From positions 1 through 64,000 of the forward strand of contig DASTWV010000023.1 in assembly GCA_035765775.1 (NCBI GenBank): DNA of 64,000 bases, given 5' to 3'. The notes beneath the pieces were generated by a model that saw only the letters and a program-made list of their open reading frames with translations, ran no database searches and was not told the DNA's origin. Of this stretch, positions 1 through 64,000 are shown one piece after another. The position numbers were made by a program, and so were the translations under genes. The stretch's first letter is position 1. The number at the start of each line of letters is the position of its first letter. The stretch comes from Actinomycetota bacterium (lineage in GTDB: Bacteria; Actinomycetota; CADDZG01; JAHWKV01; JAOPZY01).

Positions 1-45
1 CCCGGGAGGGGACCTCAAGGTGGATTTCGGACGGACCTCAGACGG

Positions 46-137
46 TTGGGCAGATCTGCTGGCCACCGCTGGGCAGTTTTCGTGGCCGCCAGCGGGCAGG
101 TTCGTGGCCGTCTACGGGCAGTTTTTCATGGCCGCTA
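46..137. repeat. IS21-type terminal repeat array (element end)
   Basis: Three adjacent imperfect repeats of 22-24 bp start at 60, 83 and 105. Each has the form TGGCC-N6/7-GGGCAG-N5. A fourth partial copy starts at 129 and half a copy lies at 46-59. Tandem copies of this TGGCC...GGGCAG type are typical of the ends of IS21-family elements in actinobacteria, outside istAB. No istB coding sequence is visible in the few bases to the left, so only the terminal region falls in the window. The family assignment is from memory of such ends; the repeats themselves are seen directly. Confidence 0.6.
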
Positions 138-403
138 ACAAACGGGCCGCACTGGCTCTCGGCCTTGCACTGAGCGTGGACCTTCGCCCGACTGCTTGAA
201 GCAATCCGGCCTCATCGGGATTGGCTCGCTTCAGGGACGTACCGCGACGACGATCCCAGATGCTCACGCGTTTGCTCACACGCGGGCCATAACAGGGCGG
301 ATCAGAGCGGACAGAACAACATGTGACGGGCGCCCTCTGAGTAGCTGACGCCCAGGTCAGGACACGTTTTGCCTGGTCAGGAGGCAAATGTGTTCCGGCA
401 CCC
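138..403. other. Non-coding stretch with tandem TGCTCAC motifs
   Basis: No credible coding sequence was found here; the open frames lack family resemblance and have poor codon structure. Two close direct copies of TGCTCAC start at 261 and 273, followed by CGCG. Similar short repeats often lie beside phage or ICE integrase genes in actinobacteria, so this may be an arm-type site, but no integrase gene is in the window. The 453-655 stretch, beyond the tRNA fragment, also shows nothing recognisable apart from an AT-rich patch near 470-490. Confidence 0.3.
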
Positions 404-452
404 CCTTCCGACTGTTAATCCGGCAGGCAGGGTTCGAGACCCTGGCGGCCCA
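404..452 (+). pseudogene. 3' fragment of a tRNA-Asn-like gene
   Basis: The stretch contains an anticodon loop CTGTTAA (anticodon GTT, Asn), a perfect T arm (CAGGG, loop TTCGAGA, CCCTG) and an acceptor-like 3' strand GCGGCCC followed by A. The anticodon stem has one C-C mismatch. No D arm or matching 5' acceptor strand (GGGCCGC) is found upstream, so this is not an intact tRNA. Detached tRNA 3' ends are commonly left by site-specific integration at tRNA genes. That reading is an inference, supported by the tandem TGCTCAC motifs about 130 bp upstream. Confidence 0.5.
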
Positions 453-655
453 CAGTGTAGAGATCCGCTGATATATGTATTTGCATATCTAGACGGGTAG
501 GTCGGCTCCCACGAGAACCGTCGTGCTCACGCGCGTTGCCGGACCGGCGTTCGGAGATGGGCGGAGCAGATGCCCGCTCGGCAGCCCGGAACTACCTCCG
601 GCGTGGCCGCCGTTTGCGCTCGACGCCGACCACGAGGCCCACGAGCCCGCGGAGG

Positions 656-821
656 CCCGGCCGGCGAAGTGATGGCCCACACACAGCGCCGGAGTAGAGC
701 CCCGGGTTGATGCCGCAGAACAACACGATCAGGCCGGGGCCGGCCACGTCGCCGATCGTCGATCCTTCCGCCGTCTCGAGCTGCTGGCGGGTCGGGCGCC
801 AGGGGGTCGGCGCCGAAAGGC
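656..821 (-). pseudogene. mug: Remnant of mismatch-specific DNA glycosylase (Mug/TDG)
   Basis: On the minus strand, directly downstream of serC, the translation reads RPTRQQLE...GLIVLFCGINPGLYSGAV, the N-terminal uracil-binding region of Mug/TDG glycosylases (GINPG motif). The next family residues, GHHFA, are present but in another frame. The DNA reads GCTGTGTGTGGGCC, where removing four bases would restore the frame, so a 4-nt TGTG duplication near 677-686 breaks the gene. After HHFAG the sequence no longer resembles the family, so the 3' two thirds are lost as well. No good start codon precedes the homologous part. Intact Mug removes uracil or thymine from G:U/G:T mismatches; this copy cannot. 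Confidence 0.7.
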
Positions 822-2012
<1,191 letters not shown>

Positions 2013-2190
2013 TCAAGCGCTCGGGGGCCGCTCCATGGGGCAGGTGGTCAGCTCCTTCGAGACGACCAACTAAGAGCCGATGATTCGCGGTTTCTCGCGA
2101 CTGGGTCTCCAGGCACGATTGTATGCCGACGGCTCCTAGCGCGGGTCTGGCACGATAGGTTCTCGCCTCGCCGCTAATCACTCTGGTTTA

Positions 2191-2600
2191 TTACGCCACA
2201 GGCTCGATTGTTTGTTGGAAATCGGCCTCGTAGTAGTCGGCCTCCGCCGCACTTTTCAGGTGCTGGGGGACAAACGCCCGCTGGCCGATGCCCGGTTCCC
2301 GGAGGCGCTCGGCGACCAGCGCCCGCACCGTGGACTCGGCCACCGGGGAATCAAGCTCGTCGGCCACCCGCTGCCAGATCCGGCGGGCGGTATGGCGCTG
2401 CTTTCTCGGTGCCTTGTCGTCGACCAGGATCGCCTCGACGAAGGTCCCGATCTCCGGGGTCAGCACCGGGCTGGTGCGCTCCGGCACCTTGTGCTCCGGC
2501 GGAACGGAGGACTCGATGGCCTAGCGGACCGTCCACCGGTGTACCTGGTACTTGCGGGAAATGAGCGTACCCCCATGCCCTGTGGCTGCTCTGAGCCTGG
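2191..2600 (-). pseudogene. istA: IS21-family transposase IstA, N-terminal fragment
   Basis: The minus-strand translation contains [13 protein letters not shown], a stop, then [45 protein letters not shown] and [14 protein letters not shown]. This order matches the N-terminal HTH and linker of IS21-family IstA transposases. An in-frame TAG (CTA at 2521-2523) replaces the expected CAG after WTVR. The frame then ends at 2191, well before the DDE catalytic domain, and no istB helper ATPase follows. It is therefore a dead fragment. Together with the terminal repeats at 46-137 it suggests repeated IS21 insertions around serC. The 2601-2886 stretch upstream has no recognisable gene. Confidence 0.75.
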
Positions 2601-2886
2601 CCGCCCTGCCGGACGGGCTCGCCGAGCCCCCGGTAGGAAGCCCGATCTAGCTTCAGGTTCCTCTTCCGCGCGCCCGTCGGGCCCTGCGCCCGCGTCCACG
2701 GTACTGGGCGCCCTAGCGGTGACATCGTCAACCCGTGCAGACGGGCTATCGGGAGGCAATAGCTCGCTAGGTCCGCCCCTGTTTTGGCTGTGGCCACACC
2801 GGGCATATAGCGCCTCGTCGTCGCCCCGGCTCTGGCGGTCGACTGCAGTCCCCCGCATAGCGTCACGGGCGGATCGAGGAGGAACG

Positions 2887-4497
2887 GTGGCGGACATCGT
2901 GGGTCGGACCGTCGAGCTGGAAATCGTCGGCGGCACCGTCGAGGGTGAAGCTGACCAGGTGCTGACCGACCAGGCGTGTGCATTCGTCGCCGACCTTCAT
3001 CGCCGGTTCGAACCGGCCCGTCGGCGGCTGCTCGCCGCCCGGGCTGAGCGCCAGCGGCGCCTCGATGCCGGCGAGCGCCCGGAGTTCCGGCCCGACACCG
3101 CTGCGGTGCGCGCCGGGGACTGGCGGGTCGCCCCAGTCCCCAGCGACCTCGCCGACCGGCGGGTCGAGATCACCGGCCCCGTCGAGCGCAAGATGATGAT
3201 CAACGCGCTGAACTCCGGCGCCCGGGTCTTCATGGCCGACTTCGAGGATTCCCTGTCGCCGACGTGGGCCAATGTCGTAAACGGCCAGCGGAACCTGCAG
3301 GACGCCGTCCGCCGGACGATCACCTACACCGCTCCCGACGGGCGCCACTACTCGCTCGAGCAGAACGTTGCGACGCTGGTCGTGCGGCCGCGCGGCTGGC
3401 ATCTCCACGAGAAGCACGTCCGGGTGGCGGGCGAGCCGGTGTCGGCGAGCCTCTTCGACTTCGGCCTGGCGTTCTTCCACAACGCGCGTGAACTCGTCGA
3501 CCGTGGTTCCGGGCCCTACTTCTACCTGCCCAAGCTGGAGAGCCACGAAGAGGCTCGGCTCTGGAACGAGGTGTTCCTCGCCGCCCAGGAGGCCCTCGGC
3601 CTGCCCGCCGGAACCGTGAAGGCGACCGTGCTCATCGAGACGATCCTCGCCGCCTTCGAGATGGAGGAGATCCTCTTCGAGTTGCGCGAGCACGCCGGCG
3701 GCCTCAACGCCGGGCGGTGGGACTACATCTTCAGCGTCATCAAGAAGTTCCACCAGGACCCGGGCTTCGTCCTGCCGGATCGGGCGCGGGTGACGATGGC
3801 TGTCCCCTTCATGCGGGCCTACACAGAGCTTATGGTGGCCACGTGCCACCGGCGCGGAGCCCATGCCATCGGCGGGATGGCGGCGTTCATCCCCAACCGC
3901 CAGGACCCGGAGGTCACCGAGGCTGCCCTCGCCGGCGTACGGGCGGACAAGCTCCGTGAAGCCGCTGCCGGCTTCGATGGGACCTGGGTGGCGCACCCCG
4001 ATCTGCTGCCGACGGCCGCCCAGGTGTTCGACGACACGCTGGGTGACCGTCCCAACCAGCTCGACCGCCTGCGGGAGGACGTCAAGGTGACCGGGGAGGA
4101 ACTGCTGGCTGTCGCCGATACCCCCGGTGAGGTGACGGAGCCGGGCGTCCGGACCAACGTGAGCGTCGGCATCCAGTACCTGGAGTCCTGGCTGCGAGGG
4201 GTGGGGGCGGCCGCGATCGCCAACCTCATGGAGGACGCCGCCACCTGCGAGATCTCGCGGGCACAGCTCTGGCAATGGCACCACCACGCGGCTCGCCTCG
4301 ACGACGGGCGGGTGGTAACCCCACAGCTCATCGGTGAGATTGCCGACGACGAGTTGGCGCGGCTCGAGGCCGCCCTGGGCCCCGAGGTGTTCGCCCAGGG
4401 CCGGTTCGGCGAGGCGCGCCGCCTTTTCGAGCAGGTCGTCCTCGAGGAACCCCTGGTCGAGTTCCTCACACTGCCCGCCTACGAAGAGCTGCCGTAG
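2887..4497 (+). CDS. aceB: Malate synthase A
   Basis: Predicted 536 aa. Condenses glyoxylate and acetyl-CoA to malate, the second step of the glyoxylate shunt. Clear family blocks are [30 protein letters not shown], the [16 protein letters not shown] region, [33 protein letters not shown] and [10 protein letters not shown]. The C-terminal end reads [11 protein letters not shown]. The catalytic Asp/Glu residues are expected in these conserved blocks. The length fits the A form (about 530 aa), not the 720 aa G form. The GTG start follows a GGAGGA ribosome site; longer open-frame residues upstream are unrelated. No isocitrate lyase gene is in the window. The gene stands alone between mobile-element debris and a degenerate tRNA. 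Confidence 0.95.
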
Positions 4498-4737
4498 GCT
4501 TACCCCTAGACTTTGGTCGGCCCGCCCGGGCGCCCGCCGGTGAGACCCAATCGAATGCCTGCTCGGGTCTGGTCCTACTCGCTGCCGCGGTCCTGCCGAG
4601 AATCCCTGAAGCCGGGCGCCGGCGGCTGGGATGTCCTCTTACTGCGGGAAGTGGGCTTCTCGGGGAGGGCTGACGGGACGTTGCCTTTGCTGCGACGGCC
4701 GTCGGCCGACTGGGCCCGGCCGCACGCTCGGCAGAGG

Positions 4738-4811
4738 TGCGCCCGGAGGGATTCGAACCCCCGACCCTCGGTTGAGAAGTCCGACGCTCTATCCAGCTGG
4801 ATACCGGGTGA
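4738..4811 (-). pseudogene. Degenerate tRNA-Arg (anticodon TCT)
   Basis: The 3' half is tRNA-like: GGTCGGGGGTTCGAATCCC (T arm and T loop) followed by TCCGGGCGCA. The D-arm part CCAGCTGGATAGAGC is also recognisable. The 5' acceptor strand reads CACCCGG where GCGCCCG is needed to pair with CGGGCGC. The D arm is one base short and the anticodon stem has an A-A mismatch, giving the loop CTTCTCA. This looks like a decayed copy or the residue of an attachment site. The rest of the 4498-4961 intergenic stretch shows no gene. Confidence 0.55.
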
Positions 4812-4961
4812 TGGTAGCCACACTGGCCCGAAGGGTGGCTCGCAGGCTTGTCCGCAACGTCGCTTTCCGTAAGGATGTCATCGGGCAATGATCCGCCTCT
4901 GTGGGAACCCACGGACCAGGCGCATCACAGTTGGACGAACCGACTAGGCGGAGGGACAAAC

Positions 4962-6782
4962 GTGATCCAATCGCTCACGACGCCGCACTTCAAATTGCAG
5001 TACGACGACACCAAGACCCCCAACGGCCAGCAGCTCATCCAGGCGTTGCAACAGACCTGCGAGGGCGACTATGCGCGGCTGAAGGAGATGTTCGGCGCGG
5101 AGCCATCGGCCCAGGTGACGGTGACGGTCGACAACGGCGTCGGTGGCCAGGAAAACGGCAAGGACATCACCCACGACGGCGACGCCGGACGTGGGTCGAG
5201 CGGCGACTTCGACTACCTGCGGAATTCGTTCATCGCCGAACTCGCCGAGATATTCATGTATGCCCAGAACAAGCAGTGGAACCCCGCGGACAGCAAAGGG
5301 GAGGCGTTATCGAGGGTGCTGGCCCAGTTCTTCTATCCGGGTGGACAGCAGCCGAGCTTCACCGTGCACCAGTGGGTCGACGACCTGCCAGACGGCCAAA
5401 CCCCCACCAAGGACGGACTACACACCGGCCCGGAAGGTCTGGAGGACTGGATTTCGAACACCGACGACAACGACACCAGGGCAAAGTCCATCGGCTGCGG
5501 CGTGGCCTTCCTCCACTACCTGCACTACCACGTCGGCTACTCGTTCAAGGAGATCGTATCCATGGCGGGTGCAACCCTCGAGGACATCTACCGGGGACTG
5601 ACGGGCTCGTCAGGGGGATTCCAGCCTTTCGCCGCTCTTGTTCGCCAGACGTTCCCCAAGGGCCAGCCCTCAAATCTCAACGGCGACAACAAGACGCCGA
5701 ACTCCGACCAGTTCTTCCCGCTGCCGAGCAACTCCTTCTCGTCAGGGTTCCTCATCCAGGGTCACTTCGGGGCCAAGGGCAACTTCGAGGTCGTGGTCCC
5801 GGACGTTGCCGGCCTCTCGCACTACGACCGCAACAACGACGACCCCAACCTGCCCTGGAGCGGCCCTTTCAGCTTCGGAAGTCAACTCGGACGCATCGAT
5901 GGCCCCGTCAGCCTCATCCAGTCGAACTACGGCCTGCCGGGCAATCTCGAGGTGGTGGCGGTCGCGGGTTCAGACCTGGTGAGTTTCTGGCGTGACTCGG
6001 GGCCGGCCTTTACCTGGAACGGTCCCTACACCATCCACCAGGGAGTGCGAGATGTGCCGGCCCTCGTGCAGAGTCGGTTCGGGCAGCGGGGCAACTTCGA
6101 GGTCGTCGCGCCGGTTCTTGACGGGCTGATCCACCTCTGGCGCAACAACGATGACCCGGCGATGCCCTGGAGCGACCCCACGCCCTTTGGTGCCGGGATC
6201 GGGCTGGTCGATGCGGTGTGCATGATCCAGAGCGACTATGGCGTCCCCGGCAACCTCGAGGTCATCGCCCGAGTCGCTGACCAGCTCTTTCACTTCTGGC
6301 GGGATTCCGGTCCGAACGCGAGCTGGAAGGGCCCATTCCCCATCCTCGCCGGGATCACCGGCGGACCGGCGGGAGCCGCGTGGCGACCCAACCTGTCGCT
6401 CATCCAAAGTCGTTTCGGCCGCCAGGGCAATTTCGAGCTCGTCGCACCAGCTCGTAACGGCGGCATCGTCCACGTGTGGCGCAACAACGATGACCCCGCC
6501 ATGCCGTGGAGCGCGCCAACGGTTTTCGGCACCGACCTAGGGCAGGTCGACGCAGTCAGCGTCATCCAGAGCAACTACGGAGACCTCGGCAACCTCGAGG
6601 TGGTAGCAAAGGTTGGGGATGAGCTCGCCAGCTTCTGGCGCGGTGACGGCCCAGATCTGGTGTGGAACGGCCCCAATGTCTTTGCGAGCGGGCCCCACAC
6701 TGGCGGGGGCGGGTCCGGCGGCGGCGGGTCCGGCGGTGGGGGAAGCGGCGGCGGGGGCGGCCATCCGCCCCACGAGCAGTGA
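4962..6782 (+). CDS. Six-repeat beta-propeller-like protein with Gly/Ser tail
   Basis: Predicted 606 aa, no signal peptide or membrane segment seen. Residues 1 to about 260 form a mixed domain (TPHFKLQYDD, FIAELAEIFMY, LHYLHYHVGYSF) that I cannot name; it lacks a HExxH motif. Residues about 262-585 are six repeats of about 50 aa in two alternating types. Type A has GNFEVV followed by RNNDDP...PWS; type B has QSNYG..GNLEVVA followed by FWRDSGP...WNGP. Three A-B pairs suggest a six-bladed propeller of the lectin-like or integrin-like kind. The C-terminus is three GGGGS units, then GGGGGHPPHEQ. The GTG start is chosen because GGCGGAGGG precedes it; upstream in-frame residues cross the tRNA remnant. 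The function is unknown; carbohydrate or surface binding is only a fold-based guess. Confidence 0.75.
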   Translation: MIQSLTTPHFKLQYDDTKTPNGQQLIQALQQTCEGDYARLKEMFGAEPSAQVTVTVDNGVGGQENGKDITHDGDAGRGSSGDFDYLRNSFIAELAEIFMYAQNKQWNPADSKGEALSRVLAQFFYPGGQQPSFTVHQWVDDLPDGQTPTKDGLHTGPEGLEDWISNTDDNDTRAKSIGCGVAFLHYLHYHVGYSFKEIVSMAGATLEDIYRGLTGSSGGFQPFAALVRQTFPKGQPSNLNGDNKTPNSDQFFPLPSNSFSSGFLIQGHFGAKGNFEVVVPDVAGLSHYDRNNDDPNLPWSGPFSFGSQLGRIDGPVSLIQSNYGLPGNLEVVAVAGSDLVSFWRDSGPAFTWNGPYTIHQGVRDVPALVQSRFGQRGNFEVVAPVLDGLIHLWRNNDDPAMPWSDPTPFGAGIGLVDAVCMIQSDYGVPGNLEVIARVADQLFHFWRDSGPNASWKGPFPILAGITGGPAGAAWRPNLSLIQSRFGRQGNFELVAPARNGGIVHVWRNNDDPAMPWSAPTVFGTDLGQVDAVSVIQSNYGDLGNLEVVAKVGDELASFWRGDGPDLVWNGPNVFASGPHTGGGGSGGGGSGGGGSGGGGGHPPHEQ

Positions 6783-6807
6783 GCTGACGTTCCGCTCAGA
6801 GATCGAC

Positions 6808-7449
6808 GTGGATCGCCTCCCGGCAGTACCGCCTCCCCGCCCTCGCTCCGGGGGCTTCGACGAGTCCTACAACCACACCCCGCCCTGGGACATCGGCCGG
6901 CCCCAACCCGCCCTGGCGGCCCTGGCGGCCAGCGGGCAGATTCGGGGACGGGTGCTGGACGTCGGCTGCGGCACCGGTGAGCACACCCTGATGGCCGCCG
7001 GGCTGGGCCTGGTGGCGGTGGGGATCGACCAGCAGCCCCGGGCGATCGAGAAGGCACGTGCCAAGGCGGCAGAGCGTGACCCCGGCAGAAAGCTGACCGT
7101 GAACTTTGAGGTGGGCGACGCCCTAGACCCCGTCGTGCTGGCGGCGGCGGGGCCCTTCGACACCGTCTTGGACTGCGGCCTCTTCCACGTCTTCGACGAC
7201 CCCGACCGCCCCGTCTTCGCCCGCGCGCTGGCGGCGGCCACGGCGCCCGGCGCCCACTACTTCCTGTTGTGCTTCAACGAGCACGTCCCCGGCGACTGGG
7301 GGCCCAGGCGGGTCACGCAGGCCGAGATCCACGCCACCTTCTCCGCCGATGCCGGCTGGCGGGTGGATGGCATCGAAGCCGCCTCCTTCAGCGTGCTCCT
7401 GGCCCCCGATGGCGTGCCCGCCTGGCTGGCGGCACTGACCCGTCTCTAG
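6808..7449 (+). CDS. Class I SAM-dependent methyltransferase
   Basis: Predicted 213 aa Rossmann-fold methyltransferase. Motif I VLDVGCGTGEHT binds S-adenosylmethionine, the acidic end of strand 2 is GIDQQP, and motif IV reads DTVLDCGLFHVF. The N-terminus SYNHTPPWDIGRPQPAL resembles small-molecule methyltransferases of the thiol/thiopurine type, including the WDIG start. The substrate cannot be read from the sequence. The start is uncertain: GTG at 6808 has only a weak AGAG upstream, but longer starts would overlap the Gly/Ser-coding tail of the preceding gene. It lies 25 bp downstream of that gene and may be co-transcribed. Confidence 0.8.
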   Translation: MDRLPAVPPPRPRSGGFDESYNHTPPWDIGRPQPALAALAASGQIRGRVLDVGCGTGEHTLMAAGLGLVAVGIDQQPRAIEKARAKAAERDPGRKLTVNFEVGDALDPVVLAAAGPFDTVLDCGLFHVFDDPDRPVFARALAAATAPGAHYFLLCFNEHVPGDWGPRRVTQAEIHATFSADAGWRVDGIEAASFSVLLAPDGVPAWLAALTRL

Positions 7450-7479
7450 GATTCCAGCCTGCTCCTTGTCGATCGTGCG

Positions 7480-8439
7480 CTACCCCCGCGCAGTGGCACC
7501 CGAGGCGACAATCTGCTCGGCGGCCTCGCCAGCGGCGGCCAGGAGCGCCGACGTGGTGCTCCCCTCCCCCTGCCCCATCACCACGCCGACCGCAGTCAGC
7601 GAACGCCCGCCGACCGTCACTCGGGTGAGGAAGGCTAAGCACCCTCCGGCCGCAGAGTCTGACCCAGTCTTGCCAACATAGCCTTCGCCGATCAGTGGAT
7701 TGAAGTTAGTGACCGTACCGGCCACCGGAAGCGTCACGGCGGCCATCGAGACGATCTCGCCGAAGACGGGGGAGCGCATCGCCTGCTGGAAGACGCGCAG
7801 CTGGTCGGCAGCGGTGGAGACCGTGCCCGGATCGAACCCACTCGGATCGGTGTAGGTCGTCTGGCCCATCCCGAGTGCGCGGGCCTCGGCGTTCATCTCG
7901 GCCAGGAATCGGGTCTCGCTTCCCGCCACCTCGTCGGCAAGCATCCCGGCGATGTTGTCGCCGGATGGGATCAGCAACGCTTCCAGCAGCTGTCGCTCGG
8001 TCAGCCGCTCGCCGGCGTGCACCGCTACGACCGACTGGTGCTGGGCGGCGTCCTTCGCCTCGGCCCGAGCCTGGGCGGCGGTGACGGTGACCGTGAACCC
8101 GTCCTGTGCACCGCTCAGCGGGTAGCTCTTGAGGGTCAGGTAGGCGGTCATCACCTTTGCCAGGCTGGCGATCGGGGCTGGCCGTTCGTCCGGGCTGGCT
8201 GCCGGCTGGCCATCGCCCAGCACATACGCCGCCTGTCCACGCGCCGGCCAGGCAATCGTGGCCGGTTGTTCGTCCGTCCCGGCTGCCGGCGGGCCGTCCG
8301 TGCCATTGCGCAGCTGGGGGGCTGCCGAGACCGCCCGGGCAGCCACAAGGGCGAGACAAGCGAGGCCGGCGAGGCCGGCGACGAGTGCGGTCGGTCGGGT
8401 ACGGCGGGCCGCCGGTCGTGCTGGTGCGCTGCGGGTCAC
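7480..8439 (-). CDS. D-alanyl-D-alanine carboxypeptidase (peptidase S11)
   Basis: Predicted 319 aa penicillin-binding enzyme that trims the terminal D-Ala of peptidoglycan stem peptides outside the membrane. An N-terminal hydrophobic segment (about residues 18-40) is a signal sequence or anchor. The three active-site motifs are present: SxxK as ASLAKVMTAY, the SxN position as SGDN, and KTG as YVGKTGSD. The SGD form is common in actinobacterial S11 enzymes. A Pro/Ala-rich stretch precedes the catalytic domain. It is transcribed convergently with the methyltransferase gene and divergently from the response regulator, separated from the latter by about 85 bp. The family is otherwise normal in length except that no C-terminal amphipathic domain is evident. 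Confidence 0.9.
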   Translation of the reverse strand: MTRSAPARPAARRTRPTALVAGLAGLACLALVAARAVSAAPQLRNGTDGPPAAGTDEQPATIAWPARGQAAYVLGDGQPAASPDERPAPIASLAKVMTAYLTLKSYPLSGAQDGFTVTVTAAQARAEAKDAAQHQSVVAVHAGERLTERQLLEALLIPSGDNIAGMLADEVAGSETRFLAEMNAEARALGMGQTTYTDPSGFDPGTVSTAADQLRVFQQAMRSPVFGEIVSMAAVTLPVAGTVTNFNPLIGEGYVGKTGSDSAAGGCLAFLTRVTVGGRSLTAVGVVMGQGEGSTTSALLAAAGEAAEQIVASGATARG

Positions 8440-8523
8440 GCCCCCCAGTCAAGCTAGCGCCGCGTTGCCCCGACGTATGTAGTTTCTGATACACCGACGA
8501 TAGGCCCCGGGTCATAGCATCGT

Positions 8524-9225
8524 GTGAGCGTGCGTGTGTTGATCGTGGAGGACGAACCCTTCATGGCGGAAGCCATCCGCGATGGCCTCCGCCTGGAGGC
8601 GATCGCCGCCGACATCGCCGGGGACGGTGTCACTGCTCTGGGCCTGCTGAGCGTCAATGCCTACGACATCGCCGTCCTCGACCGCGACATCCCCGGCCCC
8701 TCGGGCGACGAGATCGCCGGGCATATCGTCGGGTCGGGCAGCGGCATGCCGATCCTGATGCTCACCGCTGCCGACCGGCTCGACGACAAGGCCTCCGGGT
8801 TCGGACTCGGCGCCGACGACTACCTCACGAAGCCGTTCGAGCTCCGAGAGCTGGTGCTCCGCCTCAGAGCGCTCGACCGCCGGCGCGGCCACAACCGACC
8901 ACCCGTGCGAGAGATCGCCGGCCTGCGGCTGGATCCCTTCCGCCGGGAGGTCTACCGTGACGGCCGGTACGTGGCTCTCACCCGGAAGCAGTTCGCCGTG
9001 CTCGAAGTTCTCGTCGGCGCCGAGGGCGGTGTCGTCAGCGCCGAGGATCTCCTGGAACGGGCCTGGGACGAGAACGCCGACCCCTTTACCAACGCTGTGC
9101 GCATCACCGTGTCGGCCCTGCGCAAACGATTGGGCGAGCCCTGGATCATCGCCACCGTCGCAGGCCTCGGGTACCGCATCAGCACACAACCCGCTGCCCC
9201 GGGTGGAGAGGGAGACCGTGGATAG
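8524..9225 (+). CDS. OmpR-family response regulator
   Basis: Predicted 233 aa. The receiver domain (1 to about 120) has the acidic pair EDE at 9-11, phospho-acceptor Asp53 in VLDRD, and the LTKPF lysine. The C-terminal winged-helix domain reads LTRKQFAVLEVLV...ITVSALRKRLG...VAGLGYRI, as in OmpR/PhoB regulators. The start is GTG followed by SVRVLIVEDE. The 3' end overlaps the histidine kinase gene by 8 bp, so both are translated from one message. The stimulus and targets are unknown; the adjacent divergent carboxypeptidase is a plausible cell-envelope target, which is inference. Confidence 0.93.
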   Translation: MSVRVLIVEDEPFMAEAIRDGLRLEAIAADIAGDGVTALGLLSVNAYDIAVLDRDIPGPSGDEIAGHIVGSGSGMPILMLTAADRLDDKASGFGLGADDYLTKPFELRELVLRLRALDRRRGHNRPPVREIAGLRLDPFRREVYRDGRYVALTRKQFAVLEVLVGAEGGVVSAEDLLERAWDENADPFTNAVRITVSALRKRLGEPWIIATVAGLGYRISTQPAAPGGEGDRG

Positions 9226-10330
9226 ACCTCCGGGCTTGAGTGTCCGTCTCAAACTCACCCTCAGCTACGCCGGCTTCCTCATGGTCGCAGGCGCCTTGTT
9301 GGTCGCCGCCGTTGGGATATTCCTCCTGCGATATGTCCCGCTCCACGAGTTCGTCATCGCTCACCCGTGGGCCACCCCGCAGTTGGCGCCCGGCCGCCGG
9401 GTTCTCCTGGCCGATTTTGTCCCGACCGCCGCCATCGCTCTCGGGTTCCTGCTGGCGTTCGGTCTCGTGGGTGGATGGTTTCTCGCCGGCAGCATGCTCG
9501 CCCCGCTGGGGCGAATCACCGACGCCACCCGCACGGCCGCCACCGGCTCGCTCTCCCACCGGATCCGGCTTCCGGGCCGCAGAGATGAGTTCCGCGAACT
9601 CGCCGACAGCTTCGACGCCATGCTCGCGCGGCTCGAGGCTCACGTCGCCGAACAGCAGAGATTCGCGGCCAACGCCTCCCACGAACTGCGCACCCCGCTG
9701 GCGATCACGCAGACGCTTCTCGACGTGGCCCGGAAGAGTCCGGACGGCGACATGGATCAACTCGTCGAGCGCCTCCGCGCGGTCAACACCCGGGCGATCG
9801 ACCTCACCGAGGCACTGCTCGTGCTCAGCCGCGCCGACCAGCGCTCCTTCACCCGGGAACACGTCGACCTGTCCCTCATGGCGGAGGAAGCCACCGAGAC
9901 CCTCCTCCCCCTCGCAGAAAAACGCGGCGTCACCATCGAGACCTCCGGCGACATGACGCCCACCATCGGCTCGGAGGCCCTCCTGCTGCAGCTAACAACG
10001 AACCTCGTACACAACGCGATCGTCCACAACCTGCCGGAACACGGCACGGTATGGGTCAGAACCCGCGCGCAGCCCAACAGCGTGCTGCTCGCGGTCGAGA
10101 ACACGGGCGAGAAGATGACCCCGCAGGTAGCTTCCACGCTTGCCGAGCCGTTCCTCCGCGGCACTGAACGCGTACACACCGACCACGCCGGTGTCGGCCT
10201 CGGCCTGGCAATCGTCGAACGCATCACCCACGCACACGAGGGGACCCTCGCCCTCACCCCCCGCGCCGGCGGGGGGCTCTGCGTCACGGTGCAGCTCCCC
10301 GCCGGGCCGACGGCGGTCGGGTCGGGTTAG
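9218..10330 (+). CDS. Sensor histidine kinase
   Basis: Predicted 370 aa membrane kinase, partner of the overlapping OmpR-type regulator. Two transmembrane segments lie at about residues 14-34 and 63-88, with a short extracellular loop between them. A HAMP region follows (LAPLGRITDATRTAATG...EFRELADSFDAML). The phospho-acceptor His is in NASHELRTPLAITQ. The catalytic domain has the N box LTTNLVHNAIVHN and the G box GVGLGLAIVERI. The small external loop (about 28 residues) suggests membrane or loop sensing rather than a large ligand domain. The GTG start is within the regulator's last codons. The 3' end converges on a TetR gene; 10331-10478 holds no clear gene. Confidence 0.92.
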   Translation: MDRPPGLSVRLKLTLSYAGFLMVAGALLVAAVGIFLLRYVPLHEFVIAHPWATPQLAPGRRVLLADFVPTAAIALGFLLAFGLVGGWFLAGSMLAPLGRITDATRTAATGSLSHRIRLPGRRDEFRELADSFDAMLARLEAHVAEQQRFAANASHELRTPLAITQTLLDVARKSPDGDMDQLVERLRAVNTRAIDLTEALLVLSRADQRSFTREHVDLSLMAEEATETLLPLAEKRGVTIETSGDMTPTIGSEALLLQLTTNLVHNAIVHNLPEHGTVWVRTRAQPNSVLLAVENTGEKMTPQVASTLAEPFLRGTERVHTDHAGVGLGLAIVERITHAHEGTLALTPRAGGGLCVTVQLPAGPTAVGSG

Positions 10331-10478
10331 GCGGCTGCGATGTTCGTCTCCGGCAATTCCTGGTCGACGACTCCGGCTGGGAGCCGGTCCACTTCTAGCA
10401 GTGGCTGGGGGACACGCAGGCTGGGCAACTGCTCGGGGCCCGGATCGCGTCCCGCGGGGTTGGCCTGGCCCGCCAGGA

Positions 10479-11066
10479 TCAGCAGGCCAAACCGGCAACG
10501 AAGGTGCCGACGCTTGCCTCCCACAAGTCCTGCGCCTGGTCGGGCGGCAGAAGCCCCGCCAGCTCGGTGACGGCGAGCCCGGTGCCCAGCGAACTCAACC
10601 CGATGGCCATCGGCATGGGGTCCCCCGGGCGCAGCAGGCCCGCCGCCTGAGCCCGGCGGATCCGGCGCAACAGCGTCTCCCACGCCCGGAGCGACTCGCT
10701 GCACGCGTCCTCGTCGAATACCTGTCCGGGGGCGGGGGTGAAGACCAGCCGGAAGAGGTCCGGGTGGTCCCGGACGAATCCGCGAAAGGACTGTGTCACG
10801 GCGGCGATGACATCGGCACAGGGGTCGTCGGAGGCGGGCCGGCGCTCCACCTCGGCTCCGAGAAGGCGGAACGTCCGCCCGATGAGCGCCTGCTCCAAGC
10901 CGTGCTTGGAGCCGAAGACCGAGTAGACCGCCCGGGTTGAGGTGCCCACCCCTTCGGCAAGCGCGCGCACCGACACCGCGCTCAGGCCCCCTTCGGCGAT
11001 CAGGGCCTCCGCTGTCTCGAGGAGTGCCTGGCCCGTGGCGGCGTCGTGTTCCCTCTTGCGTCCCAT
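10479..11066 (-). CDS. TetR-family transcriptional regulator
   Basis: Predicted 195 aa. The N-terminal HTH reads ALLETAEALIAEGGLSAVSVRALAEGVGTSTRAVYSVFGSK in separate blocks, with helix-turn-helix ending in the usual Y.VFGSK form. The remaining residues form the divergent ligand-binding domain. It starts with ATG (MGRKREHD) and is divergent from a methyltransferase gene, with 86 bp between them that contain three GTTAC repeats. The simplest model is repression of itself and the methyltransferase. The ligand is unknown. Confidence 0.9.
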   Translation of the reverse strand: MGRKREHDAATGQALLETAEALIAEGGLSAVSVRALAEGVGTSTRAVYSVFGSKHGLEQALIGRTFRLLGAEVERRPASDDPCADVIAAVTQSFRGFVRDHPDLFRLVFTPAPGQVFDEDACSESLRAWETLLRRIRRAQAAGLLRPGDPMPMAIGLSSLGTGLAVTELAGLLPPDQAQDLWEASVGTFVAGLAC

Positions 11067-11076
11067 GATTTCTCAT

Positions 11077-11116
11077 GTTACCGTACCGCTGTTACGTTAC
11101 GTCGTTACGCTACAGT
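11077..11116. promoter_or_regulatory. Triple GTTAC repeat between divergent genes
   Basis: Three direct copies of GTTAC-N2-TAC start at 11077, 11091 and 11104, so spacing is 14 and 13 bp. They read GTTACCGTAC, GTTACGTTAC and GTTACGCTAC. They occupy almost the whole gap between the TetR gene and the methyltransferase gene and are the only AT-richer part of it. They are likely a regulator binding array or overlap the two promoters; this is inferred from position. Confidence 0.5.
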
Positions 11117-11152
11117 GTCGCGTATGACACCCGGCCCGAGAGGAGGCACGAA

Positions 11153-11965
11153 ATGAGTGACGGCCCGAACACCGGTGTAATGGGTCCCCCGCCGTTCGAC
11201 TGGAGCCTCGGCGAGTACGAGCGCACGGCGGCGGCCTTGGCGCCTGCGGCGGCCCACGCGGTCCGGCGAGCCGGGCTGACCGGGCGCGAGACGGTCCTGG
11301 ATCTCGGCTGTGGCACGGGCAACGCCAGCCTGCTCGCCGCCCGGACGGGTGCCACCGTGACCGGGCTGGACGGAGCCAGCCGCTTGCTGGCCGTTGCCCG
11401 CGACCGGGTGGCCGCCGAGGGCCTCACCGCCAGCTTCGTCGAGGGCGACTTCCACTCCCTCGACTTCGCCGACGAAAGCTTCGACGTGGTGCTGTCTGTC
11501 TTCGGTGTGATCTTCGGCGACCCTTCCCGCGTCCTGCCTGAGATCCTGCGCGTGCTGCGTCCTGGCGGCCGAGCGGTGCTGACCGCGTGGCTACCCGAAG
11601 GCCCGATCCACAGCTACATCGGCGGCATCGTCGGCCTGTTTGCCGAGGCGATGGGCATGCCGTTCCCGCCCCCGTTCCCGTGGAGCGAGCCCGCCGCCCT
11701 GCGCCCCTTCCTGGAGCCTGCGGGCTGGCGGGTAACGAGCGAGGATGGGTCGGTGGCGTTCGTCGGGGAGTCGCCCGAAGCCTTCCTTGCCGAGCAGGAG
11801 GCCTATGCCCCGCCGGCGGTGAGCACCCGCGGCCTGGTGGAGCACTTCGGTCTGGCCCCCCGCATCCGCGAGCAGTCTCTTGCCATCCTCCGTGCGGGCA
11901 ACGAAGACCCGGCGGCTTTCCGGGTCACCAGCCCGTACCGCGTCCTGGAGCTGTCCTCCTCCTAG
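11153..11965 (+). CDS. SAM-dependent methyltransferase (UbiE/Methyltransf_11-like)
   Basis: Predicted 270 aa. Motif I is VLDLGCGTGNASLLAA; the post-motif ARTGATVTGLDGA carries the ribose-binding Asp; motif II is FDVVLSVFGVIF; motif III is RVLRPGGRAVLTAW. The C-terminal part (WSEPAALRPFLEPAGWRV) is the usual lid and substrate region. ATG at 11153 follows GAGAGGAGG. It is divergent from the TetR gene and overlaps by 4 bp the 3' end of the convergent molybdopterin gene. The substrate is unknown. The arrangement suggests a TetR-controlled modification or detoxification function. Confidence 0.88.
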   Translation: MSDGPNTGVMGPPPFDWSLGEYERTAAALAPAAAHAVRRAGLTGRETVLDLGCGTGNASLLAARTGATVTGLDGASRLLAVARDRVAAEGLTASFVEGDFHSLDFADESFDVVLSVFGVIFGDPSRVLPEILRVLRPGGRAVLTAWLPEGPIHSYIGGIVGLFAEAMGMPFPPPFPWSEPAALRPFLEPAGWRVTSEDGSVAFVGESPEAFLAEQEAYAPPAVSTRGLVEHFGLAPRIREQSLAILRAGNEDPAAFRVTSPYRVLELSSS

Positions 11966-14376
11966 GAGCTCTGACGGCTTTCGGCGAGGCGGGTCACGTT
12001 GCAGACCTGGGCCCGGAGGGGGGAGCTGCCGCTGATCGGATCGCTCGGCGTCTGGCCGAGCACCAGGTTGAGGTTGGCGCTGCCCGGACCGAAGGGCGGG
12101 TAGCCCGGGAGGCCCAGCTCATCGCACGGCTCGAACCAGCCGTGCTGGGCGCACACAACGCCGGGGGCCAGCGTGCCGTTGAGCACGGCCCGCGCCCGGA
12201 CGCTGCCCTTGGGCGTGGTGATCTCTGCCCAGTCACCCTCCGCCAGGCCGCAGGCCGCGGCCGTGTCCGGGTGCAATTCGACCTCCGGATCTGGGGCGCG
12301 GCGGCGCAGGCTGGCAACCTGGCGGTGTTGGGTCTCGCAGAAGTGCACCTCCTTGGCGCAGGTGAGCACCAGCGGGAACTCCCCGGCGAGGTCGGGCCGG
12401 GAGCGGGGGCTCAACGCAGGCTCGGTGAAGGTTGGGAGCGGCGGCTGCCCGACGTCGAGGAAGCCCTCCACGTAGAGCTCGATCCGTCCCGTCGGCGTGG
12501 CGAACCCGGCTGGTACGCCGTTGTCGCCCGGTGCCGAGTACTTCCGATGGCGGGTCTGCAGGGGCAGGCGAATCCCCGCGGGGTTCCCGCGCAGCTCCCG
12601 CAGCGTCACCCCACTGGGTGCGAGGTGGTGCTCCCAGGCGGCATCGACGTCCCCGCCGAAGAAGTGCGCGCCCAGTCCGAGCCGGGTCGCCAGGTCGAAG
12701 ATGATCCCGATGTCCGAGCGGGCCTCCCCCACCGGCGCCACCAGGGGGGTACGCAGCTGCACCAATGACTGGGCCTCCTGCGAGACTTCGAAGCCGACCT
12801 TCAGGCCTTCGGCCTCGAAGGCACCGGTCACCGGCAGGACGATATCGGCTTGCTCGGCGGTCGGGCTCATGAACATGTCCAGGTGGACGTGGAAGTCGAG
12901 CGCCTGCAGCGCGTCCCGGCCTCGTGCGCTGTCGCCGTGGGCCATCAGCAGGTTGGACCCGAAGCTCACCAGTCCGCGCGCCCGGTAGGGCCGGCCCTCG
13001 AGGGCCGCCGTGTAGAAGTCCTCCCCGGTGGTAAACCCGAAGCGGGCCGGGCCGAGTGGCCGGTCGCCGACCCCGATCGCCTTGGCGTGTTGCGCCGGGT
13101 CGAGCAGCTCCATCCCGGTGATCGGGTTGGTCGGCACCGGTGTGAACAGGACGTTGCCGCCGGGAGCGTCCAGGCAACCGGTCAGCGCATACAGCACATT
13201 GATCGCCCGGATGATCTGGGTCGAACCACTGTGCTGCTCGAGGCCGCTCCAGGCGTAGAACGCGACGGGGCGGTTCTCCCACAGCACCTGAGCGGTGCGC
13301 TCGATTTCTGGGGCCGGTATGCCCGTGGCCACTTCCGCGACCATCGGCGACATCGCACGGCACTGCTCTGCGAGGAGGTCGAATGCCGGCCGGCAGGCCA
13401 CCGTCCCGTGGGTGGTGGGTACCTGCACGATGCCAGCAAGGGCGAGGTGGTCGTGGTTGTCCACATCCGTACCGCGGGCAGCCGGATCGAGGGTGGCCAG
13501 CTGATTGGTGACCTCGTCCCAGGCGACGTAGTGCCCCGGGCTTCCGCCGGCTGACACGTCGTCGCCCCGCAGGAACCGTCCCGTGTCGGTGCGGACGAGC
13601 ATGGGGGCGTTGGTCCAGCGGCGCACGAACGGCTCGTCAAACCAGCCGCGCTCGAGCATCACATTCGTGATCGCCAACGCCACCGCGGCGTCTGTACCGG
13701 GGCGCACCCGCAGCCACGGATCGGCCTTGGAGGCCAGCCCGGCGCGGCGCGGGTCGACGACGACCAACTTCGCACCGCGACGCAGCGCGTCCCTGGTGGC
13801 GATTGCGTGGGAAAGCCGCGACACCGACGGGTTGTAGCCCCAGAACAGGATGCACCCGGCCCGTTCAAGATCGGGCATGTACTGGCCGGGCACGGACGCC
13901 CCGTAGGTGTACAGCGACGCCAAATAGCGCCCCCAGCCGCACAACTCCATTGAGCTGAGGAAGTTCGGCGTATTGAATGCCCGCTGCAGCCGCTGGATCC
14001 AGTCGACGCAGTCGACGATCGCCGACGTCGACGGTGACACCGAACTGAACACGACCGATTCCGGGCCGTGGTCCCGGGCCAGCGCCCGAAGCCGGTCGGC
14101 GACGGTACTCAGCGCCTCCTCCCAGCCGATGCGCTGCCAGCCCGGGTCGGCCGCACCCTTCGCGGCGGTGCGCTTCATCGGGTAGCGCAAGCGGTCGGGA
14201 TGGGCGGCGATCTCCGGCGCCGCCTTGCCCTTGACGCACAGCCCCTTTCCCGTGGGATGCGCGGGGTCGCGGTCGAGCGTGAACGTGCCCTCGGTCACCG
14301 TCGCCCGCGCCCCACATCGGGAGACGCACAGCGGGCAGTACGTGGCCACCTCAGTCGCAGTGGGCGCCTCGGCCAT
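11962..14376 (-). CDS. Molybdopterin-dependent oxidoreductase (DMSO reductase family)
   Basis: Predicted 804 aa. The N-terminus carries a 4Fe-4S motif, CPLCVSRCGA followed by GLCVKGK, then the family blocks RLRYPMKR, GWEEALSTVADRL, YNPSVSRLSHAIATRDA, VVVDPRR and DPWLRVRPGTDAAVALA. The stretch FLSSMELCGWGR offers a Cys as likely molybdenum ligand; there is no UGA selenocysteine codon. The C-terminal dinucleotide-binding part ends with ARAVLNGTLAPGVV and FGPGSANLNLVLG. Overall it resembles formate dehydrogenase/acetylene hydratase-like catalytic subunits. No partner electron-transfer subunit or Tat signal is seen, so it is probably cytoplasmic with soluble partners. ATG at 14376 follows GGGAGGGAAC. 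The substrate is not predictable. Confidence 0.87.
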   Translation of the reverse strand: MAEAPTATEVATYCPLCVSRCGARATVTEGTFTLDRDPAHPTGKGLCVKGKAAPEIAAHPDRLRYPMKRTAAKGAADPGWQRIGWEEALSTVADRLRALARDHGPESVVFSSVSPSTSAIVDCVDWIQRLQRAFNTPNFLSSMELCGWGRYLASLYTYGASVPGQYMPDLERAGCILFWGYNPSVSRLSHAIATRDALRRGAKLVVVDPRRAGLASKADPWLRVRPGTDAAVALAITNVMLERGWFDEPFVRRWTNAPMLVRTDTGRFLRGDDVSAGGSPGHYVAWDEVTNQLATLDPAARGTDVDNHDHLALAGIVQVPTTHGTVACRPAFDLLAEQCRAMSPMVAEVATGIPAPEIERTAQVLWENRPVAFYAWSGLEQHSGSTQIIRAINVLYALTGCLDAPGGNVLFTPVPTNPITGMELLDPAQHAKAIGVGDRPLGPARFGFTTGEDFYTAALEGRPYRARGLVSFGSNLLMAHGDSARGRDALQALDFHVHLDMFMSPTAEQADIVLPVTGAFEAEGLKVGFEVSQEAQSLVQLRTPLVAPVGEARSDIGIIFDLATRLGLGAHFFGGDVDAAWEHHLAPSGVTLRELRGNPAGIRLPLQTRHRKYSAPGDNGVPAGFATPTGRIELYVEGFLDVGQPPLPTFTEPALSPRSRPDLAGEFPLVLTCAKEVHFCETQHRQVASLRRRAPDPEVELHPDTAAACGLAEGDWAEITTPKGSVRARAVLNGTLAPGVVCAQHGWFEPCDELGLPGYPPFGPGSANLNLVLGQTPSDPISGSSPLRAQVCNVTRLAESRQSS

Positions 14377-14534
14377 CAGTTCCCTCCCCGACCCGATATC
14401 AGGGGCTCGACCCTCCAGCACCGACCCTACAGCTACGGCGCCCGGCCCGTCGCCGCACCATGGATGGCAATGAGTTTCGCCGAGATTTCCCGTCTGTCTA
14501 GACAACCCTTATCACCGTTGGCGAGGAGGAAAAC

Positions 14535-15113
14535 ATGACCGCTACCTACACCTTCGACGTCTTCTCCAGCCTCGACGGCTACGGTTCCCACACCGGCAAC
14601 TGGGGCGGCTACTGGGGCAAGCAAGGTCCCGAGCTGCTCGACCGGCGGCTGGCGGTGTACGACTCGGAGCAACGGATGGTCTTCGGGGCCAACACGTTTC
14701 GGCAATTCTTGCGGATGCTGGCGCCGAGCACCGACGGATCCGAGGTGGGTGACCCCTGGGTCGCCCGGATGAAGAGCATGCCCGCAACGGTGGTGTCGAC
14801 GACGCTGGAGGGTCCCCTCGACTGGCCGGACGCCACCGTCGTGCCCGGTGACGCCGTCGCCATCGTCGCCCGGCTCAAGGAGGAATCCGGCGTGCCGTTG
14901 CGCTCCCACGGCAGCTTGTCGCTCAACTGGGCGCTGATGGCCGCCGGACTGGTCGACCTGGTCCAGGTGACGGTCTTCCCGGTGATCACCGGCCGGACGG
15001 GCACGGATCCGATCTTCCAGGGTGCGGGCGACTTCGACCTCGAGCTGATCGAGAGCCGGACGCTCGACGGCCACATCCAAGAGCTCATCTACCGGCCCAC
15101 CCTGCATCCCTGA
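14535..15113 (+). CDS. Dihydrofolate reductase-like (RibD C-terminal family) protein
   Basis: Predicted 192 aa NADPH-dependent reductase fold. It opens with TYTFDVFSSLDGYGS, the standard 'S.DG' strand-loop of RibD-C/DHFR-like proteins. It continues with RMVFGANTFRQF, PATVVSTTLEGPLDW, LRSHGSLSLNWALMAAGLVDLVQVTVFPVITGRTG, and ends in a strand typical of the family. Such stand-alone proteins are common in actinobacteria and mostly uncharacterised, so a true role in folate or riboflavin metabolism is not implied. ATG follows GAGGAGGAAAAC. It is divergent from the molybdopterin gene and followed by a strong bidirectional terminator. Confidence 0.88.
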   Translation: MTATYTFDVFSSLDGYGSHTGNWGGYWGKQGPELLDRRLAVYDSEQRMVFGANTFRQFLRMLAPSTDGSEVGDPWVARMKSMPATVVSTTLEGPLDWPDATVVPGDAVAIVARLKEESGVPLRSHGSLSLNWALMAAGLVDLVQVTVFPVITGRTGTDPIFQGAGDFDLELIESRTLDGHIQELIYRPTLHP

Positions 15114-15201
15114 GCATGGCATCCCGACCCGTCAAGCTGGCAAACTCGATCCGGCGGCCCCTGGTAGAGATGGTTGAATCGTTAGACTTCTAAGCAAGCA
15201 A

Positions 15202-15228
15202 CAAAAGCCGTGCCGAGCACGGCTTTTG
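15202..15228. terminator. Intrinsic terminator
   Basis: A perfect 12-bp inverted repeat, CAAAAGCCGTGC, loop CGA, GCACGGCTTTTG, supplies a GC stem with A and T tracts at its two feet. It can therefore act in both directions. It lies about 90 bp after the DHFR-like gene and before the secreted-protein gene. Confidence 0.85.
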
Positions 15229-15285
15229 TGCCCCACCTCGGCCAGTGCCCCCTCTCGTCACAGCGGCGGGCCATAGGCTGGGCGG

Positions 15286-16368
15286 GTGCGAACTGGGGCG
15301 CGGGATCGGCGACCTCTCGTGAGACCGTCGGGGATCTGGCACTGGATCGGGGCCCACAAGCTCATCGCGGCGGGTGAAGCCGCGGCCCTGCTGGTCTCCC
15401 TCACCCTGGTCGGCGTCGCCGGCTACGGCCGCATCCATGCCACCACGGCTGCGTCTGCCGCCCAGGCCCTGCAGCAGTTCCGGGCTCGAGCGGCTTCCCC
15501 TTCTCCGGCCCCGGAGCCGATCGCAACCGACACCGCCGACCCGACGCCTTCGCCGGCGCCCTTGTCGACGCCTTTGTCGAGCCCAGCTGCCGCTGGGGCC
15601 GCCACGAGCACGGCGGCGGCGGCCGCCCCTACTCCGCGCCCGGCGGTGGCGAGCGCCGCCACGCCCGCGCCCCCGCCCACAGCGTGCACCGGGTGGGACT
15701 GCCCCTACCTCGGCCCGCCCGCCCCCGGCGTCACCCAATGGTTCCAGTGCGGGCGCACCGATGGACAGTGCACCGGGGATTCCAGCGAGCCGCCGGCCAC
15801 CGAGACGTTTGTGATCCTGGTCCCCATCACCCGGGACCTCCCGCGCACCGGGGTGCGGACCATCACCCGGCTGGGGCCCAACTCCTGGAACATCACCCAC
15901 GTCTTTGCGAACGAGCACAGCGAGCAGGAGGACCTGAACGGGAGCGCCAGCGGGGTCACCAACAGCCGCCTCCTCACCGACATCAGCGTGCTGGGCACCG
16001 ACAACTCGGTCGCGATCAGGGAGGCGCCGCCCTTCCCGGCGGTCGTGCTCCCGCTGGCAGTCGGCAAGACGTGGAGCGGCCACTGGGACGATGCCAACGG
16101 CGGCGTCAACGCCGACTACGCCAACGCCGTCCTCGACCGCCAGACGCTCACGATCGGGGGGCAGCCGGTGCAGACCTGGGTCGTCGACACCCACCTGAAG
16201 CTACTGGGTCCCAGCACCCACGGCGACGTCGAGATGAAGTGGTGGGTGTCCCTCAAGTACTCGGAGACGGTGCAGGAGTACGAGACCCAGAACATCGTGG
16301 ACCCGCACGGGTACACGTACCAGTCCCAGTGGATGATCACCGAGGAGAGCCTCACGCCGGCGACGTAG
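15286..16368 (+). CDS. Membrane-anchored secreted protein, unknown function
   Basis: Predicted 360 aa. A single hydrophobic segment near residues 25-45 (LIAAGEAAALLVSLTLVGVAGY) follows a basic N-terminus, so it is anchored with the bulk outside. Residues about 65-130 are a Pro/Ala/Thr/Ser-rich spacer. The globular part begins at CTGWDCPYLG and contains FQCGRTDGQC, giving four Cys that could form disulfides. It is rich in predicted beta strands (TVRTITRLG-like, SWNITHVFANEHS, QPVQTWVVDTHLKLLG, MKWWVSLKYSETVQEYE). I do not recognise a family. The GTG start at 15286 has no strong ribosome site. It converges on the giant-protein operon. Confidence 0.7.
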   Translation: MRTGARDRRPLVRPSGIWHWIGAHKLIAAGEAAALLVSLTLVGVAGYGRIHATTAASAAQALQQFRARAASPSPAPEPIATDTADPTPSPAPLSTPLSSPAAAGAATSTAAAAAPTPRPAVASAATPAPPPTACTGWDCPYLGPPAPGVTQWFQCGRTDGQCTGDSSEPPATETFVILVPITRDLPRTGVRTITRLGPNSWNITHVFANEHSEQEDLNGSASGVTNSRLLTDISVLGTDNSVAIREAPPFPAVVLPLAVGKTWSGHWDDANGGVNADYANAVLDRQTLTIGGQPVQTWVVDTHLKLLGPSTHGDVEMKWWVSLKYSETVQEYETQNIVDPHGYTYQSQWMITEESLTPAT

Positions 16369-16453
16369 TCGCCCCCGGGGGTGGCGGCCTACGAGGTCGA
16401 TCCGCCGCCGAAACGCGGGCAAAGTGACCTCAACGATCTCCGAACGAACCTCG

Positions 16454-19400
16454 TTAGCACAGGGGCCCGATGGGGGTCAGGGGGGAGGCACGCAGGATCC
16501 GCCCGAAGGGGAACGTCGGCGGCGGGCGGCTGATGAAGGCCGCCTCTGTGGTGACGGTGCCCGGCGCCGGGCCGGCTGCCGCCTGCGACGCCGCCGGTGC
16601 GGCAGCCAGGGCGAACTCGCGGGGCGGGGGCTGCGTCGGCTGACCCGTGCCGCCCGGCAGCAGCTCGACAGCAAGGACGCTGAGCCCGGTCGACTCCGGG
16701 AGGTGGATGGCCTTGAGAAGCGTCGCCAGCTCGGTCTGCGTCCACACGCCCATGGCGATGCGGTCCCGTTGCGTGCGGGTCCCGAGGAAGTTCTTCAGCA
16801 GGCCCGCCACCTCGGCGCCCAGGCCTTCCCGGCCGGGACGGAGGAACACACCGAGCGAGGTGGCGAGCAGCACGTTGCGCATCGAGAAGCCGTCCGCCTG
16901 CACCACCTGGCCGTAGACGAAGAACCACATCTGGGTCTTCGGTGGGTCCAACGGCGTCACCAACCGGGTGCCGTTGAGGACCGGGGTGGCATATGGGGCG
17001 GTGGCGATAACCAGGCTCGGCGGCGCCGGGACGACCTGCAGGCCGCCGATGATGCCGGGGTTGAAAGCGATCGGCCCGACCGGTGCGAGCGGGGTGGCGC
17101 TGGCCGCGGGGGGCTGGGCTGCAGCCACCGTGGGGGGCTTGGCCACCGATGCCAACCCGGGTACCACTGAGGTCACCGGCCGCACTTGGGCTGCGGTAAT
17201 GGCACTCAAGGCGGCCGGGTTGACGGCCGCCCGTACCGCGGGCGAGGAGGTGGCGGCGGGCGCCGCCGGAGCGGCCGGACCAGCAGCCGGCGGGGTCACC
17301 GAGATGATGGCGTCCAGCGGGAACGACACCGCCGAGGCCCGGAGCTGGGAGATCAGCGACGGCGTCGGCACCGCCGGCGGGTAGGTGTAGCGCCCGGCCC
17401 GGCAGGTCAACGCCGGCGCGGGGTGCTGGACGCCCACTACCCGCAGGGGCGTGCCGAAGCGGGCGTTGGCGGTGGACCACCAACGGAGATCCCCGATCGG
17501 GCCGGCGTGGCCCACCCGCAGCTCGTAGGTGTAGAAGCCGAACAGCTCGGGATCGTCGGCGGCCACGCCCGGGGGCAGCGGCAGCAGGAAGTGCCGGTTC
17601 GACGTCGACGACGGGATCAGCTGGGTCATGGCGTTGATGCCGCCCCGGTCGTCGGTATCCGAGGGCACGACCACCCGCACCAGCTCGGGGTCGAGCGCCA
17701 GCGGGGGGTCCCCGGTGGTGGCGGTGAGCGACGGCAGGGCGTCATACAGCAAGGGGTCAGCGCCATGGGCCAGCACCCGGGCGAAGAGGGCGTCGCCCAC
17801 CTGGTTGTCGATCGGGTCCACCAGCTCCACCCACAGCGACCGCTGGCGCTGGATCGTCGAGGCGTAGCCCGGCCCGATCTGGTACGGCGTCAGGGCGATC
17901 CCCACCGAGGCGATAGCGGGCACCTGAGCGGGCGGGATGGCGATGGGCAGGCGGAGATCCAGCGGTGCCCGGGCGAGGTCCGCCCCGGTGATGGGTGGCA
18001 CCACCGTCGTTCCCGCCAGGGGCGCCGGGGCTGCCGGGTCCGCCGGGTCCAGGGGTGGCCCGGGCGGGGTCAGGGTCGGGTTCACGAACCAACGGTGCTG
18101 AAGCGACTCGGGGAACGCCGAGTCGGTGTTGGGCTCGTGGGGATCGACGGCATCCAGGAACACCAGCCGGGTGCGTCCCCGGGCGGCGACTGTGGGGTTG
18201 GTGGTGGCTGCTGCGCCCAGCACCCGGGGCACCATGATGGCGCCCACGGCGGCCGGCGGGGGTACCGAGGCCTCGGTGTCGGTGGGGCCGCCCCGCAGCA
18301 CGATGAAACCCGCACCGTCGAGGCCGTCCCAGGTCCAGTCCCGTTCCAGGTCCACCATGATGGCCACCACCCACTGCTTGAGCAGGTCGCTGGTGGCCCC
18401 GAAGGTCAGGGTCTCGGAGTCGGCCGACAGGGTGGTCCGCAACCCCTTCGACGCCCCGAAGACCACCCGCTGGCCCGGCGGGCTGGTGAGCGAGTTCCCG
18501 TTGGCGGCCACCCCCAGCTGTTCGGCCAGCTGGGCCACCAGGGAGGGGGCGGCGACATTTGCCGGCCGGCGGAACAGGTACCCGGTCACCGGCTCGTTGG
18601 CATCGGCCTGCTGCAGGAGGGCGGGCTCGTTCACCGGCTCGGCCCGCACCCCGATGGTGACCGCCATCGTGGGCGTGGCCTCGGGGGCAAAGTAGCCGGT
18701 GGTGTCGGCCCGCAGCCGGGCCCGGATCTTGATCTGGACGTCGCGGCCCCGGGGGATCAGCAGCGGACCGGAGGCGGCCTGCTCGGCGGCCCAGCCCTCG
18801 ATGTTGGTGGCATCGACATAGGTGACCGGCACCGTCGTCCCGGGGTCGGTCTGCAGCGGAGCGGCCCCGGTTAGGGCCTCCAGGGTCCGGGTGGCGTGGT
18901 ACAGGGACTGGAACGTGGCACCGCCGGTGTCGTGCAGTGGGTGGCGCACCAGCACCTCGATCTCGACGGCGTCCACGTCGGGGTCCGGCAGGCCGGCGAC
19001 GACGGTGGGCACCGGCGGCTTCGGCGAGCCGGGATGGGCCGCGTGCGCGGCGTTGGCGGCCTGGATGGCCGCCACCTGGCTGGCCGCGGTGTCCACCAGG
19101 GCGCCCACTATGGTGCTGCGGGCGGCGGCCGTGGACCCCAGTCCGGTGTAGAGAATCTCCGGGTAGCCCATGAGGGGCCGGCTGATCGTGAGCGCGGTAG
19201 GCGTCGCCAGCACGGACCCGGTCGCCGGGCCGGCAGGGGTCTGCACCACGATGGGCGCCTTGGGCGGCACCATGCGCTGGAACGTCTGCAGTGCCGTGGC
19301 GTTGGGCGGCGGGTTGATCGGGGCGTCAACCGGGTCCGGCCCGCCGCCGGTCAGGTCGGAGAGCCGGACCCGGAAGGCGTAGAGGTGCCCGTAGGACAGC

Positions 19401-20734
19401 AGCGTCGTCAGGCCGACGGCGGTGCGGGACGACGGGGGCACGGCGGTGCCCCGGGTCAGTGCCAGGGGCACGTGGTCCGGCTCGCACAGCGACCCGCCCC
19501 GCCAGTTGGCGAAGTAGCGGGGCAGCCAGGCGTCGGTCACCGCCGGGTTGTTGGGCCGGGTCGAAGCGGGCTCGATCGACAGCTCCCCGGTGAAGGTGCC
19601 CAGCGATCCCACCTGCGTGGTGACGCTCTCGAGCGACTGCCAGGCCGGGGCGGCGGGGGGCCCGCCGGGCGCGGCCGGGGTCACGTCGGCCACATCGACC
19701 CGGTAGCCCAGCACGCCGAGCGGGGCGGTGGGCTGCGGGTTGCCTGCGCGCTGCGCGTCCAGGAGCGACAGCTGGTCGTTGTGCCAGGTGACCACCTGCT
19801 CGTCGTCCCATCCCACCTGGATCCCAAGGTCGCTGGCGGGGGCCAGGGAGCCGTCGCCCACCGCGGCGTCGGTGTTGGTGGGCTGCGAGCAGTGCACCAG
19901 CTTGGCGAAGCCGTCGGCGTACTCCTCGGCCACGGCGAAGGCGCGGTCCGGGGGCGGGGATGCCCCGTCCACCACGAACTGCTGGGCGGCGAACACGGCC
20001 CGGGCAGTGGCGTCCAGCGGTGGGATGCGGGCGGCGTGGGCCCGGATCGATCCGGCCACCGAGGCGCCGGCCACCGCCCATGGGTCCGCCGGGGCCAGGG
20101 TCACGAAGACCCACCCGCCCCCGGCCAGCGCCGCCGCCTGGCCGGCGGGCAGGGTCACCGTGAGGCCGTAGAGGATGCCGAGCTTCGTGGCCAGGACCGG
20201 CTGGCGCAAGGCGTAGGAGATGATCTCGCCCCAGGAGATGGTCGAGGGCGGCGTCTGACCGGTCACCGCGGGTTCGTTGCGCACCTCGCAGCCAAAGTCG
20301 TCATCCGTGGTGGTCAGCACCCCGGTGGGCGGGCCGCCACCGGCGGCCAGGTACGACGGCGGGAGCGCCTTGCGCACCCGAGCCGTGACAGGCGCCGCGG
20401 CCGCCGGGGGCCCGATGGTCTTGCCGGTGGCGGCCACCGAGGTCTGCAGAAGGTGGAACGTGGCCACCGGGTCCGCCGCCGGCGAGGTGACACCGGGCGT
20501 GACGGTGAACAGCCCGGGCGCGGCGACGCCGGGCAGGGCCGCCACGGTCGGCTGCACGTGGACGGCGAATGTGGGCTTGCCGGCGGCGAAGGAGGGGGGC
20601 GGCGGGGCGGCGGCGATCAGCGGCCCGGCAACCGGGTCCACGCTGGGGATCAGCAGCACGTTGAGCGTCAGCGTCCCCGTGCCGTCCCAGTGCTGGGGGA
20701 AGGTCATCATCACCAGGTTCGGCGCGCTCGCCAC
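16454..20734 (-). CDS. Giant protein B (1426 aa), unrecognised
   Basis: Predicted 1426 aa, Ala/Pro/Gly/Val-rich, with no signal peptide, membrane helix or known catalytic motif that I can see. It starts VASAPNLVMMTFPQHWDGTG after AGGAGGG. Residues about 330-480 look like a beta-sandwich region (GWDDEQVVTWHNDQLSLL, LGYRVDVADV, LYAFRVRLSDL). Another part reads VEIEVLVRHPLHDTGG. Pro/Ala-rich linkers separate segments near residues 1180-1270. The C-terminal about 120 residues (MWFFVYGQVVQADGFSMRN onward) form a separate small domain and the end is again Ala/Pro-rich. It is the second gene of an operon, 10 bp after giant protein A. The composition suggests a large, multi-domain, beta-rich structural or binding protein; this is inference. 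Confidence 0.75.
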   Translation of the reverse strand: MASAPNLVMMTFPQHWDGTGTLTLNVLLIPSVDPVAGPLIAAAPPPPSFAAGKPTFAVHVQPTVAALPGVAAPGLFTVTPGVTSPAADPVATFHLLQTSVAATGKTIGPPAAAAPVTARVRKALPPSYLAAGGGPPTGVLTTTDDDFGCEVRNEPAVTGQTPPSTISWGEIISYALRQPVLATKLGILYGLTVTLPAGQAAALAGGGWVFVTLAPADPWAVAGASVAGSIRAHAARIPPLDATARAVFAAQQFVVDGASPPPDRAFAVAEEYADGFAKLVHCSQPTNTDAAVGDGSLAPASDLGIQVGWDDEQVVTWHNDQLSLLDAQRAGNPQPTAPLGVLGYRVDVADVTPAAPGGPPAAPAWQSLESVTTQVGSLGTFTGELSIEPASTRPNNPAVTDAWLPRYFANWRGGSLCEPDHVPLALTRGTAVPPSSRTAVGLTTLLSYGHLYAFRVRLSDLTGGGPDPVDAPINPPPNATALQTFQRMVPPKAPIVVQTPAGPATGSVLATPTALTISRPLMGYPEILYTGLGSTAAARSTIVGALVDTAASQVAAIQAANAAHAAHPGSPKPPVPTVVAGLPDPDVDAVEIEVLVRHPLHDTGGATFQSLYHATRTLEALTGAAPLQTDPGTTVPVTYVDATNIEGWAAEQAASGPLLIPRGRDVQIKIRARLRADTTGYFAPEATPTMAVTIGVRAEPVNEPALLQQADANEPVTGYLFRRPANVAAPSLVAQLAEQLGVAANGNSLTSPPGQRVVFGASKGLRTTLSADSETLTFGATSDLLKQWVVAIMVDLERDWTWDGLDGAGFIVLRGGPTDTEASVPPPAAVGAIMVPRVLGAAATTNPTVAARGRTRLVFLDAVDPHEPNTDSAFPESLQHRWFVNPTLTPPGPPLDPADPAAPAPLAGTTVVPPITGADLARAPLDLRLPIAIPPAQVPAIASVGIALTPYQIGPGYASTIQRQRSLWVELVDPIDNQVGDALFARVLAHGADPLLYDALPSLTATTGDPPLALDPELVRVVVPSDTDDRGGINAMTQLIPSSTSNRHFLLPLPPGVAADDPELFGFYTYELRVGHAGPIGDLRWWSTANARFGTPLRVVGVQHPAPALTCRAGRYTYPPAVPTPSLISQLRASAVSFPLDAIISVTPPAAGPAAPAAPAATSSPAVRAAVNPAALSAITAAQVRPVTSVVPGLASVAKPPTVAAAQPPAASATPLAPVGPIAFNPGIIGGLQVVPAPPSLVIATAPYATPVLNGTRLVTPLDPPKTQMWFFVYGQVVQADGFSMRNVLLATSLGVFLRPGREGLGAEVAGLLKNFLGTRTQRDRIAMGVWTQTELATLLKAIHLPESTGLSVLAVELLPGGTGQPTQPPPREFALAAAPAASQAAAGPAPGTVTTEAAFISRPPPTFPFGRILRASPLTPIGPLC

Positions 20735-20744
20735 GGCGTCCCTC

Positions 20745-23700
20745 CTACAAACTGACCGTCGTGGAGAAGCCCCACGAGCCGTCGAAGTCGATGTTGATGA
20801 TCCAGCAGATGGAGATGTGGATCCCCACCGCCACGTCGCCGGAGAGCAGTGCCTGGGTGGGATCGGTACCCGGCTCCAGTGCGATGTCGAGGGCGGCGCT
20901 GAGCGTCAGCGACGCCGATGCCAGGCCCCCGAGCACGTCCACCTCGGCCTTGCCGGTGAGCATCAGCCCGATGGTGATGGCGGCGCTGGCGATCTCCAGG
21001 CTGATCGACACCACAATCGAGGCGCTTCCCGAGGCGATGCCGACGTCGATGGCCAACCCCAGCCCCAGGCCGGCCTCGATGTAGACATCGATGGCGCCGT
21101 GGTCGACCCCGAGGACGATGGCCCCCGTCCCGGCCAGCGGGTCGACCGTCCACTGGAACGGCTCCTCCTTGGAGCCGATGCCCACGTGGAAGGCGGCGTC
21201 CGTCGGGATGGTTGCGGTGAAGCCCAGGTCGATGCCGAGGTCGGTGATGTCGCCGAAGCCCAACGGGATGGTGGGCAGCGTGAAGCTCTGCAGCACGCTG
21301 AGCTGGTTGCCGGTGAAGCCCACGTCGAGGTCGGCGTCGCCGCCCAGGTCCTTCGCCAGGTCCGAGAGGCCCGAGAACAGGTCCTTCACGGCCGACAGGG
21401 CGCTGCCATAGAGCACAGCCAGCGGGTTGGGGGCGTTGCCCGCGCTGTCGGGCAGGCTGGTCGGGTCGGGCAGTGGCCCGACAAAGCCGGGCTGCATCCC
21501 GGAACCCGCCTGGAACCCGCCGCCGATCTGCAGGAGGGGGTGGAGCCGAACCCATCCACCACCGCCTGCACGCTGATGTTGGTCAGCGAGATGGCCCAGT
21601 TCGGGGCGCCCGGGGTGGCGTCCAGCTTCAAGATGGCGTGGGCCTTCGTGGTGGTGCCGTCGCCGTCGGTGGCTTTGTACGACAGCACCAGGTGGACGAT
21701 GCCCAGGTCCAGCAACGTCCGGTCGGGCTGGTCGATGTCCCAGCTGTAGGTTTTCGAGAACCCGTCGGCCTGCAGCGGCACGGAGTCCAGGTCGGGGATC
21801 TGCAGGATGGACCCCAGGTCGGGGAACAGGCCCCCGACGCCCAGCAGCGCGCCGACATCGGCCAGGCTGGGCTTGTGGGCGAACCCCATCTTCTGGCCGG
21901 TGTCGCCCACCAGGGGGTGCTCGAAGAGCGTCTTGGCCGTCCCCGTGCCCTGCAGCAGGCTGTAGAAGGTGGCCGGGGCGTCGGGTGACTGGGCGTCCTC
22001 CGGGTCGAGCAGCCGCCATCCCTGGTGGTAGGTCTCGGCGCCGGTGGGCGGCGTGGCGGGCGGCAGGCCTCGGGTCAGCGGGACCGGGGTCCCCTGCGGC
22101 ACACCGGTGGGGGCCTTGGCCGTGCTGACCCGGCGGGCCACGCTCCACTGGCCGTCCTTGGGCAGGCGGGGGGCACCGAACAGGGCCACCTGCAGCATGT
22201 TGTTCGTGCTGGTCACCCCGGCGGCGAAGGAGGCGAGGGTCATGGTGAACTGCTGCGGGCCGGTCCCGCCCACCCGGGCGATGCCCGCCGTGGTGCCCGC
22301 CACCCGGTGCACCTGCTGGAGCATGCCGATGATGTCGGCCGCGGACGGCGGTACGGGCGGGACCCGGGGAGCGGGGGGCGGCGGTTGCACGACGGGCTTC
22401 ACGGCCCAGCCCTGGATGGCGCCGGCCGGGATGGCGCCCAGCCCGGTCTTCCCGTTGGCGTCCACCTTGAGGCCGGCGTCCAGGAAGACCGTGGCGTCGA
22501 AGACCACCGGGGCGTACTCGCGGCCGTTGAAGGTCACCACCGCGGTCCCCGGGAAGGTCAGGTTGTGGATGGCGTCCAGCTTCACCACGGGCCGGGCGGC
22601 CATGAGGGTCGAGGCGTCGAGCAGCTCGAAGGCGCCCGCGCCGACAGCCACCCAGCCGGTGTCGTGGCGGATGACCTCGCCGCCGTCGGAGCGGTCGAAG
22701 ACCACGGTGCGCTGGATGCGGATGCACCACGGCAGGATCCAGGTCTGGAACTCCACCAGCTCGTGGGCGGTGCGCCCGAGGAGGACGTCGAAGTTTGCCC
22801 GTACCACCCCCACCACCTTGGGATCGGTCCAGCTCCAGTCCGAGAACATCGACGTGCCGTAGCCGGACAGGTCGATGCGGCCGACAGGGATGCCCCCCTG
22901 GTTGCCGCCCGGATTGAAGGCCTGGTTGAAGAAGTCGGCCGGTGCCAGCTGGGCCGGCGTCGCCCCCATCACCAGGGATCCGTAGGAGTTGTCCGCCAGC
23001 GTCGGCGAGAAGGTCCCGACCGTCGCCGACCCGGGCAGCGTGGGCGTCGCCAGCAGGGGCGAGGCGGGCGGCCCCGGGTCGGTGGCGGTGGCCCGCACCG
23101 ACAGCACCGCCGCCCCGGCCATGCCGGCTTCCGGGAACTGCAGCTTCGGCACCGCGTAGGTTGCCGGTCCGGTACCCGCCGCCGGGGTGCCGGGCTGGCG
23201 GCCGGGGCCGTCCACCAACCGGGCCGTGATGCCGAAGGGCAGGGTGAAGGTGGCCGCCGTCGGGTCCTTGCCCGCCAGGCCGGTGTAGGTGTCCAGCACC
23301 TGCAACGGGAACAGCGGCACATCGGTGCCCGTGGACACCAGGAACGTCGTCGGGGTGCCGTCGGTGGGCGAGGAGGCGTCGAACCACTGCGGGAAGGCCT
23401 GCGTGCCGTCCACCACCGGCTCCCAGGAGATGCCGGGAACCGTGAACACCATCGTGTCGGCGCTGGGGGCCTGCAGCTCGATGCCGTGGAAGCTGAGCTG
23501 CGGTACCCCGGCCCCCAGGACGGCCACCCCCCACTGGCTCCCGAACGACGACACATCGAGGAGGGCGAAGCCCACGCCGCCGACGCGTTCGGTGCTGGCG
23601 AGGGTGGCATCAGGCCCCGGAGCCGGGGCCGGGGCTCCGACCAGGTTGGCGCCCGGCACGGTGGCCGCCGGGGAGCCCGCTGCGGTGGCTCCGCCCGCGG

Positions 23701-25276
23701 CGGCGAACACCCGGCCCACGGCCAGGTCCGAGGGCCGGATCAGGGCAATGCTCAGGGCCGCGGGGCTGGTGGGGCCGATGGCCGACCAGGTGACCAGGGC
23801 GGCCACGCCCACGATCTGCTCGGTGCGGGGACTGGCCAGGTAGGCGGCGGCGTAGGGGTGTGGCAGCGTCGGGATGACGACCTCGGCCGGGAAGACGACC
23901 TCCGCCCGGCCCGACAGGGTGGGCGGGCCGCTGCCCGGCACCAGGGTGCCGTTGACGAAGAAGCCGTTGGGGGTCCCCACCGGGATGATGGCGTTGGGCG
24001 TGTCGATGGCGATGCTGGTCTCGGCCTTGGGCGTCAAGGGGGAGCCGATGTCGACCGTGGTCTTCGCCGCCGTCAGCGTGCGCAGTTCGAGGGCGTGCCC
24101 GGCCAGGGCGATGCGGCTCCCGTCCGCCGCCACCGGCTGGTCGACGACCGCGCTGAGGAGGCCGCCTGCCAGCACGGTCTCCGCGGTGGGCGTGAAGCTG
24201 AAGCCGATGGCGGCGCCGATGGGCAGGTCGAGGGTGACCTCGGGCTGCGGGCGGGGAAGGTCCGGGAAAGCCGCATTGGCGGCCAGCAGCGGGTGGCCGG
24301 GACTGCTCCACAGGCGGTACCGCCGGGCAGCCCGACCCTGGAGGGCCGTGAGGCCGGCCAGGCGCTGGGGCGTGAGGGCGATGACCGCCCCGGCCAGCCG
24401 GGTGGGGTGCGCGACCCCGGCCAGCTGCACCGTGAGCCCGGGTCCGGCACCGAAGGCGGCGGCCCAGGCCTCGGCGGGCTCGGGCAGGGTGGCGGGCGTG
24501 GCCGAGCCCAGCTCCACCACCGGGAAGAGCAGCCCACCGGTCAGCACCGGCGCCGAGCCGCCCAGGCCGAACTCGGCCGACGCCGCCCCGGTGGGGGCGA
24601 AGGTCGCCGGCGACGGCGTGCACGGGATGGCGGCGAACGGGGTGGGAAGATCCAGCTCGGCGGCGGCCGCGCCCGGTTTCGGTGCCAGGGCCACGGTCTG
24701 GCCGTACAGGGCAGCGGTCGCCTGGCCGGTGGGCAGCACGGTGGCCGAACCGGCGCCCGTCCCCGGAGCGAACGTCACCGTGGCGCCGGGGAACGCGGTG
24801 AGCTTGGCCCCCTGGAAGTCCCTGCCGATGGCGTCGCCCGCGGGCGCGGCCAGCGGCGTGCTGCGGGAGGTGACCGAGAGGGTGAGCGTCGCCGCCGGGT
24901 CCAGCGTGATGCCGGCGGCACCGAAGGTGACCGCTCCCGCCGTCTTCAAGGTGGCGTGGGCGAAGGGGACGCCCACCAGGGCGGTGCTCGAGGCGAAGGC
25001 GGGGCCGAGGAGCGAGGCGTCGAACCACAGGGTGCCGCTGGCGAGGGTCACGCTTGCCGAGGTGGGGGCCTGCTGGCCGCCCCCGGTCACCACATAGCCG
25101 ATGGTCGTCCCGCCCCGGACCAGGGGCGTGGTGACCGGTGTGAAGTGGAGCGGGAACGGGATGGGCGTGAAGACCTGCTGCAGGCTGGCAGCCGCCGGGA
25201 GCGAGGTCCGGATGCCCGCCAGCTGCCCGGCCAGGTTCCTGATCGGCTGTGCGGCTACGCCGTCGATCGGTTCCAT
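20745..25276 (-). CDS. Giant protein A (about 1510 aa), frame interrupted near 21536-21540
   Basis: Two minus-strand frames join into one protein of about 1510 aa. The first runs from ATG at 25276 (MEPIDGVAAQPIRNLAGQLA) to VQAVVDGFGSTP. The second continues LLQIGGGFQAGSGMQPG and ends FDGSWGFSTTVSL at 20745. The junction is a run of five C on the coding strand (21536-21540); one added C restores a continuous frame. A 1-nt deletion, an assembly error or frameshifting could explain it. The protein is rich in Ala, Gly, Pro and Val, with beta-type sequence throughout. The last 250 residues alternate small and hydrophobic residues (AIDVGIASGSASIVVSISLE). No signal peptide, transmembrane helix or catalytic motif is evident. 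It is the first gene of an operon with giant protein B. Family unknown. Confidence 0.65.
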
Positions 25277-25321
25277 CGCTCCTGCCTTCCGCACCCCCGC
25301 CCAGGGCCGCGATGGCTCGCC

Positions 25322-25349
25322 ACCCTACATCCTGGGAATCCGCAGTCAA
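25322..25349 (-). promoter_or_regulatory. Candidate promoter of the giant-protein operon
   Basis: On the minus strand TTGACT (25349-25344) is followed after 16 bp by TAGGGT (25327-25322), about 45 bp upstream of the ATG at 25276. A second TTGACT lies 22 bp further upstream (25371-25366). Together they fit a housekeeping-sigma promoter, possibly with a repeated element. Confidence 0.45.
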
Positions 25350-25545
25350 GAGCTCTGCGGGATCCAGTCAAACTTGGCGAGACGCCTGGGGTGTGGGGCG
25401 CCGAGAGGACGCCCGCGGGACGCTCCTGGGGCCCCGGGTATTACAGGGGTAGCAGCGCCACCGCGTTTCCCTCCCGGCGCGCCCGGGCAAGACGACCACG
25501 TGAGCAGTGCCCCCGGCGCGTTCCCGAAATGGAACAGGAGGCGGG

Positions 25546-26526
25546 ATGATCGACCCGCGGCTTGAGATCAGCATCGGCGTCGTGGCTGTCGGCACGGTGA
25601 TCTTCCTCAGCTCGGGGGTCGCCGTGGGGCGCTTCCTGAACGACCGGATCGCCCAGTACCACGCCCGCAAGCTCGTGCGCTACACCGTCGGAGCCCTCAG
25701 CCTGATTGCCCTCGCCACCACCTGGCATGCCTTCGCCGGCCGGGCTGCCGAGATCCTCGGGTTCGCCACCGCCGGCATCGCCTTCGCCATGCAGGAGGTG
25801 ATCGGGGCGCTCGCCGGCTGGTTCAACATCGTGTCGGGGCGCATCTTCGAGATCGGCGACCGCATCGAGATGGGAGGCGTCCGGGGCGACGTGATCGATA
25901 TCACGCTGCTGCGGACCAAGGTCATGGAGATCGGCGACCCCGCCGACGTGGATGCCTGGGTCAAGGGCCGCCAGCCCACCGGCCGCATCGTCGCCATCTC
26001 CAACAAGGCGACGTTCACCAATCCGGTCTACAACTTTTCGGCGATGTTCGACTTCGTATGGGAGGAGATCACCATCCCGGTGGCCTACCGGAGCGACTAC
26101 ACCGTGGCCGAGGAGATCCTCCTCGACGAAGCCCGCCGGGTCTCGTCGACCGAGGCCGCCGATCAGGCCATCCAGCGGGTTGCCCGCCGCCACCCGGTCC
26201 CCAAGGCCGATGTGCAACCCCGGGTCTTCGTGCAGGCGACCAGCAATTACGCGCAGCTCTCCGTGCGCTTCGTCATCCCGGTCCGGGCGTCCCGGGCGGT
26301 GCAGGACGCCATGACCCGGCGCATCCTCGCCCGCTTCCAGGAGGCGGGCGTCGAGATCGGATCCTCGACCTCGGAGGTGACGGTGTTCCAGCCGCCGACG
26401 GCGAACGGAGGAACGAATGCGGGAGCGAACGGGGCGGCGGATGCGGATTCCGGGGCGGCCCCCGGCGTGACGGATGCGGTGGCCGGCGCGGCGGCCGCAG
26501 CGGCGTCCGACCCCGAGGCCCAGTAA
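25546..26526 (+). CDS. Mechanosensitive ion channel, MscS family
   Basis: Predicted 326 aa inner-membrane channel that opens under membrane tension. Three hydrophobic segments are seen: ISIGVVAVGTVIFLSSGVAV, LVRYTVGALSLIALATT, and the pore helix GFATAGIAFAMQEVIGALAG followed by the family stretch GRIFEIGDRIEMGGVRGDVIDI. The cytoplasmic beta domain and vestibule follow. The last about 45 residues are an Ala/Gly/Asn-rich tail likely to be disordered. ATG at 25546 follows CAGGAGG; an upstream in-frame start adds residues before it. It is divergent from the giant-protein operon across about 270 bp that holds no other gene. Confidence 0.92.
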   Translation: MIDPRLEISIGVVAVGTVIFLSSGVAVGRFLNDRIAQYHARKLVRYTVGALSLIALATTWHAFAGRAAEILGFATAGIAFAMQEVIGALAGWFNIVSGRIFEIGDRIEMGGVRGDVIDITLLRTKVMEIGDPADVDAWVKGRQPTGRIVAISNKATFTNPVYNFSAMFDFVWEEITIPVAYRSDYTVAEEILLDEARRVSSTEAADQAIQRVARRHPVPKADVQPRVFVQATSNYAQLSVRFVIPVRASRAVQDAMTRRILARFQEAGVEIGSSTSEVTVFQPPTANGGTNAGANGAADADSGAAPGVTDAVAGAAAAAASDPEAQ

Positions 26527-26539
26527 CCCCGGGCGAGCG

Positions 26540-26959
26540 TCAGGCTCCCGACTCGGCCGGATCCGCCTTGGCTGCCCCCCGCTTGGCGGGGGCGCGCTTG
26601 CGAGCGGCGCGGGCTGCCAGGCGCTCCTCAGCCAGCAGCTGCTCGCGTGCCTGACCTACGCGGCGGAGGAAATTCTTGGCGATCATGTTGCCCGGCTCCA
26701 GGGTGATCACCCGCGCATAGAGTTCCTCGGCGGCGCTGATCTCGCCCTTGTTGAGCAGGCAGCGGGCAAGACGGGTCATCGCAACCGTACGTTCGGGATC
26801 GATCTCAAGCAGTTGCTGGTTCACGGCCTCGGCCGCCGCCCCCCACTCCTGGTCCGCGGCGAAGAGGTCGGACTGCCCTTGGAGGACCCGGACTCGCCCA
26901 GCGGCTTCCCCGGAGCCCGCGGCTGCGGTGTCCCCGGCATCCAGCGGTTGGTGCGGCAT
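26540..26959 (-). CDS. Small TPR-repeat protein with basic tail
   Basis: Predicted 139 aa. The central part contains tetratricopeptide-like helices: AVNQQLLEIDPERTVAMTRLARCLL and EISAAEELYARVITLEPGN, with the usual A, Y and P positions. The C-terminus is Lys/Arg/Ala-rich (AARAARKRAPAKRGAAK), which may bind nucleic acid. ATG at 26959 follows GGAGGCGCC. It is convergent with the MscS gene and lies downstream of the cold-shock gene terminator on the same strand. The partner is unknown. Confidence 0.75.
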   Translation of the reverse strand: MPHQPLDAGDTAAAGSGEAAGRVRVLQGQSDLFAADQEWGAAAEAVNQQLLEIDPERTVAMTRLARCLLNKGEISAAEELYARVITLEPGNMIAKNFLRRVGQAREQLLAEERLAARAARKRAPAKRGAAKADPAESGA

Positions 26960-27021
26960 GGCGCCTCCTTTTGCTCGACCGCGGGTGGCATGCACCGCGG
27001 GTGCTGCTCAGAAATACGCAA

Positions 27022-27046
27022 GGCCCCCGGGGGGTTCCCGGGGGCC
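27022..27046 (-). terminator. Terminator of the cold-shock gene
   Basis: A perfect 10-bp stem, GGCCCCCGGG / CCCGGGGGCC, with a 5-nt loop lies 26 bp after the stop of the cold-shock gene. On the minus strand it is followed by TTGCGTATTTC, a weak T-rich tail. Confidence 0.75.
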
Positions 27047-27071
27047 CGGTTTGTGTCGTGGAACGGTTGAG

Positions 27072-27281
27072 TTATGACTGGATGGGCGTGACCGCGCTGG
27101 CCTGCAGACCCTTCTGGCCCTGCGTGATCTCGAAGGACACGCGCTGGCCCTCCGTGACCTCACGATAGCCCGGAACCTGGATCTGCGACTGGTGAACGAA
27201 CACGTCCTCGCCGCCGCCATCCGGCGTGATAAAACCGAAACCCTTTGTTGCGTTGAACCATTTCACTGTACCAACGGTCAT
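27072..27281 (-). CDS. cspA: Cold-shock protein (CspA family)
   Basis: Predicted 69 aa single OB-fold RNA chaperone. RNP1 is KGFGFITPD and RNP2 is DVFVHQSQI; the start [16 protein letters not shown] is canonical. The ATG at 27281 is preceded at 8 nt by GAGGG; a GTG three codons earlier would overlap that ribosome site, so ATG is preferred. The upstream 27282-27390 stretch is AT-rich for this genome and probably contains the promoter and a structured 5' leader, as usual for csp genes. A strong terminator follows. Confidence 0.96.
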
Positions 27282-27393
27282 TCTAATCACCCTCTACTTT
27301 CTGTGAAACCACAATAGAACTGCGCTTCTCTGCACCTGCTTTGTTACCGAAATTAAGCCAGATTAAATCCTACCCCGGACATCACCTGCCCGG

Positions 27394-27645
27394 TCAGCGG
27401 GGCCTGCGGGGGCCTCGCCCCGGGGCCTGGCTGGGCGGTCGCTGGACTGGGGTGGGTGGGCGGATCATCTGCGGCCCCGAGCCCTCCCGCTCCAGCAGCA
27501 CGGCCACGTAGTTGGTGGTGTACGAGCGGTGCGTCTCCCGCCATCCCGTGTTCAGGAGGTGGCGCAACCGTCCCGCCGACCCCTTGCGGAGCCGTTCGGT
27601 GTCCGGTGCCTTGAGGTACAGCCGCTCCCGCATCATCTCTGGCAT
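27394..27645 (-). CDS. Small hypothetical protein (83 aa)
   Basis: Reads MPEMMRERLYLKAPDTERLRK at its start, then WRETHRSYTTNYVAVLLE in the middle, with a Pro/Arg-rich tail. A GGGAG ribosome site lies 6 nt before the ATG. It may be translated but no family is recognised; the Pro/Arg tail may be fortuitous. It lies about 110 bp upstream of cspA on the same strand. Confidence 0.45.
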   Translation of the reverse strand: MPEMMRERLYLKAPDTERLRKGSAGRLRHLLNTGWRETHRSYTTNYVAVLLEREGSGPQMIRPPTPVQRPPSQAPGRGPRRPR

Positions 27646-27988
27646 GTCGTCTCCCAACGATTGGCTTCTGGACTGCTAGCACCGGTTGCCGCCCCAGCCT
27701 GAGTGGGCCGGCAAGGCATGGGTGCGTGCCCGGCAGCGGATGCGTCAGCGAGGCCGGTTTGCGGTGCGCAGACCCGGCGCAGCGTGCCCGCAAAGACCGT
27801 GGCGGCGCTTCCACACATATCTGGTTCCTCCCTTGGCGCCGCAGGCACGGCAGCGTGCTGCAATTCGGGGTCCAGACGGGGAAAGCTTCGGGCAACCGAA
27901 TATACAACTCGCCCGAGCCTATCACACCCGTGACCGGCTCCTGAGCACGGCCCCGGCCCGCCCGCCTCGGACCGTACACTGCCCAGCC
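27646..27988. other. Intergenic region upstream of the AIR-synthase-like gene
   Basis: No coding sequence is supported in this 340-bp stretch. It should carry divergent promoters for the 83 aa protein and the AIR-synthase-like gene. An AT-richer patch, CCGAATATACAACTC near 27895-27910, is the best promoter candidate for the plus strand. The motif shared by the other operons of this region (ACTAT-N4-AATGTTC) was not found here. Confidence 0.3.
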
Positions 27989-28951
27989 ATGCTGGCCGGG
28001 AGTGGGCCTCTCACCGAGTTCGCGGCCCGGGTGCGGGCGCATCCGGGTCTGCGCGGCAAGGCGGCGCTCCGGATGGTGGGCTCGATCCTGCCGGGCACCG
28101 ACTGGCTCTCCCAGCCCGGTGACGACGCCGCTGCCCTTCCCGACGGGGAGGGGTTCCTCCTTGCCGCCGGGGAGGCGATCTCGCCGCACTTGATCGCGTT
28201 CTCCCCGTCGGCGGCGGGCATCGCCGCGGTGGTCGCCAACGTGAACGACATCGCCGCCATGGGGGGACGGCCGGTGGCACTGGTGGACACCGTCGTCGGT
28301 CCGGAGCACGCCTGTGCCGAGGTCCTCCGCGGGCTGCGCCTGGCCTGCGGCGTGTACGGCGTGCCGCTGGTCGGGGGCCACCTGACCGTTGCCGAGGAGT
28401 CCCTGTCGGTCTCTGCGTTTGCGGTCGGCCGGGCGCGCCGCCTCCTGGCCGCCCGCCATGTCGCCCCCGGCCAGACCGTGCTGCTGGCGGCAGCCCTGGA
28501 CGGGCACCTCGAGCCCGGGTTCCCCCTTTTTTCTTCGTTTACCGAGCGGGGCGGTGAGCTGGGCGACGACATCGGCGTGCTGGCGTCGCTCGCCGAGTCG
28601 GGCGAGGCGGTCGCGGCCAAGGACGTCTCGATGGCGGGCATCCTCGGCTCGCTGGCCATGCTGCTGGAGCCGACCGGTTCGGGGGCCACCGTGGACGTCA
28701 CCCGCATCCCCACACCGCCGGGCGTGGCGCTCGAGCACTGGTGCCTGCTGTTCCCGACGTTCGCCTTCCTGGTGTGCTGCGCCCCGGACCGGGTCCCCGC
28801 CTGCCGGGCGGCGTTCGCCGCCCGGAACCTGGCCTGCGAGGCGATCGGCGAGGTGGACGGCACCGGGCTGCTGCGGATCCGGCGGGGGGCGGAGGAGGCG
28901 ACCATCCTGGATGTCCGCCAGGGCGTCACCGGCCTGGGGGGCTCGCTGTAG
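27989..28951 (+). CDS. AIR synthase-like protein (sll0787/NitF family)
   Basis: Predicted 320 aa member of the PurM/ThiL/HypE ATP-binding superfamily. The block PGDDAAALPDGEGFLLAAGEAI is the N-terminal metal/ATP region, followed by GIAAVVANVNDIAAMGGRPVALVDTVV and PLVGGHLTVAEE. The C-terminal lobe contains KDVSMAGILGSLAMLLEPTGSGATVDVTRI. This is the sll0787-type AIR synthase-like family found with the nitrogen-starvation (Nit1C) gene set, assigned from recalled family features. Its reaction is not established; an ATP-dependent activation of an amide or phosphoribosyl-like substrate is typical of the superfamily. It is convergent with the GNAT gene, 6 bp apart. In other genomes the GNAT and AIR domains are adjacent or fused, which supports a joint role. 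Confidence 0.85.
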   Translation: MLAGSGPLTEFAARVRAHPGLRGKAALRMVGSILPGTDWLSQPGDDAAALPDGEGFLLAAGEAISPHLIAFSPSAAGIAAVVANVNDIAAMGGRPVALVDTVVGPEHACAEVLRGLRLACGVYGVPLVGGHLTVAEESLSVSAFAVGRARRLLAARHVAPGQTVLLAAALDGHLEPGFPLFSSFTERGGELGDDIGVLASLAESGEAVAAKDVSMAGILGSLAMLLEPTGSGATVDVTRIPTPPGVALEHWCLLFPTFAFLVCCAPDRVPACRAAFAARNLACEAIGEVDGTGLLRIRRGAEEATILDVRQGVTGLGGSL

Positions 28952-28957
28952 AGGTCG

Positions 28958-29506
28958 CTACCCGGGCGAGAGATCGATGGCCATCTGCTGGTGCGGCAGC
29001 CCGGCGTAGTCGACCAGGCCGCCGACGGTGCGCCACCCGAGATGTTCGAAGAAGATCACGTTCGCCGGCTGGATGTGGGCCACCATCCGCCGGCCTCCGC
29101 GCTCGCCCGCGGCGCGGACGGCGAAGCGCACCAGTTGCCCGCCCATGCCCCCTTTGACCGCCCCGGCACGGAAAGGCGGCAGCACGGCCAGCCGGTCCCC
29201 CTTCCAGATCCCCTCTTCGCCGCCGGCAGCATCGGGGGCCAACGGGTACAGGCGTACAGCCCCCCCAGCGACGGCCCCGCACAGGCCGAGGACGCACACG
29301 GTGCCAGGCGCACCGTCATGGACGTCGCGATCGCTGAACGGGAACACCCCCTGCTCGAGCACGAACACACGCCGGCGGATCTCGTAGTGCAGCGCCACCT
29401 CCTCGATGCTGGTGACCGGCCGGCAGGTCACCGCCAGGCCCCGCTGCACCGCCTCCCCGGCGATCTCGGGCCGGAGGAAGGGCGAGAGGACAGCCGGGTG
29501 GGTCAC
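28958..29506 (-). CDS. GNAT acetyltransferase (MSMEG_0567/Sll0786, NitE-like)
   Basis: Predicted 182 aa. The GNAT N-terminal part reads TCRPVTSIEEVALHYEIRRRVFVLEQGVF, a block characteristic of the MSMEG_0567/Sll0786 nitrogen-starvation acetyltransferases. It is followed by GGAVRLYPLAP and the acetyl-CoA-binding strand-loop KGGMGGQLVRFAVRAAGERGG, then FFEHLGWRTVG. It is the last gene of the amidohydrolase-radical SAM-GNAT operon. The GTG start overlaps the radical SAM stop as GTGA, so the two are translationally coupled. The acyl acceptor is unknown. Confidence 0.85.
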   Translation of the reverse strand: MTHPAVLSPFLRPEIAGEAVQRGLAVTCRPVTSIEEVALHYEIRRRVFVLEQGVFPFSDRDVHDGAPGTVCVLGLCGAVAGGAVRLYPLAPDAAGGEEGIWKGDRLAVLPPFRAGAVKGGMGGQLVRFAVRAAGERGGRRMVAHIQPANVIFFEHLGWRTVGGLVDYAGLPHQQMAIDLSPG

Positions 29507-30672
29507 CGCACCGTGACGATCGGGAGCTGGCGGCCGGGCCGCCCTGGCTCCTCCCCTTCGTAGGAGCTGAGCGCCGAGCACGCCCCGCACCGGGCGCACC
29601 CGGCGTGCACCTGCCAGGAGGCGAGACCCCGCTGGGCGAGGTAGGGGCCGACCGCCCGGTAGACCGACTCCATGTACTCCGGATCGGGCGGCAGCTCGGA
29701 GCCCATCAGGCTCCCGGGCACCGGCCGCAACGGCACGATGAATGGGTACACGCCGGCGTCGATTGCCCGCCGGCTGGCCTCGATGGTGACCTGCGGGTCC
29801 TCCCCCATCCCAAGGATCACGTAGGTGGAGACCTGGCCCCGCCCGAAGAGCTCCACCGCCCGTTCCCAGGCACGGAAGTACCCCTCGACGCCGGTCCGTG
29901 CCTTGGCGGGCGCTACCCGGGCCAGCACCACCGGGTCGAAGGACTCGACGTGGATGCCGACTGAGCGCACCCCTTGCTCCTTGATCTCCTCGAGGACCGA
30001 CAGGTCGTCCGGCGGCTCGAACTGAGCCTGCACCGGCAGGCCGCTGGCCTCCCGGATCGCCCGGGCGCAGCGGCCCAGGTAGCGGGCACCCTTGTCCGCC
30101 CCCCGGGTGGTCCCGCTGGTCAGGGTGACGTCCACCGCGCCGTCCAGGTCGCGGGCGGCAACCGCCACCTCGGCGAGGTGCTCGGGCTTCTTCACCGGGA
30201 TGGTGCGCCCGGCGGCCAGCGACAGCTCGATCCCGCAGAACTGGCACTGGTCGTCGGTGTCCCAGTAGACACAGGTCTGGATCACGGTGGACGCCAACGA
30301 GTCCAAATGGAGCAGGGCGATCTTCCAGTAGGGGATCCCGTCCGCGGTGGACAGGTCGTAGAAGCGGGGGCGTGAGGGCACCTCGGCCCCGGCGAGGCGC
30401 CTGCCGTCGCGGTAGACACCCCAGCCCCGGTTCCCGCCGTCCCCCTCGGGGCCTTCCTCCTGCAGGTGGAAGGGGGACTCCGAGACGTAGTCCGCCGTGA
30501 ACGGGAAGGTGACCTGCACGCCCTCGACCCGGATCATGCCGGCATCCGAGGGCCCCGCCCCGCCGGTCCGGGCCGGCACCCCACTCCCCGCAGGCGTGGG
30601 GCCGCGCACGATCTGGACGCCGTAGCTCTGCAGCTCGGCGATCAGCCTGCCGAGTTCAGCGGTGGGTGCCAT
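29503..30672 (-). CDS. Radical SAM protein (MSMEG_0568/NitD family)
   Basis: Predicted 389 aa. The cluster motif is TCVYWDTDDQCQFCGIE, a C-x7-C-x2-C spacing rather than classic Cx3Cx2C, as expected for the MSMEG_0568 nitrogen-starvation family. The SAM-barrel blocks VDVTLTSGTTRGADKG, VQAQFEPPDDL and YVILGMGEDP follow. A C-terminal GCARCGAC motif adds three more Cys, possibly a second Fe-S cluster. The enzyme presumably generates a 5'-deoxyadenosyl radical in the cytosol; its substrate is unknown. It overlaps the amidohydrolase 3' end by 17 bp and the GNAT start by 4 bp. Confidence 0.87.
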   Translation of the reverse strand: MAPTAELGRLIAELQSYGVQIVRGPTPAGSGVPARTGGAGPSDAGMIRVEGVQVTFPFTADYVSESPFHLQEEGPEGDGGNRGWGVYRDGRRLAGAEVPSRPRFYDLSTADGIPYWKIALLHLDSLASTVIQTCVYWDTDDQCQFCGIELSLAAGRTIPVKKPEHLAEVAVAARDLDGAVDVTLTSGTTRGADKGARYLGRCARAIREASGLPVQAQFEPPDDLSVLEEIKEQGVRSVGIHVESFDPVVLARVAPAKARTGVEGYFRAWERAVELFGRGQVSTYVILGMGEDPQVTIEASRRAIDAGVYPFIVPLRPVPGSLMGSELPPDPEYMESVYRAVGPYLAQRGLASWQVHAGCARCGACSALSSYEGEEPGRPGRQLPIVTVR

Positions 30673-31516
30673 AGAGCTCTTCGAAGTTGCGGTGCAGGAT
30701 CCGGTCCTTGAGCTCCGTCCCTACTGGTGCCCCGTTGACCTTCCAGTACTCCCCCCAGAAGTCGCTCCAGGGCTCGTCGGAGGCGAACAGTACCCGGTCG
30801 TGGCCCACGCCCCGCTTCTCGATCTCGGTCAACAGCCAGCGCACCCCGAAGCCCACGGTCCAGGTGGTGTCGGTGTACACCTTGAAGCCCTGCTCGACCC
30901 AGTCGAGGAACCGGGGCACCAGGCGGATGTGGCCGCTGACCCCGCCGCCGAAATGGACCAGGTAGATCTTGACCCGGCGACCGTAGCGCTCCACCAGGGG
31001 GATGAAGTTGGAGATGTCGGAGTTCCCGCCCGGGCTGGTGTGGAAGTGGAACACCAGGTCGTGGGCTTCGGCGGCCTCGAAGCAGGCCTCGGCGATCTCC
31101 CGGGTGGCGTCGTCCCAATTCTCCGGGTTCGGGTTGCCTCCCAGGAGGAACGTGGTCTTCAGCGCCACGATCCCGGGCTCCCCGGCGTAGGAGAGCGCCT
31201 CGCGGGTCATCTCGGCGTTCTGGGGCAGGAACGACACCCACAGCCCGCCCAGGATCCGGTCGTGCGACGCGGCGGCATCCAAGACGAGGGGGTTCAACAG
31301 GAAGGGCTGCTCCTGGCGCGGGATGCCGTAGTTGGGCAGCACCAACCCCCGCTCGCACCCGTAGGCGTCCAGGTGCTTGATGTAGTCCCGGGGAGTGGCG
31401 AACTCGTACACCGTAGGCTTGACCGCCTCCTTGAGGTCGTAGAACTTCCAGGCAGCCATCTCGCCCAGGTGGCTGTGCCCGTCGATCACCCGGCCGGCAA
31501 CCCGCTCATCGGCCAT
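30656..31516 (-). CDS. Amidohydrolase family 2 protein
   Basis: Predicted 286 aa TIM-barrel metal-dependent hydrolase or decarboxylase. The metal-binding signs of the family are visible: the first-strand HxH in DGHSHLG, the strand-5 His in FHFHTSPGG, a further His in YLVHFGG, and the C-terminal Asp in FASDEPWSDFW. It is first in the operon with radical SAM and GNAT genes. The nitrogen-starvation gene set normally has a nitrilase in this neighbourhood; this hydrolase may fill the hydrolytic role, which is inference. The start MADERVAGRVIDGHSH follows a GGAGGAGTCGC ribosome site. A motif shared with the next operon lies 38 bp upstream. Confidence 0.85.
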   Translation of the reverse strand: MADERVAGRVIDGHSHLGEMAAWKFYDLKEAVKPTVYEFATPRDYIKHLDAYGCERGLVLPNYGIPRQEQPFLLNPLVLDAAASHDRILGGLWVSFLPQNAEMTREALSYAGEPGIVALKTTFLLGGNPNPENWDDATREIAEACFEAAEAHDLVFHFHTSPGGNSDISNFIPLVERYGRRVKIYLVHFGGGVSGHIRLVPRFLDWVEQGFKVYTDTTWTVGFGVRWLLTEIEKRGVGHDRVLFASDEPWSDFWGEYWKVNGAPVGTELKDRILHRNFEELYGTHR

Positions 31517-31553
31517 GCGACTCCTCCGAATCCTCGAGCCAGTACGAAATCAT

Positions 31554-31578
31554 CCTGAAACAACTATAGGAAATGTTC
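31554..31578 (-). promoter_or_regulatory. Promoter/operator motif copy B (CCTGAAA-ACTAT-AATGTTC)
   Basis: The plus strand reads CCTGAAA, CA, ACTAT, four bases, AATGTTC. On the minus strand, toward the amidohydrolase, this gives GAACATT-N4-ATAGT with a good -10 box TATAGT. The same motif lies at 34470-34495 in the same orientation relative to the oxidoreductase operon. It is a rare AT-rich island in this region and probably marks a shared promoter plus regulator site. Confidence 0.55.
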
Positions 31579-31591
31579 TTCTACTGACAGT

Positions 31592-32266
31592 TCATCCTCC
31601 CTCCGGCTTTCCAACCCTGTCAAGAGCGCCGGCCGGCCCGGCGCCGGCGCCCTCGATCACCGCCCGGAGTTCGGCATGTGCCGCCTCCCATCCGGCCATA
31701 TCAGCGGCCTCCCGGCGCTCGGCGGCCTCCCCCCGCGGCCTGCCGCTGGTGGGGTCCAGCGGCACGCGCTCGAGGATGAGCCGGGGCGTGTCGGTATCGA
31801 CCTGCTCCTCGGTGTAGGAGGAGATCCCCATGCCGCCCGGGAGGTGCATCTCCAGCCGGCGGAAATGCCCGAAGCAGGCCAGGTCGAGGCTGCCCACCTG
31901 GTCGACGACGACCCAGCGCTCGCCGCGGCGAGCGGCGTCCGCCACCCGCCGAGCCATCTCGGCGGCTCTGGCCTCAGCCGCCAGCTCGCGATAGCGGATG
32001 GCGAAAGCCGCCCCAGCCACCAACTCGGCGACGGCCGCGTCGCCGGATCCGCCCAACTGCTGGAGCTGGCGTGCCGCGCGGCGGGCAGCCCCCGGCCAGG
32101 CATCGGGCAGGGACTCGAGGTCGACGACCTCCTTCAGCTCGTCGGCCAGCAGGCTCGCCGCGCGCACACCCCGCTCGTAGGCAGCAGGGTCGGACAGGAC
32201 GACCGGGTACAGCCGCCGCTCAGCCTCGCTCCAGCGGCGGACCAGCTCGTCGAGATCCTCAGGCAT
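31592..32266 (-). CDS. Unrecognised 224 aa helical protein
   Basis: Starts MPEDLDELVRRWSEAERRLYPV and is largely alpha-helical by composition (LADELKEVVDLESLPDAW, AARRAARQLQQLGG, AAAFAIRYRELAAEARAAEMARRV). A more conserved-looking strand part is WVVVDQVGSLDLACFGHFRRLEMHLPGGMGISSYTEEQ, split here only for description. I recognise no family. It lies 9 bp downstream of the MSMEG_0572-like gene and is therefore in the same operon, and its product probably acts in the same pathway. The last about 25 residues are Gly/Ala-rich. Confidence 0.7.
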   Translation of the reverse strand: MPEDLDELVRRWSEAERRLYPVVLSDPAAYERGVRAASLLADELKEVVDLESLPDAWPGAARRAARQLQQLGGSGDAAVAELVAGAAFAIRYRELAAEARAAEMARRVADAARRGERWVVVDQVGSLDLACFGHFRRLEMHLPGGMGISSYTEEQVDTDTPRLILERVPLDPTSGRPRGEAAERREAADMAGWEAAHAELRAVIEGAGAGPAGALDRVGKPEGG

Positions 32267-32275
32267 CCCGCGCGG

Positions 32276-32761
32276 CTACACGTTCCAGGTGTTCAGCACC
32301 AGCGCGCCCGCGCGCCAGGCCGTGATGGCGGCATCCAGGACGTCGCGAGGGTTGATCGGCTTCACGCCCTCGATCATGTCGACCTCACGCATGCCGTAGA
32401 GGGCGGCAGCGGAGAACCGGCAGGCGTAGACCTTGCCTCCTTCATCCATGAAGGTCTTGATCTGCTTGTTGTAGGTCTGGTTGCCGGGGAACGCCTCGTC
32501 GCCCACGTGTGGGTAGCCGCGGGTGCGGGAGGCGATCAATGATCCCGGACCGAAGAGGACAACGCTCGTGTCGAAGCCCTTGCGCCGGATCCGCGTAGCG
32601 GTCAACAAGTTGACCAGTGACGCCGAGCTTTCGAATGGCACGCAATGAAAGAAGACGAAGGCCTGCTCGCCCGGGTTGGCCTGGTGATCGGGGAACACCT
32701 TGTCCTCATAGTCAACAATGGCGTCACCCGGGTTCGCTGGTTGTCCCACTATCTCAGCCAT
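32276..32761 (-). CDS. MSMEG_0572/Sll0783 (NitB-like) nitrogen-starvation protein
   Basis: Predicted 161 aa. The blocks FVFFHCVPFESSASLVNLLTATRI, RRKGFDTSVVLFGPGSL, GDEAFPGNQTYN and FMDEGGKVYACRFSAAALYG, with the end PINPRDVLDAAITAWRAGALVLNTWNV, match the MSMEG_0572/Sll0783 family as I remember it. That family accompanies the radical SAM, GNAT and AIR-synthase-like genes of the Nit1C set. The fold appears DsrE-like, with a conserved Cys in KVYACRFS. Its biochemical role is not known. The ATG is preceded by AAGGGAG. It lies 63 bp downstream of the 89 aa gene and probably shares its transcript. Confidence 0.85.
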   Translation of the reverse strand: MAEIVGQPANPGDAIVDYEDKVFPDHQANPGEQAFVFFHCVPFESSASLVNLLTATRIRRKGFDTSVVLFGPGSLIASRTRGYPHVGDEAFPGNQTYNKQIKTFMDEGGKVYACRFSAAALYGMREVDMIEGVKPINPRDVLDAAITAWRAGALVLNTWNV

Positions 32762-32824
32762 ATCCGCTCCCTTCTGTCGTTTGGCTTCCTTTCCGGCTCC
32801 CTCTAAAATTTCCCCTTTCTTGTC

Positions 32825-33094
32825 TTACGGCTCGGGTGTACCCCTTCCCTCACGCAACGGCCGGTAGCTCCAGTGCCGGCGATGGCTGCCGGGCATCAGC
32901 TGCATCATCGATCGCCGCCACGCCCACGGCACCACCCGGTAGGCGGGCACGAACACCCGGCGCCAGAACAGCGGTCCCACCCCGCCTCCGGGCAGGGGGG
33001 GCGCTGTCCCCAGGTACCGCTTGGCCATCTCGCGCTCCGAGGCCTCCAGCAGGTAGTGCTGGGAATTGGTGCGCAGCCATTCCGAGAAGGACAT
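32825..33094 (-). CDS. Small protein (89 aa) coupled to the flavoprotein
   Basis: Starts MSFSEWLRTNSQHYLLEASEREMAKRYL and is rich in Trp, Arg and Pro, with the middle part FWRRVFVPAYRVVPWAWRRS. Its ATG overlaps the stop of the flavoprotein gene by one base (TAATG), the strongest evidence that it is translated. No family is recognised. The hydrophobic middle is too interrupted by Arg for a clear membrane helix. It may be a partner or maturation protein for the oxidoreductase, inferred only from coupling. Confidence 0.65.
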   Translation of the reverse strand: MSFSEWLRTNSQHYLLEASEREMAKRYLGTAPPLPGGGVGPLFWRRVFVPAYRVVPWAWRRSMMQLMPGSHRRHWSYRPLREGRGTPEP

Positions 33095-34434
33095 TACGAC
33101 CCCGGCCCACGGGCGAGGCGTGCCAGGCCGTTCTGCGCGGCGAGCGCGATGGGCTCGTTCAAGGCACCGATGGGCGGCGAGTAGACGTTCTCCATCGTGG
33201 CCAGGTCCCGCAGCGTGATGCCCTTCTTGGCGGCCATCGCCAGGAAGTCGGCCCGCTCCTTGATCCCCTCCCCGCCCACCATCTGCGCGCCCAGCAGGCG
33301 CAGGCTCCCGGGCTCCGCCAGGAGCTTGACCCGCACCTTGTGCAGGCCCGGGTAGTAGCGCGCCCGGGAGATCCCCTCGGCGACGCCCATGTGGAACGGG
33401 ATGCCGAGCGCGCCCGCGGTGGTCTCGCCGAAGGACACCCCGCCGATCATCCACTTGCCGGCCACCATCCCCCAGGGGACGAAGACCGGGTCGTAGGCCC
33501 GCTGCCCCCCGGCGGCGTTGGTCCCGGCCACCTTCCCCTGCGAGTAGGCGTGGCTGCCCGACAGGCCCTGCAGGGGCAGCATCGTCGACCCCTGGGGCAC
33601 CTCGATGCAGTCGCCGGCGGCGAAGACGCCCGCCCTCGAGGTGGCCATGCGCTCGTCCACCACGATGCCCCCGGTGGAGCCGATCTCGATGCTGGCCGCC
33701 CGGGCGAGTGCGTTGTTGGGCGTCTTGTGGGTGCACACCACCACGACGTCGGCCTCGATCTCGCCCTCCGACGTGCGCACGCCGGTGACCGTCGTGGATC
33801 CGAGGAACGCCTCCAGCCGGGTGTTGAAGTGCATCTGCACCCCCATCTCGGCCCAGGAGGCCTGCACCGGCGCCGCGATGTCGGGGTCCGCCACCTCGGA
33901 CAGCGCCCAGGGGTGGGCGTCCACCAGGTGGGTCTCCAGACCGCGGTGCGCCAGCGCCGTGGTCATCTCCAGGCCCAGCGGGGAGGCCTCCACCACCACC
34001 GCCTTTTTGGCCTGGTCCAGGATCGGGTCCCACTCCATGGCCCGCCGGATGTTCTTGACGTAGTGGAGGCCGTCCAGCTGCGAGCCGGGTACGCCCGGGT
34101 CGGCGTACGTGAACCCGGTGGCGACGATGAGGGCGTCGTAGCCCACCCGCTCGCCCCCGGCCAGCACCACCTCGCCCGCCCCGACATCGAGGCTCTCGAC
34201 GGTGGTCTCGTAGCGGACGTCGATGCCCGCCTTCTCGTAGAACTCCTTGCCCTGCAGGATCAGGCCGGAGAAGCTCTCGATCTCCCGCCCGTGCACGTAG
34301 GGGATCCCGCACGGGCTGTAGCCCACATCCTCGAACTCGGTGAACACCTGGACGCGTGCGTCAGGCGACGCCTGCTTGGCGGCCCCGGCGGCACCGATGC
34401 CAGCCGCCCCGCCCCCCACGACGACGATCCGCAG
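33094..34434 (-). CDS. FAD-dependent oxidoreductase, CoA-disulfide reductase-like
   Basis: Predicted about 447 aa. The FAD motif is IVVVGGGAAGIGAA; the redox Cys lies in YSPCGIPYVHG, the single-Cys signature of CoA-disulfide/persulfide reductases and NADH oxidases. A second nucleotide-binding region reads AVVVEASPLGLEMTTAL and the FAD-binding block is VFAAGDCIEV. A C-terminal dimerisation domain is present. No ATG, GTG or TTG exists at the expected start: the fold needs RIVVVGGG, and the nearest option is CTG at 34434, with GAGAGGAG 13 nt upstream; the next GTG would cut the first strand. It is first in an operon with the 89 aa, NitB-like and 224 aa genes. The Nit1C set often includes a flavoprotein, but of another family. 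Confidence 0.8.
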   Translation of the reverse strand: MRIVVVGGGAAGIGAAGAAKQASPDARVQVFTEFEDVGYSPCGIPYVHGREIESFSGLILQGKEFYEKAGIDVRYETTVESLDVGAGEVVLAGGERVGYDALIVATGFTYADPGVPGSQLDGLHYVKNIRRAMEWDPILDQAKKAVVVEASPLGLEMTTALAHRGLETHLVDAHPWALSEVADPDIAAPVQASWAEMGVQMHFNTRLEAFLGSTTVTGVRTSEGEIEADVVVVCTHKTPNNALARAASIEIGSTGGIVVDERMATSRAGVFAAGDCIEVPQGSTMLPLQGLSGSHAYSQGKVAGTNAAGGQRAYDPVFVPWGMVAGKWMIGGVSFGETTAGALGIPFHMGVAEGISRARYYPGLHKVRVKLLAEPGSLRLLGAQMVGGEGIKERADFLAMAAKKGITLRDLATMENVYSPPIGALNEPIALAAQNGLARLARGPGS

Positions 34435-34469
34435 AGCCGTAACCGGGCTCCTCTCGGGTGGATTCGTTA

Positions 34470-34495
34470 CCTGAAATTTACTATGATGAATGTTC
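34470..34495 (-). promoter_or_regulatory. Promoter/operator motif copy A (CCTGAAA-ACTAT-AATGTTC)
   Basis: The plus strand reads CCTGAAA, TTT, ACTAT, four bases, AATGTTC; ACTAT and AATGTTC keep exactly the same 4-bp spacing as copy B. It lies between the divergent flavoprotein and XRE-cupin genes, about 35 bp from the flavoprotein start. The minus-strand -10-like box is CATAGT. The adjacent XRE-cupin regulator is the obvious candidate binder. Confidence 0.55.
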
Positions 34496-34533
34496 CATCA
34501 ACCGCTCTCGTACTCTACTAGCGGCGGTGCGGT

Positions 34534-34557
34534 CAGTTCAAGGGGCAGTTCAAGGGG
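34534..34557. repeat. Exact 12-bp tandem duplication before the regulator gene
   Basis: CAGTTCAAGGGG occurs twice in direct succession. Each copy ends in a ribosome-site-like AAGGGG. It lies 40 bp upstream of the GTG annotated as the regulator start, in a part of the frame that contains no standard start codon. Confidence 0.85.
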
Positions 34558-34596
34558 GTACCCATCCAGGATGTCATCGCGGCGATCGGGCCGAAG

Positions 34597-35121
34597 GTGC
34601 ACCAGCTCCGGCGCCAGAAGAACCTTTCCCTGCAGCAGCTCGCGGAACGTGCCGGCCTGTCGGCCGCCGCCATCCACAAGATCGAGCGCAACGGCATGGT
34701 GCCGACCATCACCACGCTGATGAAGATCGCCGCCGCCCTCAACCGCTCGGTGGCCTACTTCGTCGACGAGGAGCCCGCCGAGCCCGCCGTCCTGGTACGG
34801 GCGGATGACCGCAAGCCGGTGTTCACCTCCAAGGAGCACCTGGACCTGGCGGGGATCAGCGGCCCGTACGGCCAGTTCTTCATGGCAGGGGCGGTCGCCA
34901 CCGTGGAACCGGGGGCCGACAGCGGCCCGCGGCCGATGGAGCACCCGGGCGAGGAGCTGGTCTTCCTGCTCGACGGCGCGCTCGGCTTCGAGGTCGCCGG
35001 GGAGGAGTACACCCTGCGCCGGGGTGACGCGCTGCACTTCCGCACCGACCGCCCGCACCGGTGGTGGAACCCGTCCACCCGGCCCAGCAAGGCGCTCTGG
35101 ATGGCGCTCCGCTCCACCTGA
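34597..35121 (+). CDS. XRE-family regulator with cupin sensor domain
   Basis: Predicted 174 aa from GTG. The HTH reads LSLQQLAERAGLSAAAIHKIERNG followed by PTITTLMKIAAALN. The C-terminal cupin domain contains HPGEELVFLLDGALGFEV, EYTLRRGDALHFRTDRPHRWWNP, the two cupin motifs. Such regulators bind a small molecule in the barrel. Homology appears to begin five to eight residues earlier (AIGPKVHQLRR), but the frame back to a TAG at 34519 has no ATG, GTG, TTG or CTG. The true start may thus be non-standard or the message leaderless. It heads the carbamate kinase-FdrA-glycosyltransferase operon, 1 bp before the kinase gene, and probably controls the whole cluster. Confidence 0.85.
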   Translation: MHQLRRQKNLSLQQLAERAGLSAAAIHKIERNGMVPTITTLMKIAAALNRSVAYFVDEEPAEPAVLVRADDRKPVFTSKEHLDLAGISGPYGQFFMAGAVATVEPGADSGPRPMEHPGEELVFLLDGALGFEVAGEEYTLRRGDALHFRTDRPHRWWNPSTRPSKALWMALRST

Positions 35122-35122
35122 G

Positions 35123-36124
35123 GTGACCCCGACGGATCGCTCGCTGGTGGTGGTCGCGGTGGGCGGCAACGCGCTGACTCGCACGGGTGAGCGCGGGACC
35201 TATGCCGAGCAGTGGCAGAACGCCAACCGGATCGCCCTGTCGATCTGGCGCCTCACCCGGGCCGGGCGCCGGGTAATCCTCGTGCACGGCAACGGGCCGC
35301 AGGTGGGGAGCCTCTCGATCCAGCAGGAGGAAGGCAGCCGTCTCGTGCCGCCCCAGCCGCTGTCGGAGTTGGTCGCCATGACGCAGGGCGCCCTGGGCGG
35401 GCTCCTCTCGCTGGCGCTCCACAACGCCTCGGGGGGCGCGATCCAGGCGGCGAGTGTGGTCACCCACGTCGAGGTAGCTGCGAGCGATCCGGCATTCCAG
35501 CGGCCGACCAAGCCGATCGGCCCCTTCTTCACCGCCGCCGAGGCCAGCCAGCTCACAGCCGAGCGGGGTTGGCTCATGAAGGAGGACTCCGGGCGGGGCT
35601 TCCGGCGCATCGTGGCGTCGCCCGACCCGAAGCGCGTCCTGGAGGCGGAATCGGTGCGGGCATTGGTCGACCGGGGCGTGGTGGTCCTGGCGGGCGGCGG
35701 CGGGGGCGTGCCGGTGGTGCGCCGGGGCAAGCGGCTCCGGGCGGTGGATGCGGTGATCGACAAGGACTTCACCGCCGCCCGTTTAGCCGCCTCGGTGGAT
35801 GCCGATGACCTCGTCTTCCTGACTGGCGTTCCGCACGTCTACCTGGACTTCGGCACCCCACGCCAGCGGGTGGCGATCGAGCTGAGCGCGGCCGATGCCG
35901 AACAGCACCTCGGTGCCGGCCAGTTCGGGGAGGGGAGCATGGCCCCGAAGGTGCGGGCCGCGCTGCGCTTCGTCAGCGGGGCGGTCGGCGCCGGGGGCGG
36001 CCGGCGATCCTTCATCACCTCGGCACGCTGGATGCACGCCGCGATGGCAGGCTCGCACGGCACGCGGATCGTCGGCCACACGCAGGCGGCGCTGAACCCC
36101 CCGGGCCGGGCGTCGGCCCTGTGA
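35123..36124 (+). CDS. arcC: Carbamate kinase
   Basis: Predicted 333 aa, amino acid kinase fold. It transfers phosphate between carbamoyl phosphate and ADP to give ATP and carbamate, which breaks down to ammonia and CO2. Family blocks: VVVAVGGNALTR, RVILVHGNGPQVGSL, QGALGGLLSLAL, PTKPIGPFFT, DKDFTAARLAASVDADDLVFLTGV and GSMAPKVRAALRFV. The length is slightly above the usual 310 aa. The GTG start lies just after the regulator stop, and the 3' end overlaps the fdrA start by 4 bp. In allantoin-degrading bacteria the equivalent enzyme (AllK) consumes carbamoyl phosphate made by the AllFGH oxamate carbamoyltransferase; the same gene partners are present here. Confidence 0.95.
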   Translation: MTPTDRSLVVVAVGGNALTRTGERGTYAEQWQNANRIALSIWRLTRAGRRVILVHGNGPQVGSLSIQQEEGSRLVPPQPLSELVAMTQGALGGLLSLALHNASGGAIQAASVVTHVEVAASDPAFQRPTKPIGPFFTAAEASQLTAERGWLMKEDSGRGFRRIVASPDPKRVLEAESVRALVDRGVVVLAGGGGGVPVVRRGKRLRAVDAVIDKDFTAARLAASVDADDLVFLTGVPHVYLDFGTPRQRVAIELSAADAEQHLGAGQFGEGSMAPKVRAALRFVSGAVGAGGGRRSFITSARWMHAAMAGSHGTRIVGHTQAALNPPGRASAL

Positions 36125-37662
36125 GCGAACCCCGGGCCCGGGTCTACCCGGACACCTACGTGGACTCGGTCCTCCTCATGGGGGCCACCCGGGCGATGGG
36201 GGCGGCGGCCGGTGTCGAATGGTCCGCTGCGGTCATGGGAACGCCCGCCAACCGGGAGGACCTGGCCGCCGCCGGGTTCGCGGCGGCGGCCGGAGTGGGG
36301 GCCGCACGTGCCAACGACCTCGTCCTCGCGGTGCGTGCCGCCACCGGGGAGGAGGCGGAGGCGGCGCTGGGCGCCGGCTATGCCGCCCTGGGGGCAGCCG
36401 GGCGCGCCGGCCGGGCCGCGACCGAGGAAACGCGGCCCGCAGATCTGGACGCGGCGCTCGCCGCGCTCGGGGAGGCCAACGTCGCCATCGTCTCCGTGCC
36501 GGGCCCGTTCGCCGCCCTCGAAGCGCACAAGGCCCTCTCCGCCGGGCTTCACGTGCTGCTGTTCAGCGACAACGTGCCCCTCGCCGACGAGGTCGAGCTG
36601 AAGAGCCGGGCAGCCGGGCTCGGGCTGCTGGTCATGGGGCCGGGCGCCGGAACCGCCATGCTCGGCGGGACGGGCCTGGGCTTCGCCAACGCGGTGCGGC
36701 CCGGGCGGGTCGGGGTCGTCGCCGCGGCGGGAACCGGCGCCCAGGAGGTCATGTGCCTGCTCGACCGGTGGGGGGAGGGCGTGCGCCAGGCCATCGGTGT
36801 CGGGGGCCGGGACCTGTCCGCGGCGGTCGGGGGCGAAATGGCCCGCGCCGGGCTCCGGGCACTCGCCGCCGACCCGGCGGCCGAGGCGGTGATCCTGGTC
36901 TCCAAACCCCCGTCGCCCGCCATCGCCGCCGACCTCCTCGCCACCCCGATGGGCAAACCGGTCGTGGCGGCGCTGATCGGGCTGCGCGAGCCGCTCGAGG
37001 CCCCGGCGGGCGTGACCCTGGAGGCGACGCTGGAGCAGGCGGTGGTGCGGACCATCGAGATCCTAGGCTCCCCGGTGCCGGACCCAGGCGCTGGGCTGGG
37101 CGACCTGGTCGGCCCGGCGATCGCCCGCCTCAGCCCGGAACGGCGTGCCGTGCTCGGTCTGTTCTCCGGGGGCACCCTCGCCTATGAATCGATGGTGGTG
37201 ATGACCCGCCACCTGGGACCCATCCGGTCCAACACCCCGCTGCAGGAAGGCTGGGCGCTGCCCGCCCCGCCCGGGGCGCACGTGTGCCTCGATCTCGGGG
37301 AAGAGGAGTTCACCCGTGGGCGCCCCCACCCGATGATCGACCCGGCGGCCCGGGCGGATCGCATCGCTGCGGCGGCGGACGACCCGGCGGTGGGCGCGGT
37401 GCTGATCGACGTCGTCCTCGGCTACGGAAGCCATCCCGACCCGGCGGCCGTCCTCGCCCCGGCGTGCGCCGCGGCCGGGCGGGGGGGTGCCGTGGTGGTG
37501 GCCTACGTGCTGGGCACCGAGGCGGACCCCCAGCGGCGCTCCGCCCAGGAGGCCGCGCTGGGCGCCGCCGGGTGCCTCCTGGCCCCCACCGCCGCCCGGG
37601 CGGCGTTGATGGCTGCAGCCATCGCCATCCGGCAGCCGGAGCTGGCCGGCTCCCGCCCATGA
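36121..37662 (+). CDS. fdrA: FdrA/AllF-like acyl-CoA synthetase-type subunit
   Basis: Predicted 513 aa, related to succinyl-CoA synthetase subunits. Visible family blocks are YPDTYVDSVLLMGATRAM at the start, VGVVAAAGTGAQEVMCLLDRWGEGV, IGVGGRDLSAAVGGEMARAGL, GKPVVAALIG and LGLFSGGTLAYES near the middle-to-end. E. coli FdrA (AllF) works with YlbE (AllG) and YlbF (AllH) as oxamate carbamoyltransferase, converting oxalurate and phosphate to oxamate and carbamoyl phosphate. DUF1116 and DUF2877 proteins for the other two subunits are encoded 1-4 kb away on the opposite strand. It overlaps the carbamate kinase gene by 4 bp. The actual ureido substrate here is unproven. Confidence 0.9.
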   Translation: MSEPRARVYPDTYVDSVLLMGATRAMGAAAGVEWSAAVMGTPANREDLAAAGFAAAAGVGAARANDLVLAVRAATGEEAEAALGAGYAALGAAGRAGRAATEETRPADLDAALAALGEANVAIVSVPGPFAALEAHKALSAGLHVLLFSDNVPLADEVELKSRAAGLGLLVMGPGAGTAMLGGTGLGFANAVRPGRVGVVAAAGTGAQEVMCLLDRWGEGVRQAIGVGGRDLSAAVGGEMARAGLRALAADPAAEAVILVSKPPSPAIAADLLATPMGKPVVAALIGLREPLEAPAGVTLEATLEQAVVRTIEILGSPVPDPGAGLGDLVGPAIARLSPERRAVLGLFSGGTLAYESMVVMTRHLGPIRSNTPLQEGWALPAPPGAHVCLDLGEEEFTRGRPHPMIDPAARADRIAAAADDPAVGAVLIDVVLGYGSHPDPAAVLAPACAAAGRGGAVVVAYVLGTEADPQRRSAQEAALGAAGCLLAPTAARAALMAAAIAIRQPELAGSRP

Positions 37663-37676
37663 AGGGGCGCCCGGAC

Positions 37677-38834
37677 ATGCCTGACCTGCCTAGGGTGGCG
37701 CTGGTGACCTACTCCACCCGCCCGCGGGGCGGCGTGGTGCACACCCTGTATCTCGCTGAGGCGCTGCAGGCCGCAGGGTGCCCGGTCCATGTCTTCGCCC
37801 TGGGCGACCCGGAGGCGGGCTTCTTCCGGCCCGTCGCGGTCCCCACGACGATCCTGCCCGCCCCCGAGCCGGCCGGGACCCTGGAGGAGCGGGTCTGGCA
37901 GTGCGTCGAGACCCTTACCTGTGGCCTGGCCACCCACCTTCCCGGGCGCTATGACGTAGTCCATACCCAGGACTGCATCGCCGCCCGGGCCGCCGCCGCG
38001 CTCCGGCCACTCGACCGGGACCTGGTCCACATCCGCACGGTCCACCACATCGACGACTTCACCACCCCGGCCCTGGTGGACTGCCAGCGCCAGGCGGTCG
38101 TGGAACCCGACCACATCCTGGTGGTGAGCGACGTCTGGCGCGCGGCGCTGCGGGCTGAGTTTGGCGTCGAATCGACTGTGGTGCCCAACGGCGTGGACGC
38201 CGGGCGGTTCGCCCCCGCCGGCCACGAGCGCGCAGCCCTTCGCCGGCGGATCAATGCCGGTGGCCGCTTCCTCTTCCTCACCGTCGGGGGCATCGAGCCC
38301 CGCAAGGGAAGCCGGGTGCTGGTCGAGGCGATGGGCTTGCTGCGCGCCGCCCGGCCCGATCCCCCGCTGGTGGCCGTCGTGGGCGGGCACTCGTTCCAGG
38401 ATCACGCCGCCTACCGGCAGGAGGCGCTCGCCCGGGCCTCCGAGCTGGACCTCGACGCGGACCTCGTGCTGGTCGGGACCGTTCCCGAGGACGAGCTCGC
38501 CGGGTGGTACGCCGCCGCCGACGCCTTCGTCTTCCCGTCGCTCAAGGAAGGCTTCGGGTTGGTGATCCTGGAGGCGATGGCGGCGGGGCTGCCGGTGGTC
38601 GCCAGCGACATCGCCGTGTTCCGGGCCTTCCTCACCGAACGAGATGCCGTGCTGACCACCGCCGGTGACCCGGCGGCCCTGGCGGCGGGGATGGCCCGGG
38701 TGGCCGGCGATCGCGTCCTGCGGGCGCAGCTGGCGGCGGCCGGGCCGGCGGTGGCGGCCCGCTACACCTGGGCAGCGAGCGCCCGCCGGCACCTGGAGGT
38801 GTACGCCCGGGCGGCCCTGCCGGTCGTGGGCTGA
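37677..38834 (+). CDS. MSMEG_0565-family glycosyltransferase (GT4)
   Basis: Predicted 385 aa GT-B fold. It opens RVALVTYSTRPRGGVVHTLYLAEAL and contains YDVVHTQDCIAARAA, IRTVHHIDDFTTPALVDCQRQAV, VVPNGVDAGRF, VGGIEPRKG and FPSLKEGFGLVILEAMAAGLPVV (the GT4 E-x7-E region). These blocks match the MSMEG_0565 family, a known companion of the nitrogen-starvation gene set. An ATG at 37659 overlaps the fdrA stop as ATGA; the ATG at 37677 is preferred because AAGGGG lies 8 nt before it. It may glycosylate a pathway-specific small molecule or cofactor; donor and acceptor are unknown. Confidence 0.88.
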   Translation: MPDLPRVALVTYSTRPRGGVVHTLYLAEALQAAGCPVHVFALGDPEAGFFRPVAVPTTILPAPEPAGTLEERVWQCVETLTCGLATHLPGRYDVVHTQDCIAARAAAALRPLDRDLVHIRTVHHIDDFTTPALVDCQRQAVVEPDHILVVSDVWRAALRAEFGVESTVVPNGVDAGRFAPAGHERAALRRRINAGGRFLFLTVGGIEPRKGSRVLVEAMGLLRAARPDPPLVAVVGGHSFQDHAAYRQEALARASELDLDADLVLVGTVPEDELAGWYAAADAFVFPSLKEGFGLVILEAMAAGLPVVASDIAVFRAFLTERDAVLTTAGDPAALAAGMARVAGDRVLRAQLAAAGPAVAARYTWAASARRHLEVYARAALPVVG

Positions 38835-38898
38835 GCCCTGGGGCGAGGTGCCCGGTGAGGGCGAGGGGGGGCGGGGGGCGGCACAGGGGACGGCGGGG

Positions 38899-38949
38899 AG
38901 TTCTGGGGACTATTTTCCGCCAAAAACACGGCAAAAAGTCCCCAGAACT
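38899..38949. terminator. Long hairpin between convergent genes (terminator or MITE-like)
   Basis: A perfect 13-bp inverted repeat, AGTTCTGGGGACT / AGTCCCCAGAACT, encloses a 25-nt loop with TTTT and AAAA arms and a smaller CCG/CGG pairing. An outer GGCACA / TGTGCC pair surrounds it. It lies between the glycosyltransferase gene and the convergent AllH-like gene, so it can serve as a two-way terminator. Its size and nested design also resemble a small mobile repeat. Confidence 0.7.
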
Positions 38950-38963
38950 TGTGCCGAACCGGA

Positions 38964-39818
38964 CTAATCCCCGATAAAGCCCCCATCGGCGGCACCCTGG
39001 GGCTGGTTGACCCCCCGCCAGCCGCCGTTCCACGGTGGTTCGGCCCATGTTGGCGGAGTGGTACATCCCCTGGCTGTACCACGCGTGCAAGTAGGAGCAG
39101 CCGGCCCCCGGAACCGCAGACCGGCGGCCAGGCCGCAGGCGAAATCGGCCCCCGAGGAGTGGCCGACCGTGGCCAACGCCCGGGCGGCCGCCTGGGCGCC
39201 CAGAGCGTCGCCCCGCGCCCCGGCGCAGAGCAGGTCGTGCGCCGGGGCCAGTGCCTGCCCGGCTGCCGCCCAGCCCAGGGCGGCCGACGCCAGGGCGGTG
39301 GTCTCCACGCTGGCCGCCAGCGGCCGCAGCCAGCTCGCGGCGGGTGCCCCGAACCGGGCCCGCAGGGCGAAGAACAGCCCGCACAGGGCGTCGTCGCCCG
39401 CCGGCGTCAGGCCCGGTCCGGCCCCGCCCAGCACACCGGCGGCGGCTTCCAGGTCGCCCTCGGCGAGGGCGCGCCCCGCCGCCCCCCAGCGCCCGGCGGG
39501 GACCAGGGTCCCCTCTGCTCCCCACTCGGCGGCCTGCGCCGCGATGTCGAGGGCCTGGGCGAGGGCTGCCGGGTCGGGCAGCGCCCCGTGCCAGCGGGGA
39601 ATCCGTTCCGGATCCAGTGCGTCCAGGCAGCCCGCGGAGCCGGGCAGCTCATCCACCACCACCTGCAGGGGCCCGGGAGGCATTCCGGGGAGGACGAGCA
39701 CCACCGGCTTGCCCGCGATCTGCAGGATCGCCGAGCGAGAGAAGCGCCACCACCCGGTGGGCGGGCCGGGCGAGGACAAGGTGGCAGCCGCCCCGGCCCC
39801 GGCCAGGAGGGCCTTCAC
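38964..39818 (-). CDS. allH: DUF2877 protein, AllH/YlbF-like
   Basis: Predicted 284 aa. The core motif GPGLTPAGDDALCGLFFALRARFG is the DUF2877 signature (GLTP.GDD), and GHSSGADFACGLAAGL is the conserved end of the family. Together with AllF and AllG it should form the carbamoyltransferase that releases carbamoyl phosphate. The GTG start overlaps the AllG stop as GTGA. The last about 45 residues (after GLRFRGPAAP) are low-complexity and unlike the family, so the true end may have been shifted by a late frameshift next to the hairpin. E. coli YlbF is about 270 aa. Confidence 0.82.
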   Translation of the reverse strand: MKALLAGAGAAATLSSPGPPTGWWRFSRSAILQIAGKPVVLVLPGMPPGPLQVVVDELPGSAGCLDALDPERIPRWHGALPDPAALAQALDIAAQAAEWGAEGTLVPAGRWGAAGRALAEGDLEAAAGVLGGAGPGLTPAGDDALCGLFFALRARFGAPAASWLRPLAASVETTALASAALGWAAAGQALAPAHDLLCAGARGDALGAQAAARALATVGHSSGADFACGLAAGLRFRGPAAPTCTRGTARGCTTPPTWAEPPWNGGWRGVNQPQGAADGGFIGD

Positions 39819-41242
39819 CCGAGGGCCCCGGCCAGCCAGCGCACTGCCTCCTGGAAGCATTCCAGCGGGGCATGGGCGACACCCGCCCCCACCTGCCCCC
39901 GGCCCCCGCGGGCATCGAGGATCCCGGTGGTGATCTGCGGGGTGACCTCCTGGGCCACCACCCGGCGGATATCGATGCCCACGGGCGATCCGGCGAAGTC
40001 CAGGTACGGGATCCGGAAGCGCGTGCTCCGGGCGGCGGTGATCCGCTCCATCGCCCGGGTGGCGCCCACCGCGCCGGCCATCTTGCCGCCGAGGAAGGTT
40101 GCCACCGCCGGGGAGGCGGCGGCCGCGGCCCCCCCGAGCCCCAGCGTCTCCAGCACCGCGCTGTCGCCGATGTCCGGGGCGGCGTCGGCCTCGGCGTACC
40201 CCGGATGAAAGAGGGCGTCCTCCACCGGCGGCGCCGGGGCGACGAACCAGGCTTCCTGGCCCGCCAGGCGGATGCCGAAGGTGGTGCCGTTGCGCGCCAT
40301 GGTCGCCACGATGCTGGAGCCCGCCACCTCGGCCGCCCAGTCGCTCGCCGCCTTCGCCGCCGCCATGGCGAAGTTCAGGAACAGCAGGTGGTTGCCCGCC
40401 AGGAACCGGGCCACGGCGTCCCGGCGGGGGTGGTCCGACGCCACAAGGGCCGGCAGCAGGTGGCGCAGGACCAGGTTGGTGGCCGCCTGGGTGCGCATGT
40501 GGGCGTCGTCGCCCATCTGCAGGCCCTGGGCGGCAACCGAGAAGATGTCGATCGGGCTGGACGCCTGCAGGGCAGCGGCGAGGACCGGTGCCACGGCGTC
40601 GCGCAGGAACACCAGGCGCTCCACCGCCTCGGGCGACTCGACCCCGAACCACGCGGTGGCGCCCGGGCCCTGGTTGATGCCGGAGAAGGCCCGGTTGCCT
40701 CGGGGCCCGTTCTCCACCACCAGCACCGGCGAGCTCGGCGCCAGGACCGTGGCCATCGGGAGTGCGGCAGCGTGGTGGTTGGCGGACTCCAGGCCGATCT
40801 CACCCCGGGCGATCATGTCCCCGGCGGCCTGGGGCGTGGAGGCCCATCCCTCGGCGATCGCCGCCGCCCGGGCGGAGCGCCGGAGCGGGTCGCAGAACGC
40901 TTCCCAGAGAAGCGGCGGGCCCGGGTGGAGCAGGGTGCGTCCCTCGATCCCCGGTACCACCTCACCCGCCCGGGCAATGCCGACCAGGACCGGGGCGGCG
41001 GCGTCGAGGCGCCGGGTCACTTCGGCGTTGGCCGCCTCGAGCGCCGCGGCGTGCCGGCCGTGGAGCACGGTCAGGGCGGCGACCAGGCCCGGGTCGCCCG
41101 CGGCGGGGATCCGCCAGTCGACGTCGACTGCCGCCATGCCCTGAGCCCGCACGGCGTCACCGAACAGCGGCAGCCCGACGTTGATCACGGCCACGGAATC
41201 CGGGAGCCGGGGCACGGGTGCGGCACTATTGTTCTCAGCCAT
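39815..41242 (-). CDS. allG: DUF1116 protein, AllG/YlbE-like
   Basis: Predicted 475 aa. Family blocks include VAVINVGLPLFGDAVRAQGMAAVDVDWRIP near the start, DPLRRSARAAAIAEGWA, ANHHAAALPMATVLAPSSPV, NQGPGATAWFG, GLQMGDDAHMRTQAATN and MARNGTTFGIRLAG. These match DUF1116/YlbE, the AllG subunit of oxamate carbamoyltransferase. It is the first gene of the allGH pair on the minus strand. The ATG at 41242 is favoured by GGAGCG 9 nt upstream. It overlaps, in opposite orientation, the ATG of the OsmC-like gene at one CCATGG. Confidence 0.9.
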   Translation of the reverse strand: MAENNSAAPVPRLPDSVAVINVGLPLFGDAVRAQGMAAVDVDWRIPAAGDPGLVAALTVLHGRHAAALEAANAEVTRRLDAAAPVLVGIARAGEVVPGIEGRTLLHPGPPLLWEAFCDPLRRSARAAAIAEGWASTPQAAGDMIARGEIGLESANHHAAALPMATVLAPSSPVLVVENGPRGNRAFSGINQGPGATAWFGVESPEAVERLVFLRDAVAPVLAAALQASSPIDIFSVAAQGLQMGDDAHMRTQAATNLVLRHLLPALVASDHPRRDAVARFLAGNHLLFLNFAMAAAKAASDWAAEVAGSSIVATMARNGTTFGIRLAGQEAWFVAPAPPVEDALFHPGYAEADAAPDIGDSAVLETLGLGGAAAAASPAVATFLGGKMAGAVGATRAMERITAARSTRFRIPYLDFAGSPVGIDIRRVVAQEVTPQITTGILDARGGRGQVGAGVAHAPLECFQEAVRWLAGALG

Positions 41243-41633
41243 GGCAGAGCGCTCCGTGACCACGCGGTGGGAGGGTGGCTACCGCATGACCACCGAGGTG
41301 CGGGGATTCAGCCTCACCGCCGATGAGCCGCCGCCCGCCGGTGAGGACACAGGACCAATGCCCACCGAGCTGTTCCTGACCGCCCTCGCCTCGTGCTTCG
41401 GCATGGCCGTGGCCGCCGCCGCCCACCGCCGGGGCCCCGACCTGCCCGACCTTGAGGTCACGGCCACGGGGACCTACGACGGGCCCCGGTTCTCGCACCT
41501 GCGCGTCGTCGTCCGGTCGTCGGTCGGGCCGGAGCAGCTCGAACCCCTGCTGGAGCGTGCGGTGCACGGGTGCTACATCTCGAACACCCTGCTGCGCCCC
41601 CCGACCATGGAGTTCGCCGTCGATCCTACGTAG
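41241..41633 (+). CDS. OsmC/Ohr-family protein
   Basis: Predicted 130 aa. It reads RWEGGYRMTTEVRGFSLTADEPP, then EDTGPMPTELFLTALASCFGMAVAAAA, with the conserved Cys in ASCFG, and LERAVHGCYISNTLL with the second Cys. OsmC-like proteins reduce organic hydroperoxides or handle thiol-reactive acyl groups. No ribosome site precedes the ATG, and TATTGT lies 9-14 nt upstream, so a leaderless message is likely. It is divergent from the AllG gene and convergent with the lyase operon; a role in protecting thiol or Fe-S enzymes of the cluster is inferred. Confidence 0.85.
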   Translation: MAERSVTTRWEGGYRMTTEVRGFSLTADEPPPAGEDTGPMPTELFLTALASCFGMAVAAAAHRRGPDLPDLEVTATGTYDGPRFSHLRVVVRSSVGPEQLEPLLERAVHGCYISNTLLRPPTMEFAVDPT

Positions 41634-41656
41634 CGCCGCACCGGCCGCTCGCCCGG

Positions 41657-43165
41657 TCATGCGGTCGCAACCGCCTCTGCCGCCCCCACCAGGGCCGCCT
41701 CGGCCGAACGGAACCCCTCCCGGCGCTCCTCAGCCGAGCGGCGCGTGTGTTCCGCGTCGGCCAGCACCTCGGCCACCATCTCCTCCACCGCGGCCGGGGC
41801 GGCGCCCCCGGGGGATGCCCGGGTCGACACGATCGACCGTGGGTCGAGTACCTCGGACAGATCCCGGGACCCGAGGCCCAGCGGCCGGCCGAGGCGCTCT
41901 ACGGCTGCCTCGTCCAGCATGTCGGCGGTGAGGTCGACGCCGCGCAGGCCCCGGCGGGCGGCGGTGCGCACCGCGCCGCCCACCACGAGGTAAGCGGTGC
42001 GGTAGTCCACCCCGCACGCCTGCATGACGAACTCGGCGAGGTCGGTGGCTTGGGAGAAACCGGCCTCGAGGGCCTCCCACATGCGGTCCGGGTGCACCCG
42101 CAGCGTCCGGACGACGCCGGTCATCAGCCGGGTGACCTTGGCGGCCAGCTCGACGGCCCGGGGGATCTCCCCGTAGGCAAAGATGAGGTTGTCGGTCCGG
42201 GCCGAAGGGGTCTTGACCACGGCCAGGAAGCCGGAGAGGCGCCCGATCAGCACCCCGGCCGCGCCCCGGACGATCGACAGGGCGTAGGGGTTCCGCTTCT
42301 GGGGCATGAGGACGCTGGCGCGGGTGTAGGCCCCCGCCAGGTCGACGAAATCGAACTCCTGGCTGTCCCAGATCTCCAGGTCCTCGGCCAGCTTGCTCAG
42401 GGTGGACACCAGGCTCGCCGCCGTGGCGAGGATGTCGATCAGGCCGTCGATCTGCCACATGGCGTCACGGGTGTGGGCAATGAAGCCGTCGAAACCCAGG
42501 AGCTGGGCGGTGCGGAGCCGGTCGAGCCCCAGGCGGCTGCCGTTGACACACCCGGCCCCCCCGGGGCTCCGGTTCACCCAGTCGGCGGCCTCTAGCAGCC
42601 GGCCGGCATCCCGCAGGACCGGGTAGGCGAAGGCGAGGAGGTAGTGGCCGAAGGTGGAGGGCTGGGCCTGTTGCAGGTAGGTCTGATCCGCCATCACGGT
42701 GCCGGCGTGGGTCCGGGCAACCTGGGCGACCGCGGCACCGAACCCCGCCGCCTCGGCAGCCAGCTCGGTCACCGTGCCCCGCAGGTGCAGGCGCAACGCC
42801 ACCCGGCCCGCCTCCCGGCGGGGGCGGCCGGCATGGAGCCACCCGGCGTCGTCGCCCAGGCGGTCGGCGAAGTAGGCCTCCCGGCTGTTGTACGGGTCCC
42901 CCAGGGCGGCGTCATAGGGGAAGGCCTCGGGGGGGATGTCCCGGTGCACCGCGAGGATGGCCTGGAGCACCCGGGCGGCCGCCGGTGCCGGGACGACGCC
43001 GGCCTCGCCGAGCACCAGGAGATGCGCCAGGTCGGCGAGGTTCAGCCCCCGGTGCAGGAGCGGGGCGTCGGCGATCTCCAGCGCGAACCCAGCCTCCACC
43101 AGTTCGGGCGCCGGGGCATCCGGGGAGGGCCCCGCCTCGGTTGCCTGCCCCACGGGCCGGGTCAC
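41657..43165 (-). CDS. Argininosuccinate lyase-like enzyme
   Basis: Predicted 502 aa of the fumarase/aspartase superfamily. Blocks: GDPYNSREAYFADRLGDDAGWLHAGRPRRE, DQTYLQQAQPSTFGHYLLAFAYPV, GSRLGLDRLRTAQLLGFDG, EFDFVDLAGAYTRASVLMPQKRNPYALSIVRG (signature loop SVLMPQKRNP). The signature Ser lies in ASVLMPQK. Such enzymes eliminate an amine or other leaving group from a succinyl-type adduct, usually giving fumarate. No arginine-synthesis genes lie nearby, so a catabolic substrate is more likely. The GTG start overlaps the preceding lyase stop as GTGA, so the two lyases are coupled. Confidence 0.87.
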   Translation of the reverse strand: MTRPVGQATEAGPSPDAPAPELVEAGFALEIADAPLLHRGLNLADLAHLLVLGEAGVVPAPAAARVLQAILAVHRDIPPEAFPYDAALGDPYNSREAYFADRLGDDAGWLHAGRPRREAGRVALRLHLRGTVTELAAEAAGFGAAVAQVARTHAGTVMADQTYLQQAQPSTFGHYLLAFAYPVLRDAGRLLEAADWVNRSPGGAGCVNGSRLGLDRLRTAQLLGFDGFIAHTRDAMWQIDGLIDILATAASLVSTLSKLAEDLEIWDSQEFDFVDLAGAYTRASVLMPQKRNPYALSIVRGAAGVLIGRLSGFLAVVKTPSARTDNLIFAYGEIPRAVELAAKVTRLMTGVVRTLRVHPDRMWEALEAGFSQATDLAEFVMQACGVDYRTAYLVVGGAVRTAARRGLRGVDLTADMLDEAAVERLGRPLGLGSRDLSEVLDPRSIVSTRASPGGAAPAAVEEMVAEVLADAEHTRRSAEERREGFRSAEAALVGAAEAVATA

Positions 43166-44352
43166 GCCCAGCCCTCGGGTTCCGCCGCCCGCGCCGCCCG
43201 GGCCCGCCGCACGACGAGGTCCACCATCGCCGCCGACGCACCGGTGTCCGCGGTGCCCAGCCGGGCCTCGAGGTTCGCCCGCATGGCCTCGGGATGGACC
43301 ACCAGGCCGGTCACGAGCTTCCGGCCGGCCTCGAGCGCGGCGCCGGCCAGCAGGCAGGCCTCGGGCACGGCCACCCACTCGGCTTTCCAGCCCCGCCCGT
43401 CGCGCTCGCCCTCCGCCACCAGTCCCTCCAGCACGACGGCGTGCTGCGCCCGCACCAGGCGGGCGAGGGTCACCAGGTGCTCGGCGACCTCGGGGTTCAC
43501 CTTGTGGGGCATGGTGATGCTGCCCACGACCCCGGGGGGCACCGACTCGGCGAGCTCGCCGATCTCCGGGCGCGAGAGCTCGACCACCTCGTTGCCCACC
43601 CGGGCGAGCGTGCCGGTGATCATCGCCAGCAGGCCGGTCATCTCCGCCGGGCGGTCCCGGGACGCCAGCCAGGCGATCCCGGGGTCGGCAAGGCCGACGC
43701 GCTCGCAGAACCGCCGCCGCACCTCGAGCCCGTGCGGGCCGAAGGCGGCCAGCGTCCCCACCGCGCCACCGAGCTGGCCCACCGCCAGCCGGGGAAGGGC
43801 CTCCCGCAGCCGGTCGAGTTGGCGCCGGACCTCGTCCGCCCACGCTGCGGCTTTGAGGCCGAAGGTGATCGGGGCGCCCGGCTGGCCGTGGGTACGCCCG
43901 CACATCGGGGTGTCCCGGTGGACCTCGGCAAGAGCGAGCAGCCCGGCCTCGACCGCCCGCAGCTGGCGCCAGGCCACCGCCCCCACCCGCCGGAACGCGA
44001 GGGCCATCCAGGTGTCGGTGACGTCCTGGACGGTTGCCGCGTGGTAGATCCACTGCCCGCCGGCCTCGGGCAGGACTGCCCGCAGGCCGTGGATCAGCCC
44101 CAGGGTCGAATGGCCGGTGCGCCGAGTCTCGGCAGCCACGAACGCCAGGTCGAGGCGGCCGGCGTCCGCACCGGCCGCGATCACCTGCGCGGCCTGCTCG
44201 GGGATCACGCCGTACTCCGCCTGCGCCTGGGCCAGGGCAACCAGGATGTCCAGCCAGGCCTGCAGCCGCTGACGCTCGTCGAAGACCTCGCGCAGCTCCT
44301 CGGTCCCCCAGAGGTGGGCGTAGAGGACCGAGTCGGTCAGGCGGGCGCCCAC
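43162..44352 (-). CDS. Adenylosuccinate lyase/PcaB-like enzyme
   Basis: Predicted 396 aa of the same superfamily as the next gene but a different branch. Blocks: LWGTEELREVFDERQRLQAWLDILVALAQAQAEYG, STLGLIHGLR, CGRTHGQPGAPITFGLKAAAWADEV (the TH.Q motif), and the signature GSITMPHKVNPEVAEHL. It resembles adenylosuccinate lyase and 3-carboxymuconate cycloisomerase, but purine or protocatechuate genes are absent. The start is uncertain: GTG at 44352 gives a 16-bp overlap with the preceding gene; CTG at 44340 would give a 4-bp overlap. Two coupled lyases of different branches suggest successive C-N cleavages or a hetero-oligomer. Confidence 0.85.
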   Translation of the reverse strand: MGARLTDSVLYAHLWGTEELREVFDERQRLQAWLDILVALAQAQAEYGVIPEQAAQVIAAGADAGRLDLAFVAAETRRTGHSTLGLIHGLRAVLPEAGGQWIYHAATVQDVTDTWMALAFRRVGAVAWRQLRAVEAGLLALAEVHRDTPMCGRTHGQPGAPITFGLKAAAWADEVRRQLDRLREALPRLAVGQLGGAVGTLAAFGPHGLEVRRRFCERVGLADPGIAWLASRDRPAEMTGLLAMITGTLARVGNEVVELSRPEIGELAESVPPGVVGSITMPHKVNPEVAEHLVTLARLVRAQHAVVLEGLVAEGERDGRGWKAEWVAVPEACLLAGAALEAGRKLVTGLVVHPEAMRANLEARLGTADTGASAAMVDLVVRRARAARAAEPEGWA

Positions 44353-45227
44353 GCCGGCTCCACGAGATCGGCTACCGCCCCCAGGCCCTGGCGCACCTGC
44401 TCGAGGGAGGCGCCCCACGGGACCGTCACGCAGCTGCCCACCCGTTCGACCTCCTCCAGCAGGCAGCACTTGGTCAGGGTGGGGGTCCCCTCGGGCACCC
44501 GCTCCCGGGCCAGCGCCCGGGGGCACAGGTCAATGCTGGGGGGGTCCTCGTCGCCGTAGAACCAGCGGTGGAGCTGCCGCGACCGGGCGCAGCCCACCAG
44601 GACCCAGTCCTGCCGGGCCGGCCGTTCATCGAGGTAGGCGACCTCCCCACCCGGCAGCGCCATCCCGGATCCCCGGCAGGGCACCAGGTAGCGCTTGGCG
44701 GGCCGTTCGGCGGCGAGCGCGACGAGGTCGACCACGTCGGGTTGCAGATCGATGGGCGGCAGGTCCTCCGCCACCTCGAGCACCCGGGCCGCCTGGTCCA
44801 CCAGCTTGGCCGGGGTGGGCGGCGCGACCTCGACCACCCGCACGGCCAGCGGTGCCGGATCGAGCAGGAAGCTCACGTGCCGGTAGCGGCCGGTGACGAT
44901 GACGCAGCGCTTCCCGGGTGCCCGCTGGCGGGCGACCCGGCCCATCTGCGTGGGCACACCCACGTCGATGTCGGGGGCGTCCACCAGGGCGCACTCCTCC
45001 GGCCCGGCGAGCACGTCGAGCTTCAGGATCGGCGAGAAGAGCGGGCCGCGATCGGCGGTCGTCACCGCCACCAGCGCGGCGCCGGTCCCCCGGCGGACCG
45101 CGATGAAGGCGGTGTGGCGGTAGGCCTCCCGGCCGAGGAACAGGCCCCGGAGGCTTGCCTCGGTGAGCTCGACATCGACGTCGGCCACCGACACCGCCCG
45201 GTAGCGCCCCGGGATGCGATTGCTCAT
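44337..45227 (-). CDS. Cys-rich protein of unknown family (296 aa)
   Basis: Starts MSNRIPGRYRAVSVADVDVEL. The C-terminal third carries a set of cysteines: YLVPCRGSG, VLVGCARSRQLHRWF, SIDLCPRALA and TLTKCCLLEEVE. The spacing is not a standard zinc finger or ferredoxin motif but could bind a metal or Fe-S cluster. The N-terminal part is beta-rich (HTAFIAVRRGTGAALVAVTT, RYRHVSFLLDP). I do not recognise it. It is first in the operon with the two lyases and overlaps the second gene. The ATG has no strong ribosome site; earlier in-frame starts exist up to 45284. Confidence 0.7.
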   Translation of the reverse strand: MSNRIPGRYRAVSVADVDVELTEASLRGLFLGREAYRHTAFIAVRRGTGAALVAVTTADRGPLFSPILKLDVLAGPEECALVDAPDIDVGVPTQMGRVARQRAPGKRCVIVTGRYRHVSFLLDPAPLAVRVVEVAPPTPAKLVDQAARVLEVAEDLPPIDLQPDVVDLVALAAERPAKRYLVPCRGSGMALPGGEVAYLDERPARQDWVLVGCARSRQLHRWFYGDEDPPSIDLCPRALARERVPEGTPTLTKCCLLEEVERVGSCVTVPWGASLEQVRQGLGAVADLVEPAWAPA

Positions 45228-45321
45228 TGCACCAAAGGATGAAGCATTTCTCCTACAGTAGATGCCGCTGGGCGGAGCCCGCAAGCTCGGGGGGTGGGCC
45301 TCTTATCGCCGTGCCCGGTGC

Positions 45322-48300
45322 CTAGGGCGTCTGGGGCGGCGGGGTGAGGCGCTCCAGCGCCGCCGCCGACTCCAGGTGCCCTCCGCGGACGGCCAGCTCC
45401 CGTGCCGAGCGGATCTGCTCCGCCGCATCCGGGTCCCCCCGCGCGACGGCCAGCTCGGCCTGCGCCCACCGGGCATAGAAGTGGCAGAAGGGCACTTCCG
45501 TGGCCAGCGCGCGGGCGATCATCTCTCCCGCCTCAGCACGGTCGCCGAGGGCGACCAGGGCGCGCGCCAGCAGCGCTGCGGCCCAACCCGCAAAGTGGGG
45601 CAGGTGGCGCTCGGCCGCCATCGCCTGGCAGCGGCGCAGCGGCCCGACCGCAGCCGCAGCGTCTCCCCCGGACAACTGGGCTCCGCCCAGTGCGAGCAAC
45701 GCTCCCGCGGTCCATTCGGCGTGCCCCAGGCCCTCGGCGATCGCCAGCGCGGCGCTCGCCGCCGACTCCGCCTCGCCGGCCCGCCCCAGCGAGGCCATCA
45801 CCAGCGATTCCTCCAAGCGGCAGTAGGCCTCGGCTTCCGGGTGAGCGAGCTCCCGGGCGATCTCCAGGGCCTCGGCGACGTCGGAGAGGCCCTCGTCGCC
45901 CCGGAGCATCCACGCCAGCGCCGCCCCCCGTCCCGCCAGCGGCCAGATCACCCGGGCCAGCTCGCCCGAGTCGGCGAAGAGCCGGGCGGCGCGCCCGAGT
46001 GCCTCGGCGCCATCGGCAATGCGGCCCGCCATGACGGCGCCCATCGCCCGGCCGTCCAGCACGTTGGCGACGCCCAGCGGTTCGCCGGCCTGCTCGTACA
46101 GGGCCAGCGCTTCGTCGAAGCGGCGGGTCGCCCGCTCCGGGGCGCCGGCGTTCATATCCACCACCGCCCCGACGTACAGGGCCTCAGCCCGTGCCCCCGG
46201 GTCGCCCGCCGCCTCGAGCACCGCCCGGTCAATGAGGTCGGCCGCCCGGGCCAGGTCGCTGGCCCCCGAGGTCAGCATCGCCAGGCGGGCCATCCGGCGG
46301 GCGCGGTCCGGCCCAGACCGGGTGGCGGCGATCGCCTCGGTGAGGTCGGAGCGGGCGCCGCCGAGGTCCCCGCGATGGGCCCTCGCCTCCGCCCGGATCC
46401 GGAGCAGCTCGGTCCGGTCCCGGGGGGCCGTCGCCAGCTCCAACCCGGTGCTGGCCAACGAGTCGGCCTCGTCGACGGCATGGCGGCCGAGGGCCGCCCG
46501 GCCCGCCGCCGCGTACGCCTCGACCGCGGGCGCCGCCTGCCCGGCGGCGCGCAGATGGGCCGCCCGCTCGGCCGGCTCGGCACCCTCCCGCCCCAGCGCC
46601 TCCGCCAGGGTGGCGTGCAGGCGAGCGGCCTCGCCCGGGCTGAGGCTCTGGCGGACGCCCTCGGCGATCAGGTCGTGGGCGGCGGCCCAGCCCCCGTCGC
46701 CGAAGCGGGCCAGGCCGGCCCCCGCCAACGTGTCGAGGTCGGCGAGCACGGTGGCCTGCGGCTGGCCGGTCGCCTGGGCCAGCAGGCCGGCGGGCGCCTC
46801 CCGGCCGAGCAAGGCCATCAGGACCAGGACACCCCGCCGCCGGGGAGCCTGGCCGCGAACCCGGGCCAGGATGCTGCGCCGCTGGCCGCCGATCACCACC
46901 GTGCGGGCCTGGTCGACGGCAGTCGCGGACCGCAGCGACCAGCGACCCTCCCGGTCGGCAACCACCAGGCCCTCCTCGGCGAGGCTGCGCAGGCCTTCCG
47001 CCAGGGTGAACGGCGTGGCGTCGGTCTCCCCGACGAGCAGCTGGGCCAGCATGGGGTCGCTCGCCAGCTCGCCGACCGCCTGGGCGGGGAGAGCCCCCAG
47101 GACGACCTGCCGGTGTGCCGGATGTCCAAGCAGGTCCCCCAGGGGACCATCGGCAGGGATCTCCTCCGGCCGGTAGGCCAGGATCCAGCGCACCTGGGGG
47201 ACCCGCACGATCAGGGAATTCAGCAGCGCAGCGCTGGTGGGATCGGCCCATTGCAGATCATCGATGAGGACGACCGCGTCCGGCCCGCAGGCAGCGCCTA
47301 GCAGGCGCACGGCCCCCTCCTGGGCCAGGGCCCGCAGGGTTTCGGCCGAGACCGCGGCGCCCTCGCCCCCCTGCAGCTCGTCGAGCCCGGGCATCGCCTG
47401 CGCCAGCGCGGCCTGCATGCGCACGGGAAGGTCCCGGGCGGCGGTCACGTTCAGGGCCAGGGCCTCGGCCATGAGCCCCCGCGCCAGGCTCCACGCCTCG
47501 TCGGCCTCGGGGAGGAACGCGCGGACCACGAGGGCGGGCAGTGCCAGCCGGGCCTGCACCTCAGCGAGCAGCCGGGACTTGCCCGAGCCCGCCAGCCCGG
47601 CAACCTGCACCACCGCACCGGGCGACGCCAGCGCACCCAGGACCAGGGCGAGTTCCTCTGAACGCCCGACCCAGCGGAGCCGGCCGGGCGAGCCCGCCCC
47701 GGCGACGATCCTCGGCACCCTCGTCACCGTCGGCACCGGGAGGGCACCGCCGGCCCGGAGGAGCCGCAGCTCCAACTCGGCCACACCGGCGGACGGGTCG
47801 ACCCCGAGCTCGTCGGCCAGCCGCTCCCGAAGGCTGCGCAGGGCGCCCAGCGCTCCGGCCTGGTCGCCCGAGGCCGCCAGCGCCTCCGCCAGCAGCAGGG
47901 TTGCCCGCTCCCGGATCGGTTCCCTGCCGACGGCCTGCTCGGCGAACACCACCGCCCGGCCCGGCTGCCCGCACGCCAGGCCGGCCTCGGCTGCGCCCTC
48001 GAGCGCGTCCAGGTGGGCACGCTGCAACTCCCGGCGGTAGCCCTGCGCCCAGTCGGCGTAGACATCCTCGGGCAGTGGCTCGCCACCCCAGCCATCCAGG
48101 GCAGCCTGGAACTCGCCCCGCGCGTGGGGCCAGGCGCCCGAGGCCGCCGCCTCCTGGCCCGCCCGCACGCGCGCCAGGAACGCCTCGGCATCGACCCGGC
48201 AGCCCGCCGCGTGCACGAAGCACAGGCCCCCTGACGTGGCGACGATCAGCCCCGGGTCCTGGAGCGCACGGCGCGCACGGCTGACCAAGACGTCGACGTT

Positions 48301-48504
48301 GGCCCCCGGGTCCACCGGCACGCGCCCGGGCCAGAGGGCCTCGACCACAGCGTCGCGGGGCACCGAGGATCCCCGCGACGCCAGCAGGAGTCGGATCAAG
48401 GTGCGGACCAGGCGCCCGGCGAAGGCTGCGGGCGGGACCTCATCCCCATCCACGCACACGGCGAACCGCCCCAGCAGGTGGATGTCGGTGTCCCGCGCGC
48501 TCAT
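45322..48504 (-). CDS. AfsR-like BTAD regulator with ATPase and TPR domains
   Basis: Predicted 1060 aa. Residues 1-90 form an OmpR-type winged helix (IHLLGRFAVCVDGDEVPP...LIRLLLASRGSSVPRDAVVEALWP). Residues about 95-240 are the BTAD domain, ending RLADELGVDPSAGVAELELRLL. The ATPase domain follows with Walker A VAGLAGSGKSRLL and Walker B AVVLIDDLQWADPTS. The remaining about 500 residues are Ala-rich helical repeats of TPR type. There is no C-terminal LuxR HTH, so DNA binding is N-terminal only. Such proteins activate secondary or stress pathways. It is divergent from the SnoaL-methyltransferase pair, its likely nearest target. Confidence 0.9.
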   Translation of the reverse strand: MSARDTDIHLLGRFAVCVDGDEVPPAAFAGRLVRTLIRLLLASRGSSVPRDAVVEALWPGRVPVDPGANVDVLVSRARRALQDPGLIVATSGGLCFVHAAGCRVDAEAFLARVRAGQEAAASGAWPHARGEFQAALDGWGGEPLPEDVYADWAQGYRRELQRAHLDALEGAAEAGLACGQPGRAVVFAEQAVGREPIRERATLLLAEALAASGDQAGALGALRSLRERLADELGVDPSAGVAELELRLLRAGGALPVPTVTRVPRIVAGAGSPGRLRWVGRSEELALVLGALASPGAVVQVAGLAGSGKSRLLAEVQARLALPALVVRAFLPEADEAWSLARGLMAEALALNVTAARDLPVRMQAALAQAMPGLDELQGGEGAAVSAETLRALAQEGAVRLLGAACGPDAVVLIDDLQWADPTSAALLNSLIVRVPQVRWILAYRPEEIPADGPLGDLLGHPAHRQVVLGALPAQAVGELASDPMLAQLLVGETDATPFTLAEGLRSLAEEGLVVADREGRWSLRSATAVDQARTVVIGGQRRSILARVRGQAPRRRGVLVLMALLGREAPAGLLAQATGQPQATVLADLDTLAGAGLARFGDGGWAAAHDLIAEGVRQSLSPGEAARLHATLAEALGREGAEPAERAAHLRAAGQAAPAVEAYAAAGRAALGRHAVDEADSLASTGLELATAPRDRTELLRIRAEARAHRGDLGGARSDLTEAIAATRSGPDRARRMARLAMLTSGASDLARAADLIDRAVLEAAGDPGARAEALYVGAVVDMNAGAPERATRRFDEALALYEQAGEPLGVANVLDGRAMGAVMAGRIADGAEALGRAARLFADSGELARVIWPLAGRGAALAWMLRGDEGLSDVAEALEIARELAHPEAEAYCRLEESLVMASLGRAGEAESAASAALAIAEGLGHAEWTAGALLALGGAQLSGGDAAAAVGPLRRCQAMAAERHLPHFAGWAAALLARALVALGDRAEAGEMIARALATEVPFCHFYARWAQAELAVARGDPDAAEQIRSARELAVRGGHLESAAALERLTPPPQTP

Positions 48505-48645
48505 GGGCTCATTTGAAACCGGTGCGGAGCGCTGCGCAAGGCGGCCGCACGAAGTCGCTGGGAACCCGCAGGGAACCTGCAAGGAGGGCCCCCTAGCGTT
48601 GCCGTCGACGGGCTGACCAGCAGCCCGCAACGAGAGGAGGCAGCG

Positions 48646-49059
48646 ATGAGCGGCACCGGAGCAGCGGTTCTCGAGCAGTACCTGGGGCGGATCGACGCCC
48701 ACGACCTGGACGGGGTACGGGCGGCAGTCACGCCCGACGCAGAGACGCTCGCCCCGGGCGTCGAGCTGCGCGGCCCCGAGGCCATCGCCGGTTGGGTCAA
48801 CGTCTTCATCCGGGCCTTCCCCGACCTGCGCCACGAGGTGCGCTCGGCAGTGGAGATCGACGGCACCTGCTGCGCCGAGATCCGGGCGACCGGGACGCAC
48901 ACCGGGCCGCTGGCTTCCCCACAGGGCGATATCCCGCCGACCGGGAAGTCGTTTGTCCTGAACTACGCCGAAGTGGCACGGGTCGAAGGCGGGCGCCTGG
49001 CAAGCGAGCACATCTACTTCGACCAGCTCGGCTTCATGCAGCAGCTCGGCCTGATGTAG
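48646..49059 (+). CDS. SnoaL-like/NTF2-fold protein
   Basis: Predicted 137 aa. Motifs typical of the SnoaL polyketide-cyclase-like fold are AAVLEQYLGRIDAHDLDGVRAAVTPDAE, FIRAFPDLRHEVRSAVE, and KSFVLNYAEVARVEGGRLASEHIYFDQLGFMQQLG. The fold also includes isomerases and non-enzymatic binders, so the activity is open. ATG follows GAGAGGAGG. It precedes a methyltransferase gene by 54 bp and diverges from the BTAD regulator, suggesting a small regulated tailoring or detoxification operon. Confidence 0.87.
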   Translation: MSGTGAAVLEQYLGRIDAHDLDGVRAAVTPDAETLAPGVELRGPEAIAGWVNVFIRAFPDLRHEVRSAVEIDGTCCAEIRATGTHTGPLASPQGDIPPTGKSFVLNYAEVARVEGGRLASEHIYFDQLGFMQQLGLM

Positions 49060-49113
49060 CCCGACCACACCTTCGATACCACCACGCCATCACCTCGAGA
49101 GGAGTCAACGACC

Positions 49114-50214
49114 ATGGAAACCGAGACCATCGACCTGGAGACGGTCGAAGCCGAGCCCATCGACGAAGCCAAGGCCGGGGCCTTCACCGGCCGCGTGCTG
49201 GGCGACACCGCCGCAGCCGCCACGGTTGTGCTCGCCGCCATCGGCGACAAGCTGGGCCTGTTCAAGGACCTTGCCCGCGGCGGCCCGGCCACCAGCGCCG
49301 AGCTGGCCCGCCGCACGCAGACCACCGAGCGCTACGCCCGGGAATGGCTTGCCGGCATGGCTGCCGCAGGATACGTCACCTACGACGCGACTGACGCGAC
49401 CTATTCTCTGCCCCCCGAGCACGTCCCCACCCTGGCCTATGAGTCGGGGCCGGCCTTCTTCGGCGGCGTGCACCAGGAGCTGCTGGGCGCCATCGCCCAG
49501 TACAACCCGCTGGTCGAGGCCTTCCGCCACGGCGGGGGCGTGGATCTTGCCACCTACCCCGACGACCTGCACACCGGCATCGCGCGGTTCACCACGATGT
49601 GGCACGAGCACCTCCTCACGCAGGTGTGGCTGCCGGCAGTGCCGCAGGCGCAGGCGATGCTGGAGCGGGGCGTCGACGTCGCCGACATCGGCTGCGGCCA
49701 GGGCAAGGCGCTGATCAACCTGGTGCAGGCCTTCCCGCAGTCCCGCTACGTGGGCTATGACAACCTGGCGGTCAGCGTCGAGCAGGCCCGGGCACACGCG
49801 GAGGCCGCCGGCGTGGGCGACCGGGTGCGCTTCCTCGAGCTGGACGCCGCCCGGGGTCTGCCCGAGTCCTTCGACCTGATCACCGCGTGGGATGTGGTGC
49901 ACGACGCCGTCGATCCTCTGGGGATGCTGCAGAGCGTCCGGGAGGCGCTGCGCCCGGGCGGCATCTTCCTGTGCCTGGACATCAACTGCGCCGACGACCC
50001 GGCGGCCAACACCGGCCCGGTGGCGACGCTGCTCTACGGCTTCAGCCTGCTGCTCTGCATGCCGGTCTCGTTGGCGCACGGGGGCGCTGGCCTGGGCACC
50101 CTGGGCCTCCCAGAGTCCAAGCTGCGGGAGCTGGCGACGAGCGCAGGCTTCTCCTCTGTCACCAAGGTGGCGATGGACAACCCGATCAACAACCTCTACG
50201 TGGTGCGGCGCTAG
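49114..50214 (+). CDS. SAM methyltransferase with N-terminal winged helix (Rv2258c-like)
   Basis: Predicted 366 aa. Residues about 35-110 are a dimerisation winged helix typical of O-methyltransferase-like proteins (LAAIGDKLGLFKDLARGGPATSAELARRTQTTERYAREWLAGMAAAGYV, described in parts). The Rossmann domain has motif I ADIGCGQGKALINL, GYDNLAVSVEQAR and FDLITAWDVVHDAVDP. The C-terminus ends INNLYVVRR. It resembles actinobacterial transcriptional-regulator/methyltransferase hybrids. ATG follows CGAGAGGAG. The substrate is unknown. Confidence 0.88.
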   Translation: METETIDLETVEAEPIDEAKAGAFTGRVLGDTAAAATVVLAAIGDKLGLFKDLARGGPATSAELARRTQTTERYAREWLAGMAAAGYVTYDATDATYSLPPEHVPTLAYESGPAFFGGVHQELLGAIAQYNPLVEAFRHGGGVDLATYPDDLHTGIARFTTMWHEHLLTQVWLPAVPQAQAMLERGVDVADIGCGQGKALINLVQAFPQSRYVGYDNLAVSVEQARAHAEAAGVGDRVRFLELDAARGLPESFDLITAWDVVHDAVDPLGMLQSVREALRPGGIFLCLDINCADDPAANTGPVATLLYGFSLLLCMPVSLAHGGAGLGTLGLPESKLRELATSAGFSSVTKVAMDNPINNLYVVRR

Positions 50215-50296
50215 CGGGGCTTGCCATCAGGGCTTCAGACGAGGCGCACCAACGCCGCCCCGATTCCCAGCATGGCGCCGACATGGTGGCCGCCAG

Positions 50297-50962
50297 TCAC
50301 TCCTGCGGTTCCGGGGGCAGCAGGGCGGCGATCATCGCGTCGGCCACGAAGGCACCGTACCGGGGGATGCTCATCCCCCGGCGGACCACCAGCAGGTCGT
50401 ACAGCTCCGCCGAGCTGTAGGTCCACAGCACGTCGGCCGCCTCCGGGACACTGACGCCCGCCCGGAGGTGGCCGGCGGCGGCCAACCGCTGGGCGTTCTG
50501 GGTCATCCGCCGCAGGCGGGCCGCATCGATCTCCTCCACAAGCGCCCGCACGTCGGCGTCGCTCACCGCCGCCTCCCGGGCCAGGAGGGTGATCGGGGAG
50601 ACCCGGGGAGAGATCTCCATGACGAAACGGCCCCACCCCCGGATGATCTTGCGGGGGTCTGGCTCACCGGCCTGGAGGGCGTCCGAGCGATGCTCGGCGG
50701 GCACCGGACCCCGACCCAGCAGTGCCGCGTCGACGATCGCCCGGACGAGCCCGGGCTTGCCCCCGAACCCCTTGTAGATGGTGTCCACCGAGACACCGGC
50801 GCCCTGAGCAATCGAGCCGATGGTGGTCCCGGCGTAGCCCTGGCGCAGGAACAGCTCCTCGGCGGCGGTGATCACCCGCTCCCGGCTTTGCCGAGCCAGT
50901 TCCCGGCGGCGGGTGGCGTCGTATCCCCGCTTGGGCTTGACGGGGGATGCCGGGGCCTCCAT
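50297..50962 (-). CDS. TetR-family transcriptional regulator
   Basis: Predicted 221 aa. The HTH part is RERVITAAEELFLRQGYAGTTIGSIAQGAGVSVDTIYKGFGGKPGLV, seen as separate family blocks. The C-terminal domain is all-helical. The start MEAPASPVKPKRGYDA is at 50962. It is divergent from a SnoaL gene, and a 14-bp inverted repeat lies between them, so control of itself and the SnoaL-NmrA operon is likely. The ligand is unknown. Confidence 0.9.
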   Translation of the reverse strand: MEAPASPVKPKRGYDATRRRELARQSRERVITAAEELFLRQGYAGTTIGSIAQGAGVSVDTIYKGFGGKPGLVRAIVDAALLGRGPVPAEHRSDALQAGEPDPRKIIRGWGRFVMEISPRVSPITLLAREAAVSDADVRALVEEIDAARLRRMTQNAQRLAAAGHLRAGVSVPEAADVLWTYSSAELYDLLVVRRGMSIPRYGAFVADAMIAALLPPEPQE

Positions 50963-50969
50963 AATTAGT

Positions 50970-50983
50970 TCCAGTCTACTGGA
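50970..50983. promoter_or_regulatory. Inverted repeat TCCAGT-CT-ACTGGA, probable TetR operator
   Basis: Six-base arms are perfect and separated by CT. It lies 8 bp from the TetR start codon and 31 bp from the divergent SnoaL start, an ideal place to block both promoters. Binding by the adjacent regulator is inferred. Confidence 0.6.
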
Positions 50984-51013
50984 TCGAAGTTGGGAGAACA
51001 GGGGGGGACGCGC

Positions 51014-51424
51014 ATGGAGGGTCTGGAATCCTGGGTCAGCCGGTTGGTGGACGCGACCAATGGCCACGACCTCGACGCCTTGGTGGCCTGTTTCGACGAG
51101 GGGTACGTGAACGAGTGCCCGGTCCATCCGGCCCGCAACTTCACAGGCCGGGAGCAGGTCCGGCGCAATTGGGAGCAGATCTTCAAGCATGTGCCCGATA
51201 TCCACGCGACGGTCCTGCACGAAGCCTATGGACCCGGGACCGCCTGGACCGAGTGGGAGATGCGGGGGACGCGCGCGGACGGCGGCGAGCACCTGATGCG
51301 GGGTGTCGTGATCTTCCAGGTCGCCGGGGAGCAGGCGACCTCCTGCCGGTTCTACGTCGAACCGGTGGACGCCGGCACCATGACCGTCGGAGAGGCCGTG
51401 GCCGCCCTGGTGGTGGGGCAATGA
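51014..51424 (+). CDS. SnoaL-like/NTF2-fold protein
   Basis: Predicted 136 aa. VSRLVDATNGHDLDALVACFDEGYVNECPVHP and FTGREQVRRNWEQIFKHVPDI show the NTF2-like N-terminal helices with the SnoaL pattern; the strand part is TAWTEWEMRGTRADGGEHLMRGVVIFQV. ATG follows AGGGGGG. It overlaps the next gene by 4 bp (ATGA) and is divergent from the TetR gene. It probably acts with the NAD(P)-binding protein on a common hydrophobic substrate; this is inferred. Confidence 0.87.
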   Translation: MEGLESWVSRLVDATNGHDLDALVACFDEGYVNECPVHPARNFTGREQVRRNWEQIFKHVPDIHATVLHEAYGPGTAWTEWEMRGTRADGGEHLMRGVVIFQVAGEQATSCRFYVEPVDAGTMTVGEAVAALVVGQ

Positions 51425-52260
51425 TCCTGGTGGCGGGGGGTACCGGACGGCTGGGCAGCATCCTCGTGCCGTCACTCACGGCAGGGGGGATCCCAGTGCG
51501 GGTGATGGCCCGGCGCGGCGAACGGGCGGATGCCATCCGGGCCGCGGGGGCCGAGTTCGTGGCCGGCGACGTGCGCGACGCCGCCGCGGTCCGGGCGGCG
51601 GCGTCCGGCGCCACGGTGGTGGTGTCGGCGGTCCACGGCATGAGCGGCGTGGGCCGGGGACGGTTCCGATCCATCGACGTCCGGGGCAATCGCAACCTGA
51701 CCGAGGCGGCCCAGACCGCGGGCGCCTCGGTGGTACTGGTATCGGTGGTCGGTGCCTCAGCGGACAACCCGATGGCGCTGTTCCGCGCCAAGAGCGCCGC
51801 CGAGGAGCAGGTGCGGGCCAGCGCCTGCCCATGGACCATCGTGCGAGCCACCGCCTACGCGGAACTGTGGGCCGAGTTGGTGGGCAAGGGCCTGATCTTC
51901 GGCCGCGGCGACAACGCAATCAATTTCGTCTCGGTACTCGACGTCGCCGCCGTGGTGGAGCGGGCCGTTCTCGACCCCACCCTCCGAGGGCAGGTCCTGG
52001 ACGTGGCGGGCCCGGAGAACCTCTCCTTTAACCAGTTCGCCGGCGTGCTCCGCGAGATGGGCCGGCTGGACCGTCCCGTGCGCCACGTTCCCCGGGGTCT
52101 GCTCCGGGCATTGGCGCATCTGGACCCCAGAGCTGCCTCCTCCCTGGTGATGGATGCCGCCGACCTGGCGGTGCACACCGTGTCGCGGCCCGACGGCGTA
52201 GCAGTGACCCCGCTGCGCGTGGCCCTGGCGCAGGCTGTCCGGGCGATGCCGGGCGGCTGA
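51421..52260 (+). CDS. NmrA-like NAD(P)-binding protein
   Basis: Predicted 279 aa atypical short-chain dehydrogenase. The dinucleotide motif is MILVAGGTGRLGSILV, the G-x-x-G-x-x-G form of NmrA/isoflavone reductase-like proteins. VVVSAVHGMSG, VVLVSVVGASADNPM and CPWTIVRATAYAELW follow, with no classical YxxxK catalytic pair. The C-terminal INFVSVLDVAAVVERAVLD is typical for NmrA. It overlaps the SnoaL gene start-to-stop. It may be a reductase or a redox sensor. Confidence 0.88.
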   Translation: MILVAGGTGRLGSILVPSLTAGGIPVRVMARRGERADAIRAAGAEFVAGDVRDAAAVRAAASGATVVVSAVHGMSGVGRGRFRSIDVRGNRNLTEAAQTAGASVVLVSVVGASADNPMALFRAKSAAEEQVRASACPWTIVRATAYAELWAELVGKGLIFGRGDNAINFVSVLDVAAVVERAVLDPTLRGQVLDVAGPENLSFNQFAGVLREMGRLDRPVRHVPRGLLRALAHLDPRAASSLVMDAADLAVHTVSRPDGVAVTPLRVALAQAVRAMPGG

Positions 52261-52327
52261 CGCCTTCCACAAGGGCCCCACGGCAACCGAAGGCGCCGCC
52301 AGGTTGCGGCGTAGACTCGGCGGCGCC

Positions 52328-53995
52328 ATGAGCCAAGGCCGGGAACCCCAGCACCTTGAGGCCCTGGTCGAATCGGCCATGGCGCTTGCCGGAGAGCATG
52401 AGCTCGACGTCCTCCTGGCACGCATCGCGACCCTGGCCCGCACCGTGGTGGGGGCGTCCTACGCCGCCATCGGCGTGGTGCGCCAAGGGGCGCTGGAGAA
52501 GTTCCTGCACTCGGGCATGGACCCCGAAACCGTCCACGCCATCGGCGACCTCCCCACCGGCCAGGGTGTCCTGGGGGTGCTCCTCACCGAGCCCACCCCG
52601 CTGCGCATGCCCGAGGTCTCGGCCCACAGCCAGTCGGCGGGGTTCCCGGCGCACCACCCGGTCATGCATTCGTTCCTCGGGGTGCCCATCGTGATCCGGG
52701 GCCGGGTCTACGGCCGGCTCTACCTGACCGACAAGCACGGCGCCGCCGAGTTCTCCGCCGATGACGAACGCCTGGCGGCCATGCTCGCCGCCCAAGCCGG
52801 GTCGGCGATCGAACGCTCGGAGCTCTTCGAGCAGCTGCGCGTGCGGGGCGAGGAGCTGTCCCAGCGCCTGGCGCAGCTGGCGTCGGTGGACCGGGTGGGC
52901 CGGCTGCTCGTCACCCAGGCCACCACCGACCAGATCCTGCGCTCCGCTGCCAGCGAGGCCTGCTCGCTCACCAACGGCACCCGGGCCACCGTGATGCTGG
53001 CGGACGCCGGCACCGAGGACCTGATCATCCGGCAGGCGGTCGGCGGGCCGGAGCCCGAAAGGCTGATCGGCGCCCGGATCCCGCCCGGCACATCGAAGTC
53101 CGGTGCCGTGATGTCCCGAGGCCAGCCCGAGCGGGTGGACAACCTGCCCTCCGATCCGGAGATGAACGAAGCCGTCCGGCGCTTCCTCGGCAACCCGCAG
53201 AACGGTGCCTTCGTCCCCCTCCAGATCCGCGACCGGGCGGTGGGGGCGCTGGCGGTGTACGGCCAAGCCGGGGGGGCGCCGTTCAGCGACGACGACCTCG
53301 TCGTGCTGCAGATGCTCGGCAACCAGGTGGCGGCGGCACTGGAGAACGAGCGCCTCACCGCCCTCCTGCGCGAGATGGCGGTCCTGGAGGAACGCGAGCG
53401 GATCTCGCGGGAGCTGCACGACGGCGTGATCCAGGCCATCTACTCCGTCGGGCTCTCCCTGCAGGGCTCGCTCAGCCTCATCGACCGGGACACCCCGCGC
53501 GCCCGCATCCGGATCGACGAGGCCATCGGGCGCCTCGATGACGTGGTGCGGGACGTGCGCAACTATATCTTCGAGCTCCGCCCGCACGTGGTGGTGGAGC
53601 AGGGCGGTCTGGCGGCCATCGAGCAGCTAGCCAAAGAGTGCGAGGTCAACACGCTGGCACAGGTCAGCACCGTTCTCGACCAGGAAGCGCTCGGCCGGCT
53701 GGGGGACGAGCAGGAGGCCAGTCTCATCCAGATCGTGCGGGAAATCCTCTCGAACGTGGCTCGGCATTCGCAGGCCACCGAGGTCCGCATCGCCCTGGAA
53801 TCGGTGGGCGACGAGGTGCAGGTCGTGGTCGAGGACAACGGCTCCCGCTACGACCCCGCCACTGTCGTGCGGGGCCAGGGGCTCACCAACATCGAGTCCC
53901 GGGCGGCGGCGCTCGGCGCCCAGCTCGAGATCGCCTCCCGCCCGGAGGGTGGGATGCGCCATGTCCTCGCCATCCCGGTCACCCGCCCGGCGTGA
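52328..53995 (+). CDS. DosS/DevS-like GAF-GAF histidine kinase
   Basis: Predicted 555 aa, soluble. Two GAF domains (about residues 15-175 and 195-350) precede a HisKA_3 dimerisation domain with the acceptor His in ERISRELHDGVIQAIYSVGLSLQ, and an ATPase domain with REILSNVARHSQATEV and GQGLTNIESRAAALG. GAF-A contains GFPAHHPVMHSFLGVPI and GRLYLTDK, which closely follow the M. tuberculosis DosS/DosT GAF-A, where a His in this region binds heme. It is therefore a candidate gas or redox sensor. A DosR-like regulator and a Usp gene lie next to it. The ATG is preceded by few ribosome-site features. Confidence 0.9.
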   Translation: MSQGREPQHLEALVESAMALAGEHELDVLLARIATLARTVVGASYAAIGVVRQGALEKFLHSGMDPETVHAIGDLPTGQGVLGVLLTEPTPLRMPEVSAHSQSAGFPAHHPVMHSFLGVPIVIRGRVYGRLYLTDKHGAAEFSADDERLAAMLAAQAGSAIERSELFEQLRVRGEELSQRLAQLASVDRVGRLLVTQATTDQILRSAASEACSLTNGTRATVMLADAGTEDLIIRQAVGGPEPERLIGARIPPGTSKSGAVMSRGQPERVDNLPSDPEMNEAVRRFLGNPQNGAFVPLQIRDRAVGALAVYGQAGGAPFSDDDLVVLQMLGNQVAAALENERLTALLREMAVLEERERISRELHDGVIQAIYSVGLSLQGSLSLIDRDTPRARIRIDEAIGRLDDVVRDVRNYIFELRPHVVVEQGGLAAIEQLAKECEVNTLAQVSTVLDQEALGRLGDEQEASLIQIVREILSNVARHSQATEVRIALESVGDEVQVVVEDNGSRYDPATVVRGQGLTNIESRAAALGAQLEIASRPEGGMRHVLAIPVTRPA

Positions 53996-54478
53996 TCACG
54001 GCACGATCAACACCGGCATCGTCGCATGGTGGAGCAGGTAGCTGGAGACACTTCCCAGCATGAGGGCGGCAGGCATGCGCACGCCCCGCCGGCCCACGAC
54101 CACGAGGTCCACGTCGAGTGACTCCGCCTCGGCCAGGACTTCGTCGGGCGGGTGCCCGAAGGACTTCGACGTCGTCGTCTCGATGCCGGCCTCCTCGAGG
54201 ACCTGGCGCGCCCCGGCGGTCGCGCGGTCCACCATCGCGCGGATGGCCTCATGGCGCGCCGGGGCGTCGCTCAGGTCCCCCAGGTAGCTGGTGGGCTCCA
54301 TGGTGGCGGACAGGACGGTGTGCACGTGGATGACGCCCTGGTCGGGTCCCAGGGGCCCCATGATGCGGGCCAGGAAGCGCGCGGCCCGGAGAGCGTGATC
54401 GGACCCGTCGGTGGCCAGCAGCACCGACATCCGCCCGGCGACGACGGGCATGCCGGGCAGCGTTCCTTCCATGAGCAT
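53996..54478 (-). CDS. Universal stress protein (UspA family)
   Basis: Predicted 160 aa. The fold begins MSVLLATDGSDHALRAARFLARI. The ATP-binding motif G-x2-G-x9-GS is intact in VVGRRGVRMPAALMLGSVSSYLL, followed by PVLIV. Two ATGs are possible; the second (MEGTLPG) is better spaced from GGAGGAG. It is convergent with the kinase gene and divergent from the DosR-like gene. Usp proteins are typical members of mycobacterial DosR regulons, which fits this context. Confidence 0.93.
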   Translation of the reverse strand: MLMEGTLPGMPVVAGRMSVLLATDGSDHALRAARFLARIMGPLGPDQGVIHVHTVLSATMEPTSYLGDLSDAPARHEAIRAMVDRATAGARQVLEEAGIETTTSKSFGHPPDEVLAEAESLDVDLVVVGRRGVRMPAALMLGSVSSYLLHHATMPVLIVP

Positions 54479-54571
54479 GACTCCTCCTCCGTGGTCAGGT
54501 GTGGTTCAAATCAATCTGCGGATCAGGTCTGGGATGATGGGCAGCACGAGTCCGGTACCAGGAGGAGCGCC

Positions 54572-55237
54572 GTGGCCATCCGCATCATGCTCGTCGATGA
54601 CCACGAGGTGGTCCGCGCCGGCCTCGCCGCCCTGATCGAGGCCGAGGACGATCTCGAGGTGGTGGGCGAGGCCTCCGATGGCCCGGAGGCCCTGCGGGTG
54701 GCGCCGATCTACCGGCCGGACGTCGTGGTGATGGACGTGCGCATGCCTGGCGGGGGCGGCGTCGAGGCATGCCGGGCGCTGCGGGATGCCTTCCCCAACC
54801 TGGCGGTGATCATGTTGACCTCCTACTCGGATGACGAGGCGCTGTTCAACTCGCTCATGGCCGGAGCCGCGGGCTTCGTCCTGAAACAGATCCGGGGCCG
54901 CGACCTGGTCACCGCGATCCGCACCGTGGCCGGCGGGCAGTCCCTGCTCGACCCGACCGTCACCGCCCGCGTGCTGGAGCGGCTCCGGCGGGCCAAGATC
55001 GATGACAAGGACCCCAAGCTCGCCCGGCTGTCGCCCCAGGAGGAACGGATCCTGGACCTGGTGGCCGAAGGCCGCACTAATCGGGAGATAGCCGAGGTCA
55101 TCCACCTTTCCGACAAGACCGTTAAGAACTACGTCTCCAGCATCCTGCAGAAGCTGGAGGTGCAGCGCCGGTCCGAGGCAGCGTCCTATGTGGCTCGCAC
55201 CAAGGCCGCAGGTCCCGGGGCGGGGCACGCGGACTGA
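54572..55237 (+). CDS. NarL/DosR-type response regulator
   Basis: Predicted 221 aa. The receiver has IMLVDDHEVVRAGL, acceptor Asp55 in VVVMDVRMPGG, TSYSDDEAL and the VLKQIRG lysine. The LuxR-type HTH reads LSPQEERILDLVAEGRTNREIAEVIHLSDKTVKNYVSSIL followed by KLEVQRRSEAASYVAR, very like M. tuberculosis DosR. GTG at 54572 follows GGAGGAG. It is the natural partner of the DosS-like kinase about 600 bp upstream, although the Usp gene on the other strand separates them. Palindromes at 55310 and near 58210-58280 are candidate binding sites. Confidence 0.93.
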   Translation: MAIRIMLVDDHEVVRAGLAALIEAEDDLEVVGEASDGPEALRVAPIYRPDVVVMDVRMPGGGGVEACRALRDAFPNLAVIMLTSYSDDEALFNSLMAGAAGFVLKQIRGRDLVTAIRTVAGGQSLLDPTVTARVLERLRRAKIDDKDPKLARLSPQEERILDLVAEGRTNREIAEVIHLSDKTVKNYVSSILQKLEVQRRSEAASYVARTKAAGPGAGHAD

Positions 55238-55309
55238 GTGACGCTGCCGGTCGGCCGGCTGCCAAGGTTCCATAGGCACCAGCATCGGCCGGTGGAGGCG
55301 CTGCTGGAA

Positions 55310-55323
55310 GGGCCATTCGGCCC
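55310..55323. promoter_or_regulatory. GGGCC-N4-GGCCC palindrome
   Basis: Reads GGGCCATTCGGCCC; its reverse complement, GGGCCGAATGGCCC, occurs exactly at 58207-58220. The GGGNC-N4-GNCCC layout matches that of DosR boxes. It lies between the 3' ends of the DosR-like gene and the flavin/FMN-binding protein gene, so it could also act as a terminator stem. Confidence 0.45.
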
Positions 55324-55339
55324 GTTGTGGCCGGGCCCT

Positions 55340-55759
55340 CTACGTTTCGGGGATGCGGCGGCCGGTCACGTCCTGGACCGGGATCTCGATCCACACCGGG
55401 GACATCGGTTCCGCCCAGGAGCGCAGCGGCCCCCGGCTGAGCCGGCTCACCTCGGCGGGGTCATCCACGTGGCAGATCGCCCCGTGGACGACGACACTCC
55501 AGCCGGCGTTGTAGAGCGGGCGGCTCTCGTCCACCTCCAACGCTACCTGCGTGCCATTGGCCAACCGGCCGAGCATCGAGCCGGCGGCGGTGCAAAACCG
55601 GACCACGTCCTCGTCCGGGTCGGCCACGTAGTTCACCGGGATGATTTGCGGCCGGCCGTCGGCGACGAATCCCACCCGGGCCACAAAGCCGTGCTCTCGC
55701 AGCAGCTTCAGGCAGTCCTGCCGGTCCAGCTCCTCCGTCATCCGGTGATGGTCGGCCAT
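55340..55759 (-). CDS. Pyridoxamine 5'-phosphate oxidase-like flavin-binding protein
   Basis: Predicted 139 aa split-barrel protein. Blocks: ELDRQDCLKLLREHGFVARVGFVADGRPQIIPVNYVADPDEDVVRFCTAAGSML, VALEVDESRPLYNAGWSVVVHGAI and SPVWIEIPVQDVTGRRI. Such small actinobacterial proteins bind FMN, F420 or heme and are frequent in DosR regulons. ATG at 55759 is preceded by GGGGGT. It lies 3' to 3' with the DosR-like gene and downstream of the GGDEF gene on the same strand. Confidence 0.9.
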   Translation of the reverse strand: MADHHRMTEELDRQDCLKLLREHGFVARVGFVADGRPQIIPVNYVADPDEDVVRFCTAAGSMLGRLANGTQVALEVDESRPLYNAGWSVVVHGAICHVDDPAEVSRLSRGPLRSWAEPMSPVWIEIPVQDVTGRRIPET

Positions 55760-55843
55760 TGGTGACCCCCTTTCTGGTGGCATTCGAACAGGTTTCAGCG
55801 TCGGCCGCTGGCCCCTTCAGGCGTAGGGCCACCTGGCCCCGCT

Positions 55844-58144
55844 TCAGGGTGCCGGCGGCCCGGGCCGGTCGGTAGTTGGGTCGTAGGCCAGCACCCGGTT
55901 GCGGCCCGCCGCCTTGGCTGCGTACAGCGCGGCGTCGGCGCAGCCCACCAGGCCCTCGGCCGTGCCCGCGTGCTGCGGGAAGGTCGCCACGCCGCACGTG
56001 ATGGTGGGGGCAGCCAGGAGGGTCCGGCCGTGCGGCACCCCGGCGCTGGCCAGCAGGCGGCGTAGCTCCTCGGCCCGCCCCACGGCATCGGCGAGCGCGC
56101 AGTCGGGCAGCACGATGGTGAACTCCTCCCCGCCGTACCGGCAGGCGACGCTGGAGACCCGGAAGAGGCGCTGCATCGCCTGGGAGACGTGACGCATCAC
56201 CGCATCCCCCGCCTCGTGACCGTAGGCGTCGTTGAACTCCTTGAAGCGGTCGATGTCCAGCTGCAGCACCGACAGCGGGGTGTGGCGCCGGCCCGCCAGG
56301 CTGATCTCCCGGGTCAGGGTCTCCTCCATGTAGCGCCGGTTGAACAGGCCGGTCAGCGGGTCCCGGATCGAGAGGGTCCGGAGCTTGTCGCGCAGCTTGA
56401 GGTTGGCGGTGGCCATCGAGATCTGGCCGGCGACGCTCAGCGCGGGCTGGAGGATGGCCGCCGGAAGCGGCCCCTCCCCGGCCGCGGCGGGCGGGCCGCC
56501 GGCCCAGAGGAGGTGGTACACGCCGATGGCCTCGCCCTGGCCCAGCATGGGCACGCAGAGGCACCACGCAGCTCTCGATGTTGCCAGGTGGGGGCAGCGC
56601 GGTTCCACGACCCCGCTCAGGTGGGGCTTGCCCCGCCGCACCGCCCAGCAGTCGGTGGGGGCGAAGGCGGGCTGGCCGATGTCCGCCTCGCCCCAGGTCG
56701 CCATGGACTCGACGAGATCCCGGGAGGCGTTGGTGATCGAGATCGACCCACCGGAGCCCGGGAAAAGCCCGCCGGAGAGCCGGGCGGCTATGGGGTACGC
56801 CTCGGCCGACGACAGGCAGCCTTGCAGGAGCTCCGCCAGCTCGTTGAGGAGGTGGATCTCGGTGTTGGTGCGCTCCAGATCCGCCTGGTGGCGGGCGACA
56901 TCGTCCGCCTGGATGCGCACGGAGGTGATGTCACGGGCCATCACGACGACCCCGTCGTGCAGCTTGGTGGCCCGCATCTCGAACGCCAGCCGGCGGCGCA
57001 CCCCGTCGCCCCAGACATCCTCGTACCACAGGCAGGGCTCGACGTAGGGCTCGCCGGTGTCGACCACGCGCCGGTAGGTGGCGAAGATCCCGCTCGGCCC
57101 GTGGTCGGGGAGGACCTCGAGCAGGGTGCGCCCGGCCAGATCCTCGGGCCTGATCCCGAAGGTGACGCCCGCCGCCCGGTTGGCGTACTGCCACCGGAAG
57201 TCCACGATTTCCCCCGCCCCATCGCGCACCGCAGCGAAGATCGACAGGGTGTCGGGGAGGTCCTCCACCGAGGCCCGGAACCGCTCCTCGCTGGCCCGCA
57301 GGGCGAGGGCCGAGGCTTCCCGGTCGGAGACGTCCCGCCAGGTGGCCGCCACGCCGTCGTCCAGCTTCCAGACCTGGGAGTCGAAGACTCCCTCAACCCG
57401 ATAATTGTCTCCCGGCACTCCGCCTGCGGCTCCGTTGTCTTCTGCGTACCGGTGCTGCGTGCTGGTTAGCGGCTCCCCGGTTTCCACCACATGCAGGTAG
57501 TCCCGGAACCGGCCGGAAGCGGGGAAGCCGGGAAGGCTCTGGCTGACCCGGGTGCCGATCAGGGACTCGGCGGTGCGTCCGAAGGTCCGGGCCGCCGGGG
57601 CGTTGAGATAGACGTATTCGAAGTCGACTACGCCATCCCCGTCCCGGACGCAGCGCAGGATGCAGAACGCATCCAGCATGCTGGCGAGGCTGGTCTTCCA
57701 GCGGCGCTCGCTGGCCTGCAACTCCGCCTCCATGCGCCGGCGCTGGGTCGCATCCCGGATCGCGGCCATGACCACCGTCCCTTCCGGGGTGGCGATCGGG
57801 CTGAGGCTGATGTCGACCGGGACCCGGGTGCCATCCGCGCGGAGCGCCGACAGCTCGGTGCCGGCCGCCATCGGCCGGGTGCGCGGCCGGGCGAAATACC
57901 CGCCGCGGTGGTTGACGTGCGCCCCGCGCAGATCAGGCGGCACCACCACTTCGAGCGGGCGGCCCACCAGATCCTGCGGCGTCCAGCCGAGCAGCGTCTC
58001 GCAGATGCGATTGGCCAGGACGATGACGCCCCGGGCGTCGACAACGATGATGGCGTCGGGCGCGGCGTCCACCAGTGCCTGGTAGAAGCCTGCGGCCATC
58101 GCCTGCCCGACAGCCTCCTCGCTGTGGGTGGCGGGGGTCACCAC
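55844..58144 (-). CDS. PAS-PAS-PAS-GAF-GGDEF diguanylate cyclase
   Basis: Predicted 766 aa. PAS regions are recognisable at about 20-140 (ALVDAAPDAIIVVDARGVIVLANRICETLLG), 150-270 and 285-400 (ASEERFRASVEDLPDTLSIF). A GAF-like region spans about 440-590 with several Cys (TDCWAVRRGKPH, EPRCPHLATSRAAWCLCVPM). The C-terminal GGDEF domain has RDPLTGLFNRRYMEE, LDIDRFKEFNDAYGHEAGD and the active-site GGEEF in CRYGGEEFTIVLPD. No EAL domain follows, so it makes c-di-GMP; there are no membrane segments. The GTG start follows AGGAGG. Three GGCC-N4-GGCC palindromes lie 60-140 bp upstream. Confidence 0.92.
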   Translation of the reverse strand: MVTPATHSEEAVGQAMAAGFYQALVDAAPDAIIVVDARGVIVLANRICETLLGWTPQDLVGRPLEVVVPPDLRGAHVNHRGGYFARPRTRPMAAGTELSALRADGTRVPVDISLSPIATPEGTVVMAAIRDATQRRRMEAELQASERRWKTSLASMLDAFCILRCVRDGDGVVDFEYVYLNAPAARTFGRTAESLIGTRVSQSLPGFPASGRFRDYLHVVETGEPLTSTQHRYAEDNGAAGGVPGDNYRVEGVFDSQVWKLDDGVAATWRDVSDREASALALRASEERFRASVEDLPDTLSIFAAVRDGAGEIVDFRWQYANRAAGVTFGIRPEDLAGRTLLEVLPDHGPSGIFATYRRVVDTGEPYVEPCLWYEDVWGDGVRRRLAFEMRATKLHDGVVVMARDITSVRIQADDVARHQADLERTNTEIHLLNELAELLQGCLSSAEAYPIAARLSGGLFPGSGGSISITNASRDLVESMATWGEADIGQPAFAPTDCWAVRRGKPHLSGVVEPRCPHLATSRAAWCLCVPMLGQGEAIGVYHLLWAGGPPAAAGEGPLPAAILQPALSVAGQISMATANLKLRDKLRTLSIRDPLTGLFNRRYMEETLTREISLAGRRHTPLSVLQLDIDRFKEFNDAYGHEAGDAVMRHVSQAMQRLFRVSSVACRYGGEEFTIVLPDCALADAVGRAEELRRLLASAGVPHGRTLLAAPTITCGVATFPQHAGTAEGLVGCADAALYAAKAAGRNRVLAYDPTTDRPGPPAP

Positions 58145-58206
58145 GGCACTCCTCCTTCCGCAGGAAGTTGCCTTCCCCACATCGGCACCGGGCCGGCGCC
58201 GCCCCA

Positions 58207-58283
58207 GGGCCGAATGGCCCGGGTTCCGGGTGCCGGTTCGGCTCCCCCGGCCAGATGGCCCGGGGAAGAGGGGCCGAACGGCC
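58207..58283. promoter_or_regulatory. Cluster of three GGCC-N4-GGCC palindromes
   Basis: GGGCCGAATGGCCC (58207-58220), GGCCAGATGGCC (58249-58260) and GGGGCCGAACGGCC (58270-58283) lie in the gap between the GGDEF gene and the small plus-strand gene. Centre spacing is about 41 and 22 bp, two and four helical turns. The first is the exact reverse complement of the site at 55310. They suggest a DosR-like operator array. Confidence 0.55.
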
Positions 58284-58344
58284 ATGGTGGCGCCTGCGGT
58301 TGTAGGTCGATCATCGGGATGCGCCAACGGGAAGGAGCCCGGCC

Positions 58345-58590
58345 GTGGACAACCGTCAAGCGGGCAGGGATGTGCGGCTCAGCCCTGAAGAGACCGGCTA
58401 CGGAGCACCGGAGACCATCCACGCCGCCCAGCGGACCTCCCTGCGGAGCGGCGGACCGGCGACCGAACCGATTGTCGTTCCCTGGCAATACGGCTCCGGT
58501 CGCCGGGCTGCGCAACCACCGCGGCGGATGCCGGCCGAGGACTTCGCCGTTGCCTGGCAACTCCCCGCAGCCCGCCCGGCGACCGGTTAG
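58345..58590 (+). CDS. Small hypothetical protein (81 aa)
   Basis: A GTG start follows AAGGAG at 8 nt, giving VDNRQAGRDVRLSPEETGYG at the N-terminus and ATEPIVVPWQYGSG in the middle. The protein is rich in Arg, Pro and Ala. No family is recognised. The good ribosome site and the palindrome cluster just upstream make it a plausible member of the same regulon. Confidence 0.45.
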   Translation: MDNRQAGRDVRLSPEETGYGAPETIHAAQRTSLRSGGPATEPIVVPWQYGSGRRAAQPPRRMPAEDFAVAWQLPAARPATG

Positions 58591-58723
58591 AACGGCCGCA
58601 CGACGATACAAATCATGGCCCGACGCAGGTTCAAGTGGGTAGTCCCAGGTCCGGGCCACCCACTCGAAGCCACGACGTGGAGGAGACCGAGGGGGTCCTC
58701 CAGGGAGAAGCTGCTGAACCGGG

Positions 58724-59872
58724 CTATCCCAGCCAGGCCTCCAGGCGGGCCCGTTCGAACTCCTGCTTGGCCTGGAAGGCCGCCGCCGTCGCTTCGCTGA
58801 CGTGCACCACGGGCTCCGGCTCGGCGAAGAAACGGCCCTCGACCAGGGCCACGGCTCTTCCGGGGAGCTCGAGGAAGCACGCCCCCTCACCGTCGTAGCT
58901 CGCCTCGTCGCCCGTTCCGGTCAGGTCACGCACGATGTTCCGGGCGGCGACCTCGCCCTCGCCGGCGGCGAAGACCCCCGCCTTGGGGACGGGGAACGTC
59001 GCCGTCGGGACCACCGTGCAGTCCCCCACCGCGTACACCCGCTCGAACGCGGTCCGCAGGCTGTGGCGGTGCGCCTCTACCCATCCCGACTTCCCGGCCA
59101 GTGGGCTCTCGGCGATGACGGGCGGCGGGGCGGCGGCGGGCACGCCCAGCAGGATGTCGTAGCCGAGCTCGGCGCCGTTGGCGTAGCGCACGACACGGGC
59201 CACCGGGTCCACGCCGGCCACGGCGTGGTGGGTGAGCAGCTCGATGCCGCGGCCCGCCAGCTGGGAGGCCACGTACTGGCTGGCGTCCGGCCCGGCGACC
59301 GGCATGGTGATCGGCTGCGGCGTGGAGACGGACACCCCCACCCGCTCCCGGACGCCCCGCTGGCGGAGCAGGTCGTCCACGATGAGCGTCGCCTCGAACG
59401 GGGCGGGTGGGCACTTGAGCGGCACCCCGAGGACGGCGACCAGGACCGACCCGCCGCCGATCCCGGCCAGGGCCTGGCGGATGGTGGGGAGCTGGCCGGC
59501 GTCGTAGAGATTGAATGCCCCTGGCCCGCCGACCAGATCCTGGTGGGCCGGGGACATCGCCGCCCCCAGGGCGACCAGGAGGGCATCCCCCTCCAGCGTG
59601 CCGGTCGAGGTCCCGACCCGGCGGGCGGAGGGATCGATGCCGGTGATCTCGGCCTGCACGAATGTGACGCCGCGATCCGCCAGGCGATGGAGGGACACGG
59701 TCCCACCCGGGAGGGGCCGCACCCCCGCCAGGTCCCAGAGCTTGGCGAAGCCCATGAAGAAGTGGTCCCGGCGGTCGACGAGGACGACCTCGAGGTCGGA
59801 GTCAAGCCGCCGGATCTCGGCCGCGGCAGCCAGGCCGCCGAACCCGCCGCCGAGAATCAGAACCTTGGCCAT
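58724..59872 (-). CDS. FAD-dependent oxidoreductase, SQR/NDH-2-like
   Basis: Predicted 382 aa. FAD motif VLILGGGFGGLAAAAEIRRL, second dinucleotide region SVLVAVLGVPLKCPPAPFEATLIVDDLLR with a Cys where sulfide:quinone reductases carry a catalytic Cys, and FAD-contact block RVYAVGDCTVVPT. The C-terminal part ends with an amphipathic helix (FQAKQEFERARLEAWLG) that may touch the membrane. Quinone-linked oxidation of sulfide or NADH is likely; the single clear Cys leaves SQR activity uncertain. The N-terminal ATG is well placed. It lies next to the dormancy module, where alternative quinone reduction makes sense. Confidence 0.88.
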   Translation of the reverse strand: MAKVLILGGGFGGLAAAAEIRRLDSDLEVVLVDRRDHFFMGFAKLWDLAGVRPLPGGTVSLHRLADRGVTFVQAEITGIDPSARRVGTSTGTLEGDALLVALGAAMSPAHQDLVGGPGAFNLYDAGQLPTIRQALAGIGGGSVLVAVLGVPLKCPPAPFEATLIVDDLLRQRGVRERVGVSVSTPQPITMPVAGPDASQYVASQLAGRGIELLTHHAVAGVDPVARVVRYANGAELGYDILLGVPAAAPPPVIAESPLAGKSGWVEAHRHSLRTAFERVYAVGDCTVVPTATFPVPKAGVFAAGEGEVAARNIVRDLTGTGDEASYDGEGACFLELPGRAVALVEGRFFAEPEPVVHVSEATAAAFQAKQEFERARLEAWLG

Positions 59873-60032
59873 GACGTCGCTCCGCTCGTGAGCATCGCAG
59901 GTGCTGGTAGGGATCGTATCGGACCCACCCCTTCGGCAGTCAGGTCCCACTGATGCGGGCAGGGGTGATCTCAGGGTGCAGCCAGGGCCATTCCCGATAG
60001 CCGGGGGGACGCCGGAGGGCGACGATCAGCCC

Positions 60033-60872
60033 ATGATCGAAGTCCGGATGCTGACCAAGCGCCACGGGGTTCGATGTTCGGTCGATCACCTGACCTTCGA
60101 TGCCCTGCCCGGCCGGGTCACCGGGCTCCTGGGGCCGCCCAGGGCAGGCAAGTCCACCGTCCTGAGGATCGTGATGGGCCTGGTCGAGCCCGACTCGGGA
60201 GTGGCCCTCGTCAACGGGCGGCCCTTTCATGCCCTGCGGGAGTCGGCGTCTGAGATCGGGGCTCTCCTCTTCCCCCGGGCCTTCCATCCGGCGGCCACCG
60301 TCGCCACGCACCTCGGGGCGCAGGCGCGGGCAGGCGGCATCCCCGAGGGCCGGGTCGCCGCCGCCCTCGATCAGGCCGGGCTCGGTGCATTGGCTGACCG
60401 GCGGGCCGCGTCGCTGTCCCCGGCACAGGCCCACCGGCTGGGGATCGCCACCGCCCTACTGGGCGTTCCGGAGACCCTGATCCTCGATGCGCCACCGGCC
60501 GGGGTAGACGCTGCGACGCGCATCTGGGCCCGGGGCCTCCTGCGGTCGGTCGCACGCGACGGGCGCACCGTTGTGGTTGCTGGGCGGGACATCGACGAGA
60601 TGTGCCGGGTGGCCGACCAGGTGGTGGTGATGGCCGAGGGCAGCAGGATGGCCGAACTCTCGATGGCTGCCCTGCGGGCGTTGTCCCCCGGCTCGCTCCG
60701 GGTGCGGACCCGGGAACCGTCCCGGCTGGTCACCGTGCTGGAGGCGGCCGGGATGACAGCCGACATCCAGCCCGACCGCAGCGTCGTCGTTACCGGTGCC
60801 GGGGCCGCCGACGTGGAGGGCCGAGCCGCCGATGCCGGCATCCGGTTGGAGAACTTGGCCCTGGCGGGCTAG
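60033..60872 (+). CDS. ABC transporter ATPase-like protein with degenerate catalytic motifs
   Basis: Predicted 279 aa, BcrA/CcmA-like ABC fold. Walker A is intact, GLLGPPRAGKST. The other motifs are altered: the signature is LSPAQAHRLG instead of LSGGQ; Walker B is TLILDAPPAGVD, with Ala in place of the catalytic Glu; and the switch His is replaced in VVVAGRDIDEM (usual SSH). The D-loop AGVD is kept. It may bind ATP but should hydrolyse it poorly or not at all. No permease gene is adjacent; the next genes are a monooxygenase and a methyltransferase. A regulatory or resistance role is possible. Confidence 0.85.
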   Translation: MIEVRMLTKRHGVRCSVDHLTFDALPGRVTGLLGPPRAGKSTVLRIVMGLVEPDSGVALVNGRPFHALRESASEIGALLFPRAFHPAATVATHLGAQARAGGIPEGRVAAALDQAGLGALADRRAASLSPAQAHRLGIATALLGVPETLILDAPPAGVDAATRIWARGLLRSVARDGRTVVVAGRDIDEMCRVADQVVVMAEGSRMAELSMAALRALSPGSLRVRTREPSRLVTVLEAAGMTADIQPDRSVVVTGAGAADVEGRAADAGIRLENLALAG

Positions 60873-60890
60873 ACAGCCGCGCGCGTGCCC

Positions 60891-60908
60891 GTTCATCGGG
60901 CACTGAAC
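60891..60908. promoter_or_regulatory. Inverted repeat GTTCA-N8-TGAAC
   Basis: Perfect 5-bp arms separated by 8 bp lie 75 bp before the monooxygenase start, in the gap after the ABC-like gene. A further GTTGAAC half-like sequence follows at about 60922. A regulator site is possible but not assigned. Confidence 0.35.
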
Positions 60909-60982
60909 GGCCCGCACCCCGGGTTGAACGCCCCTGCTGCACGGGGCTCGCACGAGAACCCGACCTAAAAAGGGGGCCACAC

Positions 60983-62218
60983 ATGCAAGCAACGGAGTAC
61001 GACGCCATCGTGGTCGGGGCCCGGTGCGCGGGCTCGCCCGTGGCGATGCAGCTCAGCCGGGTGGGCTGGCGGGTCCTCCTGGTGGACCGGGCGACCTTCC
61101 CCAGCGACACGCTCTCGACGCACGCCATCCACCCCCAGGGGGTGGCCGCCCTGCAGCGCTGGGGCCTGCTCGACCGGCTGGTGGCCACCGGTTGCCCGCC
61201 GATCGACACCTATCGCTTCCAGTTCGGACCGTTCGCCATCGCCGGCCACCCCCGCCCCGTGGAGGGGGTAGGCGTGGCCTACGCCCCCCGCCGCACCATC
61301 CTCGACGCCCTGCTGGTCGAAGCCGCGCGCGAAGCCGGGGCCGAGCTCTGGGAGGGCACCGTGGTGGAGAACGTCCTGTGGGAGGGAGGCTCCGTCGCCG
61401 GCATCCGTGCCCGCCGGGGGGACGCACCCGCGGTCACAGTGCGGGCGCCGGTGGTCATCGGGGCCGACGGGCGCAACTCGTTGGTCGCCGCCTCGGTCCA
61501 CGCGCCCTCCTACCGGGAGTGCCCGGCCCAGCTGGTGGCCTACTACGCCTACTGGTCGGGGCTTCCCATGGAGGGCCGGTTCGAGACCTACCCGCAGCCG
61601 ATGCACCGCCGGGGGTGGGGTGTCGCCCAGACCCATGACGACCTCACGATGGTCGTCGTCGGCTGGCCGGTCGCCGAGATGGCGGCCAACCGGGGCGACC
61701 TGGAGGCCAGCTACCAAGGCGCATTCCGCCTCGTCCCGGCTTTCGCCGAGCGTATCGCCGCCGCCGTCCGGGAGACGCCGATCCGCGGCGGGGTCACGCC
61801 GAACTTCTTCCGCCGCCCATTCGGCCGCGGGTGGGCGCTGGTGGGCGACGCCGGGTACACCAAGGACCCGATCACGGCGCAGGGCATCAGCGACGCCTTC
61901 CTGGATGGTGAGCGCTGCGTCCAGGCTCTGGATGAATGGCGCACGGGCGGCCGGCCCTTCGCCGACGCGCTCGGCGCCTACCAGGCCGACCGGGACCGGC
62001 GGGCGATGCCGATGTACGAGTTCACGATCAAGCTTGCATCGATGGAGATGCCGGGCCCGGACCTGATGGCGGTGGTGCAGGCGGCGGCCGGGAGCCCGGA
62101 AGGCAGCGACCTGTTCGCCAGCGCTTCGGCGGGCACCGCACCCCTGAGCGAGCTCTTCGCGTTTGCTCAACGCGGCGGCCGGGCACTGGCAGCGGCCCCC
62201 GCAGCAGTAGGACACTGA
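60983..62218 (+). CDS. FAD-dependent monooxygenase/geranylgeranyl reductase-like
   Basis: Predicted 411 aa of the PHBH/UbiH fold. The FAD motif is YDAIVVGARCAGSPVAMQLSRVGWRVLLVDRA (GxGxxG-like with Arg-Cys), followed by the DG motif VVIGADGRNSLVA and the GD motif GRGWALVGDAGYTKDPITAQGISDAF. These features fit actinobacterial NAD(P)/FAD-dependent oxidoreductases that hydroxylate or reduce hydrophobic substrates. ATG at 60983 follows AAAAAGGGGG. It is followed 25 bp later by a methyltransferase gene, forming a modification pair. Confidence 0.9.
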   Translation: MQATEYDAIVVGARCAGSPVAMQLSRVGWRVLLVDRATFPSDTLSTHAIHPQGVAALQRWGLLDRLVATGCPPIDTYRFQFGPFAIAGHPRPVEGVGVAYAPRRTILDALLVEAAREAGAELWEGTVVENVLWEGGSVAGIRARRGDAPAVTVRAPVVIGADGRNSLVAASVHAPSYRECPAQLVAYYAYWSGLPMEGRFETYPQPMHRRGWGVAQTHDDLTMVVVGWPVAEMAANRGDLEASYQGAFRLVPAFAERIAAAVRETPIRGGVTPNFFRRPFGRGWALVGDAGYTKDPITAQGISDAFLDGERCVQALDEWRTGGRPFADALGAYQADRDRRAMPMYEFTIKLASMEMPGPDLMAVVQAAAGSPEGSDLFASASAGTAPLSELFAFAQRGGRALAAAPAAVGH

Positions 62219-62243
62219 GACCCACACTGAGGGGAGAACGACC

Positions 62244-63095
62244 ATGGCAACGGCAGTGGCGAACACCGAGGCACGGGAGTACTGGACGGCACGGGCGGCC
62301 GGCTGGCTGGAGGACCAGGACGCCCTGGAGATCTTTGGGGGGGCACCAGGCGAGGCCGCCATAGAGGCGTTGGCGCCGCAGCCGGGCGAACGGATCCTCG
62401 ACATCGGGTGCGGGGGCGGCGCCACCTCCCTTGCCCTTGCCGGACGGGTGGCGCCCCGGGGCAGCGTGGTGGGCGTGGACATCTCACCGGGCATGGTCGC
62501 CGGGGCGCAGGCCCGGGCGGCCGCCTCCGGGGCGGGGTCGGTGTCCTTCGTCGTGGGCGACGCGCAGGTCGAGGACCTGGGCGCGGGCGCATTCCAGGCT
62601 GCCTACTCCCGCTTCGGCGTCATGTTCTTCGCCGACCCGGTGGCGGCCTTCGCCAACATCCACCGGTGCCTGGCGCCGGCGGGCCGGCTGTCGTTCTGCT
62701 GCTGGCAGGGGCCCGCCAGCAACGAATGGATGACGCTGCCGACCGTGGTGGCGCGGGGAGTCCTGGGCATGGCCCCGCCGCAGCCCGACCCCGGAGAACC
62801 GGGCCCATTCTCCTTCGCCGACCCCGGACGGATCCGCGAGATCCTCGAAGGCGCCGGGTTCCAGGACGTCGACGTCGCCCTGCACAACGACACCGTTGCG
62901 CTTTCGGAGGGTGACGTGGCCACCCGGGCCCGGGTGGCCTTGCGCCAGGGCCTGGTGGCCGAGCTGTTGAAGGAGGTCTCCGACGAGACCCGGGACCAGG
63001 TGGTCGCCGCCCTGCAGGAGGCGATGCGGAGCCGGATGGTGGGCGGCGTTTCGGACTTCTCCCGCGGTTATCTCGTGGTGACGGCCCGGGCGTGA
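62244..63095 (+). CDS. SAM-dependent methyltransferase (UbiE-like)
   Basis: Predicted 283 aa. Motif I is ILDIGCGGGATSLALAG, the ribose-binding Asp is in VVGVDISPGMV, motif II AFQAAYSRFGVMFFADP, motif III HRCLAPAGRLSFCCWQ. The phrase FGVMFFADPVAAFANIHR is common in actinobacterial methyltransferases near flavin monooxygenases. ATG follows GAGGGGAG. It probably acts on the product of the preceding monooxygenase; the substrate is not known. Confidence 0.9.
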   Translation: MATAVANTEAREYWTARAAGWLEDQDALEIFGGAPGEAAIEALAPQPGERILDIGCGGGATSLALAGRVAPRGSVVGVDISPGMVAGAQARAAASGAGSVSFVVGDAQVEDLGAGAFQAAYSRFGVMFFADPVAAFANIHRCLAPAGRLSFCCWQGPASNEWMTLPTVVARGVLGMAPPQPDPGEPGPFSFADPGRIREILEGAGFQDVDVALHNDTVALSEGDVATRARVALRQGLVAELLKEVSDETRDQVVAALQEAMRSRMVGGVSDFSRGYLVVTARA

Positions 63096-63117
63096 GCGGG
63101 CCGAGGCCGCAAGCAGC

Positions 63118-64000
63118 CTAACTGGCGGCCCAGGGCGTCCCTCCGGGCGGCGCCTGGTAGCTGCAGTAGATCCCGGTCCGCACCCCGGCGCCCAGGTCCC
63201 GCCCGGCGTCCGGGAAGGACTCCTCGATGCGGGCGATGGCGGCCCGGAGCGCCCGGGTGACGTTGAGTCGGGCCTTCTCCACCACCGAGGCTGCCCGCCG
63301 GTCCCGGCCGCCCAGGCCCACCGCCCGGGACAGCTCGGCCACCAGGGCGTCGATCTCCCCCTGGATGGCCACCATGGCATCGTCGTCCTCGCGGGCGTCG
63401 GCCTCGTCGAGGTCCGCCCGCAGAGCCTCCAGCCGGCGGCGGTATGCGGCCTTGGCGGCGCCGTCCAACATCTCGCCCGCATCGCCGAGGTCACGCCGGC
63501 GGATACCCGGCTCCTCCGGTGCCCCCTCGACCGCCTCCACCAGGTCCAGCACGTGGTGCTCGACGGCAGGCGCCCCCAGGAGGACCCCGAGGTAGGACAA
63601 CCCTTTCGTCGCCCGCAGGTAGAGCGTGCTGCCGCCGACGGTCAGCACCCAGTCGTCCCCCGCCCGGCGCAGCATGGCGGGGGGGCCCGGGGCGAGCGAC
63701 GGCCCGGGCAGCCACCGGCCGTGGAGGTCGAGCCGGGCCTCGATCGCCGCCGCCGCCTGCTCCTCAGCGCGAGCGGCGGCCGGGTCCGGGTGAAGGTGTG
63801 CCAGCTCACGGTGCATGGTGACGGCCAGCAAGGGGGCGGCCCACTCATCCATACCGGCCAGGGCCTGCTCCAGGGTCCCGACCGCGGCCGGAGCATCGCC
63901 GGCACCGGCTGCGACCCGGGCGACGGCGAGGGCCACCTCGGCTGGCGCTGCGGTGCCGGCCCGGCGCTCCAGCTCCTGGCAGGCCTCCCGTGCCGCCCCG
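63118..64000 (-). CDS. C-terminal part of a large ATPase-type regulator (runs off the window)
   Basis: The frame is open from the right window edge to the stop at 63118; at least 293 residues are visible. The visible end contains helical-repeat sequence (AAVGTLEQALAGMDEWAAPLLAVTMHRELAHLHPDP in parts), a small beta segment (DDWVLTVGGSTLYLRATKGLSYLGVLL), and then an Ala-rich helical region, AAYRRRLEALRADLDEADARED, ARAVGLGGRDRRAASVVEKARLNVTRALRAAIARIEE. This C-terminal domain is familiar from large actinobacterial AAA-ATPase/cyclase-type regulators. The N-terminal domains lie outside the window. Confidence 0.8.
   Translation of the reverse strand, partial: GAAREACQELERRAGTAAPAEVALAVARVAAGAGDAPAAVGTLEQALAGMDEWAAPLLAVTMHRELAHLHPDPAAARAEEQAAAAIEARLDLHGRWLPGPSLAPGPPAMLRRAGDDWVLTVGGSTLYLRATKGLSYLGVLLGAPAVEHHVLDLVEAVEGAPEEPGIRRRDLGDAGEMLDGAAKAAYRRRLEALRADLDEADAREDDDAMVAIQGEIDALVAELSRAVGLGGRDRRAASVVEKARLNVTRALRAAIARIEESFPDAGRDLGAGVRTGIYCSYQAPPGGTPWAAS

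Follow-up and report, generated by a model that had tools for sequence, protein, structure and literature searches.

A cross-phylum family of paired giant proteins with twin-arginine signals on one partner of some pairs and a possible hitchhiker route of export

Export of a heterodimer with the signal on only one partner is known for the twin-arginine (Tat) pathway (PMC10924467). Here we compare with such hitchhikers, and with Tc toxins and Rhs proteins, AsmA/TamB-like and apolipoprotein-type sheet proteins and CWB2 wall-anchored surface proteins, an operon of two giant genes, A and B, located in the window, the 64,000-nucleotide stretch of Actinomycetota DNA (contig DASTWV010000023.1) that we analysed as a whole. 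Literature searches returned no description of the A–B pair, and where the genes are annotated the entry reads 'hypothetical protein' only. Searches of Pfam, NCBIfam, PHROGs, PADLOC and PDB sequences gave no match to window A or B. When the family was scanned against Pfam one by one, as 38 members (18 relatives of A and 20 B proteins), nothing appeared beyond CWB2 on one of the B proteins and, on single A proteins, two matches below threshold, and profiles of A and B built from the whole set gave only weak matches against the PDB, one of them to FN3con (E=0.17).

A Tc/Rhs-like toxin complex might be suspected, as A and B are giant beta-rich subunits with adjoining genes. However, models of RHS/YD repeats, SpvB, TcdB and other toxins in Pfam and NCBIfam found nothing in the window proteins, the 38 family members are likewise free of Tc/Rhs-type Pfam matches, and no Tc sequence came up in the PDB searches, which makes a toxin complex of this kind highly improbable. 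The window pair also lacks both the signal peptide and the SLH or CWB2 anchoring domain that mark S-layer or cell-wall proteins. No phage or tail family of PHROGs matched and no homologue was found in phage records or IMG/VR, nor does any PADLOC model of known anti-phage defence match the pair. With no strong match to Rhs/Tc, S-layer or any other known family, the pair is indeed unrecognised, as the preliminary description of this DNA had it.

Organization of the A–B operon

Genes A and B form a tight minus-strand operon in which they lie 10 bp apart. Gene A (20745–25276) extends over ~1510 codons, with one frame change read through, from an ATG at 25276, preceded by an AGGAG-like ribosome-binding site, to a TAG at 20747–20745. 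Gene B (16454–20734, minus strand) encodes 1426 aa from a GTG start at 20734, and its Shine-Dalgarno sequence, AGGAGG, overlaps the stop of gene A. The operon is isolated, since its neighbours on either side (an MscS-type channel, a RibD-like protein, a methyltransferase, a molybdopterin oxidoreductase and others) are unrelated single genes. An isolated operon of two genes had been described previously at these positions, and two adjoining minus-strand genes were confirmed there by a plausible ribosome-binding site for each and by high third-position GC; the promoter candidate that had been assigned to the operon was not recovered, as no sigma-70-like promoter was found. On the plus strand, a 360 aa protein (window 15286–16368) with one N-terminal hydrophobic segment, a Pro/Ala/Thr-rich linker and no Pfam match converges on gene B.

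Gene A is interrupted in its reading frame. The open reading frame that begins at 25294 stops at 21386; a different frame, open from 20745 to 23534, encodes the C-terminal domain of A. We located the change at 21536–21547 on the minus strand, as a one-base change at a run of five C (21536–21540; the C-run spans ~21,536–21,541). Third-position GC is at least 0.90 in phase 3 up to ~21,700 and then moves to another phase past the C-run. Because A changes frame once at the C-run near 21,540, 1510 aa is its read-through length only. Thus, of the two sizes given earlier, ~1510 aa for A and 1426 aa for B, that of B holds and that of A does not hold as one open frame, which ends at 21386. The A gene of a near relative, L002, reads through the equivalent site uninterrupted, and in L003 and L004, too, A is one unbroken ORF. 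We considered a programmed frameshift in A and rejected it in favour of the likelier alternatives of an assembly error or a real lesion, since the window and Tistrella mobilis differ in where the frame changes, and L003 and L004 show no change at all. The change in Tistrella mobilis pTM1 (L005, ~13,560) is a separate one within A, elsewhere than in the window. In A. vitis (L033, ~16,900) it is B that is split across two frames.

Conservation of the pair across phyla

Relatives were found by tblastn and genome searches and then by profile searches. Near relatives, with 35–41% identity to window B across its full length, are encoded in Candidatus Microthrix UBA4742 (L002), Microvirga terrae (L003), Candidatus Chlorohelix allophototropha (L004) and Tistrella mobilis (L005), and the copies of L003, L004 and L005 sit on plasmids. 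The profile of these near relatives gave weak matches in other Actinomycetota genomes, and these led to a much wider set with members in Streptomyces, Cupriavidus metallidurans CH34, Rhizobium, Diaphorobacter, Sinorhizobium, Agrobacterium vitis and Ruegeria. A–B carriers are thus found in Actinomycetota, Chloroflexota, Alpha- and Betaproteobacteria, sporadically and in many cases on plasmids, and the A domain occurs in ~2–3% of the sampled Actinomycetota genomes. The length of A reaches 3311 aa (Ruegeria). Common to the whole set are only the last ~250 residues of A, together with B. As the N-terminal part of A has no detectable homology between the near and distant groups, A consists of a variable head and a conserved amphipathic C-terminal domain.

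We further asked how regularly the two genes occur together, by a six-frame profile search for A and B over 25 loci, the window included. A was present in 24 of the 25 loci, and each of these 24 has B as the next gene on that strand, immediately downstream of A, with A–B gaps of -5 to 42 bp (21 loci). The exception, L006, has fragments of B alone, spread over two frames, and appears to be a remnant. At least 11 of the paired loci were reached via A alone and about a dozen via B alone. Distance matrices of the A C-terminal domain and of B, based on 21 A sequences including that of L029 read in the wrong frame, correlated with r=0.67, a value that none of 2000 permutations attained. Profile-profile comparison (hhalign) joined the near to the distant group (E=5.5e-15 for A and 2.8e-15 for B) and the distant group to the giants (E=1.1e-39 for A and 9e-56 for B), and A-against-B controls were negative. 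The window pair shares the arrangement of the family: its A has the amphipathic beta-domain at the end, and B follows directly. The constant order, the short gaps and the correlated divergence strongly support the earlier suggestion that the pair is functionally coupled. Taken together, A–B are no local oddity but a conserved family that spans phyla and is often borne on plasmids, and from the gene pairing we infer that A and B are in physical contact.

Composition and fold of A and B

Ala, Pro, Gly and Val make up 44–46% of A and B, in agreement with the richness in these residues reported before, and part of this is owed to a GC content of 73%. The low charge of the two proteins is a truly unusual compositional trait, with D+E+K+R at 11.6–12.9% as compared with 17.5–24.5% in eight other ORFs of the window. 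The N-termini of A and B revealed neither a signal peptide nor a helix of strong hydrophobicity, in line with the earlier statement that signal peptide and membrane helix are absent.

The N-terminal part of A (21548–25276, minus strand; ~1240 aa), which has no signal peptide, is common to the four near relatives only. The C-terminal amphipathic beta-domain (20748–21533, minus strand; ~260 aa) is kept in all A relatives, and that of the window matches the distant profile with E=5.8e-14; the strand periodicity of the domain gave z 6–7.4. The alternating pattern noted at the end of A was clearly reproduced: the strand-period hydrophobic moment of the last 130 aa reached z = 7.4 against shuffles, and this part has no helix signal. 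When alignments are averaged, a beta pattern is seen in the C-terminal domain of each of the three relative groups (z 6.3–7.8) and in the N-terminal part of the near group (z 4.9), and the strand signal of B is weak (z 1.3–2.3). Strand domination, which had been ascribed to both proteins, is therefore supported for A and only weakly so for B.

Within B (minus strand), the most widely kept part is a core at 19160–19642 (~residues 365–525), for which distant genomes match positions 327–491 of the B profile. It contains an FnIII-like motif, YGHLYAFRVRLSDLTGGGP, and its FnIII likeness is weak, the FN3con match (profile against PDB sequences) being the one mentioned above. An Ala/Pro-rich linker at 17050–17415 (~residues 1110–1230) is missing from the relatives. 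Columns that never vary among 20 B sequences hold Gly, Trp, Tyr, Arg and Asp, and no clear active-site set stands out among them.

AlphaFold models, each made from two input sequences, were of low confidence, with mean pLDDT values of 39.6 (A C-terminal domain) and 28.4 (B core), too low for an A–B interface to be seen. The low-confidence A model ends in five successive strands of 14–16 residues (local pLDDT ~44–61). These consecutive strands, the strong alternation at strand period that each of the three A-domain groups shows and weak, non-significant Foldseek neighbours that include the sheets of MTP and apoB-100 would be in accordance with a carrier of lipid or another hydrophobic ligand, in which the amphipathic sheet of A forms a groove, as in AsmA/TamB-like or apolipoprotein-type sheets, that B covers or docks onto. 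However, Foldseek gave no match at E<=0.001, its top matches, also not significant, were actin-capping proteins sharing a common meander only, the confidence of the model is too low, and no AsmA-type Pfam family matches in sequence. We therefore consider a carrier improbable.

Export signals and comparison with known systems

A Tat-type signal, with an RRxFL-type motif and a hydrophobic stretch, opens 9 of 23 A proteins, those of the Actinomycetota loci L012, L013, L019 and L030 and of the Alphaproteobacteria loci L032–L036. None was found on window A, on its four near relatives or on several distant A proteins. No Tat signal was found on any of 21 B proteins, the single flag lying upstream of the start codon of window B. 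In L012, B has no signal of its own and ends in three CWB2 cell-wall-binding stretches, which make sense only outside the membrane, and the signal is carried by A. Directly downstream of the A–B operon of the S. meliloti plasmid pC lies tatA (L036 18275–18442). The Tat signal on A and not on B, the CWB2 stretches of L012, this tatA and the known hitchhikers together suggest that A and B of the Tat-bearing members associate in the cytoplasm and leave it jointly.

We tentatively propose, as a reading that falls a little short of an even chance, that A and B are two subunits of one large complex and that Tat-bearing lineages export the pair by the hitchhiker route. A and B would each fold in the cytoplasm, the amphipathic beta-domain conserved in A would be the docking site of B, and assembly of the complex would precede export. 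Where A carries a Tat signal, the folded pair would then cross the membrane via the hitchhiker route and end outside the cytoplasm; in one Actinomycetota lineage the CWB2 repeats on B would tether it to the wall. In the window lineage, where A has no recognisable signal, the complex would stay inside or exit by another route. Against Tat export, a folded complex with a 3000-residue subunit would be extreme. Against a wall tether, CWB2 is found on B in one lineage, and in L030 it is on a separate neighbouring ORF. It is possible, albeit doubtful, that the family as a whole represents cross-phylum two-subunit giants that are Tat-exported folded in many members and have a plasmid-spread surface or contact function. 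Candidate roles of such a complex are surface contact, hydrophobic ligand binding, protection and antagonism.

The preliminary description had suggested an intracellular structure, a particle component or a contact-dependent factor. The last is conceivable, whereas an intracellular structure or particle was not supported, given the Tat signals on A of relatives, CWB2 on one B and the lack of any shell or phage-tail match and of any homologue in the phage and viral collections searched. In the most explicit version of the intracellular reading, the two proteins would be a cytoplasmic two-component scaffold or particle, and the Tat signals would be derived in other lineages. Window A and its near relatives without an export signal agree with this, and the very large size and low charge of the proteins would suit a structural role. 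However, Tat signals occur in Actinomycetota and Alphaproteobacteria relatives alike, one B bears cell-wall repeats, Pfam and PHROGs gave no shell, tail or encapsulin-type match, and searches of phage and viral collections gave no hit, so that we regard a scaffold as unlikely. An exported or surface complex fits the relatives better than an intracellular particle.

The genes around the pair differ from locus to locus. In L030, the pair adjoins an ORF (13895–17935) whose domains are CWB2, bacterial Ig and cadherin-like, which hints once more at a cell-surface setting. Two genes come after the pair in an Actinomycetota locus (L011 14244–17406), one for an unknown protein of 317 aa and one for a protein that has four hemopexin repeats. 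Near various other pairs there are a patatin-like phospholipase, a zinc-dependent phospholipase C and an M35 peptidase (L017 15271–17784; L035 1–1536 and 20579–21175), and the pair of Agrobacterium vitis is beside dpdE/dpdF (L033 19403–24684), named after 7-deazapurine DNA modification. Catalase genes are found near two loci (L004, L005), outside the operon. A conserved third gene was not found, as patatin, phospholipase C, hemopexin, tatA, CWB2 and M35 were each seen at one locus.

The sporadic spread across distant phyla, the conjugative plasmids and neighbours such as dpdE/dpdF, restriction or methylase, CRISPR type I-D and toxin-antitoxin genes might point to an antagonism, defence or surface-exclusion system borne by plasmids or genomic islands. 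Such neighbours are common on plasmids anyway, however, no PADLOC model matches and no neighbour gene is common to the loci, which makes this explanation, too, improbable, slightly more so than a ligand carrier.

If the Tat-bearing members are exported as we propose, they would test how large a cargo the Tat pathway can take. With as many as 3300 residues, A subunits would exceed its usual cargo by far. In any case, a pair that has stayed together in three or more phyla, covers up to ~15 kb and has no Pfam family is a sizeable blind spot. Direct functional testing is possible, since the carriers Cupriavidus metallidurans CH34, Sinorhizobium meliloti, Tistrella mobilis and Streptomyces are cultivated.

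Among described systems, CWB2 wall-anchored surface proteins resemble the family in the B of L012, in one lineage, and CWB2 is absent from the window. Tc toxins and Rhs proteins are likewise giant beta-rich proteins in tandem, whereas A–B have neither RHS repeats nor a match to these families. AsmA/TamB-like and apolipoprotein-type sheet proteins share with A the long alternating strands in a conserved domain; they have no sequence match to A, and the fold of A is modelled at low confidence. Unlike the Tat hitchhikers, that is, periplasmic Ni-Fe hydrogenases, formate dehydrogenases and PaoABC, A–B have no cofactor enzyme domain, their subunits measure 1000–3300 aa and window A has no signal. 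Like these hitchhikers, A and B are encoded by adjacent genes, and where a signal is present (9 of 23 A, no B) it is on one partner only.
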